A stretch of DNA of 36,941 nt from Candidatus Gemmiger excrementavium. Its GTDB lineage: Bacteria; Bacillota; Clostridia; Oscillospirales; Ruminococcaceae. A program made the position numbers and the translations under genes. The notes below the pieces were generated by a model, which was given only the letters and a program-made list of their open reading frames with translations, was not told where the DNA came from and did no database searches. The stretch spans positions 1 to 36,941 of the forward strand of contig DXBO01000124.1 in the NCBI GenBank assembly GCA_019116485.1. Reading direction: 5' to 3'. Within the stretch, counting starts at the first letter, position 1. Every line of letters begins with the position of its first letter. Of this stretch, positions 1 through 36,941 are shown piece after piece.

Positions 1-99
1 TCCCTTCATGCTTTCCCGTGGGATAGGGGGGCAGATATCCATGGTGGCGGGGAAATCAGCATGCCCCATTACTTGCTTGTTGGACAAATTTGGCATGAA
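1..99 (-). pseudogene. C-terminal remnant of a tyrosine recombinase/integrase (partial)
   Basis: Read on the minus strand, the frame ending at the left edge gives NLSNK followed by VMGHADFPATMDIC and then PRESMKG. The GHAD...TTMDIY pattern is the conserved box II region just before the catalytic tyrosine of phage/transposon integrases. Here the tyrosine position reads Cys (MDIC). About eight residues normally lying between the SNK-like and QxxMGH-like segments are missing. An in-frame TAG at 102-100 stops the frame upstream, and 103-203 holds no recognisable continuation. I read this as a decayed integrase tail that continues beyond the window. The match rests on a short stretch, so chance similarity cannot be excluded. 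Confidence 0.45.
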
Positions 100-203
100 C
101 TAGGGGAAATGCCAACAGGTATAGTTGTACCTGAAAAGAAGATGCTGCTTTTCTGCTTGGGTTCCGGCGGACACTGAGAAAGACCTGAGTGGGAACAGCT
201 ATC

Positions 204-243
204 AAAAAACGTGCCCCGGCTCCTTGCAAGGAGCCGGGGCACG
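204..243 (-). terminator. Rho-independent terminator of the 274-753 gene
   Basis: A perfect 17-bp palindrome at 210-243 (arms CGTGCCCCGGCTCCTTG and its complement) is followed on the minus strand by six U (A-run 204-209). It lies 30 bases past the stop codon of the minus-strand membrane protein gene. Confidence 0.9.
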
Positions 244-273
244 TACGCTGTAAACAGCAGATGCGAAAAGAAA

Positions 274-753
274 TCAGGCCACCACGGTGCCCAGGGCAGA
301 AACGCCAGCCAGGCTCAGCGCACCCATGACGCAGCCCGCCAGCAGCACACCGCCCATGCAGGCCAGCACGCTGGATTTGAAATCCATATCCAGCAGGCTG
401 GCGGCCAGGGTTCCGGTCCAGGCACCGGTGCCCGGCAGCGGAATGCCCACAAACAACAGCAGAGCCCAAGGAAGGCCGCGGCCTGCGGTGGCTTTCAGTT
501 TTTCGCCGCCCTTGTGCCCTTTCTCTAAGCAAAAGGTGAAGAACTTACCGATGACCGGTTTGTTGGCGCCCCACTCCAGCACTTTGCGGGCGAAGAAAAA
601 GATGAAAGCCACCGGCAGCATGTTGCCGATGATAGCAATCACATATACGCTCCACAGCGGCAGACCCAGCAGGACACCTGCCGGAATCGCACCGCGCAGT
701 TCGATCAGCGGCACCATTGAGATAAAAAAGACGTACAGATATTTTGTCAGCAT
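274..753 (-). CDS. COG2426/Sm_multidrug_ex family small membrane protein
   Basis: This 159-residue protein is almost wholly hydrophobic and shows the family signature near its N-terminus: PLIELRGAIPAG, then a glycine/proline-rich loop and GNMLPV. The pattern is that of the 'small multidrug export protein' family (PF06695), roughly 150-170 residues with four to five membrane segments; the family's real substrate is unknown. The ATG at 753 is chosen because a GAGG ribosome site lies six bases upstream. A tandem ATG at 756 is only three bases from it, and the longer open frame to 1002 runs through the promoter. The gene is monocistronic between a good promoter (799-827) and a strong terminator (204-243). 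Confidence 0.85.
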   Translation of the reverse strand: MLTKYLYVFFISMVPLIELRGAIPAGVLLGLPLWSVYVIAIIGNMLPVAFIFFFARKVLEWGANKPVIGKFFTFCLEKGHKGGEKLKATAGRGLPWALLLFVGIPLPGTGAWTGTLAASLLDMDFKSSVLACMGGVLLAGCVMGALSLAGVSALGTVVA

Positions 754-798
754 CATAAACCTCACAGTTTGGTGCTTTGTCATAGTCACGCAGGACTT

Positions 799-827
799 AT
801 TATACAGGATTCCGGCCCATTTGGCAA
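799..827 (-). promoter_or_regulatory. Promoter of the 274-753 gene
   Basis: On the minus strand, TTGCCA (827-822) and TATAAT (804-799) are separated by exactly 17 bases. An 11-base palindrome, AGTAC-A-GTACT (835-845), lies just upstream of the -35 and could be an operator. Confidence 0.75.
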
Positions 828-891
828 GCAAAAAAGTACAGTACTGCATAGGTTGTTTTTGTTGGCCCTGCCCAAAAAAAGGGGCGGGGCC

Positions 892-920
892 TTGCGTTTT
901 GTCCCCCGGCTTGGTATCAT
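892..920 (+). promoter_or_regulatory. Candidate promoter of the 951 membrane protein gene
   Basis: TTGCGT (892-897), a 17-base spacer and TATCAT (915-920). The -10 is good and the -35 weak. The predicted leader is about 25 bases and contains the ribosome site. Confidence 0.4.
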
Positions 921-950
921 GAATAGGTATCATATAAAGGGGGAGAGGAT

Positions 951-2171
951 TTGTCACACCTGCAAAAACGTAGGGCGCTGTGGGGCGTCTGTCTGGCCGC
1001 ACTGGCGCTGTTTGCCGCGGCTATGGCCTGGCTGCACTACCAGCAGCTTTGCTCCCCCGGGGGCGGCACCGATCCCTATACCTCCGACCTGGGCCAGCAT
1101 CTGGCCTTTGCCCAGAAGGGGATGGTCTATTCCACGGTGTCGCTGCTCATCGGCCCGGCATACGCCCTGGCGGGGCGCTGGGGCATCGCGGTGCTGCTGG
1201 CCGCCTTTCACCTGGCGGCGGTAGGGGTGTTTGCCTGGGGGCTGCGGGCTGCGGTGCCTGCCTGGTCCCGCCCGGCCCGGCTGCTCACCAGCCTGGTAGT
1301 CAATCTGGCCCAGGCGGTGTGGATGCCCCGGGGTGGATACTGGTATCAGGGCACCATCACCGGCACCATCTATCACAACACCACCTATATCATGCTGGCG
1401 CCCTTTGCCATGCTGGCGGTGCTGGCTTTTTATCGCGCCTGGCAGGGGATGACCGGGCGGCTGCGTGTGGGAGCATGGCTGGTCTATACGGTGCTTCTCA
1501 CCGCAGCCACCAGTTTCAAAGCCAGCCTGGTCTTCGCCTTTGCCCCGGCGCTGCTGGTACTGCTCATCGCCGATCTGCTGCGCACCCGGGGCAAAAACCT
1601 GGGGCGGGAAGTGTTTATGGGCTGCAGCGTGCTGCCCAGCATCGGGCTGTGCCTGGTGCAGGCCAATGTGCTGTTTGCTGAGCCGGACAGCGGTATGCGG
1701 CTGATCTTTACCGTGGAGTTTGACTGCCACGCCATGCTGTGGGGCCCCTTTAACGAAGCGGCGCTTCTGGGTATGCTGCGCTCCTTCGTCTTTGTGGCGG
1801 CGGTGGCTGTTCTGCTGGGCCGGGCGGCCTGGGGCAGCTTCCGCTATCGGTTCACCCTGCTGGTATTCGGCGTTTCTCTGGCCGAAGCCCTGCTGCTGGT
1901 GGAAAGCGGCGAGCGGCTCTACCACGCCAACCTGTGGTGGGGACCCTTTATCTGCTTCTGGCTGCTCTGGCTGGAATCCGTTTCGGTGCTGCTGCGGCAG
2001 TACACCGTCTGGCGGGACGGCGGGCGGCAGGGCCGCCTGGGACTGCGGCTGGGCCTGTGCGGCGCGGCGCTGGCCTGGCATATTGTCAGCGGCGTCTGCT
2101 TTTTGGTGCTGCAGCTGCAGGGCGTCTCCTACAATATCCCTATTGCGACCTACCATTTTCTGTTCTGGTAA
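951..2171 (+). CDS. Polytopic membrane protein of unknown function (possibly glycan-related)
   Basis: A 406-residue protein with about 11 hydrophobic segments (for example 11-28, 61-97, 143-163, 173-210, 222-245, 275-317, 326-346, 364-389). After the first membrane segment comes an outward-facing loop, GGGTDPYTSDLGQH (37-50), with acidic residues where GT-C glycosyltransferases keep theirs. A second conserved-looking block, YHNTTYIMLAPFA, is at 141-153. The start is TTG, supported by GGGGAG six bases upstream. The gene is divergent from the Sm_multidrug_ex gene. No terminator of its own is visible before the palindrome module at 2180. A GT-C enzyme or polysaccharide polymerase role is an inference from topology only; I do not recognise the family. 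Confidence 0.7.
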   Translation: MSHLQKRRALWGVCLAALALFAAAMAWLHYQQLCSPGGGTDPYTSDLGQHLAFAQKGMVYSTVSLLIGPAYALAGRWGIAVLLAAFHLAAVGVFAWGLRAAVPAWSRPARLLTSLVVNLAQAVWMPRGGYWYQGTITGTIYHNTTYIMLAPFAMLAVLAFYRAWQGMTGRLRVGAWLVYTVLLTAATSFKASLVFAFAPALLVLLIADLLRTRGKNLGREVFMGCSVLPSIGLCLVQANVLFAEPDSGMRLIFTVEFDCHAMLWGPFNEAALLGMLRSFVFVAAVAVLLGRAAWGSFRYRFTLLVFGVSLAEALLLVESGERLYHANLWWGPFICFWLLWLESVSVLLRQYTVWRDGGRQGRLGLRLGLCGAALAWHIVSGVCFLVLQLQGVSYNIPIATYHFLFW

Positions 2172-2179
2172 GGTCCCTC

Positions 2180-2208
2180 TTGACAGGCCGTGCGGGCTGT
2201 GGTATGGT
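2180..2208 (+). promoter_or_regulatory. Promoter of palindrome module A
   Basis: Perfect TTGACA (2180-2185), 17 bases, TATGGT (2203-2208), starting nine bases after the preceding stop codon. The same arrangement recurs at 6272-6300. Confidence 0.7.
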
Positions 2209-2214
2209 ATATGT

Positions 2215-2236
2215 GTAGTTAGTATATGCTAACTAC
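2215..2236 (+). promoter_or_regulatory. Palindrome A (operator or 5' hairpin)
   Basis: Half-sites TAGTTAG (2216-2222) and CTAACTA (2229-2235) flank the hexamer TATATG, extended by one more G-C pair. It begins seven bases after the -10, at the predicted transcription start, which is where a repressor would block RNA polymerase. The sequence recalls metal-dependent DtxR-family operators, but the 6-base spacing differs from the classical IdeR/DtxR box, so the regulator is unassigned. Confidence 0.7.
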
Positions 2237-2254
2237 GGGCCCGCTGACCATGCT

Positions 2255-2283
2255 CCCGGCTGCGCGGGCGGCCGGGCGTTTTT
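2255..2283 (+). terminator. Candidate terminator downstream of module A
   Basis: CCCGGC (2255-2260) and GCCGGG (2271-2276) form a 6-bp GC stem with a 10-base loop, followed by CG and TTTTT (2279-2283). It would end a transcript from module A after about 65 bases, or attenuate read-through toward pflB. Confidence 0.55.
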
Positions 2284-2443
2284 GTGTGGAAAGGACGCCG
2301 TGATCACACGCCAACATCCCCAGCGGCGTGGCAAGCCGAAAGGACCCGACCAAATGTTGCCGGAACAACATACATCGCCCCGGGCATTTGGTATCATAAC
2401 GGTGCGCGTTGGGTCCCGCGCAAAAAAAATCACCCATTGCCTC
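2284..2443 (+). other. pflB upstream non-coding region with inverted repeats
   Basis: I see no gene here. The region holds several small inverted repeats: ACGCC/GGCGT around a 12-base loop near 2310-2330; CCAAATG (2350-2356) with CATTTGG (2385-2391), and inside it ATGTTG with CAACAT (2354-2371); GCGCG (2404-2408) with CGCGC (2417-2421). The pflB reading frame is open throughout, but there is no ribosome site in it. It would be leader RNA only for transcripts starting at module A. Confidence 0.4.
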
Positions 2444-2471
2444 TTGCACTTTTCGGTAGATATGGTATGAT
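2444..2471 (+). promoter_or_regulatory. Proximal promoter of pflB
   Basis: TTGCAC (2444-2449), 16 bases, TATGAT (2466-2471). The predicted leader is about 50 bases and ends in the pflB ribosome site. Confidence 0.65.
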
Positions 2472-2526
2472 AGTATCTGCGCCGATACAAGATATAGGCA
2501 AGCAAACTTTTGGGAGAGGTGCAACT

Positions 2527-4779
2527 ATGACAGATTTCAAACAGTGGGAAGGCTTTGAGGGCCGTATCTGGAAAGAGGAAGTCAACACCCGCGACTTTAT
2601 CCAGAAAAACTACAAACCCTACGACGGGGACGAGAGTTTCCTCGCCGGTCCCACCGAAGCAACCGACAAGCTGTGGGGCGCTCTGCAGGCCTTGCAGAAA
2701 GAAGAACGTGCCAAGGGCGGCGTGCTGGATATGGAGACCGAGGTCGTCTCCGGCCTGACCGCCTACGGTCCCGGCTACATCGACCCCGCACTCAAAGACC
2801 TGGAGCAGATCGTGGGTTTGCAGACCGACAAGCCCCTGAAACGTGCCTTTATGCCCTATGGCGGCATCAAGATGGCGGAGCAGGCCTGCACCACTTACGG
2901 CTATACCCCCAGCGAGAAGCTGCACGAAATTTTTACCCAGTATACCCGCACCCATAACCAGGCGGTGTTTGACGCTTACACCCCCGAAATGCGCAAGGCC
3001 CGCCACAGCCACATCGTCACCGGTTTGCCCGACACTTACGGCCGTGGCCGTATTGTGGGCGATTACCGCCGCGTGGCGCTGTACGGCATCGATTTCCTGA
3101 TCCGGGAAAAGCAGAACGACTTTGCCAACTGCGGCGACGGCACCATGCTGGACGACGTGATCCGCCAGCGGGAGGAAATCTCCCTGCAGATCAATGCCCT
3201 TAAGGGTATGAAGGCAATGGCTGCCACCTACGGCTACGATATTTCCCAGCCCGCCGCCAACGCCAAGGAGGCCGTGCAGTGGCTGTACTTCGGTTACCTG
3301 GCTGCTATCAAGACCCAGAACGGTGCCGCTATGAGCGTGGGCCGTGTGTCTACCTTCCTGGATATCTACATCCAGCGCGATCTGGACCGCGGCCTGCTCA
3401 CCGAGAGTGAGGCCCAGGAACTGATCGACCATCTGGTCATGAAGTTCCGCATGGTCAAGTTTGCCCGCATCCCCAGCTACAACCAGCTGTTCAGCGGCGA
3501 CCCCGTGTGGGCCACCCTGGAAGTGGGCGGCATCGGCATGGATGGACGTTCCATGGTCACCAAGACCGACTTCCGTTTCCTGCACACGCTGGAGAACATG
3601 GGCCCCGCCCCGGAGCCCAACATGACGGTGCTCTATTCCTCCGCCCTGCCCAAGACCTTCAAGGATTACGCCGCCCGCATCTCCATCAAGACCTCCTCGG
3701 TCCAGTATGAGAATGACGATGTGATGAAACCGGTATGGGGCGACGACTACTCCATCTGCTGCTGTGTGTCTGCCACCCAGACCGGCAAGGAGATGCAGTT
3801 CTTCGGCGCCCGCGCCAACCTGGCCAAGTGCCTGCTGTATGCCATCAACGGCGGTGTGGACGAAAAGCTGGGCGAGCAGATCGGCCCCCACTACGCCCCC
3901 ATCACCAGCGAGTACCTGGACTACGACGAGGTCATGCAGAAGTACGACGTGATGATGGACTGGCTGGCCGGGCTGTATGTGAACATCCTCAACCTGATCC
4001 AGTACATGCACGACAAGTACTACTATGAGGCCGCCGAGATGGCCCTCATCGATACCGATGTGCGCCGTACCTTTGCCACCGGCATTGCGGGCTTCAGCCA
4101 TGTGGTGGACTCTCTCAGCGCCATCAAGTACGCCAAGGTCAAGTGCATCCGCAACGAGCAGGGCATCGTCACCGACTATGAGATCGAGGGCGATTTCCCC
4201 AAATACGGCAACGACGACGACCGCGCCGATACCATCGCCGTTAATCTGCTGCGCAGCTTCCTGGAGAAGATCAAGCGCCGCCACACCTACCGCAATTCCG
4301 AACCCACCACCTCCATCCTGACCATCACCTCCAACGTGGTGTACGGCAAAGCCACCGGCGCCATGCCCGATGGCCGTAAAGCCTATACCCCCTTCGCCCC
4401 CGGCGGCAACCCCAGCTACGGCGCCGAGACCCACGGCCTGCTGGCCTCGCTGAACTCGGTGGCCAAGCTGCCCTACCATTGGGCGCTGGACGGCATCTCC
4501 AACACCCAGACCATCAACCCCGATGCCCTGGGCCACTCCGAGCAGGAGCGGGTGGAGAACCTGGTCCAGGTCATGGACGGCTACTTTGACCAGGGTGCCC
4601 ACCACCTGAACGTCAATGTCTTCGGCACTGAGAAGCTCATTGACGCCATGGAACACCCCGAAAAGGAAGAGTACGCCAACTTTACCATCCGCGTCTCCGG
4701 CTACGCCGTCAAGTTCATTGACCTGACCCGTGAGCAGCAGCTGGACGTTATTGCCCGCACCTGCCACAAGGCCATGTGA
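2527..4779 (+). CDS. pflB: Pyruvate formate-lyase (formate acetyltransferase)
   Basis: Glycyl-radical enzyme that cleaves pyruvate with CoA to acetyl-CoA and formate in the anaerobic cytoplasm. The 750-residue length is normal for the family (E. coli 760). The catalytic thiols lie in SICCCVSA: Cys412-Cys413 align with the E. coli Cys418-Cys419 pair, with an extra Cys411 before them. The C-terminal radical site is RVSGYAVKF with Gly725, 25 residues from the end. The ATG at 2527 has GGGAGAGG seven bases upstream and starts the canonical [10 protein letters not shown]; the frame remains open to 2284 but those codons are leader. It is followed by a strong bidirectional terminator. Its activase is 0.7 kb downstream under a separate promoter. 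Confidence 0.98.
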
Positions 4780-4795
4780 TCCCCGGCAAAGCATA

Positions 4796-4837
4796 AAAAG
4801 ATCCGCGGCCGCATCCAAGGGCGGCCGCGGATTTTTT
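4796..4837. terminator. Bidirectional terminator between pflB and the 4850-5356 gene
   Basis: A 12-bp perfect stem (4801-4812 with 4821-4832, ATCCGCGGCCGC type) has an 8-base loop. It is followed by six T on the plus strand and preceded by an A-run that gives five U on the minus strand, so it serves both convergent genes. Confidence 0.93.
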
Positions 4838-4849
4838 CGGTTCTTGTGT

Positions 4850-5356
4850 TCAGCGTATCGTGTCGCGCAGATGGTTCAGTTCCGCGGCCAGGGCCTTGTA
4901 GTCGGCATTCCGCACCAGCAGCACCATGACCACGAACTGGGTCAGGGCGTCCAGCATCATAGCACCCAGCCCCAGGGCGAGCAGGGGCGCCGCTGCCAGA
5001 TAGGGCCCGATATCGGCCAGGGACAAAAGAAAATTCAGCATACCGTACACGCCGCCTACCAGGCCCAGCCAGGCAAAGATACGCAGGCCCCGGCGCAGCA
5101 GCCAGGCAAAGACGAAAGCCGCCGCGATGCTGACCACCAGGTTGGCGACTATGGCGCTCAGGTTCAGATAGCCCAGCACACCTATGGCCAGCAGCACGAT
5201 GGTACAGGCGCAGCGCACCACGATCCATGCACTGGTCATCTGCTGTACCCGGGCCACCACTTCCCCGTGGGCTTCCAAAACCTTCTGGCTGGCGGCGTTC
5301 AGCTGTTCCCGGCGCATCTTTTTCTGTTCCTGCCGCATTTTTTTCTCTTCATTCAT
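4850..5356 (-). CDS. Four-TM membrane protein with charged N-terminal helix, unknown function
   Basis: A 168-residue protein. Residues 1-40 are highly charged and likely helical (EEKKMRQEQKKMRREQ), followed by about four hydrophobic segments that fill the rest, and a short polar tail. The ATG at 5356 is preceded by a very good AAAGGAGG site eight bases away; the longer open frame reaching 6202 is antisense to pflA and spurious. It lies between pflB and pflA in the opposite orientation and shares its promoter region with pflA. I do not recognise a family. Its placement inside the pyruvate formate-lyase locus is the only hint to a role. Confidence 0.8.
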   Translation of the reverse strand: MNEEKKMRQEQKKMRREQLNAASQKVLEAHGEVVARVQQMTSAWIVVRCACTIVLLAIGVLGYLNLSAIVANLVVSIAAAFVFAWLLRRGLRIFAWLGLVGGVYGMLNFLLSLADIGPYLAAAPLLALGLGAMMLDALTQFVVMVLLVRNADYKALAAELNHLRDTIR

Positions 5357-5377
5357 ACCGATGCCCTCCTTTACCCC

Positions 5378-5406
5378 AGTGTACCACAGCGGGCGGGGGA
5401 TTACAA
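5378..5406 (-). promoter_or_regulatory. Promoter of the 4850-5356 gene
   Basis: Minus strand: TTGTAA (5406-5401), 17 bases, TACACT (5383-5378). Its -35 hexamer is the same six base pairs as the pflA -35. Confidence 0.6.
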
Positions 5407-5430
5407 TCATATGGCGGCACATTGTATGAT
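5401..5430 (+). promoter_or_regulatory. Promoter of pflA
   Basis: TTACAA (5401-5406), 18 bases, TATGAT (5425-5430), with a leader of about 28 bases. The -35 is shared with the divergent promoter on the minus strand. Confidence 0.6.
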
Positions 5431-5464
5431 CCGATTGTCTTAACGAGCAAGGAGCTGACGATTT

Positions 5465-6235
5465 ATGGCAACGCATGATTCCATCACAGGGTATGTCCAT
5501 TCCGTGGAGACCTTCGGCCTGGTAGACGGGCCGGGGGTGCGCTACGTACTGTTTTTGCAGGGCTGCGCCATGCGCTGCCGCTACTGCCACAACCCCGAGA
5601 CCTGGGCCTTTACCCGGGACACCGCCAAAACGCCCCAGCAGGCCTTTGATGCGGCCTGGCGCTACCGCAACTACTGGCGCAGCAACGGCGGGCTGACCAT
5701 CAGCGGCGGTGAACCGCTGCTGCAGCTGGATTTTGTCAGCGAGGTATTCCGCCTGGCCCACGCCAAGGGAGTACACACCGCGCTGGATACCAGCGGCCAG
5801 CCCTTCCGGCCCGGCGACGAGGCCTGGCTGGCCCGATTTGACGCCCTGCTGGACAACACGAGTTTGGTGATCCTGGACCTGAAAGAGATGGACGAGGAAA
5901 AGCACCGGGCGTTGACCGGCCACGGCAACGCCAACATTCTGGCCATGGCCCGGTATGTGGCGGCGCGGGGCGTGCCCCTGTGGATACGCCATGTGCTGGT
6001 GCCGGGGCTTACCGACGATGCCGAGGGGCTGCGGGCGCTGGACGCCTTCCTCAAGACGCTGCCCACCCTGCGCCGGGTGGAGGTGCTGCCCTACCACACC
6101 CTGGGGCTGTTCAAGTGGCAGAACCTGGGGATTCCCTACACGCTGGAGGGCGTACCCACCCCCACTGCGGAACAGGTGGCTGCCGCTGAGGAGTTGCTGC
6201 ATGTGCGGGACTACCCTGATGCCCCCAAGAACTGA
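5465..6235 (+). CDS. pflA: Pyruvate formate-lyase-activating enzyme (radical SAM)
   Basis: Radical S-adenosylmethionine enzyme that installs the glycyl radical on PflB. The CX3CX2C cluster motif is GCAMRCRYCHNP with Cys34, Cys38 and Cys41 binding the 4Fe-4S centre. SAM-binding glycines are in TISGGEPLLQ (78-87), and the N-terminal VETFGLVDGPGVR block is typical of PFL-AE. At 256 residues it has the minimal activase length, without the extra ferredoxin domain of other glycyl-radical activases. The ATG is supported by AAGGAG ten bases upstream. It is transcribed separately from pflB and ends at a hairpin (6237-6264). Confidence 0.97.
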   Translation: MATHDSITGYVHSVETFGLVDGPGVRYVLFLQGCAMRCRYCHNPETWAFTRDTAKTPQQAFDAAWRYRNYWRSNGGLTISGGEPLLQLDFVSEVFRLAHAKGVHTALDTSGQPFRPGDEAWLARFDALLDNTSLVILDLKEMDEEKHRALTGHGNANILAMARYVAARGVPLWIRHVLVPGLTDDAEGLRALDAFLKTLPTLRRVEVLPYHTLGLFKWQNLGIPYTLEGVPTPTAEQVAAAEELLHVRDYPDAPKN

Positions 6236-6236
6236 A

Positions 6237-6264
6237 GGCTAAAAAACCATTGGCTTTTTTAGCC
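6237..6264 (+). terminator. Terminator after pflA
   Basis: GGCTAAAAAA (6237-6246) pairs with TTTTTTAGCC (6255-6264) around an 8-base loop, two bases after the stop codon. The U-tract is inside the 3' arm. Confidence 0.75.
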
Positions 6265-6271
6265 CATCCCC

Positions 6272-6300
6272 TTGACAGGGAGGCCGGAGTATGGTAAAGT
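6272..6300 (+). promoter_or_regulatory. Promoter of palindrome module B
   Basis: TTGACA (6272-6277), 17 bases, TAAAGT (6295-6300), beginning right after the pflA terminator. The geometry is the same as module A at 2180-2208. Confidence 0.65.
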
Positions 6301-6307
6301 ATACTCG

Positions 6308-6327
6308 TAGTTAGTTTATGCTAACTA
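6308..6327 (+). promoter_or_regulatory. Palindrome B (operator or 5' hairpin)
   Basis: TAGTTAG (6308-6314), TTTATG, CTAACTA (6321-6327). The half-sites are identical to those of palindrome A. The distance from the -10 is also identical (7 bases), and 19 of the 20 bases match. Confidence 0.7.
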
Positions 6328-6443
6328 TAACCAATGTAAGCCCCGCGGTTTTTGCCTCGCCGCCGGGTTTCTGCCAATAGCAGGCTGCGCCTCCGTTTCG
6401 GCGTTCTGCTCTGCGCCTTTTTCAGCGGTCTGCTTATTGCGTC

Positions 6444-6480
6444 GCCCACACCGTTTCTGCTCCAACGGTGTGGGCTTTTT
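6444..6480 (+). terminator. Intrinsic terminator of the module B transcript
   Basis: A 12-bp perfect stem (6444-6455 with 6464-6475) with an 8-base loop is followed by TTTTT. It faces, and is separate from, the minus-strand terminator at 6493-6519. Confidence 0.9.
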
Positions 6481-6492
6481 GTCTTTGAAAAC

Positions 6493-6519
6493 AAAAAGCC
6501 CTGCCGCAAAACGGCAGGG
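6493..6519 (-). terminator. Terminator of the glycosyltransferase operon
   Basis: CCCTGCCG (6499-6506) and CGGCAGGG (6512-6519) form an 8-bp stem with a 5-base loop, followed on the minus strand by five U (A-run 6493-6497). It lies 25 bases past the last glycosyltransferase stop. Confidence 0.9.
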
Positions 6520-6544
6520 GAGAAAACGGCAGAAAGCAGAACTG

Positions 6545-7606
6545 TCAGTCACGGCGCAGCCGGCCGGCCAGCAAATAGTAACCGGCCCAGTCCAGTTTAC
6601 CGAACAGCGGCGAGTGGGTGCGCTTGGCCTCGGCCAGGGCGTAGACCAGCCGAAGGCTGCGCCAGCGGCAGGGCAGGTAGTAGGGGCTGTAGCAGCGCTC
6701 GGCCCGCATCTGGTCCAGCAGCGCCCGCAGCCAGCTGCAGCGCAGGGCAGCGGCTGCCTTGTCCCATTTCAGGCCGGAAAGGGGCGCCGGGTCCCGGCGC
6801 AGGATGTCGGCCACTCCCTCGGCAAAGACGGTCAGTTCCGCCCGGTGCAGGGGGCGCAGGTCCTCCGGCGGGCAATGGGCCTGCAGGCAGGCGGCATTGA
6901 GCTTGGCAAAGTGTTCCGGCCAGATCTCGCAGTAATTGGTGTGGTACTTGGTGGAAAGGGTCCCGCCTCGGCTGCAGTCGTAGAAGGTCAAGGGGCTTTG
7001 CAGCACGCAGTAGTGGAAATCCGGGTCGCTGCGGCCTAGCAAGGTGATATAATCCAATACAAACTGTAAATCTTCACCCAAAGTATACTCTTTGTTGAAC
7101 TGTATGGACTGGGCATCCTGGGTGCGGTAGAGTTTGTTCCAGGGCATGGCCAGCAGGCAGTCCAGCCAGAGGCGGGCCAGGGCATTTTGGGGGCGGGTCT
7201 CAGCCCCGGTGGTCACAGGGGCGGGGTCACGCTCGTCGGTGGTGTAATGCCACAGCACAAAGTCCCGGGGCGCAGAGCGCTGGGCATCCAGCGCGGCCTG
7301 CAGGGCTCCGGGGCGCAGGGCGTCGTCGGAATCCAGAAAAACCAGGTATTCGCTGTCAGCAGCTTTCATGCCCACATTGCGGGCACAGGAAACGCCCAGG
7401 TCCTCCTGGTGGATGACTCGTACCCGGTCATCCCGGGCGGCCCAGGCGTCGCACATCGCGCCGCTCTCGTCGGGGCTGCCGTCGTCCACCAGTACGCAGC
7501 ACACCCCGCCGTCCACCTGCTGGGTCAGGATGCTGCTCACACAGCGGTCCAGGGTGGCTGCGGCCTTGTAGACCGGCACTACCACGCAGATAGCCGGGCG
7601 GCTCAT
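6545..7606 (-). CDS. Family 2 glycosyltransferase (GT-A)
   Basis: A 353-residue cytoplasmic GT-A enzyme that transfers a sugar from a nucleotide-sugar donor to a growing surface glycan. It opens with AICVVVPVYKAAATL. It carries VDDGSPDES (40-48), the metal-binding LDSDD (91-95) and a C-terminal half with MPWNKLYR and GEDLQF, the module shared by the other GT2 genes of this operon. No membrane segment is seen, so it acts on a lipid-linked acceptor made elsewhere. Its ATG overlaps the stop of the preceding gene (ATGA), with GGAGG inside that gene, so translation is coupled. It is the last gene of the operon. Donor and linkage cannot be read from sequence. Confidence 0.92.
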   Translation of the reverse strand: MSRPAICVVVPVYKAAATLDRCVSSILTQQVDGGVCCVLVDDGSPDESGAMCDAWAARDDRVRVIHQEDLGVSCARNVGMKAADSEYLVFLDSDDALRPGALQAALDAQRSAPRDFVLWHYTTDERDPAPVTTGAETRPQNALARLWLDCLLAMPWNKLYRTQDAQSIQFNKEYTLGEDLQFVLDYITLLGRSDPDFHYCVLQSPLTFYDCSRGGTLSTKYHTNYCEIWPEHFAKLNAACLQAHCPPEDLRPLHRAELTVFAEGVADILRRDPAPLSGLKWDKAAAALRCSWLRALLDQMRAERCYSPYYLPCRWRSLRLVYALAEAKRTHSPLFGKLDWAGYYLLAGRLRRD

Positions 7607-8838
7607 AGGGCACCTCCATTTTGCAGCACATCCTCCACGATGTGCACGAACTCTTCGTAGTAGCGCTGTACCGAGAACGCCTGGGCCCGCTTGGCCCCGG
7701 CCTCGCCCATCCGGGCGCAGAGGTCAGGATGTTCCTGCAGCATGCGGATGCTCCAGGCCAGCTGGTTGGCCAGGGTGTCCCCCCGCTCCACCAGCAGGGC
7801 CTGGCTGCCCTCCAGGTATTCCGGCATGCCGCCGCTGCGGGTAGCCAGCACCGGGCGGCCACAGGCCATGGCTTCCACGGCCACCAGCCCGGCGGCTTCT
7901 TCCACCAGGGTAGGCACGCAGACCAGGTCGGCCAGGCGGTAATAGTCGGGCAGGTCCTCGTTGGGAATGTAGCCGGTGAACTGTACCCGGCTGCCCAGGG
8001 CACGGGCCTGCTGTTCCAGCTTGCGCAGGAAACTGCTTTGCTGGGTGCGGCCAAAGAACGGGCTGCCCACAATGAGCAGCTTGATGTGAGCATCGTTGAG
8101 CAGGGCCATGGCCTCCATCAGCTTGTGGATGCCTTTATCGGGTTCCAGGCGCCCGCAGAACAGCACCACGAAATCCCGCTCAGAAAAGCCCAGCCGGGTG
8201 CGCAGCGCCAGCGGCGGCGGCCCGGGGCGAAAACGCTGGGTGTCCACACAGTTGTACCAGATGTAGGCATTGCGGGGGTTCATGGTGCTGTTTTTCAGGT
8301 AATCGTCCCGGATGAACCGGCTCAGCGCCAGGATACCGCCGTAGATGGTATCCATCACGGGGCTGCAGGCGGTTTGCCCGTGCAGATGGGCCAGGCACCG
8401 GCGCCGGCCAAACATGCGGCTGATGGCACTGCACTGGGTCAGGTTGCCCCCTTCGGCCACGATCAGGTCGGGGGCGGGCAGTTCCAGCGCCAGGGACAGC
8501 TGCACCTTCTGATACCAGGGGTCATAAGGGGCGGCGATGCCCAGGCATCGCTCCAGAAAGACCAGGGGCCAGTAGCGGCGGTGGCCGTGGGGCCGGGCGA
8601 TATACAGAATCTTGGTGTGCTGCAGCCCTTCAGCGGCACGGCGTGCCGCATCGTCCGGCACGCTGGCGCACAGCAGGTCCAGCCGGCCCTGCCGCTCGTT
8701 CTCGCGGATCAGATGGGTCAGCAGTGTCTCCACCGCGCCGCCCTGCACAGCGGGCACCGGCAGATCGGGCGGGGGGATCAGCAGGATGCGGGGGCGCTTG
8801 TCTTTGTCCTTGTCTTTTTCAGGTCGCAGGATCGCCAA
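7603..8838 (-). CDS. Family 4 glycosyltransferase (GT-B)
   Basis: A 411-residue GT-B enzyme. The N-terminal domain begins RILLIPPPDLPVPAVQGGAVET, giving the acceptor-side loop (PAVQGGAVET) usual in family 4. The C-terminal domain has FCGRLEPDKGI and the EX7E signature in EEAAGLVAVEAMACG that binds the nucleotide-sugar. The start is TTG with AAGGAG seven bases upstream. Just after it comes an unusual acidic/basic repeat, EKDKDKDKR, encoded by alternating GAC/AAR codons. It is translationally coupled to the next gene by an ATGA overlap, and 42 bases separate it from the preceding one. Confidence 0.92.
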   Translation of the reverse strand: MAILRPEKDKDKDKRPRILLIPPPDLPVPAVQGGAVETLLTHLIRENERQGRLDLLCASVPDDAARRAAEGLQHTKILYIARPHGHRRYWPLVFLERCLGIAAPYDPWYQKVQLSLALELPAPDLIVAEGGNLTQCSAISRMFGRRRCLAHLHGQTACSPVMDTIYGGILALSRFIRDDYLKNSTMNPRNAYIWYNCVDTQRFRPGPPPLALRTRLGFSERDFVVLFCGRLEPDKGIHKLMEAMALLNDAHIKLLIVGSPFFGRTQQSSFLRKLEQQARALGSRVQFTGYIPNEDLPDYYRLADLVCVPTLVEEAAGLVAVEAMACGRPVLATRSGGMPEYLEGSQALLVERGDTLANQLAWSIRMLQEHPDLCARMGEAGAKRAQAFSVQRYYEEFVHIVEDVLQNGGAL

Positions 8839-8880
8839 CGGTCGGCTCCTTCTGTGTTGGATTTGCCCGGGCGGGCAGTG

Positions 8881-9861
8881 TCATTTCTTCAGGGGGCACA
8901 GGCTTTCGGCGCTCATCATAGACCAGCGGGCAGCCGAAAGTTTTTCGGTCATCTTCATGTGGCGGCAGTTGGGCAGGTAGCTGATAAGCCCTTGCATCAG
9001 GAACTGCTCCTTGCTGATGGCCTTGATCAGTTCCGGGGTGGGGTTCTGGCGCACCTTGGCGCACAGGAACAGATACCGCCGCCAGCAGGCCGCATAGGCC
9101 GCGTCGATAACGGCGCGGTCAGCGTTGTTCTCCACATAAAAGCGATAGCGGTCCGCCAGGCCGTCCACGGCGTCAAAGGCATCAGGTTTGATGGTGGTAC
9201 GGCAGATACTGCCGCTGCGCAGCCGGTAGTGGTACAGCACCTTGTTGATGCACACTACTTTGTCGCAGCGCCAGAACAGCCGGTGGGCCACAAAATCATC
9301 CTCGTGCAGACGGCCTTCGGGGTAGTGCAGCAGCTTCCACACCTCGGCGCGGTAGAGTTTGTTCCAGGCCACCGTATACACGGTGCCGTTGGGGGTGTAG
9401 AACTGGTTCAGCAGGTCTTTGCCGCTGAACACCCCTTCCTGTTCGGGGCGGGTAAAGCGGGGCGGGGTGCAGCTGGCACCGTTTTCCTCCACGTCTTCCA
9501 CGGCGCACAGGGCCATGTAGGCGTCGTTGGCCTCGCAGGCTTCGTACAGGGTGGAGAGATAGTCCGGCATAACCACGTCGTCGGAATCCACAAAGGCGTA
9601 ATAGCGCCCCCGGGCCGCATCGATGCCGGTGTTGCGTGCGGCAGAAAGCCCCTGATTTTCCTGATGGAACACCCGGATGCGGGGATCCTTGGCGGCGTAT
9701 TCGTCGCAGATTGCACCGCCGCCGTCGGTGGAACCGTCATCCACCAGCAGCAGCTCAAAAGGTACGCTGATCTTCTGGGCCAGAATGCTGTCAATGCATT
9801 CTGCCAGAAAGTCCTTGGTATTGTAAATCGGCACGATCACGCTGATAGCAGTACGTTCCAT
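8881..9861 (-). CDS. Family 2 glycosyltransferase (GT-A)
   Basis: A 326-residue GT-A enzyme with AISVIVPIYNTKDFL, VDDGSTDGGG (40-49), GLSAARNTG (71-79) and the metal site VDSDD (91-95). The C-terminal half shows AWNKLYR, LHEDDF and LYHYRLRSG, a pattern typical of CpsI/EpsJ-like capsule and exopolysaccharide transferases. The ATG has AAGGGG about nine bases upstream, and three bases separate it from the stop of the preceding gene. It is most similar by eye to the neighbour at 9865-10890, suggesting tandem duplication. Confidence 0.93.
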   Translation of the reverse strand: MERTAISVIVPIYNTKDFLAECIDSILAQKISVPFELLLVDDGSTDGGGAICDEYAAKDPRIRVFHQENQGLSAARNTGIDAARGRYYAFVDSDDVVMPDYLSTLYEACEANDAYMALCAVEDVEENGASCTPPRFTRPEQEGVFSGKDLLNQFYTPNGTVYTVAWNKLYRAEVWKLLHYPEGRLHEDDFVAHRLFWRCDKVVCINKVLYHYRLRSGSICRTTIKPDAFDAVDGLADRYRFYVENNADRAVIDAAYAACWRRYLFLCAKVRQNPTPELIKAISKEQFLMQGLISYLPNCRHMKMTEKLSAARWSMMSAESLCPLKK

Positions 9862-9864
9862 CGA

Positions 9865-10890
9865 TCAATTCCCCTTCCTCAACTTGGCCGTAAGGCCGCC
9901 CCAGGCGGTGGCTGTGCGGTACAGCGCCGTGGGGCTTATGCAGAACAGTACGGCGCGCAGCTTTTCCCCGGCGGGCAGCAGCGGGCTGCGCACAAGGTCC
10001 GGCAACACGGCGTCCAGATGTTTTTTGTGGGCCATAAAATCTTTTTTCAGCGCCGCCTGGTTACCCGCCGCCCCAGCCTGGCACCAGAACTGGTAAAACA
10101 GCCGCCAATAGCGGGCCGTGGCCCAGCGGACGTATTCTTCCCGCCCGGGGCGGGTGGCAAAGTATTGCAGCCAGTCCCAGTACATGCGCAGGTCATCCAG
10201 CTTGCGCGGCGGGAAGGTCACGGTATCGGTGATCTGCCCGGAGCGGGTACGGTAGTGGTACAGGGTGTCGGGCAGGCAGTTGCAGCGCTCCCCCTCAAAG
10301 ACCCGATGCAGTACGCTGGCGTCATCGCCAAACAGCATGGTCTCGTCGTAGTGGATGCCCTTGTCCCGGAACAGGCGGATGTCAAACAGTTTGTTCCAGC
10401 TCAGGGGGCCGTAGAAACTGCCGGTCTGGAAAGCATCCAGCAGCAGTTCCTGGGCGTCCCGCACGCCGTGTTCCCCGATGGCCACCACCCGGCCCTGGAT
10501 GGTGCGGCCCTCCTCGTCGATGCAGTCGCCGCTGCAGGCGGCCAGCCGCACGCCGGGGACCTGCACGGCGTTGTAGAGCTTTTCATACATGGTAGGCTCG
10601 ATTATATCGTCGGAATCCACAAAGCCCACATAGTCGCCCCGGGCGTTGTCCAGACCGGTGTTGCTGGCACTGGCGGGGCCGCCGTTGGGTTGGTGAAATA
10701 CCCGGATACGGGGGTCGGTCTTTGCCAGTTCGTCGCACAGCGCCCCGGAATTGTCGGGGCTGCCGTCATCTACAAGCAGCAGTTCAAAATCGGTAAAGGT
10801 CTGGGCCAGGATGCTTTGTACCGTGCGGGCCAGATAGTCCTGGGTGTTGTACACCGAGGTGATGATGCTGATTTTAGGGGAATCGGCCAT
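9865..10890 (-). CDS. Family 2 glycosyltransferase (GT-A)
   Basis: A 341-residue GT-A enzyme with KISIITSVYNTQDYL, VDDGSPDNSG (40-49), GPASASNTG (71-79) and VDSDD (91-95), then SWNKLFD, FGDDAS and LYHYRTRSG in the C-terminal half. The ASN in GPASASNTG replaces the usual AARN, a mild departure in the loop before the metal site. The ATG at 10890 is preferred over a GTG three codons earlier because AAGGAG lies eight bases upstream of it and overlaps that GTG. It is the middle of three consecutive GT2 genes. Confidence 0.93.
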   Translation of the reverse strand: MADSPKISIITSVYNTQDYLARTVQSILAQTFTDFELLLVDDGSPDNSGALCDELAKTDPRIRVFHQPNGGPASASNTGLDNARGDYVGFVDSDDIIEPTMYEKLYNAVQVPGVRLAACSGDCIDEEGRTIQGRVVAIGEHGVRDAQELLLDAFQTGSFYGPLSWNKLFDIRLFRDKGIHYDETMLFGDDASVLHRVFEGERCNCLPDTLYHYRTRSGQITDTVTFPPRKLDDLRMYWDWLQYFATRPGREEYVRWATARYWRLFYQFWCQAGAAGNQAALKKDFMAHKKHLDAVLPDLVRSPLLPAGEKLRAVLFCISPTALYRTATAWGGLTAKLRKGN

Positions 10891-10914
10891 AGATGGCACT
10901 CCTTACTGCGGTAG

Positions 10915-11919
10915 TTATAAAAAACGCTGTTTTGCCAGTGTGTAGGCGGCCAGAAAACCGGGCAGACGGCAGGCAAGGCCCAGCCGGTAGGGGAGCGCCA
11001 GCAGACGGTTGGGGTCGCTGCGCAGCCGCTGCCGCAGGGCGGCACGGGCATCTGCGTCGGCCAGGATGCGGGCAAACAGAGCCCGGCGCCTGGCAAAGGA
11101 TAAGGTGCCCCGGCAGCCCGTCAACAGGCCGTACTGGTTCAGGCAAGCCCGTACCCGGCTGGTTTGGGCAAATGGGGCGGGGTCCAGACCGTTTTGCGCC
11201 AGCAGTTTTTCCAGCGCCGGACGGGTCACGGCCTCGGCGTCCAGCAGGTCACCCCGCAGGGACCGGGACAGGCTGCCGGCCTGCAAATCGTTTTGCTTAT
11301 AGTATACACCACACAGGCAATAAATGGCAGTCGTTTTTTGTAAAAAAAGTATGTTAAACAGGACATCCTCATTGATTTTGAGGCTTTCGTCAAAGCGAAG
11401 GGGGCCCAGGGTGTCCCGGCGGAACAGCTTGGGATAGGGGGCAGCCAGCAGCCCGGTGTCGAACAGCAGGGCGGGCAGCGCGTCCCCCAGGGCAGCCAGC
11501 CCGGCGTAGCGCCCCGCGGGCAGCGGTGGCACCACGTCCCGGTCAGGGGCGCTGGCCCGGCGCAGCCCGAAGAGGATCAGCTCCTCATCGGTGACGGGGA
11601 TTTTTTCCAAGGTCTGCCACAGTCCGGGCAGCAGTTCGTCGTCGGCATCCAGAAACAGCACCCAATCCCCCCGGGCGTGGTCCAGCCCGGTGTTGCGGGC
11701 GGCCCCTGCGCCGCCGTTGGGGCGGTGCAGGGCCCGGATGCGGGGGTCTTCGGCGGCCAGGGTATCGCACAGAACCCCGGTATCATCAGGGCTGCCGTCC
11801 TCCACCAGCAGCAGTTCCGCGTCGGCGGGGGCATCCCGCAGGGCGCTGGCCGCGGCGCGGCGCAGGGTGGCGGCGGCTTTGTAACAGGGGATGATGACGC
11901 TGATCGTGCAGTGCTTCAC
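10915..11919 (-). CDS. Family 2 glycosyltransferase (GT-A)
   Basis: A 334-residue GT-A enzyme with TISVIIPCYKAAATL, VEDGSPDDTG (39-48), GAGAARNTG and the metal site LDADD (90-94). The C-terminal half has PYPKLFRR instead of the WNKLYR of its neighbours, then INEDVLF and VYYKQNDLQAGS, so its acceptor pocket has probably diverged. The start is GTG at 11919, overlapping the upstream TGA (GTGA) with GGGAGG seven bases before it; the longer ATG frame to 11958 lies inside the upstream gene and lacks a ribosome site. Strand-wise codon use matches the operon. Confidence 0.9.
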   Translation of the reverse strand: MKHCTISVIIPCYKAAATLRRAAASALRDAPADAELLLVEDGSPDDTGVLCDTLAAEDPRIRALHRPNGGAGAARNTGLDHARGDWVLFLDADDELLPGLWQTLEKIPVTDEELILFGLRRASAPDRDVVPPLPAGRYAGLAALGDALPALLFDTGLLAAPYPKLFRRDTLGPLRFDESLKINEDVLFNILFLQKTTAIYCLCGVYYKQNDLQAGSLSRSLRGDLLDAEAVTRPALEKLLAQNGLDPAPFAQTSRVRACLNQYGLLTGCRGTLSFARRRALFARILADADARAALRQRLRSDPNRLLALPYRLGLACRLPGFLAAYTLAKQRFL

Positions 11920-13190
11920 GGCGTTTCCTCCCGCACAATGGTTTCGTAGATGCCCCACAGGGCAGCGGCGTTGGTGGTGGGGTCGTGGGTGGTCAGCGCC
12001 CGGGTACGGGCAGCAAGGCCCAGGGCGGCACCGCCGTCGGGCCGGGTCAGCACTTCCGTCACGGTGCGGGCCAGGGCGTCAGCATCCAGCGCCGCACCGT
12101 ACAGCCGCCCCTCCACGCCGTCGGTGAGCATATCGGGGATGCCGCCCACCGCGCTGGCCACGCAGGGCAGCCCCAGCAGCATGGCTTCCCCCAGGCTGTT
12201 GGGGCTGTTCTCGCTCAGCGAGGGCAGCAGGAACAGGTCGGCGTCCAGGTAGGCCTGGCGCATGGCGGCGGCGTCCAGGGGGCCGGTGTACCGGATATGC
12301 CCGCTTACCCCCAGCCGGGCGGCCAGGCGGCGGCAGTACCGCTGGTAGGGGAACAGCCGGTCCACCAGCGGGCGCAGCAGCGGCCCTTTGTCCAGGGGGG
12401 GCCACCCCGCAATGCGCAGCCGGGCGTCCGGCCAGCGCTCCAGGATCGCGGGCAGGGCCTGCAGTACGGTGTGCAGGTTTTTCAGCGGGTAGTTCCCCTG
12501 AGAGAGCAGCAGCACCGGAGCCCGGCCAAAGTTCCGGGGGTGCCACAGCGGCCCCTGGTAGAACAGCGGGCGCAGCGTCTCGTTGCAAGGGTAGTAGTGG
12601 GCCCCCGGGGCCAGCGCGGCCACCGCCCGGCGGTCAAAGGCGGTGCGCCCGGTAACATGGCGGGCTTTGCCCAGCAAGGCGGCCTCACTTTGGGCCAGGG
12701 CGTTGAAATTGGCCTGCAGTTTGTCCAGCTGTGCACCGGGGATCAGCCGGTCCAGTGCCCGGTCCAGCGGGGTGGAATGGCGGTAGGCTTCCGGTACGCC
12801 GTCGCACAGGTGGGCGGCGCAGTCCTGCATCACGCCCTGGATGCCTACCAGCGCCGGGATGTTCTGTTCCCGGGCGGCTTCCAGCAGGGCGGAGGCCGCA
12901 GCGTACTCGGTGCCCCAAAGATGCACCAGGTCGGGCCGGGCTTCCCGCAGCAGCCGGGGCAGGGCCCCGGTCTCCGGCAGAATGTGGTAGGTTACATCAT
13001 CCCGCGTACCGCACAGCGCTTTCCGGCGGCGCCCGTCCACACAGGCCACCGTGAGCTGCAGGTCTTTCCGCCCTTGCAGGGCGGTCAGCTGTCCGGTCAG
13101 CCAGCCGCCGCTCACATCGCTGGCGGAATCCAACCCACAAGCCAGGGCGGCCTGGGGCAGTACCATGCTCACGAGCCAGAATACATGCAT
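11916..13190 (-). CDS. Family 4 glycosyltransferase (GT-B)
   Basis: A 424-residue GT-B enzyme. The N-terminal domain contains SDVSGGWLTGQL, the glycine-rich acceptor-side loop, and ARPDLVHLWGTEY. The C-terminal domain shows LLLSQGNYPLKNLH and LLPSLSENSPNSLGEAM with the EX7E pair (E of SEN, E of GEA). The ATG at 13190 has AAAGGAG eight bases upstream; the GTG nine bases earlier overlaps that site and is rejected. It is coupled to the next gene by a GTGA overlap. The hydrophobic N-terminus (HVFWLVSMVLPQAAL) is the first beta strand of the fold and not a signal peptide. Confidence 0.92.
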   Translation of the reverse strand: MHVFWLVSMVLPQAALACGLDSASDVSGGWLTGQLTALQGRKDLQLTVACVDGRRRKALCGTRDDVTYHILPETGALPRLLREARPDLVHLWGTEYAAASALLEAAREQNIPALVGIQGVMQDCAAHLCDGVPEAYRHSTPLDRALDRLIPGAQLDKLQANFNALAQSEAALLGKARHVTGRTAFDRRAVAALAPGAHYYPCNETLRPLFYQGPLWHPRNFGRAPVLLLSQGNYPLKNLHTVLQALPAILERWPDARLRIAGWPPLDKGPLLRPLVDRLFPYQRYCRRLAARLGVSGHIRYTGPLDAAAMRQAYLDADLFLLPSLSENSPNSLGEAMLLGLPCVASAVGGIPDMLTDGVEGRLYGAALDADALARTVTEVLTRPDGGAALGLAARTRALTTHDPTTNAAALWGIYETIVREETP

Positions 13191-13213
13191 GGCGGGCACT
13201 CCTTTGTACAGAA

Positions 13214-14428
13214 TTACAGCACGGCCAGAAAATCCTCGGCCACCCGCTGCGGGGTAAATTCCGGGTACAGGGCCGCGACCTGCTCATAGGGCAGGCGGCG
13301 GCCGGTCACATCGGCCAGCCAGCGGCGCAGGGCTGCTATGGTGGCCGGCGTCACGCCGTCTTTACGGTGCAGCACCAGCGCCAGCGGGTAGCGGGCCAGA
13401 TAGGGCAGGGTGGGGTCCCTGTCGCTTACGGCCAGGTGCAGCACCGGTTTGCCGCTGCCCAGATAGCCGAACAGCTTGCTGGGCATCTGGTTGTCGTAGG
13501 CGTTGCCCAGGTTCAGCAGGATATCGGCCCCCGCCTCCAGGGCGGCGGCCTGGGCGGGGGGCAGCGGGCCGGGGCGTACAAAGCGCTCCCCCAGGGTATC
13601 GGCGGCCCGGTGGGCCGCCTCTTCAAACCGCTGCCAACCGCCTCCCGCCATGGTCAGTGTCAGGTCGGGGGCGTTCAGGGCGGCAAACAATTCCAGTGCA
13701 AAATCCGGTTCCCGCAGGGTGGGGTACAGGCTGCCGCAAAAGACGCAGCGGGTGCCGCTATGGGGCGGAACATCCGCCCCGGGCAGCAGCGCCGGGAAAC
13801 CCAGCACGCGGACCTTGCCGCGCCAGGGGGTCAGGGGGCCGCCCTCGTAATCGGGCAGGGCCTGGGGCGTGATGAAGGCGGCGTCTGTCGCATCCAGCAA
13901 TTTCCCCTCCCGGGCGAAGCCGCCGGGGGCCACATAGTCCCGGTTGCTGGCATAAGGGTCCAGCTGCCACAGCAGCTTTTTTCCGCTGATGCGGGCGGTC
14001 TCCAGGGCAAAAGCGGTGCGGTAGGGGGCGCACACCGCACATACTGCGTCAAAGTGGTGTTGTGCGTCCAGCTGCTGTACCGTGCGGCGACACTCCACCG
14101 TGCGGCGGGGGGCGTGGAGTACCAGCTGACGGAATGCCGCCGCCACCGCCGTGGGATGGGCAGCCAGCCGGGCCAGGCGCAGGGGCACCGGGGTGCCGCC
14201 CTTGGCGCCGTTCTCCAGGGCGGTGTTCATCAGCCGCTCGTCGGCAAAGGCCAGCCGGTGGGCGGTCACGCCGCGGGGCGGGGCCGGGGGCAGGGTCTGG
14301 CCGTCCCACAGTTCCAGCAGATGTACGGTGTGCCCCAGGGCGGTCAGTTCTCCGGCCAGACGGCGGCCCAGCAGGGCGTTGGCGCTGGCGGGGTTTTCTA
14401 CCGAGTCAAGGAGGAACAAAAGTCGCAT
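13214..14428 (-). CDS. GT-B fold glycosyltransferase (family 4-like)
   Basis: A 404-residue protein with a GT-B layout: MRLLFLLDSVENPASANALLG at the N-terminus, CVFCGSLYPTLREPDFALEL opening the donor domain, and DILLNLGNAYDNQMPSKLFGYLGSGKPVL near the C-terminus. The last block replaces the EX7E signature by the NxxMPSKLFxYLxxGKP type seen in a subset of family 4 enzymes. The ATG lies three bases after the upstream stop, with AAGGACAGG as ribosome site inside the upstream gene. It is less typical than the other GT-B genes here, so the donor is unknown. Confidence 0.85.
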   Translation of the reverse strand: MRLLFLLDSVENPASANALLGRRLAGELTALGHTVHLLELWDGQTLPPAPPRGVTAHRLAFADERLMNTALENGAKGGTPVPLRLARLAAHPTAVAAAFRQLVLHAPRRTVECRRTVQQLDAQHHFDAVCAVCAPYRTAFALETARISGKKLLWQLDPYASNRDYVAPGGFAREGKLLDATDAAFITPQALPDYEGGPLTPWRGKVRVLGFPALLPGADVPPHSGTRCVFCGSLYPTLREPDFALELFAALNAPDLTLTMAGGGWQRFEEAAHRAADTLGERFVRPGPLPPAQAAALEAGADILLNLGNAYDNQMPSKLFGYLGSGKPVLHLAVSDRDPTLPYLARYPLALVLHRKDGVTPATIAALRRWLADVTGRRLPYEQVAALYPEFTPQRVAEDFLAVL

Positions 14429-14431
14429 AGT

Positions 14432-15448
14432 CTACTGCCTGTCCTTCAGGAATCGGCGGCAGATGCGCCGCCACAATTTGGGGGTATGTACGGTGGCCCA
14501 GGCCGCCAGGCGGATAGTCAGGGGCAGCTTGGGGTTGCGGCCCAGCTGGGGGTCCTTGAGCCCCGCCGTGATGCCGATGTTCAACTCGCCCAGGTGGACG
14601 CGGTAGGTGTCGGCGTCGGCCCGGCGCTGGATCATGCTGGCCAGGTAGACCAGTTTTTCATAGTAAAAAGCGTTAGCTGACTGCTGCAGCTCTGGCCACT
14701 GGGGCGGTACGCTGCCCCGAATCAGCGCCGCGGCCCGGCGCTGATCGTCGATGCTCTGGGGCGGCAGGGCCCGGTGGGTGGCGCTTTCGGCGTGCTGGCG
14801 GTAATGGTAGCCCGCAAAGTCGCAGAACGCGCAGCCGGGCGCCCGCAAAAATGCCTTCCAGTTGGCTAGCAAATCTTCGTTGTAGGCCAGGCCGTTGTCC
14901 AGCATGGCTTCGGTCAGCAGACCGGCAGCATACAGCTTGTTCCACAGGCCGTAGTCCACGGCATGGTCATGGAGCAGTGCCTCCAGATGCTCCGGCGCCC
15001 GCAGGGTGCGGAAAGCAGCCGGGGCCGGGGCCTCAGCGGGGCAGGTGTCGGTGAAAGTGTCGTAGCGGCAGCAGGCCAGGGGCAGGGCGGCTTCCTGTGC
15101 GGCATTGTGCAGCGTGCGCAGAAAATCCGGGTGATACCGGTCATCGGCGTCGCAGAAAGCCAGCCAGATGGCGCCCTGCTCCCGGGCGGCCCGCATGCCC
15201 GCCGTGCGGGCGGCACTGACGCCGCTTTGGGCCTGATGCAGCACCAGGAACCGGCCATCTGCACAGGCGGTCTCGTCGCAGATGCGGGGGGAATCATCGG
15301 TGGAACCGTCGTCCACCAGGATGCAGCAGAAATTATCAAACCGCTGGGCGGCCAGGGAGTCCAGGCAGTCCGGCAGGTAGGTTTCTGCGTTGTGCACCGG
15401 CACGATGACCGCGATCTCGCACCGAGGGGCGGTGGTCTCAGGGGTCAT
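14432..15448 (-). CDS. Family 2 glycosyltransferase (GT-A)
   Basis: A 338-residue GT-A enzyme with EIAVIVPVHNAETYL, VDDGSTDDS (45-53), GVSAARTAG and CDADD (99-103) as the metal site. The C-terminal half has LWNKLYAAG, YNEDLL and YHYRQHAES, the same module as the other GT2 genes. The tail is basic (KLWRRICRRFLKDRQ), which may help membrane association. The ATG overlaps the upstream TGA (ATGA), with GGGGAGG in the upstream gene. Confidence 0.93.
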   Translation of the reverse strand: MTPETTAPRCEIAVIVPVHNAETYLPDCLDSLAAQRFDNFCCILVDDGSTDDSPRICDETACADGRFLVLHQAQSGVSAARTAGMRAAREQGAIWLAFCDADDRYHPDFLRTLHNAAQEAALPLACCRYDTFTDTCPAEAPAPAAFRTLRAPEHLEALLHDHAVDYGLWNKLYAAGLLTEAMLDNGLAYNEDLLANWKAFLRAPGCAFCDFAGYHYRQHAESATHRALPPQSIDDQRRAAALIRGSVPPQWPELQQSANAFYYEKLVYLASMIQRRADADTYRVHLGELNIGITAGLKDPQLGRNPKLPLTIRLAAWATVHTPKLWRRICRRFLKDRQ

Positions 15449-16560
15449 GGGCTCACCTCCCCGAAACGGCGCAGGTAAAATTCCTGCAGAACCTGGGCGC
15501 TGGTGTGGATATCGTACCCGGCCTCCACAGCTTTGCGCCGGGCGTCGGGGTCTCGCCGGAAGCTGGCGGCGGCGATGGCATTGGCCCAGGCGTCTACATC
15601 GTTCAGGGGCAGAAAGTGCACCCGGTCAGTGAACGCCGCGCCGCGGTCGATGGTGTCGGCCACAAAGCAGGGCAGTCCGGCGGTCTGGGCTTCTACCAGT
15701 ACCACCGGCATACCTTCAAACAGGCTGGGCAGCAAAAAGGCATCCATGGCGTCATAAAAGCCCTGGATGTTGCTGCGCACCCCGGCAAAGATCACACTGT
15801 CACCCAGGCCCAGTTCCCGGGCCAGCGCCTGGATTTTTTCTATGTAGGCTGCGTCTCCGCCGCCCAGCAGCACCAAACGGGCTTTGGGCAGACGGCGGCG
15901 CACCGCCGCGAAGATGCGCAGCAACCCGGTGTGGTTTTTCTGGGCGGTGAACCGGCCCACATGGCCCAGCAGAATCTCGTGATCCGTCACGCCCAGGTCG
16001 CCCCGCAGCAGGGCCCGGCGCTGTACGTCCCGGGCGGCAAAACGGGCGGTATCAATGCCGTTGGGCAGTACCGTAAAGGGGGTGCTGCCATACAGCATTT
16101 CGCCGGCTTTCTGGCTGCAGGCAAACCGGTCGGTCAGCCCGGCGGAAAACCGGCTGCTCATCAACCGGTCCAGCAGCCCCACCAGATTGGGCTCGTAGGC
16201 GGTGTTGTGGCTGTGGCCCACCCGCACCGGAATGCCTGCCCGGCGGGCTGCGGCGTTGTAAAACATGCCGAAGCCGCTGTAATGCCCGTGCAGAATCTTC
16301 CACTCGGGGTGGGCGTTGAACAGGGCGCGCAGGTCCCCCAGGTAGCGGAACAGGTCGTTATCCTGCCGCACCGTCAGCTTGAAGATGCGCCCACCCAGGG
16401 ATTCGATCTCATCGTCAAAAAAGCAGCTTTTGTTATAGTGATAGATAAAGTCAAACTGTACCTGCTCCCGGTCAATGGCACGGTAGACGTTCATTACAAA
16501 AGTCTCCATACCGCCCGCGTCCATGGCGGGCATGACCTGCAATACGCGAATGGGGGCCAT
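15445..16560 (-). CDS. Family 4 glycosyltransferase, EpsF/CapH-like
   Basis: A 371-residue GT-B enzyme very typical of exopolysaccharide family 4 transferases: VLQVMPAMDAGGMETFVMN at the N-terminus with the GGMET acceptor loop, HGHYSGFGMFYN, the donor-domain start HVGRFTAQKNHTGL, and LLPSLFEGMPVVLVEAQ with the EX7E pair. In EpsF/CapH-like proteins such enzymes extend capsule or EPS repeat units on the cytoplasmic side. The ATG has GGAGG eight bases upstream and follows the PPK2 stop by three bases. It is the first transferase of the operon. Confidence 0.94.
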   Translation of the reverse strand: MAPIRVLQVMPAMDAGGMETFVMNVYRAIDREQVQFDFIYHYNKSCFFDDEIESLGGRIFKLTVRQDNDLFRYLGDLRALFNAHPEWKILHGHYSGFGMFYNAAARRAGIPVRVGHSHNTAYEPNLVGLLDRLMSSRFSAGLTDRFACSQKAGEMLYGSTPFTVLPNGIDTARFAARDVQRRALLRGDLGVTDHEILLGHVGRFTAQKNHTGLLRIFAAVRRRLPKARLVLLGGGDAAYIEKIQALARELGLGDSVIFAGVRSNIQGFYDAMDAFLLPSLFEGMPVVLVEAQTAGLPCFVADTIDRGAAFTDRVHFLPLNDVDAWANAIAAASFRRDPDARRKAVEAGYDIHTSAQVLQEFYLRRFGEVSP

Positions 16561-16563
16561 GTT

Positions 16564-17436
16564 TCAATCCTCCGCTTTCAGCCGGTCCCGGCAATCCTTC
16601 AGTTCCGCCAACGCGCTGGGCGCGAGGCGGGGGTATTCGTGGCAGCACCGGCCCAGGGCATCCAGCAAAATCTCACTGACCAGATACCGGGTGTACCATT
16701 TCTGGTCGGCGGGCAGGGCATACCAGGGGCTTTCAGGGGTGGCGGTGGCGTTGATGACTTTTTCATACAGGTCCAGGTATTCGTCAAAGTGGGCTCGCTC
16801 GGTCACGTCGCTGAGGGAAAACTTCCAGTTTTTCGCCGGGTTCTCGATGCGTGCCAGAAAACGCTCCCGCTGTTCTTCCCGGGACAGGTGCAGAAAAATC
16901 TTGACCACCCGGTAGCTGTTGTCGTACAGGTATTCCTCGTAGTGGCGGATCTGGCGGTAGCGCTTTTCAAAGAAGGCTTTCTTGTCCTGTTCCAGGGTGC
17001 GGGGGGCCATTTTGTACCCTTTGTACAGATCATGCAGCTGCACCACCAGCACATCCTCGTAGTAGCTGCGGTTGAAAATGGCAATGGACCCCCGGGGCGG
17101 CAAAGCCTTGTGCATGCGCCACAGGTAGTCGTGGCTCAATTCCTCACCGTTGGGCTGCTTGAAGCTGGTCACCCGTACCCCCTGGGGGTTCAGGCCGCCC
17201 ATCACATGCTTGACGATGCTGTCCTTGCCGGCGGCGTCCAGGGCCTGCAGCACTACGATCAGCCCCTCCCGTCCGTCGGCGTAAAAGGCGTCCTGCAATT
17301 TTGCCATTTCTTCCAGGTTGGCAGCCGTCCGGGCCAGAATCTTTTCCTTGTCCAGGTCGTCCTGCTTGCCGTTGCAGGGCAGCGCCCGCAAGGCACAGGG
17401 GTGTGTGCCGTCAAAACGATAGCGATCGGCTTTCAT
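16564..17436 (-). CDS. ppk2: Polyphosphate kinase 2 family protein (polyP:nucleotide phosphotransferase)
   Basis: PPK2 enzymes move phosphate between inorganic polyphosphate and nucleotides. The 290-residue protein has the Walker A loop ALDAAGKDS (65-73), the Walker B-like FNRSYYED (121-128) with the preceding PPRGSIAI, and a charged lid region after it (KKAFFEKRYRQIRHYEE). Length and single-domain form fit class II/III members that act on AMP/ADP; the exact nucleotide cannot be read. The ATG at 17436 has GGGAGGG six bases upstream and a strong promoter behind it; the longer frame to 17709 runs through that promoter and a terminator. It is the first gene of the nine-glycosyltransferase operon, three bases from the next gene, which is unusual company for PPK2. 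Confidence 0.93.
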   Translation of the reverse strand: MKADRYRFDGTHPCALRALPCNGKQDDLDKEKILARTAANLEEMAKLQDAFYADGREGLIVVLQALDAAGKDSIVKHVMGGLNPQGVRVTSFKQPNGEELSHDYLWRMHKALPPRGSIAIFNRSYYEDVLVVQLHDLYKGYKMAPRTLEQDKKAFFEKRYRQIRHYEEYLYDNSYRVVKIFLHLSREEQRERFLARIENPAKNWKFSLSDVTERAHFDEYLDLYEKVINATATPESPWYALPADQKWYTRYLVSEILLDALGRCCHEYPRLAPSALAELKDCRDRLKAED

Positions 17437-17471
17437 GGCAGACCCTCCCACCTTAGTATACAGATACTCAT

Positions 17472-17500
17472 AGTATACCCTTTTTTGTACATTTGCGCAA
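17472..17500 (-). promoter_or_regulatory. Promoter of the PPK2-glycosyltransferase operon
   Basis: Minus strand: TTGCGC (17500-17495), 17 bases, TATACT (17477-17472). No other convincing promoter was seen between here and 6545, so one transcript of about 11 kb is expected. Confidence 0.75.
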
Positions 17501-17511
17501 CCTTCCGGTAT

Positions 17512-17544
17512 AAAAAAGCACCCTTTCCCCTGGGGGAAAGGGTG
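17512..17544 (-). terminator. Terminator of the FeoB-associated-type small gene
   Basis: A 12-base arm (17519-17530, CACCCTTTCCCC) pairs with 17533-17544, followed on the minus strand by six U (A-run 17512-17517). It separates the small gene from the operon promoter. Confidence 0.92.
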
Positions 17545-17551
17545 GCATGTT

Positions 17552-17728
17552 TCAGGTTTTGGGAACATTGTCTTGGGGTGGGTCCTTGGGGGCCGCGCAT
17601 TTGTTGTGGCAGTGGGCGCAGTTGCCGCCGCAGCCGCCCTGCCAGCCGCCGTTCTGGCAGATGAACAGCACCGCCAGCGCCAGCAGCACAAAAACAATGA
17701 CCAGTACAATGATGCTTTCCAGGGTCAT
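17552..17728 (-). CDS. FeoB-associated Cys-rich membrane protein-like small protein
   Basis: A 58-residue protein with one N-terminal membrane segment (about 5-24, IIVLVIVFVLLALAVLF), then a short loop with Cys24 and a cysteine/histidine cluster, GGCGGNCAHCHNKC (31-44; Cys33, Cys37, Cys40, Cys44), and a polar tail. Size, topology and spacing match the small proteins found beside the ferrous iron transporter FeoB in clostridia (PF12669). No feoA or feoB is in the window, so it is an orphan copy. The ATG has GGGAGG eight bases upstream, its own promoter and its own strong terminator. A metal-handling role is inferred from the Cys/His cluster. Confidence 0.8.
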   Translation of the reverse strand: MTLESIIVLVIVFVLLALAVLFICQNGGWQGGCGGNCAHCHNKCAAPKDPPQDNVPKT

Positions 17729-17772
17729 GGATACTACCTCCCCGGGCAGGGCCCGGCAATACTTTGGTATTT

Positions 17773-17801
17773 ACTATAGCACAAAAAGTTTGCCGCCGCA
17801 A
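17773..17801 (-). promoter_or_regulatory. Promoter of the 17552-17728 gene
   Basis: Minus strand: TTGCGG (17801-17796), 17 bases, TATAGT (17778-17773). Its -35 lies four bases from the -10 of the divergent DUF1540 gene, so the two promoters overlap almost completely. Confidence 0.65.
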
Positions 17802-17804
17802 CTG

Positions 17805-17810
17805 TATAAT
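17805..17810 (+). promoter_or_regulatory. -10 element of the DUF1540 gene promoter
   Basis: A perfect TATAAT preceded by TG. No good -35 is visible 16-18 bases upstream, where the divergent promoter spacer lies, so activation or interference is possible. Confidence 0.5.
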
Positions 17811-17853
17811 CCCCGCCGCCGCGGCCATACTACCGATAAGGAGGTGAACCCGC

Positions 17854-18012
17854 ATGGAGAATACCAACGTTACCTGTGATGTCTGCTCCTGCGCGTACAA
17901 CCAGAACGGCTGTACCTGCAATCTGGACGCCATCAAAATCACCGAGCATTGCGACAGCTGCAGCCAGGGGGTGGACAATCCCCATTACTGCCAGAGCTAC
18001 CGCAAGCGCTGA
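17854..18012 (+). CDS. DUF1540 domain-containing Cys-rich small protein
   Basis: A 52-residue protein matching the DUF1540 layout: CDVCSCAYNQNGCTCNLDAIKI followed by EHCDSC and a late cysteine in HYCQSY. Cysteines are at 8, 11, 13, 20, 22, 33, 36 and 46. The even number and CX2C spacing suggest metal binding or disulfides; the family function is unknown and often tied to clostridial spores. A near-perfect AAGGAGGTGA ribosome site (17838-17847) lies six bases before the ATG, so expression may be strong. It is divergent from the Cys-rich membrane gene and ends at a long GC hairpin. Confidence 0.88.
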   Translation: MENTNVTCDVCSCAYNQNGCTCNLDAIKITEHCDSCSQGVDNPHYCQSYRKR

Positions 18013-18025
18013 GCAGCCTTGGCCG

Positions 18026-18067
18026 CACAAACCGGGCCGCGGGCATCTGCCCGCGGCCCGGTTTGTG
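18026..18067. terminator. Long GC hairpin between convergent genes
   Basis: A 20-bp perfect inverted repeat (18026-18045 with 18048-18067) lies between the DUF1540 stop and the end of the minus-strand gene at 18075. A U-tract is lacking on both sides, but the 3' arm ends in GTTTGTGTG. Probably a bidirectional transcript end. Confidence 0.7.
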
Positions 18068-18074
18068 TGTTGCG

Positions 18075-18608
18075 TCAGCGCAGGATGGAACTCAGTCCGC
18101 CGAACAGCCCGGCGATGGACTGCACCTGGCTTTGCAGCTGATTGACGCTGTTCATCAGGGTAGGCAGGCCGTCCAGCACTTCGTTCAGGGCATCCACGTC
18201 GATGCGTTTGAGCTGCTCGGTGATCTCGGGCAGGTCCTGCATCATGGCGTCCAGTTCCTCGGGGTCCAGCGTGGCCAGGCTGCTCTGCAGCGTCTCGACC
18301 AGTTCGTTGACCTGGGCGGTGGAGTCCATGACCTGATGGTATGCAATGCGGGAATAGTACCAGAACACACCCAGGGCGCCCAGCAGCACCACCGTCATGA
18401 CCACGCTCAGCAGCATGCGCAGGCGCTGGTTTTTCATAATATGCCGGTTCTGCCGGTCCTGCAATTCCAGCTGGGCCTCGATGCGGTTCAGCTGGGCTTT
18501 CAGGTCGGCCACATCCAGCTTGCCGTCGCCGGTCTCGTCGTTGTGGGCGGTCAGGTCCGCCACACGCTGCTGCAGTTCCTCGTCCATTTTGCGGTTCATT
18601 TCATCCAT
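18075..18608 (-). CDS. Single-TM coiled-coil protein with an EF-hand/dockerin-like loop, unknown function
   Basis: A 177-residue protein. The N-terminal part (1-62) is charged and helical and holds DETGDGKLDVAD (24-35), which fits a calcium-loop pattern with acidic or polar residues at positions 1, 3, 5, 9 and 12 and Gly at 6. A membrane segment follows at about 63-86 and then a long extracytoplasmic stretch rich in L/V/Q/E heptad-like repeats, ending in AGLFGGLSSILR. The ATG at 18608 has GGAGG eight bases upstream. It follows the histidine kinase stop by 19 bases, so it is the third gene of the two-component operon and may assist or report to the kinase. I do not recognise a family. Confidence 0.8.
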   Translation of the reverse strand: MDEMNRKMDEELQQRVADLTAHNDETGDGKLDVADLKAQLNRIEAQLELQDRQNRHIMKNQRLRMLLSVVMTVVLLGALGVFWYYSRIAYHQVMDSTAQVNELVETLQSSLATLDPEELDAMMQDLPEITEQLKRIDVDALNEVLDGLPTLMNSVNQLQSQVQSIAGLFGGLSSILR

Positions 18609-18627
18609 AGGGGGCACCTCCAATCGT

Positions 18628-20148
18628 TCAGGGGTTCGGTTGGGTACGGGTATCGTGCATGATAAACCAGAAAGTAGAGCCCTTGCCCACAGCGCTGTCC
18701 ACGCCGAAAGCAAAACCGTGCTGCTGCAGGATGGCTTTGGTGATGGAAAGCCCCAGCCCGGTGCCGGTTTTGCCGGCGTCCTGGCGGGCGCGGTAGTAGC
18801 GGTCAAAGATATAGGGCAGATCTTCCGGCGGGATGCCGGGACCGTGGTCTTCCACCTCCACCCGGCAGCCTTCATTCAGGGGCAGTACCCGCAGGGCCAC
18901 CACGCCGTCGGCACCGATGTGGTGGAAAGCGTTGCCCAGCAGGTTGTGCAGCACCCGCTCCATCATGGCGGGGTCGGCCCGCACGGGGGCGGCCTGGTCG
19001 GCTTCCAGTTTCAGCTGCCAGCCGTTCTGATCGCACAGGGCGTCGTAACGGCCCGCCACCTCGAAGCAGAGTTCTCCCATATCGAAATCGATGAGATTGG
19101 GCTTTTCGGAGCCGTTTTGCACCTTGCTCAGCTCCATCACGCTGTTGACCAGGGCGGAAAGCCGGTCTGTCTCATCTACGATGATGTTGCACTGTTCGGT
19201 GTGCTTTTCGCTGCCCGGATCGGTCAGGTCCCGCACAGTCTCGGCATAGCCCTTGATGAGGGTCAGCGGGGTGCGCAGATCATGGCTGACGTTGGCCAGG
19301 ATATCCTTTTCCAGTTGGGCGCTGCGTTTCACCTCGGCGGCCATATGGTTGAAGTCGGCGGCCAGCTGGCCGATCTCGTCCCGATGCACCACCGAAATCT
19401 GCACGTCATAGTTGCCGGCGGCGATCTGGCGGGCACCGGCGGACAGCCGCTGGATAGGCCGGGTGAACCAGCGGCTGAACAGCAGCGCCACGATCAGGTC
19501 AAGCACCAGCAGCACCAGGGCCAGCGGCCCCAGAATGGAGCGCATGACCTCGGCGGCGGTGGCGATCTGCGCCAGGCTGGCCGATACGATGACGCCGTAC
19601 TGGCCATCAGCAGACAGGACCCCCACCAGCATCTGCTGGCTGGTGCCGGCCCGGGCGATTTCATACAGGGAGCCTTTTTCAAACAGTTTTTGCCGCATCT
19701 GGATGACCAGCGGGGTATTGACGTTGTAGACAAAGTCTCCGCCGAAAGCGCCGGTACTCTCGTGCAGCAGGCAGGGGTACATGCTCTCGTAGGCTTTCAG
19801 GCAGCGCAGGGTACTGTCGCTGAAATCCACACAGCAGCCGTCCACGTTGATGATCTTCTGGTTGAAGGTGTCGTTGACGTTTTGCCAAAAATCGTTGTTC
19901 AGCACCAGAATGCCGAAATCCCGGTTGGAGATAGGTACATCACAGGTGTCGATCATGGCCACGATAGCCGCGGCCTTGCTCTCCAGTTTGTTGCGGATGT
20001 TGCGGTTGTACTGGGGCACCAGGGCATAGGTGATGACCCCCCACACCAGCACCAGCGTCAGCAGCGTCATGGTACCGATAAACAGCATCAGCTGCCCGCG
20101 TATACCTACCACAAACAAAGGCTTCTTTTTGGGGGCGCTTTTTTTCAA
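18628..20148 (-). CDS. Membrane sensor histidine kinase
   Basis: A 506-residue kinase. Membrane segments at about 17-43 and 204-226 flank an extracytoplasmic sensor of about 160 residues. HAMP follows (about 226-278, FTRPIQRLSAGARQIAAG), then HisKA with ANVSHDLRTPLTLIKGYAE and phospho-acceptor His289. The HATPase domain has an N box in VLHNLLGNAFHH, DHGPGIPPEDLPYIFDRYYR and GTGLGLSI. The sensor contains five cysteines (69, 105, 106, 116, 126), uncommon for an exported domain. The start is TTG with GGAGG four bases upstream, 18 bases after the regulator stop. The partner is the OmpR-type regulator encoded just before it. Confidence 0.96.
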   Translation of the reverse strand: MKKSAPKKKPLFVVGIRGQLMLFIGTMTLLTLVLVWGVITYALVPQYNRNIRNKLESKAAAIVAMIDTCDVPISNRDFGILVLNNDFWQNVNDTFNQKIINVDGCCVDFSDSTLRCLKAYESMYPCLLHESTGAFGGDFVYNVNTPLVIQMRQKLFEKGSLYEIARAGTSQQMLVGVLSADGQYGVIVSASLAQIATAAEVMRSILGPLALVLLVLDLIVALLFSRWFTRPIQRLSAGARQIAAGNYDVQISVVHRDEIGQLAADFNHMAAEVKRSAQLEKDILANVSHDLRTPLTLIKGYAETVRDLTDPGSEKHTEQCNIIVDETDRLSALVNSVMELSKVQNGSEKPNLIDFDMGELCFEVAGRYDALCDQNGWQLKLEADQAAPVRADPAMMERVLHNLLGNAFHHIGADGVVALRVLPLNEGCRVEVEDHGPGIPPEDLPYIFDRYYRARQDAGKTGTGLGLSITKAILQQHGFAFGVDSAVGKGSTFWFIMHDTRTQPNP

Positions 20149-20166
20149 ACTGCCTCCACTCCTTTT

Positions 20167-20850
20167 TTACAGGGTATCAGGGTCGAACTTGTAGCCGATG
20201 CCCCACACGGTGACGATATAGCGGCGGCAGTTGCCCAGATGGCCCCGCAGCATTTTGATGTGGGTGTCCACGGTGCGGTCCTCGCCGTAGTAGTCGTAAT
20301 TCCAGACCTTTTGCAGAATTTTTTCCCGGCTCAGGGCAATGCCCTTGTTGTTGACCAGGAACACCAGCAGATCGAACTCCTTGGGGGTGAGGGGGGCTTC
20401 CTGCCCGGCTACCTTGACGGTGTGGCTGGCGGTGTCGATGCTCAGGTCCCCAAAGACATAGCTGCCCTGGTTTTCCTCGGGTTTGGGCATGGTGCGGGCC
20501 AGCACCGCCTTGACCCGGGCCACCAGTTCCCGGGGGGAGAAGGGCTTTACCACATAGTCGTCGGCGCCGCTCTCCAGCCCGGCCAGCTTATCGTATTCCT
20601 CGCTGCGGGCGGTCAGCATGATTACCGGCGTCATGATGCGGCGGGTGCGCATCTCCCGCAGGCAGGTCATACCGTCCATAAAAGGCATCATGATATCCAG
20701 AATCACCAGGTCCACCCCGCCCTGGCTCAGCACACTCAGGGCGGCGGTGCCGTCGCCTGCTTCCTCGCAGGTGAAACCGGCGTGTTGCAGATTCTCCCGG
20801 ATCAGGTCCCGGATGCGCGGCTCGTCGTCCACGATCAGTATTTTTGCCAT
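20167..20850 (-). CDS. OmpR/PhoB-family response regulator
   Basis: A 227-residue regulator. The receiver domain has the acidic pair Asp8-Asp9, phospho-acceptor Asp52 in LVILDIMMP, Thr80 and Lys102 in VVKPFSP. The C-terminal winged helix (about 130-227) shows LTPKEFDLLVFLVNNKG and the TVDTHIKMLRGHLG recognition-helix region, ending GIGYKFDPDTL. The ATG has AAGGAGG eight bases upstream. It is the first gene of the operon with the kinase and the one-TM protein. A palindrome near its promoter (20898-20911) could be an autoregulatory site. Target genes cannot be read from the sequence. Confidence 0.96.
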   Translation of the reverse strand: MAKILIVDDEPRIRDLIRENLQHAGFTCEEAGDGTAALSVLSQGGVDLVILDIMMPFMDGMTCLREMRTRRIMTPVIMLTARSEEYDKLAGLESGADDYVVKPFSPRELVARVKAVLARTMPKPEENQGSYVFGDLSIDTASHTVKVAGQEAPLTPKEFDLLVFLVNNKGIALSREKILQKVWNYDYYGEDRTVDTHIKMLRGHLGNCRRYIVTVWGIGYKFDPDTL

Positions 20851-20879
20851 CAGGTCGGCCTCCTTATTTCACACTTCTT

Positions 20880-20888
20880 ATTGTATCA
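20880..20888 (-). promoter_or_regulatory. Extended -10 promoter of the two-component operon
   Basis: Minus strand: TG-A-TACAAT (20888-20880), an extended -10 without a clear -35. A perfect inverted repeat, TTCGCC-GT-GGCGAA (20898-20911), sits just upstream where a regulator could bind. Confidence 0.5.
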
Positions 20889-20977
20889 CAATATCCCTTC
20901 GCCGTGGCGAAAATGTGAAAACTTTTGAAAAAAAGTATAAATTTTCGCTCCACGGTCCTGTCCGGCGGGGCAGAAAG

Positions 20978-21006
20978 TTGCAATCCGGCCCGGGACAGGG
21001 TAAAAT
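20978..21006 (+). promoter_or_regulatory. Promoter of the GDPD gene
   Basis: TTGCAA (20978-20983), 17 bases, TAAAAT (21001-21006). The leader is about 14 bases. Confidence 0.7.
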
Positions 21007-21026
21007 AACAATAAGAGGTGAGAAAA

Positions 21027-21887
21027 ATGTTCTGGCTGCTGCTGATCCCGGCGGTATGCATTGCCCTGTGCGTGGCGTTTTCGCTGTTTGCCGTCTGGCC
21101 TGGCGCACCGCGCAAAGCGCTGCGCCGCCCTTTCTATGGGCGCAGCTACGCCCACCGGGGGCTGTTCACCCCCCGGCAGGACCCGCCGGAAAACAGTCTG
21201 CCCGCTTTTGCGGCGGCGGCACGGCAGGGCTACGGCATCGAACTGGACGTTCAGTTCACCCAGGACCGCCAGCTGGTGGTCTTTCACGATGACACGCTGG
21301 ACCGCATGACCCCGGCCCGCGGCGGTGTGCGCAGCACCCCTTGGCCGGTGGTGTCGGCGCTGCCGCTGGCGGGCAGCGGAGAACACGCCCCCCTGTTTGC
21401 CGATGTGCTGCGCACCGTGGCGGCGGCAGACCCTGCTACCCCGCTGATCGTCGAGATCAAAAGCCATTGGCGGCACAGCGGCGCCTACCTGACCGCCCTG
21501 TGCCGGGCGGTGCTGGCAGCTCTGGCAGCCTACCCCGGCCCCTACTGTATCGAGAGTTTTGACCCCCGGGTGGTACGGCGTATCCGCAAACTGGCGCCCG
21601 GTGTGGTGCGGGGCCAGCTGGCCGACAGCTACCGCAACCACCGGCGTATCGGCACGCCGCGGGTGGCGGCGTTTCTGTTGTCCCACTGTTTCGGAAATCT
21701 GATCGCCCGACCGGATTTTATCGCCTGGTGCCCCGACAAACGCAACTGGGCTGTCCGCCTGTGCGCGGCCCTGGGGGCTATGACCGTTATGTGGACGGCG
21801 GTGCCGGAATACGACATCCCCCGCCTGGAACGGGAAAACGACGCCCTGATCTTTCAGTGGTATGAGGCAGAACCCAAATACAAATAG
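21027..21887 (+). CDS. Glycerophosphodiester phosphodiesterase family protein
   Basis: A 286-residue protein with an N-terminal membrane anchor or signal segment (about 2-24) followed by a GDPD TIM-barrel. Catalytic and metal residues are visible: SYAHRGLF with His43 and Arg44, PPENSLPAF with Glu55, GIELDVQ with Glu72 and Asp74, and VVFHDDTLDR with His87 and Asp89. The family hydrolyses glycerophosphodiesters from deacylated phospholipids or wall/lipoteichoic acids to glycerol-3-phosphate and an alcohol; the anchor suggests action at the membrane or outside. The ATG at 21027 has AGAGG eight bases upstream; the GTG nine bases earlier overlaps that site. The DUF4830 gene follows after 58 bases. 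Confidence 0.92.
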   Translation: MFWLLLIPAVCIALCVAFSLFAVWPGAPRKALRRPFYGRSYAHRGLFTPRQDPPENSLPAFAAAARQGYGIELDVQFTQDRQLVVFHDDTLDRMTPARGGVRSTPWPVVSALPLAGSGEHAPLFADVLRTVAAADPATPLIVEIKSHWRHSGAYLTALCRAVLAALAAYPGPYCIESFDPRVVRRIRKLAPGVVRGQLADSYRNHRRIGTPRVAAFLLSHCFGNLIARPDFIAWCPDKRNWAVRLCAALGAMTVMWTAVPEYDIPRLERENDALIFQWYEAEPKYK

Positions 21888-21895
21888 CATACGCA

Positions 21896-21943
21896 GCGCG
21901 GCCCCCGCATATCATTCCATGAACGATGACAAGGGGGCTGCGC
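21896..21943 (+). promoter_or_regulatory. Hairpin that encloses the DUF4830 ribosome binding site
   Basis: GCGCGGCCCCC (21896-21906) pairs with GGGGGCTGCGC (21933-21943) with one G-U wobble, around a 26-base loop. The AAGGGGG ribosome site is inside the 3' arm and the ATG is two bases beyond it. It may also act as a weak terminator of the GDPD gene. Confidence 0.55.
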
Positions 21944-21945
21944 TT

Positions 21946-22521
21946 ATGTTTTTATGTACGGTAACCAAACCCGGTTTGCGGCAGGCGGGGGCGCTTGCCC
22001 TGTGTGCGGTGTGCCTGTGCGGCACGGTGGCGGCGGCGGTGCACTTCTCTGGCGGGGCAGTCACGGCCAACGCGGCCGCCGCCCCGGGCATTGAGACCAC
22101 CCAGGATATCGGCGGCTATTTTACCGGCTACGGGTTCGACACCGACCTGTCCACCGCGGCAGTGGATAAGGTCAAAATACCCAAAAAGTGGGACGACAGT
22201 TTTACGGCTTTCAACCAGGTAGTGCAGGAGAGCGACCTGGACCTGAGCGACTACAAGGGCAAAACGGTGGAAAAGTGGACGTTGCTCTGCCCGGAACTGT
22301 CCACCGGCGACCAGGATACCTATTGTGTGCTGCTGGTGTATAAGGCCAAGGCCATCGGCGCCTACCTGCTGCAGAAACCTTCCGGGGAAGTCACCGGCCT
22401 GGTGACGGCGGCCAAAACGACAGCGGAAGCAACCGCAGCCGAGACCCCCGCCCCGGAGGAGACAGACCAGGAGGCTCAGGCCACCGCGGCTGAGACCGAA
22501 ATCGAATATCCCACGGAATAA
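21946..22521 (+). CDS. DUF4830 domain-containing exported/anchored protein
   Basis: A 191-residue protein. A hydrophobic segment at about 13-34 (QAGALALCAVCLCGTVAAAV) acts as signal or anchor. The domain after it has GYFTGYGFDTD, VDKVKIPKKWDD, FNQVVQESDLDLSDYKGK and LLVYKAKAIGAYL, matching the DUF4830 pattern. The tail is low-complexity Ala/Thr/Glu/Pro. The function of the family is unknown. The ATG at 21946 is chosen for the AAGGGGG site eight bases upstream; an ATG at 21919 inside the hairpin loop has no ribosome site but would lie accessible. It follows the GDPD gene and may be co-transcribed. Confidence 0.82.
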   Translation: MFLCTVTKPGLRQAGALALCAVCLCGTVAAAVHFSGGAVTANAAAAPGIETTQDIGGYFTGYGFDTDLSTAAVDKVKIPKKWDDSFTAFNQVVQESDLDLSDYKGKTVEKWTLLCPELSTGDQDTYCVLLVYKAKAIGAYLLQKPSGEVTGLVTAAKTTAEATAAETPAPEETDQEAQATAAETEIEYPTE

Positions 22522-22525
22522 ACTG

Positions 22526-22563
22526 ACGACGGAGGCTGCCCCGGAAAGGACGGCCTCCGCCGT
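22526..22563. terminator. Candidate bidirectional terminator
   Basis: An 11-bp inverted repeat with one mismatch (22526-22536 with 22553-22563, CGGAGGC/GCCTCCG core) lies between the convergent DUF4830 and ThrE2 genes. The U-tracts are weak. Confidence 0.5.
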
Positions 22564-22572
22564 TGGTTCGTT

Positions 22573-23007
22573 CTATTGTTTGCTGCGTTTCAGCGGAATA
22601 CTGCATACCAAAGCGATGCCCAGGGCCAAAGCCACCGCAATTTTTATGGTTTCGACCCCTTTGTTGGCAAACAGTGTGCGGTCATTGCGCAAAAAGTAGT
22701 AGGCGGTGTAGTAGATGCCCGCTCCCGGCACCAGCGGGAAGATGCCGCACAGGAGAAACAGCGTGATGGGCGCTTTGTGCCGGATGGCAAAGAACCGGGC
22801 ACAGGCGGTCAGCGGCAGGGCGGCGGCCAGGGTGGCCACCGGGGCGCTCATGACCAGCAGATCGGCGCACAGTACATAGACCAGCCAGCCCACCGCGCCG
22901 GTGAGCCCGCAGGCCAGATAATGCCGGGGCGAGACCCGGAAGGTGACGCCGAAACAGATGGTGGCCACCACAGCCACCCCAAACTGCAATAGATAGTCCA
23001 TTACCAT
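22573..23007 (-). CDS. Threonine/serine exporter ThrE2 subunit-like membrane protein
   Basis: A 144-residue protein with about four to five membrane segments and the ThrE_2 (PF12821) hallmarks FGVTFRVSPRHYLACGLTGAVGW and IFPLVPGAGIYYTAYYFL. In many bacteria the ThrE exporter is split into this small half and the larger ThrE_1 half encoded directly upstream here. Together they are thought to export threonine/serine or small dicarboxylates. The ATG at 23007 overlaps the upstream gene by seven bases; a second ATG at 23001 would give a TAATG junction and is also possible. It is the last gene of the nonulosonate operon. Confidence 0.88.
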   Translation of the reverse strand: MVMDYLLQFGVAVVATICFGVTFRVSPRHYLACGLTGAVGWLVYVLCADLLVMSAPVATLAAALPLTACARFFAIRHKAPITLFLLCGIFPLVPGAGIYYTAYYFLRNDRTLFANKGVETIKIAVALALGIALVCSIPLKRSKQ

Positions 23008-23780
23008 GGCAAAGCCCCCAATCCCCGGGCGGCCAGCCAGGCCAGCACCACACCGCAGGCGATGCTGCCCGCGATGAGTACGGCGTCCAGCAGCCGGATG
23101 GCCCCCGAAAGGTAATCGGCGTTGATGATATCCCGGATGCCCATGGTCAGGGCCACGCCGGGGGTAAGCACCATCAGCGCGCCGATGGTGGCGGTATTCA
23201 CATCCAGAACGGGCAGAAAACCGCTGACAACCAGTGCACACAGTGTGTTCAGGCAGGCGGCCACGATGTCGGTAAAGATGCGGTTGATGCGCCGTTTGCC
23301 GAATTGCTGGCAGATCAGCGATTCCACCAGGCCGCCCAGGGCGGCCACGGCCATTTCCAGCATGCCGCCGCCGAACAGCAAGGCGAACCCGGCGGAACCC
23401 ACCACACAGGCCAGCCGGTCAGCCCGGGGGGAAGTCTGGGGCAGGGCCCGGGCGTCCTCCAGCTTGCGGCGGGCGCCGTCCAGGTCCAGCTGACCGCCGG
23501 CCAGTTCCCGGGACAGTTCATTGACAGCCTCCACCCGGCCCAGATGGATGGAGACCAGCGGTACATGGCGTATCCGGCTGACCCCGGCGCCGTCCCCGGC
23601 CCGGGCAGAGGCAAAGATGCCGTTGGTCAGTACATATACATGGAAATTCTGCACAGCCAGGCTGCGGGCCATGATCTCCATGGTCTGCTGGGCACGGAAG
23701 ACTTCACCGCCGTTTTCCAGCAGAGCCTGTCCGGCGTCCAGAATCAGGTCCAGGGATTCTTCAAAGCGCTCACTGTCCAC
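23001..23780 (-). CDS. Threonine/serine exporter ThrE1 subunit-like membrane protein
   Basis: A 259-residue protein. The cytoplasmic N-terminal third has the family signature LDAGQALLENGGEVFRAQQTM (about residues 15-35, PF06738). Five or so membrane segments follow, with MLTPGVALTMGIRDIINADY... type conserved glycine/proline helices (VLTPGVALTMG, DIINADYLSGA). It forms a pair with the ThrE2 gene, with which it overlaps. The start is GTG at 23780, with GGGAG seven bases upstream and an 11-base overlap with the end of the CMP-sugar synthase gene, so it is translationally coupled to the sugar pathway. Whether this has meaning for sugar metabolism is unknown. Confidence 0.88.
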   Translation of the reverse strand: MDSERFEESLDLILDAGQALLENGGEVFRAQQTMEIMARSLAVQNFHVYVLTNGIFASARAGDGAGVSRIRHVPLVSIHLGRVEAVNELSRELAGGQLDLDGARRKLEDARALPQTSPRADRLACVVGSAGFALLFGGGMLEMAVAALGGLVESLICQQFGKRRINRIFTDIVAACLNTLCALVVSGFLPVLDVNTATIGALMVLTPGVALTMGIRDIINADYLSGAIRLLDAVLIAGSIACGVVLAWLAARGLGALPW

Positions 23781-24534
23781 GGATGTTCTCCCGCACCGCG
23801 TTGAATTCGGGGTAATGGTCGTAGAGGTGGCGGGCGATGGCCTCCATCAGCAGGTAGTCGTGCTCCGAGTCAATGTCGATGATGCCGGTATCCATCATGA
23901 CACTGACGCCGATCTTGCCCCGCCACAGCATGCCGTCGGTGTTGTTGGCCAGAAAATCCCGGCGGAACACATAGATGGAGGCGTTCACGTCATACACATC
24001 GGGGGCCTGCTGGCGGCCGGTGAACTCGCTGCGGATCACCTGCTCCACGTGGTCGTCCACCGTTTTGACCATGTTGAACCAGGGGTTGCGCCGGGCTTCG
24101 CAGACGCTGAACACCAGGTCCAGATCTTCCCGGGCCTGCTTTTTGGCAAAGGCGTTTTCTATGTCGGCGGCGGTGCGCAGCGGGCTGGTAATGTCCAGGT
24201 CCATGTGCCAGTCATAGGGCGCACCGGTGCGTGCTTCCATGCGGCGCAGGCTGTCCTGGTAGACGGCCATCTTGGGCACTTTGTCGCCGCCCAGTTCCTC
24301 GCCCCGGGGCAGGTAGACCACCTCGGGGTACTGGGCTGCCACCAGATCGGCCAGGTCCTGGCTGTCGGTGTTCAGGGCAATGTCCACCTGCAGTTCCGGG
24401 TGGTTGCGGCAGAACAGCTCCGCCGCGCTCAGGGAATAGTAGACCAGGGGTTTGCCGCAGAATACTTTCAGGTTTTTGTTCTTGAATCCCTTGCTGCCGG
24501 CACGGCCGCAAATGGTGATGAGCAGACGATTCAT
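23770..24534 (-). CDS. legF: Acylneuraminate/legionaminate cytidylyltransferase
   Basis: CMP-nonulosonate synthetase that activates a nine-carbon acidic sugar with CTP. The 254-residue protein has the N-terminal nucleotide loop ICGRAGSKGFKNKNLK (Arg11, Lys15, Lys21), NTDSQDLADLV, the metal site MDLDITSPLR (Asp112, Asp114) and the C-terminal DTGIIDIDSEHDY block. Length and the ICGR(A)GSKG opening fit the LegF/PtmB branch better than mammalian-type NeuA, but the sugar cannot be fixed from sequence. The ATG is one base after the upstream stop, with GGGAGAG seven bases before. It sits in the same operon as the synthase, epimerase and aminotransferase. Confidence 0.92.
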   Translation of the reverse strand: MNRLLITICGRAGSKGFKNKNLKVFCGKPLVYYSLSAAELFCRNHPELQVDIALNTDSQDLADLVAAQYPEVVYLPRGEELGGDKVPKMAVYQDSLRRMEARTGAPYDWHMDLDITSPLRTAADIENAFAKKQAREDLDLVFSVCEARRNPWFNMVKTVDDHVEQVIRSEFTGRQQAPDVYDVNASIYVFRRDFLANNTDGMLWRGKIGVSVMMDTGIIDIDSEHDYLLMEAIARHLYDHYPEFNAVRENIRGQ

Positions 24535-24535
24535 G

Positions 24536-25483
24536 TCATTTCTCTCCCAACGTCAGTTGTAATACCTGCAATGCCAGTTCCGGCGGGTTGCAGCTGGCCG
24601 GGGTATCTCCCAGCGCATAGTCCACAAAATAGGCCATCTCCCGCTCATAGCGGCGGTTGATATCCTCTTCGTAGTGCTCCACGGTGCCGTTTGGCAGGGT
24701 CAGGGTGCCGGCACCAAAGTCCGCCACCACGCTGCCGTCTCGGCAAAACAGTTCAATGCTGCGCCGGTAGCCACGACCAAAGTAGTCCAGATGCACTTCG
24801 GCCAGCAGGGAAGGATAGCGAGCAATGTATACCGAGAGATCGTCGGAGTCGATCTCCAGTTCAGAGTAAGTGCCCTTGAAATTGTACAGCGCCTCCGGTA
24901 CGCCGAACAGATCCACCAGATAATCCCACTCATGGATCAAATCAATGGTCACGCCGCCGCCCAGGGCTTTGTGGGCGCTGTACACCGTGCGATAATCCAC
25001 CCCGGGGCGCCAGTCCGGCAGGTAGCTGGAACAGATAACCCGGGCGCAGTAAGGCCGCAGGGAGGGCATCCGTTCTTTCAGCGCCAGCATGGTGCCGCAC
25101 CAGCGCATGGGGGCCGCCACATAGGCTTTCTGCCCGGCGGGCAGATAGTCGGCCAGGTCCAGGCCGGTCTGCTCAGCCGAGAAGATGGGCTTTTCAATGA
25201 ACAGTGCCCCGGCCCGGCCATAGACATCCCGCAGCGCCTGGGCGTGCAGGCTGGTGGGGTTGGTGATGAAGATCAGGTCGTAGTGCCCGGGCAGCGCGGC
25301 GGCGTTGGTGTACTGGGCATGGAGCTGTTCCGCCACGCCGGGGCGCAGCGGGCGGGCCGGGTCGCTGCGCAGGGCATCGGCCTCCAGCGTCCAGCCCCGG
25401 TCCGCGCACAAGGCGGCCAGGTTATTCAGGTGGCGCGTGCCGATGGAGCCCAGCCCCACGAACAGTGCGGTCAAAATTTTCAT
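24536..25483 (-). CDS. Gfo/Idh/MocA family oxidoreductase
   Basis: A 315-residue NAD(P)-dependent dehydrogenase. The Rossmann motif is ALFVGLGSIGTRHLNNL, and the family EKP is in ALFIEKPIFSAE. The C-terminal domain shows GGGVTIDLIHEWDYLVDLFG with the catalytic-region Asp and His. Members oxidise or reduce sugar hydroxyls, and one such gene (PtmF-like) often accompanies legionaminate clusters. The ATG has GGGGAGG seven bases upstream, and 15 bases separate it from the DUF2500 gene. The second oxidoreductase of the operon (25871-26848) resembles it in length and motifs but has clearly diverged. Confidence 0.9.
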   Translation of the reverse strand: MKILTALFVGLGSIGTRHLNNLAALCADRGWTLEADALRSDPARPLRPGVAEQLHAQYTNAAALPGHYDLIFITNPTSLHAQALRDVYGRAGALFIEKPIFSAEQTGLDLADYLPAGQKAYVAAPMRWCGTMLALKERMPSLRPYCARVICSSYLPDWRPGVDYRTVYSAHKALGGGVTIDLIHEWDYLVDLFGVPEALYNFKGTYSELEIDSDDLSVYIARYPSLLAEVHLDYFGRGYRRSIELFCRDGSVVADFGAGTLTLPNGTVEHYEEDINRRYEREMAYFVDYALGDTPASCNPPELALQVLQLTLGEK

Positions 25484-25498
25484 GGCAAAGCCTCCCCG

Positions 25499-25846
25499 TC
25501 AGGTGGTCAGGTCCCGGTCAAAGCCCAGGTAGCGGGTGCCCTGGAAGTGCAGCGTACCCCGGTCTCCTTCGGCGATCATGCCGGCATCCCGCCAGGGCAG
25601 ACGCAGTTCCAGCCGGTCACCGCTCTCAAACTGGAAAGTGGCATAATAGCTGGTGCTGCTGGTATGGGTGCTGCCGTTGTGGTGATGGGCCTGGCGCCGG
25701 GCTACCACGGTGGCGGGCACACTGAGCCGGGGCGAGGCGTTGTTGCGGGACCACTCCCGTAGTCCTCGCACCAGAATGACCACGAACAGCACCATGACGA
25801 TCAGCGGAAAGATAGAAAACGCAAGGGAAAACGGGTCAAAAAACAT
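25499..25846 (-). CDS. DUF2500 domain-containing membrane protein
   Basis: A 115-residue protein matching DUF2500 throughout. One N-terminal membrane segment (about 8-27, LAFSIFPLIVMVLFVVILVR) is followed by REWSRNNASPRLSVPATVVARR, YYATFQFESGDRLELRLP and EGDRGTLHFQGTRYLGFDR. The function of the family is unknown; it forms a small beta-rich domain outside the membrane. The ATG has AAGGAGG eight bases upstream. It lies in the middle of the nonulosonate operon between two oxidoreductases, 24 and 15 bases from its neighbours, so it is co-transcribed. That placement is odd for a family usually found alone. Confidence 0.92.
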   Translation of the reverse strand: MFFDPFSLAFSIFPLIVMVLFVVILVRGLREWSRNNASPRLSVPATVVARRQAHHHNGSTHTSSTSYYATFQFESGDRLELRLPWRDAGMIAEGDRGTLHFQGTRYLGFDRDLTT

Positions 25847-25870
25847 GGCCGGGTCCTCCTTTGTACAGGG

Positions 25871-26848
25871 TCAGCTGCGTTCCACGGCGTCCATCAGGTC
25901 GATGGCCGCCAGGTCCTTTTCAAAACTCCAGCGGGGGGCTTCGGTGCCCTGCAACACGCCAAAGAAGTTGGTCAGCTCGTCAACATAGGCGTTTTCCACA
26001 ATGTTGTCGCTGTAGCGGCTGTCGTGCTCAAAGCTTTTGTAGGTATCCACGAACCGCTTGTCGCCGTCCCGGAACTCGTACAGAGCTTTGGGATTGCCCT
26101 CCCAGAACAGGTGCAGCCCGTCGCCGAAGCATTCAAAGTTGCGCACGGCCTTGCGGGAGACCACGTCTGCCGCAAGCACGCCCTGGGCACCGCTCTTGTG
26201 GCGCAGCAGCAGGGTGGCGCAGTCGGGGTAAGGCAGGCCCAGGTCGCTGATGGAATCGGTCTGCACCGTCATGGTTTCCACATCCCCGAAAGCGTCCAGG
26301 AGCCAGGGCAGATCAATGCCGAAAATCTCCCGCACGCCGCCGGTACGGGCGTTGCCCACGAAGAAGTTCTTGTAGTTTTCCCAGGGGTGCCAGTCGGGCA
26401 GGTATTGCCCGATATGGTAGATATAGTGCACCGGCTTGCCGAACTCCCGCACCGCTTGCTTGATGTACTGGGTCTCCCGCCGGTACAGCATGGTGGAGGA
26501 GAGGAACAGCGGCAGATTCTTCTGTGCCGCCTTGGCCATGTTTTCGGCGTAACCGTCCCGCACCAGGTTCAGCTCGGTAAATACCGGCAGGTTGAGGTCC
26601 AGCAGTTCACTGATGATGGCCGCGTGGGACAAGGGTGCCGTGCAGACCAGCGCGGCGTCGGGCGCGGCGGCTTCCACCGCTTCTTTGATAGAAGGATAGG
26701 CAGCCTCTACCAGCCCCAGTTCCACCGCCTCGGCGCGGCGGGCCTCGGCGCTGTCCACGCCTACGATTTTGATGGTGGGGTCGATGCCGTGGGTCAGCCG
26801 GGCGCGGCGCTTGCCCATGCTGCCCAATCCGACGATCAGAAGTTTCAT
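25871..26848 (-). CDS. Gfo/Idh/MocA family oxidoreductase
   Basis: A 325-residue dehydrogenase with Rossmann motif LLIVGLGSMGKRRARL. In place of the usual EKP lysine motif it reads FTELNLVRDG, so the conserved lysine that normally follows the Glu is missing. The C-terminal domain has GGVREIFGIDLPWLLDAFGDVE and binding-site aromatic residues (YLPDWHPWENYKNFF). The missing EKP lysine suggests altered or lost redox chemistry compared with the sister gene at 24536. The ATG overlaps the stop of the epimerase gene (ATGA). A PtmF-like role in legionaminate precursor supply is possible. Confidence 0.87.
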   Translation of the reverse strand: MKLLIVGLGSMGKRRARLTHGIDPTIKIVGVDSAEARRAEAVELGLVEAAYPSIKEAVEAAAPDAALVCTAPLSHAAIISELLDLNLPVFTELNLVRDGYAENMAKAAQKNLPLFLSSTMLYRRETQYIKQAVREFGKPVHYIYHIGQYLPDWHPWENYKNFFVGNARTGGVREIFGIDLPWLLDAFGDVETMTVQTDSISDLGLPYPDCATLLLRHKSGAQGVLAADVVSRKAVRNFECFGDGLHLFWEGNPKALYEFRDGDKRFVDTYKSFEHDSRYSDNIVENAYVDELTNFFGVLQGTEAPRWSFEKDLAAIDLMDAVERS

Positions 26849-28029
26849 AATGCAACGCTCCTTTGGGGATCAAAATCCGGCACGGGGCCGTCGTAAAAGT
26901 TCTTTGCCGGGCCAAAATCAAAGCGGCGCAGCACTTCGCAGATCTTGCCGCTGGTATCGCCTCCATTGTAGGGGCTGCGGGCCGCCCGGGCCTGCCGGAC
27001 AAAGGCAGGGGAGAGGGCGGTGCGCAAGGCACTGCGGATGGCAGCCTCCTCACCCGGACAGCTGACAACATTTTCACACAGAAGCCGCCCGGCCTGGCGC
27101 CGGCCAATGTTTACGGTGGGCACGCCGAAAGTGGGAGTCTCCACCACGCCGGAGGAGGAATTGCCCGCCACCAGCGCGGCGTACTGCATGGCGGAAAGAT
27201 ACCGCCGCAGCCCCAGGCTCTGGATAAATCCGGCCCGGTCCGGGTGGGCGGCGGCAAAGGCCTGCATTTTTTGGGTGCAGACCTGCCCGCCTGCGTCGGC
27301 GTTGGAGCCGGTGATGAGCCAGAACACGCCGGGTGTGGCCGCCATGGCGGCGCACAGGGCGTCTGCCTGGTCGGCAGGGTCGGGGGCGTCGGCGCTGGTC
27401 TCGGGGTGATAGGTCACCAGGGCAAAGGGCTGCATCAGGTCAAAACCGGTGGAAGCGGACAGCTCCTCCCGGCTCATTTTGGGCAGGGTGCGGATGTTCT
27501 CATCCCCCAGCCCGCCCACGCAGAAGACCCGGCCCGGTTCCTCGCCCATGCGCACCAGGCGGGCGGCGCTGTCGGCGCAGGAGGGAAAATGCAGCGCCGC
27601 CATCTTGCTGATGCAGTGGCGGTAATACTCATCAGCGGCCCCCAGCGTCACGTCCCCGCCCGAAATATGGGCGATGGGGATATGCCGGGCGGCAGCCGCA
27701 GCCGCCACCGCGAAAATCTCGAACCGGTCCCCCAGCAGCAGCACCGCATCGGGGTGGTGTTCGGCAAAATAAGCATCAAAGACGGTCAGCGTCCGGGCTA
27801 GGGTCCGGGCCACCGGTTCCTCTGTCTCCGCAAAAATGGGCAGCCGCGCCGCGATGGGCAGACTGTCGGCCTCGATCTCGGCGACGGTCAGCCCCAGCCG
27901 GGGGGACAGGTGCGCCCCGGTCACCACCAGCTGCAAGCGCAGTTCGGGGGCCGCTGCCAGTTTTTTCAGCACAGGGCGCAGCAAACCGTATTCCGCCCGG
28001 GTGGCGGTCACAACGCAGATGGTACGCAT
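26845..28029 (-). CDS. legG: Hydrolysing nucleotide-sugar 2-epimerase (NeuC/LegG family)
   Basis: Converts an NDP-activated N-acetylated amino sugar to a free mannosamine-type sugar and NDP, the step before condensation with pyruvate. The 394-residue protein shows the NeuC pattern: ICVVTATRAEYGLLRPVL at the start, LLLGDRFEIFAVAAAA, AHISGGDVTLGAADEYYRHC, and GNSSSGVVETPTFGVPTVNIG near the end. Context with the PtmE-like and LegC genes points to the 2,4-diacetamido substrate of the legionaminate route (LegG) and away from plain UDP-GlcNAc, but this is an inference. The ATG has a weak GGAAAGAGAG site and lies 51 bases after the NeuB stop, across a perfect hairpin. Confidence 0.92.
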   Translation of the reverse strand: MRTICVVTATRAEYGLLRPVLKKLAAAPELRLQLVVTGAHLSPRLGLTVAEIEADSLPIAARLPIFAETEEPVARTLARTLTVFDAYFAEHHPDAVLLLGDRFEIFAVAAAAAARHIPIAHISGGDVTLGAADEYYRHCISKMAALHFPSCADSAARLVRMGEEPGRVFCVGGLGDENIRTLPKMSREELSASTGFDLMQPFALVTYHPETSADAPDPADQADALCAAMAATPGVFWLITGSNADAGGQVCTQKMQAFAAAHPDRAGFIQSLGLRRYLSAMQYAALVAGNSSSGVVETPTFGVPTVNIGRRQAGRLLCENVVSCPGEEAAIRSALRTALSPAFVRQARAARSPYNGGDTSGKICEVLRRFDFGPAKNFYDGPVPDFDPQRSVAL

Positions 28030-28050
28030 AGGCTCTCTTTCCAGTCAAAT

Positions 28051-28073
28051 GCGGCGGCAGAAACTGCCGCCGC
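28051..28073 (-). promoter_or_regulatory. Intra-operon hairpin between the synthase and epimerase genes
   Basis: A 10-bp perfect GC stem, GCGGCGGCAG with CTGCCGCCGC, has a 3-base loop and no U-tract. It could protect or partially stop the mRNA between the two genes. Confidence 0.5.
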
Positions 28074-28080
28074 AGCTGTG

Positions 28081-29076
28081 TCACAATTCGATTTTTTCGT
28101 CCTCTTCAAAATCCCGGGGGGCGGTCTTGCCCAGCACCTCGTACCAGCGCATGGGGCTGATGCCGTCGCCGGGACGCTTGGTGGTCAGGTTGTCGGCGGT
28201 AAAGACCTCCCCGGCACGGATGGGCCGGGCCGCCACGATGCTCTTGCGGGCCACCGCCTTGTTGGGGGCTTCGCTCTCGGTCAGGTGTTTGTGGCCGTCG
28301 CCCAGGGCGGCCTCCACGTTGCGCACCGCCTGCACCATGGCCTTGAATTCGGCGGGGTCCAGGCTGGCCTGCTGGTCGGGGCCGGGCAGCGATTTGTCCA
28401 GCGTGAAGTGCTTTTCAATGACCGCGGCGCCCAGTACGGCAGCGGCCACATCACACTCCCATCCCGGTGTATGGTCGGAGAGGCCCACCGGCAGCCCGAA
28501 CTGGTCGAACAGTTCCAGCATGGCGGTCAGGTTGGCGTCCTCGTAGGGGGTGGGGTACTGGGTGTTGCAGTGCAGTACCGTGGCCTCGGGGCAGCCGCCG
28601 TCATCCAGAACGGCCAGTGCATCGGTGATCTCATTGAGATTGCTCATGCCGGTGGAAAGCAGCACGGGCGTGTGCAGCTTGGCCACTTCTTCCAGATAAG
28701 GCAGGTTGGTGATCTCTCCAGAAGGAATCTTGAGCAGCGGCAGGTCCAGCGTGCCCAGAAAGCGCACACTGGGAATATCAAAGGGAGCCGACAGGTACTG
28801 GATGCCGATGGAATCGCAGTATTCCTTCAACTCCCGGTGGGCATCAAAGGAAAAGTGCAATCGGCGGATCATTTCCAGCTGGCTCTCGGCGGCATCGGTG
28901 GTCTCTTTCTGGTAGGCGGCTTTCTCGGCAAACTTGCTTACCACCAGTTCCGGCACAGCGGTCTGGTATTTTACCACGTCGGCGCCGCATTCTTTGGCAA
29001 CCAGTGCCATCCGCTTGGCCATTTCCAGGTCACCATTGTGGTTGACCCCGGCCTCGGCAATAATCAAAACGGGCAT
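28081..29076 (-). CDS. legI: N-acetylneuraminate/legionaminate synthase (NeuB family)
   Basis: Condenses phosphoenolpyruvate with a mannosamine-type sugar to form the nine-carbon nonulosonate. The 331-residue TIM-barrel enzyme has IIAEAGVNHNGDLEMAK, VVKYQT, LKIPSGEITNLPYLE, LLSTGMSNLNEI, HCNTQYPTPYEDANL, GLSDHTPGWE and EKHFTLDKSLPGPDQ. The C-terminal SAF/antifreeze-like domain (about 276-331) begins ARKSIVAARPIRAGE and contains RPGDGISPM. All expected family blocks are intact. The ATG has AAAGGAG six bases upstream. NeuB and LegI cannot be told apart securely by eye; the LegC and PtmE neighbours favour LegI. Confidence 0.95.
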   Translation of the reverse strand: MPVLIIAEAGVNHNGDLEMAKRMALVAKECGADVVKYQTAVPELVVSKFAEKAAYQKETTDAAESQLEMIRRLHFSFDAHRELKEYCDSIGIQYLSAPFDIPSVRFLGTLDLPLLKIPSGEITNLPYLEEVAKLHTPVLLSTGMSNLNEITDALAVLDDGGCPEATVLHCNTQYPTPYEDANLTAMLELFDQFGLPVGLSDHTPGWECDVAAAVLGAAVIEKHFTLDKSLPGPDQQASLDPAEFKAMVQAVRNVEAALGDGHKHLTESEAPNKAVARKSIVAARPIRAGEVFTADNLTTKRPGDGISPMRWYEVLGKTAPRDFEEDEKIEL

Positions 29077-29096
29077 GACAGTCTCCTTTCGGCACC

Positions 29097-30146
29097 TCAG
29101 GGCTGGTTTTCCAGCTTGCGCCGCATTTTTTCCAGTTCTTCCATCTGCCCCATGTCCATCCAGCTGTTTTCTGAGATGGGGTAGACGCCGACCCGTTCCC
29201 CGGCCAGGCGGTAGCGCTCGATCACATCGGGAAACCCGATCTTCTCGCCGTCGCGCATCTCCTCCACCACACGGGGCTCTACCACGTAGACCCCGGTGTT
29301 GGTCAGGAAATCCAGTTCCGGCTTTTCCCGCATGGCGGCAATGCCGCCGTCCTCGCCCAGCTCCACCACGCCGTAGGGCACGGTATAGTGCTTGAAAGCG
29401 CAGACCATGGTGATGAGATTGCCGTGCTTTTTGTGGTACTCATAAATGTCGCCGAAATCCACATCCAGCAGCGTGTCGCAGTTGGTGAAAAAGAAGGGCG
29501 AATGCATTTTCCCTTTCAGCAGGCACAACCCGCCGCCGGTGCCCATGAACACATCCTCATCGGCAAAATCTACAGTGTAGTCCTTTTCCAGTTCGGCAAA
29601 GTAGGACTTGATCATGCCCCGTTTGTAGTTGACGATCATGGTGAATTCCCGGCAGCCAAAATCCCGGAACCGGTCCATGATGAGCTCGGCGATGGGCTGC
29701 TCGCCCACCGGGATCAGCGGTTTGGGCAAAATCTTGGTGTAAGGGTACAGCCGGGTGCCCAGGCCGCCCGCCATCATCACCACCGGAATGTTGGCCCGTT
29801 TGCGATTGTCCACATCCAGACCGTGGGCGAACACGATGTCGGTGATGACGCCCCGCTTGTCCAGAATGGGCAGCGCGTCGATGCGGTGGGTCTGCAGTAC
29901 CTCTTTGGCGCGGCCCCGTTCCGCGATGGGCAGGCTCAGGGGGTGGTAGTTGGCGGCCAGATCGATGGGCTGATCCGGCGTGCCGCCCCGTAAAAAGAAC
30001 TTGCGGATATCCCCGTCGGTCAGGGCGGCTGCCAGCCGGCCCTCCGGCGCGATGAACAGGATGCGCTGGCCCGTCTCGTCCAGCTTGCGCAGCGCCTCCA
30101 GTACGGTGGCTTCGGGTGCAATAAACAGCTCTTCTACTTGGATCAA
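29097..30146 (-). CDS. ptmE: CBS-domain nucleotidyltransferase, PtmE-like (amino-sugar-1-phosphate guanylyltransferase)
   Basis: A 349-residue fusion. Two CBS motifs occupy about residues 1-115 (LTDGDIRKFFLRG, RIDALPILDKRGVITDIV). A sugar-phosphate nucleotidyltransferase domain follows, with PVVMMAGGLGTRLYPYTKIL, KPLIPVGEQPI and FTNCDTLLDVDF. The same architecture is that of Campylobacter PtmE, which makes GDP-glucosamine as the entry to the GDP-linked legionaminate route. The start is TTG with AAGGGGG seven bases upstream; the codons before it hold no alternative start. The CBS pair may sense adenine nucleotides. Confidence 0.9.
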   Translation of the reverse strand: MIQVEELFIAPEATVLEALRKLDETGQRILFIAPEGRLAAALTDGDIRKFFLRGGTPDQPIDLAANYHPLSLPIAERGRAKEVLQTHRIDALPILDKRGVITDIVFAHGLDVDNRKRANIPVVMMAGGLGTRLYPYTKILPKPLIPVGEQPIAELIMDRFRDFGCREFTMIVNYKRGMIKSYFAELEKDYTVDFADEDVFMGTGGGLCLLKGKMHSPFFFTNCDTLLDVDFGDIYEYHKKHGNLITMVCAFKHYTVPYGVVELGEDGGIAAMREKPELDFLTNTGVYVVEPRVVEEMRDGEKIGFPDVIERYRLAGERVGVYPISENSWMDMGQMEELEKMRRKLENQP

Positions 30147-30171
30147 GGGTGGTCCCCCTTTCGGTGGGTGA

Positions 30172-31335
30172 TTACAGGCTCAGCACGGCCTGGCAGACCC
30201 GCTCGCACTGGTCCAGGGTCAGGTTGGTGGAGCAGGGCAGGTTTACGATATACCGCCGGTACTCCTGGGCCTTGTCCAGGGCGTAGGCTTCGTTGCGGGG
30301 GTAGTCGGCCTGTTCATGGATCAGTGCCCAGATGGGCCGGGTCTGGATGCCCTGGTCCTGCAGGTTCCCGATCACGGTATCCCGGTCCAGCCCGGCTTCC
30401 TTCAGGTACAGGCTGAAGAACCAGCGGTTGGGACGCACGTCCCCGGTGCGGAACGGCAGGATGTGCAGCCCCTTCACGCCGTCCAGCCGGGCCACGTAGT
30501 GGTCGTACAGCTCCTTCTTGTGCGCAATAAAGGACTCCAGCCGTTCCAGCTGGGCCAGGCCCAGGCAGGCCTGCACGTTGGTCATACGGTAGTTGTAGCC
30601 TACCTCGTCGTGTATGAACTGCAGGAGGTCGGCCTTGGCCTGGGTGGAGATGTGCTTGGCGTGTTCCAGCCAGTCGGGATGGTTGGACACCACGGCGCCG
30701 CCGGCGCCGGTGGTGATGATCTTGTTGCCGTTGAAGCTGTAGCAGCCGATATCGCCGATGGTTCCGGCGTACCGGCCCGCAAAAGGCCCCTCGGTATAGC
30801 GGGTGCCCAAAGCCTCGGTGGCGTCCTCGATGAGAATCAGGCCGTAGCGTCGGGCAATATCGGTCAGGCGCACCATATCAGCCATATTGCCGAACACATG
30901 CACCACACACAACGCTTTCACATGGGCACCGGTGGTCTTGTTATACAGTTTGCCATCCCGCAGTTCGCAGTGGTCGCGGCAGAACGCCTCCACGGCGTCG
31001 GGGTCGATGCACAGCGAATCGTCGCAGCCAATGAAGATGGGCTCGGCACCCGTATAGCGGGTCAGCGGGTTGACGGCGGCGATAAAGGTCAGCGTGGGCA
31101 CGATGACCTCGTCCCCCCGGGTGATCCCGGCGGCCATGGCGGCCAGGTGCAGGGCGCTGGACCCGGCATTGCAGGCTACAACCCGGTCTGCGCTCAGGTA
31201 GCGGGCCAGAGCTTCCTCAAATTCCGTGACCTTGCCGCCGCTGGTGGAAACCCACCCGGAAGTGATGGCTTCGCCGGCCAGTTCTGCCTCCCGCTTGCCG
31301 AAATTGGGGACCGAAAGGGGGATAAATTCAGACAT
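30172..31335 (-). CDS. legC: LegC-family PLP-dependent sugar aminotransferase
   Basis: DegT/DnrJ/EryC1-fold aminotransferase that places the 4-amino group on a 4-keto-6-deoxy nucleotide sugar. The 387-residue protein has SGWVSTSGGKVTEFE (26-40), ACNAGSSALHLA, IEDATEALGT with Asp171 for the PLP ring nitrogen, and SFNGNKIITTGAGG with the Schiff-base Lys205. The pattern fits the LegC/PerA subgroup. The ATG at 31335 has GGAGG eight bases upstream; an ATG five codons earlier overlaps that site. It is the first gene of the operon behind a strong promoter. Its substrate would need a 4,6-dehydratase (LegB), which this operon lacks. Confidence 0.93.
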   Translation of the reverse strand: MSEFIPLSVPNFGKREAELAGEAITSGWVSTSGGKVTEFEEALARYLSADRVVACNAGSSALHLAAMAAGITRGDEVIVPTLTFIAAVNPLTRYTGAEPIFIGCDDSLCIDPDAVEAFCRDHCELRDGKLYNKTTGAHVKALCVVHVFGNMADMVRLTDIARRYGLILIEDATEALGTRYTEGPFAGRYAGTIGDIGCYSFNGNKIITTGAGGAVVSNHPDWLEHAKHISTQAKADLLQFIHDEVGYNYRMTNVQACLGLAQLERLESFIAHKKELYDHYVARLDGVKGLHILPFRTGDVRPNRWFFSLYLKEAGLDRDTVIGNLQDQGIQTRPIWALIHEQADYPRNEAYALDKAQEYRRYIVNLPCSTNLTLDQCERVCQAVLSL

Positions 31336-31398
31336 ACAGACTGCCTCCATTTATGCTGACCGTCCAAAAACGGTGTACACTTACAAATATACAGCATC

Positions 31399-31427
31399 AT
31401 TATACTGCGTTTGCCCCGTCACGGCAA
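31399..31427 (-). promoter_or_regulatory. Promoter of the nonulosonate operon
   Basis: Minus strand: TTGCCG (31427-31422), 17 bases, TATAAT (31404-31399). The leader is about 57 bases and contains a small hairpin (ACCGT/ACGGT). Confidence 0.8.
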
Positions 31428-31466
31428 GAGAAAACCCGATTTTTCGGTGCGGGTGCCGCAAAATAC

Positions 31467-31493
31467 AAAAAAGGCGCAGCCGTCGGCTGCGCC
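31467..31493 (-). terminator. Terminator of mreB
   Basis: GGCGCAGCC (31473-31481) and GGCTGCGCC (31485-31493) form a 9-bp stem followed on the minus strand by six U (A-run 31467-31472). Confidence 0.93.
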
Positions 31494-31527
31494 TCAGCAA
31501 TGCTTGTGTTGCCTTGTGATGTCCTTG

Positions 31528-32598
31528 TTACAGATAGCTCAGTTCTTCTTTGCGGCGTCCGGCCAGATCGGGGTTATCCAGCACGGCACCGGCGCCCAGA
31601 GCCACGCAGTCCAGCGGGCTTTCCGCCACATGCACGGTGATGCCGGTCTCGTTTTGGATCAGGGTGTCCAGTCCGCGCAGCAGCGCACCGCCGCCTGAGA
31701 GCATGATGCCCCGGTCAATGATGTCGCTGGAAAGTTCCGGCGGGGTACGCTCCAGGGTGTCCTTGATGGCTTCCACGATGCGCAGCAGACTTTCGCTCAT
31801 GGCTTCCCGTACTTCCTCGGAGCGGATCAGAATGTCTTTGGGCAGGCCGTCCACCAGGTTGCGGCCTTTGATCTCCATGCTGGTCTCGGGGTCCTGGGGG
31901 CAGGCGGAACCGATCTCGATCTTGATCTGCTCGGCGGTGCGCTCTCCCACCAGCAGGTTGTACTTGCGCTTGATGAAGGCGATGATGCTCTGGTCCAGCG
32001 TATCCCCGGCGCAGCGCACACTGCGGCTGGCTACGATACCCGACAGGCTGATGACCGCCACTTCGGCGGTGCCGCCGCCGATATCCACGATCATGCTGCC
32101 CACTGCGTCGGTGGTGGGCAGCCCCGCGCCGATGGCGGCGGCCATGGGTTCTTCGATCACAGTGACCTGGCGGGCCCCGGCTTTGGCGGCGGCCTGACGC
32201 ACGGCCCGGCGCTCCACTTCCGTCACGCCGGAGGGCACGCAGATGACCACCCGGGGCCGGGCAAACAGGCTGTTGCCGCAGGCCTGGCGGATAAAACTCT
32301 GCAGCATGGCGGCGGTGATGTCAAAGTCGGCGATGACGCCGTCTTTCAGCGGGCGTACCGCCACGATGGAGCCCGGTGCCCGGCCGATGACGGCCTTGGC
32401 CTCATGCCCCACGCTGCGTACCCGCAGTTCATCGCTGCGGGGGTCCACGGCCACTACGCTGGGCTCCCGCATAATGATGCCGCGGCCTTTCATGTAGACC
32501 AGCGTGTTGGCGGTGCCCAGGTCAATGCCGATGTCTTTGGTAAACATAGCGCGTATTCTCCCGAAAAAACGTTTCAATAGATCTCGTAACCAGTTCAT
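31528..32598 (-). CDS. mreB: Rod shape-determining protein MreB/Mbl family
   Basis: Actin-like ATPase that guides cell-wall synthesis. The 356-residue protein has the phosphate loops IDLGTANTLVY (25-35) and VDIGGGTAEVAV (171-182), the conserved MREPSVVA, EEPMAAAIGAGL and LSGGGALLRGLD. Before the usual family start (MFTKDIGIDLG) it carries 17 extra residues, MNWLRDLLKRFFGRIRA, which read as an amphipathic membrane-binding helix. Both starts have ribosome sites: AAGGGAG six bases before 32598, and GGGAG eight bases before the internal ATG at 32547. I annotate the longer form. It follows maf by 39 bases and ends in a strong terminator; mreC and mreD are not adjacent. Confidence 0.94.
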   Translation of the reverse strand: MNWLRDLLKRFFGRIRAMFTKDIGIDLGTANTLVYMKGRGIIMREPSVVAVDPRSDELRVRSVGHEAKAVIGRAPGSIVAVRPLKDGVIADFDITAAMLQSFIRQACGNSLFARPRVVICVPSGVTEVERRAVRQAAAKAGARQVTVIEEPMAAAIGAGLPTTDAVGSMIVDIGGGTAEVAVISLSGIVASRSVRCAGDTLDQSIIAFIKRKYNLLVGERTAEQIKIEIGSACPQDPETSMEIKGRNLVDGLPKDILIRSEEVREAMSESLLRIVEAIKDTLERTPPELSSDIIDRGIMLSGGGALLRGLDTLIQNETGITVHVAESPLDCVALGAGAVLDNPDLAGRRKEELSYL

Positions 32599-32637
32599 GC
32601 GCAGCTCCCTTGCCGGGGCTGCGCCCGGCGGCCCGCC

Positions 32638-33192
32638 TCAGCGGAACTCCCGCAGCAGCTGTGCCGTCCGGTGTACCGGCAGCCCCATGATGTTGTAATA
32701 ACATCCCGCGATACCCGCGCACCACAGCGCGGCATGGCCCTGGATCGCATAGGCTCCGGCTTTGTCATAGGGTTCCGGCGTGCGCACATAGGCCAGCAGG
32801 TCCTCCTCTTCAATAGGGGAAAAGTGGACCAGCGTGGTCTCCACCGTGCTGGCGGCCCGGCGGCCCCGGCAGACACACACCCCGGTATGTACCTTGTGGG
32901 TACGGTCTGACAAAGCCCGCAGCATGCGCAGAGCATCGGCCTCGTCCCGGGGTTTGCCGAACACCTCACCGCCGCAGTCCACCACCGTGTCGAAACCGCA
33001 TACGGTATCACCGGGGTGCAGGGCGGCTACGGCGCGGGCCTTGGCGGTGGCCAGGGCCTGGGCCAGGCGGGCGGGGGTGTCGGCTGCGATCTTGCTCTCG
33101 TCAACATCGCTGGTCACGACGGTGTAATCCGGGGTGATAAGGGCCATCAGTTCCCGGCGGCGCGGGCTGCCGGAGGCAAGGATCAAAGCCAT
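32638..33192 (-). CDS. maf: Maf family nucleotide pyrophosphatase
   Basis: House-cleaning pyrophosphatase that hydrolyses non-canonical nucleoside triphosphates such as dTTP/UTP analogues. The 184-residue protein has the N-terminal LILASGSPRRRELM, VVTSDVDES, CGFDTVVDCGGEVFGKPRD with the conserved Asp/Thr, and DKAGAYAIQGHAALWCAGI followed by YYNIMGLPV. The ATG at 33192 has AAGGA eight bases upstream; a longer frame to 33291 lacks a site and reaches into the dut 3' end. It probably has its own promoter (TATAAT on the minus strand at 33220-33215) and is co-transcribed with mreB, the partner seen in many Bacillota. Confidence 0.93.
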   Translation of the reverse strand: MALILASGSPRRRELMALITPDYTVVTSDVDESKIAADTPARLAQALATAKARAVAALHPGDTVCGFDTVVDCGGEVFGKPRDEADALRMLRALSDRTHKVHTGVCVCRGRRAASTVETTLVHFSPIEEEDLLAYVRTPEPYDKAGAYAIQGHAALWCAGIAGCYYNIMGLPVHRTAQLLREFR

Positions 33193-33214
33193 GGCGGGAT
33201 TCCTTTCGTGTTCG

Positions 33215-33220
33215 ATTATA
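33215..33220 (-). promoter_or_regulatory. Candidate -10 of the maf-mreB operon
   Basis: A perfect TATAAT on the minus strand about 22 bases before the maf start. The -35 is poor. A 6-bp hairpin (33242-33256, GTGCCG/CGGCAC) upstream may end the dut transcript weakly. Confidence 0.45.
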
Positions 33221-33287
33221 GCGGCCAGGGGGCGTCGAAATGTGCCGTACCGGCACGAGGCTGGAAATTTTTGGAAATTGCTTGTCC

Positions 33288-33734
33288 TCACACCTTGCCG
33301 GTAGAGCCGAAACCGCCGGCCCCGCGGTCAGTATCGCTCAGGGCTTCCGCCTGCACAAAGGCGGCCTGCCACACAGGGGCAATGCACAACTGGGCTACCC
33401 GTTCCCCGGGCTGGATGGTGTAGGCAGTGTCGGACAGGTTGACCATAGGCACCCGCAGTTCGCCGCGGTAATCGCTGTCAATGACGCCCACACCGTTGGC
33501 CATGCACAGCCCGTGCTTGATGGAAAGGCCGCTGCGGGCATAGACCAGCGCCACGCATTCGGCGTGGGGCAGTTCAATGGCCAGGCCGGTGGGCACCAGC
33601 ACCCGCTGCAGCGGGGCCACGGTCAGCGGTTCGTCCAGCAGGGCGCACAGGTCGGCGGCTGCGGCACCGGCAGTGGCGTAGGCGGGGGCCTGGGCGCGGG
33701 GGTCCAGTTTCTTATAGTGTACGGTCAACGGCAT
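33288..33734 (-). CDS. dut: Deoxyuridine 5'-triphosphate nucleotidohydrolase (dUTPase)
   Basis: Trimeric dUTPase that turns dUTP into dUMP and pyrophosphate. All five motifs are present in the 148-residue protein: AGAAAADLCA (motif 1, with Ala replacing the usual Gly-Tyr), ARSGLS (2), NGVGVIDSDYRGEL (3, with the catalytic Asp), QPGERVAQL (4) and RGAGGFGSTG (5, the C-terminal arm that closes the site). The ATG has GGGAGG five bases upstream, 14 bases after the U32 gene stop, so it reads as part of the zapA operon. Confidence 0.97.
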   Translation of the reverse strand: MPLTVHYKKLDPRAQAPAYATAGAAAADLCALLDEPLTVAPLQRVLVPTGLAIELPHAECVALVYARSGLSIKHGLCMANGVGVIDSDYRGELRVPMVNLSDTAYTIQPGERVAQLCIAPVWQAAFVQAEALSDTDRGAGGFGSTGKV

Positions 33735-33748
33735 ACAAACCTCCCGGT

Positions 33749-35827
33749 TCAGTTGTTGGTATAGTATAGCCCACGGGTGAACTCGCTGTCAAACGGCTTG
33801 CCCGCAAACAGCGCTGCCAAAACCTGGGCAGCGCGGGCGGGGGATTCGGTGGTAAAGGCGGCCACGGCCACATCCACCGGCAGTTCGGCCAGCCGGTCCC
33901 CCATATACAGCGGCACAGGGTTGTACACCGTGCGGATACCCGCGCCGCCGGGGGCGGTGCAGGTCACGGTAAAATCCCGGCCTTTGCGGTCCCGCAGGGT
34001 GCCGCCGCCCGGGCACTGGGCGCAGCTGCGCACGTTGCGCAGCGGGCAGGCCCGGGTCAGCATCAGTGGGATATGCCCGTAGCACAGGGCCGCCGTGGGC
34101 ACCGGTGTGCCGTTGCGTGCCGGGGCCACCGCCTGCATGGCGGTCAGGGCAGTCTCTGGCTGGAGCAGCAGGCCCTGCAGACCCAAAGCAGCATATTCGG
34201 CGGCGGAGACCGGGTTGGTGATGTTCAATCCCAGCCCGCCATACAGCGGCCAGTCCTTTGCCAGCAGCAGGTGGGCGGCGTTGTTGGCCACGGCCCCGGC
34301 AAACCCGTCGTTCCGCAAAGCGTCCAGGCGGGCGGCGGTCTGTGCCTCTTTTTGGCCGAACATCACCCGCGGCAGCTCCAGCAGCGTTTTGCCGCGCCAG
34401 GCGGCAGGGACTTTTTCGGCTTCGGCGATGGGAAACACCAGCCATTGCAGTTTGTCGGCGCAGGCAGGCGGGCACTGTTCCACGGCGGCAAACCGGGCAG
34501 CCAGCGCAGGCACGGTGCCCACGCTGTGTGCGGCAAACTGGGGCGGCAGGTAGGGCTGCACGGCGTGGGGCGTCACGGCGGAACGCTTTTCCAGCAGCGT
34601 CTCCAGTGCTTCCCGGCGCAGTTCGTTCCAGACGCTGCCGGGCAGAAAGCCCGGTTCGCCGGTGATGGACAAACGGTTGAGGAAAAACGGCGTGCCGCCG
34701 GTCTTGCCCAGCGCCCGCTCTATGGCGGGGGTCTGGTCCTTCTGGGCGGGCTGGGGGACCTCCTCACTGTAGACGACAGCCTTGCGGCCGGCCCCGTCGG
34801 CCACGGCCAGCTTGACGCCCTCCGGCTCCAGTGTCACGGCAAAATCCACCGGGATGCGCTGCAATTCCCGGCGGAACAGTTCCCGGGCCTTGGGGGTGGC
34901 GGTGCGGGTGGCGGCAGCGTCCGCCTCGGTGCGCACGCCAAACATCGTCCCGTCGATGCGTCCGGTCAGGTAACCGTCGGTAAAGCCGGAACGGGAGAAA
35001 ATGTCCTGTACCAGTTTTTCGTCGTAAGGGTGCCCTTCCCGCACGGCACGGCAGGCCGTCACCACGGCGGCGGCATACTCCGGCGTGCGCAGCCGCCCTT
35101 CGATCTTGACGCTGGCCACCCCGGCGTCCATCAGCTCCCGCAGACGGGGAATGTGGTCCATATCTTTCAGGCTCAGGTGGCAGGCTTTTCCCGGCTTGCC
35201 GGGAGCCAGCCCGGCGGTGGCGTCAAAGGGCAGACGGCAGGGCCCTGCGCAGGCGCCGCGGTTGCCGCTGCGCCCGCCCAGGAAGGCACTCATCATGCAC
35301 TGGCCGCTGACGCTCATGCACAGCGCCCCGTGGATGAACACCTCGCACTCGATGGGGCTGGCGGCGCAGACCGCCCGAATCTCCTCCAGGGACAGTTCCC
35401 GGGCCAGGATCACCCGGTCGTACCCCAGGGCCGCCAGTTCCCGGGCCCCGGCGGGGGTGTGTACGCTCATCTGGGTGGACCCGTGCAGATGCAGCGTGGG
35501 GGCGATGGTCTTGACCAGTCTGGCGGTGGCCAGGTCGTCGGCAATGACGGCGTCTGCTCCGGCCTCGGCCACGGCGCGCACAGCGTCGGCCAGGCCGTCC
35601 AGTTCCCGGGCGTAGACCAGGGTGTTCAGCGTCACGTGAACCCGCACGCCCCGGGCATGGCAGAAAGAGACTGCCTCCCGCAGTTCTTCCGGGGTGAAAT
35701 TGCCCGCCGTGCGGCGGGCGTTGAAGCCGGTAAGCCCCAGATAAACAGCATCAGCGCCGCTGAACACAGCGGCGCCAAGCATTTCGCGGTTGCCCGCGGG
35801 GGCTAGAATCTCCAGCGGGCGGCTCAC
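33749..35827 (-). CDS. U32 family peptidase-like protein (RlhA/YhcB-type, probable rRNA hydroxylation role)
   Basis: A 692-residue U32 protein with the full collagenase-like N-terminal domain and the additional C-terminal domain seen in long members. The N-terminus is LEILAPAGNREMLGAAVFSGADAVYLG. The family signature EVFIHGALCMSVSGQCMMS is followed by GNRGACAGPCR; Cys170, Cys177, Cys193, Cys197 and Cys216 could supply the Fe-S ligands known in this superfamily. E. coli RlhA, of similar layout, is needed for hydroxylation of a 23S rRNA cytidine, so a tRNA/rRNA modification role is more likely than proteolysis. The start is GTG, overlapping the zapA stop (GTGA), with AAGGAG five bases upstream. 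Confidence 0.9.
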   Translation of the reverse strand: MSRPLEILAPAGNREMLGAAVFSGADAVYLGLTGFNARRTAGNFTPEELREAVSFCHARGVRVHVTLNTLVYARELDGLADAVRAVAEAGADAVIADDLATARLVKTIAPTLHLHGSTQMSVHTPAGARELAALGYDRVILARELSLEEIRAVCAASPIECEVFIHGALCMSVSGQCMMSAFLGGRSGNRGACAGPCRLPFDATAGLAPGKPGKACHLSLKDMDHIPRLRELMDAGVASVKIEGRLRTPEYAAAVVTACRAVREGHPYDEKLVQDIFSRSGFTDGYLTGRIDGTMFGVRTEADAAATRTATPKARELFRRELQRIPVDFAVTLEPEGVKLAVADGAGRKAVVYSEEVPQPAQKDQTPAIERALGKTGGTPFFLNRLSITGEPGFLPGSVWNELRREALETLLEKRSAVTPHAVQPYLPPQFAAHSVGTVPALAARFAAVEQCPPACADKLQWLVFPIAEAEKVPAAWRGKTLLELPRVMFGQKEAQTAARLDALRNDGFAGAVANNAAHLLLAKDWPLYGGLGLNITNPVSAAEYAALGLQGLLLQPETALTAMQAVAPARNGTPVPTAALCYGHIPLMLTRACPLRNVRSCAQCPGGGTLRDRKGRDFTVTCTAPGGAGIRTVYNPVPLYMGDRLAELPVDVAVAAFTTESPARAAQVLAALFAGKPFDSEFTRGLYYTNN

Positions 35828-36198
35828 GGCAGCTCCTTGCTGTTGGCGCGGCGCAGACGCTGTTCCAGTTCGTCGATGCGGCGTTTGAGGGCGGCGTTTT
35901 CACGGCGCACTTCCTCCGCCGCCATCTTGGCGCTGGCGGCGTCTTCCAGGTAATCTTTGATCTGGCGGCGCATGTTGTCGGCGCTGCCGCTGGCTTTTTC
36001 CAGTTCATCCCGGTAGTTCAGGGCCGTCATCACGGCGGCGGTGGTGATGGACACCGAATTGGAGGAGGCCATCAGTTCGTTCATATCCAGATTCAGCCGG
36101 TCGGCCAGATTCTGCATATAATCCTCGCTCTCACTGGTGTTGACTACATAGCTGGACCCGCAGATGTTCAGCCGCACTTTCGAGGTAGCCATTCCCAT
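35824..36198 (-). CDS. zapA: Cell division protein ZapA
   Basis: FtsZ-ring bundling protein. The 124-residue protein has the N-terminal ZapA domain VRLNICGSSYVVNTSESEDYM and LADRLNLDMNELM, then a long charged coiled coil (about 70-120, AAEEVRRENAALKRRIDELEQRL) that mediates tetramer formation. The ATG at 36198 has AAGGAG nine bases upstream; a second ATG two codons in is less well placed. It is the first gene of a zapA-U32-dut operon. The adjacency of zapA and a U32 gene is common in Bacillota. Confidence 0.94.
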   Translation of the reverse strand: MGMATSKVRLNICGSSYVVNTSESEDYMQNLADRLNLDMNELMASSNSVSITTAAVMTALNYRDELEKASGSADNMRRQIKDYLEDAASAKMAAEEVRRENAALKRRIDELEQRLRRANSKELP

Positions 36199-36273
36199 AA
36201 AATTGTGCTCCTTCCTGCTCTATGTTCAAAATTTGATCCTGCGCACAGCGGGCAGGGTTGCAATCGTACCAAT

Positions 36274-36279
36274 ATTATA
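36274..36279 (-). promoter_or_regulatory. -10 element of the zapA operon promoter
   Basis: A perfect TATAAT on the minus strand (36279-36274), with TTTTGC 17 bases upstream as a poor -35. The leader is about 70 bases. Confidence 0.5.
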
Positions 36280-36352
36280 ATACAAATTCCCCTCCAGCAA
36301 AAGCCCTTTTTGTGGAAAAGTGTAAAAAAGCCTTTATCCGCACAAAATTCCC

Positions 36353-36381
36353 TTGCGCAAAATCCACTTTTTGGATATAAT
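36353..36381 (+). promoter_or_regulatory. Promoter of the glycogen phosphorylase gene
   Basis: TTGCGC (36353-36358), 17 bases, TATAAT (36376-36381). The leader is about 80 bases and holds one seven-codon ATG frame without an obvious role. Confidence 0.8.
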
Positions 36382-36466
36382 CAAGAGGATGGCAACTTTG
36401 TATGCCTGTTAAACCTGTATAAAAATCAGTGATCCCAAACCAAAATACAGCAAGGAGAGAACGATT

Positions 36467-36941
36467 TTGAAATACACCAAGCGTGAATTTGAGAAGATGC
36501 TCAAAGATAAACTGATGAGCGAGTGCAACGTTACGCTGGATACGGCTTCTGCCGACCAGATCTACCGCTGCCTGGCTTCCATCACCCGCCAGATCATGTC
36601 GGACAACCAGAAGAAATTCCAGTCCAAGGTCCTGGGCGAGGGCAAAAAGCAGGTGTACTATCTCTGCATGGAGTTCCTGATGGTCCGCAGCCTGCGCACC
36701 AGCCTGTTCAACCTGGGCCTCAATGAAGTGGCCGAGAGCGTGCTGGCCGATGCCGATATCAAGATCGACACCATCTATGACCGCGAGCCGGATGCCGGCC
36801 TGGGCAACGGCGGTCTGGGCCGTCTGGCCGCCTGCTACCTGGACGGCATGGCCACCGACTGCATCCCCGGTACCGGCTACTCCATCCTGTATGAGTACGG
36901 CATCTTCAAGCAGAAGATCGTGGACGGCTGGCAGCAGGAAA
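36467..36941 (+). CDS. glgP: Glycogen/alpha-glucan phosphorylase (N-terminal part, runs off the right edge)
   Basis: Phosphorylase that releases glucose-1-phosphate from glycogen or maltodextrin. Only the first 158 residues are in the window. They show the conserved N-terminal half of the family: QVYYLCMEFLMVRSLRTSLFNLGL, then EPDAGLGNGGLGRLAACYLDG (the glycine-rich substrate loop) and GYSILYEYGIFKQKIVDGWQQE. The family is normally about 750-830 residues, so most of the catalytic and PLP-binding part is missing here only because of the window edge. The start is TTG, with AAGGAG nine bases upstream; no ATG is available in frame before the conserved region. Confidence 0.95.
   Translation, partial: MKYTKREFEKMLKDKLMSECNVTLDTASADQIYRCLASITRQIMSDNQKKFQSKVLGEGKKQVYYLCMEFLMVRSLRTSLFNLGLNEVAESVLADADIKIDTIYDREPDAGLGNGGLGRLAACYLDGMATDCIPGTGYSILYEYGIFKQKIVDGWQQE

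Follow-up and report, generated by a model that had tools for sequence, protein, structure and literature searches.

A possible iron-sparing switch at a pyruvate formate-lyase locus of Candidatus Gemmiger excrementavium, with two promoter-operator modules and a predicted small RNA

The pyruvate formate-lyase (PFL) locus of Candidatus Gemmiger excrementavium, analysed here within a window of 36,941 nucleotides (the whole stretch of DNA considered), carries two promoter-operator modules, and we consider it fairly probable that a DtxR-type Fe(II) repressor covers both start sites, low iron raising pflB expression and releasing a small RNA (sRNA) that targets PFOR. Sequence comparison establishes the modules, the operator family, its conservation, the conserved RNA structure and the neighbouring iron genes, and we infer the identity of the repressor and its metal, the response to iron, the expression of the sRNA and the repression of PFOR. 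With plentiful iron, a DtxR-type repressor, probably activated by Fe(II), would block both modules from operators covering their start sites, and with scarce iron both would fire. Module 1 would then add transcription toward pflB, PFL itself being free of iron, and module 2 would yield an sRNA of ~173 nt whose C/U-rich loops pair with the start regions of messages encoding iron-rich proteins, with PFOR as the best candidate target and rubrerythrin as the second. The net outcome would be a shift of pyruvate cleavage from PFOR to PFL, sparing iron. A wider proposal, which we regard as possible rather than probable, is that of a one-locus iron-sparing switch, in which a DtxR-type repressor with an N6 operator frees, at low iron, PFL together with a new-family sRNA that stops PFOR translation; in other clostridial lineages, sRNAs of unrelated origin would have arisen under this operator.

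Two 56-bp modules with equal spacing are present as originally predicted, module 1 (TTGACA-N17-TATGGT-N7-TAGTTAG-N6-CTAACTA, 2180-2235) lying after the preceding open reading frame (ORF) and 5' of pflB, and module 2 (TTGACA-N17-TAAAGT-N7-TAGTTAG-N6-CTAACTA, 6272-6327) after pflA; the features mapped between 2180 and 6481 are on the forward strand. Their uniqueness in the window was likewise confirmed, as no third palindrome match was found even at ≤3 mismatches, and dinucleotide-shuffled windows gave a mean of 0.13 matches at this threshold, with two matches in 0 of 100 shuffles. The 60-bp stretches around the modules share 77% identity without gaps in a pairwise comparison. Both promoters (2180-2208 and 6272-6300) score 10/12 and have an extended -10 TG; the palindrome search placed the operators at 2216-2235 (TAGTTAG-TATATG-CTAACTA, at the predicted transcription start) and 6308-6327 (TAGTTAG-TTTATG-CTAACTA), and each module is trailed by a terminator-like hairpin and T-run (stems 2255-2276 and 6444-6475), which the original prediction does not mention. 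Module 1 is separated by 8 nt from the stop of the upstream ORF (951-2171), for which a Pfam scan gave no match, and pflB (2527-4779; PF02901, 700 bits; PF01228, 111 bits) is also preceded by a proximal promoter-like sequence recognized by eye (TTGCAC-N16-TATGAT, 2444-2471), which has no operator and is similar in relatives. The gene pflA, for the radical SAM activase (PF04055, PF13353), occupies 5465-6235, its stop codon being 6233-6235, and is followed by an AT-rich inverted repeat (GGCTAAAAAA/TTTTTTAGCC, 6237-6264), noted by eye and absent from the terminator scan, which may act as a terminator between pflA and module 2. Lack of conservation in relatives, named in the original prediction as its refutation, was not what we observed: in the 12 relatives fetched for locus comparison, which were chosen for carrying the module-2 RNA, the module follows pflA in all 12, and a second operator lies 205-252 bp before the pflB ATG in 9 (311 bp in the window).

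Judged by the genes behind it, the motif (A/G)GTTAG-N6-CTAAC(C/T) marks an iron regulon, and searching with it leads to iron-uptake genes in both Clostridia and Erysipelotrichia. The full promoter-operator with the same spacing was retrieved from 51 public stretches of genome contigs, and the 48 downstream proteins scanned included 10 DUF3793, 8 FeoA, 7 DUF2325, 3 ZIP and 2 NrdI proteins; at locus L061, the gene behind the promoter-operator is DtxR-type. The anticipated repressor-type operator of a metal regulon is supported by these iron genes: the proposed search for feoAB or metal genes downstream returned FeoA, ZIP and others, and the motif is placed non-randomly before iron genes, not with the random distribution that was to count against it. 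An automatic terminator finder run on the 51 loci listed 8, several being short hairpins between operators and that for L030 being the wrong hairpin, and its output was left out of the counts. Elsewhere in the window's own genome, the motif lies ahead of a DUF3793 gene (two copies) and of a FecCD operon. In 800 kb of one relative, G026, six of the GTTAG-Nx-CTAAC sites found have x = 6 and one has x = 10, the other 13 spacers between 0 and 14 being absent, with the caveat that five of the six x = 6 sites lie within one 20-kb stretch. The order feoA, feoB, DtxR-type gene is intact in G026, behind a TTGACA promoter at which three operator-like copies were seen by eye. G026 has a further DtxR-type gene, oriented divergently from DUF3793-flavodoxin, with two operators lying between them.

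The classical DtxR/IdeR box is 19 bp long, with half-sites one base apart. The half-sites GGTTAG/CTAACC agree with the DtxR/IdeR consensus, and are separated by six bases rather than one, spacers of 0-5 being absent from the 800 kb of G026; this departure of the 6-base centre from the classical box, already pointed out in the original prediction, counts against the DtxR-type reading. A DtxR-type repressor, probably Fe(II)-dependent, is the best explanation for the operator, and the earlier DtxR-type candidate leads, with the motif adjoining DtxR-type genes and iron genes lying downstream. The genome encodes a single PF01325 protein (C94:5343-5717, 125 aa, 48.8 bits, cut-off 26), which is also over the cut-off for PF02742, both domains being shared with DtxR, IdeR and MntR regulators, from which it differs in a mixed set of ligands. 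Its gene is preceded by two one-mismatch operators, a Cys-rich ORF and a FeoB C-terminal piece, unrecognized by Pfam and named by its 76% identity to FeoB of G026, and the DtxR-type gene after feoA-feoB in G026 is the orthologue of this sole regulator. Homologues occur in 33 of 35 genomes of the genus. At ≤1 mismatch, the motif was close to a DtxR locus in 9 of 30 cases within the genus, and close to a PF01325 locus in 6 of 30 cases among genomes that bear a module, against 0/30 for the reversed control in each set. The presence of PF01325 as such was discarded as a clue, given that 45 of 50 other genomes (a survey of 50 of the 51 loci) were over the cut-off, but so were 12 of 14 controls.

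Reading of the operator by a manganese sensor similar to MntR, pflB and the RNA responding to Mn, is in our judgement improbable. Residues 4-118 of the regulator contain its matches to solved structures of MntR, IdeR and DtxR, the best being to MntR proteins; MntR also gives its best NCBIfam score, below the cut-off, and ZIP and NrdI genes belong to the regulon. Against this, the genes preceded by the motif include those for FeoA/FeoB, a siderophore ABC system and flavodoxin, and the protein has Cys-Lys-Ile-Glu-His where Bacillus subtilis MntR has Glu-Gly-Ile-Glu-His, Cys at that position being the DtxR/IdeR state. A Fur-family repressor reading the palindrome instead is very unlikely, although the genome encodes two Fur-family proteins, one of them on the contig (C94) that carries the DtxR-type regulator, since the motif adjoins DtxR-type genes, the C94 Fur-family protein scores best as PerR, below the cut-off, and the half-sites are DtxR-like. 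The Fur box is an A/T-rich site of the GATAATGATAATCATTATC type, to which the operator copies did not correspond on inspection.

Returning to the DtxR-type reading, module 1 probably serves as a distal promoter of pflB used at low iron. The GC-rich hairpin and T5 after it (2255-2283, hairpin scan), a terminator or attenuator, reaches -21.9 kcal/mol, the strongest among 10 genomes, followed by -14.5 in G024; since a strong hairpin-T run was found only in the window among these, a distal pflB promoter is favoured over a second sRNA gene. In the window's own genome, the hairpin may end module 1 transcripts short of pflB, which counts against our best explanation, as does the lowering of a pfl branch at low iron in Clostridioides difficile.

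Module 2 appears not to be a pfl promoter, and to drive instead a structured, conserved RNA of ~173 nt (6308-6481; fold, alignment, no common ORF) with its own terminator. The implication that both modules serve pflB and the activase is accordingly abandoned, module 2 apparently heading an independent non-coding RNA, and the suggested fit to an iron-sulfur activase under metal control gives way to the hypothesis of PFL raised and PFOR lowered at low iron. The predicted fold has a z-score of -5.8, and the operator, if transcribed, would form a 5' hairpin. The C/U-rich CCUCCGUUU (loop 1, 6390-6398), UGCUCUG (loop 2, 6407-6413, with the final G base-paired in the consensus structure) and UCUGCUCC (in the loop of the intrinsic terminator, 6444-6480, found by hairpin scan and alignment) are invariant in 12/12 copies. 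Covariation of paired bases exceeds that of shuffles, with the reservation that a slide of +1 also yielded 6 pairs changed on both sides. The sRNA was found in 13 of 35 genomes of the genus and in none outside it within a 297-genome family sample, where the two matches both belonged to the same genus, in a search by RNA model under stricter filters that may miss distant copies. Rfam 15 gave no covariance-model match at gathering in the window, and six weak matches in 6250-6500, each below gathering.

The match of the sRNA loops to the PFOR start region is suggestive only of targeting. PFOR had been singled out, being the iron-rich alternative to PFL, ahead of any inspection of its sequence; the boundaries of the seeds and the motif TGCAAAA were defined only after that inspection. 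Loop 1 complements the Shine-Dalgarno (SD) region of PFOR and loop 2 its codons 2-4, and only PFOR among 1749 SD-plus-start sites has both complements in the G026 sample (800 kb of 2.99 Mb, one relative). TGCAAAA is present in the PFOR leader of 12/12 genomes with the sRNA vs 0/14 without; in genomes without it, AAA[CT]GGAGG occurs in 13/14 PFORs, and CAGAGCA in 5/14, vs only 9/12 with it. The shuffle test for pairing gave 0.0017 and 0.033, a double PFOR match arising in 3.3% of shuffles that left CCUCC intact. In duplex energy, PFOR is unexceptional with the G026 core (rank 355/653) and ranks 51/653 for the G014 PFOR with the G014 core; energies do not separate PFORs of genomes without the sRNA (-18.4 to -28.2, G014 core) from those with it (-19.3 to -26.3, own cores). 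Target ranking by energy only was rejected, since GC-rich sites and spurious starts dominated it, and among 512 called genes PFOR obtained no rank, its start being uncalled.

It is somewhat unlikely, in our estimate, that the operators respond to iron and the iron-sparing sRNA is real while its main target is not PFOR but other GGAGG-containing leaders reached by the C-rich loops. The invariant loops alongside an unexceptional PFOR energy, and a screen covering about a quarter of one relative, would fit this reading, as would partial matches in rubrerythrin leaders (C94:3892-3905 and G026); six of ten AAA[CT]GGAGG sites correspond to genes for PFOR, rubrerythrin, a sigma-70 region 4 protein, an aminotransferase, an MFS transporter and a DNA methylase, the others being two at one 16S rRNA-like place (by eye) and two at one internal site. 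The selection of PFOR ahead of its sequence, seed boundaries apart, and its standing as the sole site with both complements speak for PFOR. That module 2 is a mere promoter with a decaying leader, or that the RNA encodes a small protein, we find barely credible: 7/13 copies do contain an ATG ORF of 20-54 codons, with starts that differ between copies, but 6/13 have no ATG ORF of at least 8 codons, and covarying pairs with invariant loops argue against either form.

The preferred sRNA reading resembles, by description, the iron-sparing class of RyhB, PrrF, FsrA, IsrR and MrsI: a promoter and terminator are predicted from sequence alone, and an unpaired seed (C-rich in Gram-positives) is conserved in 12/12 copies. 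Control by an iron-sensing repressor, as in that class, may be hinted at by the operator, which also precedes feoA and other iron genes, and repression of iron-protein mRNAs by the PFOR seed match, though not by pairing energy. As described in PMC9410917, IsrR of staphylococci is an iron-repressed Gram-positive sRNA with its own terminator, whose three unpaired C-rich regions are proposed to block the Shine-Dalgarno/AUG of iron-enzyme mRNAs; it is Fur-controlled, and the likeness is one of description, not sequence, the window RNA sitting in a pfl locus and having no Rfam match. The same paper describes MrsI of mycobacteria, with predicted control by the DtxR-type IdeR, and FsrA of B. subtilis, whose C-rich motif binds Shine-Dalgarno sequences; both are likened by description alone, MrsI belonging to another phylum and FsrA being Fur-controlled and using FbpABC chaperones. 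No report of the operator, of a DUF3793-iron link or of a DtxR-controlled sRNA in Clostridia was present among the matches listed from the open-licence literature. According to passages of PMC5395762, iron supply shifts Clostridium pasteurianum, a different organism, between PFOR and PFL, proteomics showing more PFL and less of the PFORs when iron is limiting; these passages give no regulatory mechanism. Passages of PMC7478625, likewise giving none, report lowered butyrate and hydrogen and raised lactate and formate in iron-deprived Roseburia. The pfl locus described here would offer a testable regulatory mechanism for such a PFOR/PFL iron shift in gut bacteria.

A colinear seed pattern was unenriched in 35 genomes (27 non-self matches vs 24 for the reversed pattern), 12 of the 27 lying in 13 genomes with the sRNA and 15 in 22 without, and 13 of 40 rows being the sRNA gene read on the opposite strand. 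Among 30 loci viewed by eye, the rubrerythrin gene of the window's own genome and an FMN-reductase-like gene of G006 look iron-related, and G033, a genome without the sRNA, has a colinear match at the same kind of gene.

Both copies of the promoter-palindrome module that the original prediction had placed around the pyruvate formate-lyase (PFL) genes are present with identical spacing, at 2180-2235 (5' of pflB) and 6272-6327 (3' of pflA). Its remark that the window holds no further copy was also borne out, as the palindrome with up to 3 mismatches matches just those two places, and 0 of 100 shuffles gave two matches. The window corresponds to contig C61 in a draft assembly of 2.53 Mb with 94% completeness.

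With its 23 fixed bases, the exact promoter-operator pattern of 56 bp would be expected ~0.01 times in 257 billion bases of even composition; it was found in 51 stretches, the majority labelled Clostridia or Erysipelotrichaceae. Downstream proteins were proposed by script at 49 loci (none for L028 and L029), and 48 were scanned for domains, L048 being omitted as a likely false ORF; poor picks were L019 (internal AhpC start), L030 (probable false ORF) and L064 (second gene, FeoB). Domain matches included DUF3793 (10), FeoA (8/48), DUF2325 (7), ZIP (3/48), NrdI (2) and PF01325 (3), the latter corresponding to one true DtxR-type regulator (L061) and two DeoR-type proteins (L022, L056), while other downstream genes encode a phosphoglycerate mutase-like protein (L025), AhpC (L019) and, by eye, a Spirochaetaceae lipoprotein-like product (L021). 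In the Gemmiger genome itself, the motif (A/G)GTTAG-N6-CTAAC(C/T) also lies upstream of a DUF3793 gene (two copies) and of a FecCD siderophore operon; allowing one mismatch, it occurs in 10 places (5 exact), versus 4 for the reversed pattern. These genes agree with the metal regulon that the original prediction had raised as a possibility, and on sequence grounds the operator is a marker of a predicted iron regulon. By eye, operators occur in pairs at several DUF3793 genes, in some cases flanking a GC hairpin (L006:4040-4122, L033, L062, L090, L249:11732-11797). The exact module was also observed in MAGs bearing the labels Alistipes, Spirochaetaceae and Hydrogenothermaceae (L042, L021, L029); the Alistipes-labelled copy lies upstream of what looks by eye like a DUF3793-like gene, and a mis-binned contig is therefore possible.

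The candidate regulator is the single PF01325 protein of the genome (125 aa, contig C94:5343-5717), preceded by two one-mismatch operators, an 86-aa FeoB C-terminal piece and a Cys-rich small ORF. This piece is 76% identical to the C-terminal end (645-730) of FeoB from the relative G026, where the intact order on one strand is promoter/operators, feoA (PF04023), feoB (PF02421 and others) and regulator, the promoter being TTGACA-N17-TATAGT with three operator-like copies by eye. Most of feoAB seems to be missing at C94, perhaps through an assembly fault; there, the iron-transport promoter and operators lead directly into the FeoB fragment (L097:4547-5720). Relatives of the regulator were found in 33/35 genus genomes, including 19/19 of good quality. 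With up to one mismatch, the motif occurs near 9/30 genus regulator loci and near 6/30 PF01325 loci of other genomes chosen as module carriers (reversed pattern, 0/30 in each), and no such copy was found near the other 21 and 24 loci, respectively. The protein aligns to the MntR, IdeR and DtxR structures; relative to MntR, the N-terminal Asp/Glu pair and a His are kept and a Cys replaces a Glu, positions that we take to have metal-site roles. This pattern is read as probable Fe(II) sensing.

In 800 kb of G026, GTTAG-Nx-CTAAC matched six times with N6 and once with N10, with zero matches for the other 13 spacers within 0-14. Five of the N6 sites cluster in one 20-kb stretch (L249), where neighbouring genes include those for ABC transporters, a ZIP protein and a methyltransferase, as well as a gene of DtxR type that has two operators between it and a divergent DUF3793-flavodoxin pair; the feo locus (L264) carries the sixth site.

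Regarding module 1, the pfl region was compared in 12 relatives, all chosen as carriers of the RNA described below. In 9/12, the pflB ATG is preceded at a distance of 205-252 bp by an operator that has a TTGAC promoter, the distance being 311 bp in the Gemmiger genome; for G006, G013 and G014, the closest operators on the upstream side are found at ~1.5-1.7 kb and may control a different gene. Closer to pflB, a further promoter-like element, TTG-(C/T)-(A/G)-(C/T), N16, TAT-G/T/C-AT, was recognized by eye in 10/10 genomes compared. In the Gemmiger genome, a T5-tailed hairpin (-21.9 kcal/mol) lies 64 nt past the module 1 start, so module 1 may be attenuated here; at a comparable place, hairpins reach -14.5 (G024) and -10.8 (G008), being weaker or absent in the remaining compared genomes. 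Further promoters with adjoining operator copies (0-2 mismatches) occur upstream of the pfl region in G006 and G013 (L220:1703-2122, L222:8254-8659). Between pflB and pflA, the window carries a 168-aa ORF without Pfam match (4853-5356, minus strand); this gap is ~690 bp, compared with ~75-165 bp in 9/12 relatives and ~190-325 bp in the other three.

Downstream of pflA, an AT-rich inverted repeat is followed by module 2 and ~173 nt (6308-6481) that end in a 12-bp terminator hairpin with T5, an arrangement that we identify as a predicted small RNA (sRNA) gene. The operator lies at the predicted transcription start, and the sRNA would therefore open with a hairpin that the operator sequence itself forms. 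The predicted fold is 5.8 sd below shuffles. Across 12 aligned genus sequences, the operator half-sites are nearly invariant, with joint changes at columns 2 and 19; the stems vary, whereas no sequence deviates from CCUCCGUUU, UGCUCUG and UCUGCUCC. As to covariation, both-side changes affect 6/33 pairs, a number reached by 3/500 shuffles, and the count of pair types was reached by 31/500; the terminator helix is paired in 88.8%. When the pairing partners were slid, no more than 50% of cells remained paired, compared with 94.7% before; a slide of +1 likewise yields 6 both-side-changed pairs, but 8 cells versus 12. A covariance model matches 13/35 genus genomes, 12 of which built it, G003 being the sole independent find; a loop-pattern search recovered these 13 again and one further match that is probably due to chance, and in a 297-genome family sample the only two genomes matched both belong to the genus. 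No ORF common to the copies was found, and Rfam gave no match at gathering, with weak sub-threshold matches only. The kind of system is already known, IsrR, FsrA and MrsI being the nearest functional analogues as far as the available part of PMC9410917 describes them; among the literature matches listed, there is no account of this RNA, its operator or its placement.

PFOR was considered as a target of the sRNA, having been picked as the iron-rich counterpart of PFL prior to viewing its sequence; seed boundaries and the TGCAAAA motif were fixed afterwards. The PFOR start region usually reads AAA(C/T)GGAGGAAGAAAAATGCCCAGAGCAAAACAG, in which AAA(C/T)GGAGG complements sRNA loop 1 and CAGAGCA (codons 2-4) complements loop 2. 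Among 1749 Shine-Dalgarno-plus-start sites in a G026 sample, these occur in 10 and 8, respectively, and both in PFOR alone. The PFOR start was readable in 26 genomes (12 with the sRNA, 14 lacking it); across this full set, AAA(C/T)GGAGG is present in 12/12 and 13/14, CAGAGCA in 9/12 and 5/14, and leader TGCAAAA in 12/12 and 0/14; no readable start was available in 9/35 genomes (7 without PFOR match), including sRNA-bearing G003, and the count excludes the other PFOR-like copy in G014. This split also tracks relatedness. Several results speak against this target: shuffled loops gave the double match in 0.17% of trials, or 3.3% with CCUCC kept; the pairing-energy rank of PFOR is ordinary, PFORs of genomes lacking the sRNA pair equally well, and for the codon site the loops do not follow an antiparallel order along the mRNA. 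We consider PFOR a tentative target, at slightly under even chances. Rubrerythrin of the Gemmiger genome carries AGAGCAAATGGAGG immediately 5' of its start. Elsewhere, iron shortage raised PFL and lowered PFORs in C. pasteurianum, according to the part of PMC5395762 available; in C. difficile, the accessible portion of PMC6311696 reports a pfl-formate dehydrogenase-hydrogenase branch down in low iron, and a table there lists another pfl with positive values, its column heads lying outside that portion.

Other non-coding stretches were observed behind the same promoter-operator. Three Clostridia MAGs share a different conserved one with invariant ACCTCCTCCATACTTTCACTCTCATCCGAC (L026:3100-3290; L032:4120-4322 and L035:3532-3733, both minus strand), which may represent an unrelated sRNA with shared regulation; at each of these loci such a stretch precedes a GDSL lipase. 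Non-coding stretches with CCTC/CTCCTCC follow the operators at L048:7862-7917 (minus strand) and L060:3680-3735, the hairpin-T run of L048 being very strong (-36.7 kcal/mol). In two Erysipelotrichaceae MAGs (L022, L056), a common, apparently non-coding stretch of ~250 nt separates the operator from the DeoR-type gene.
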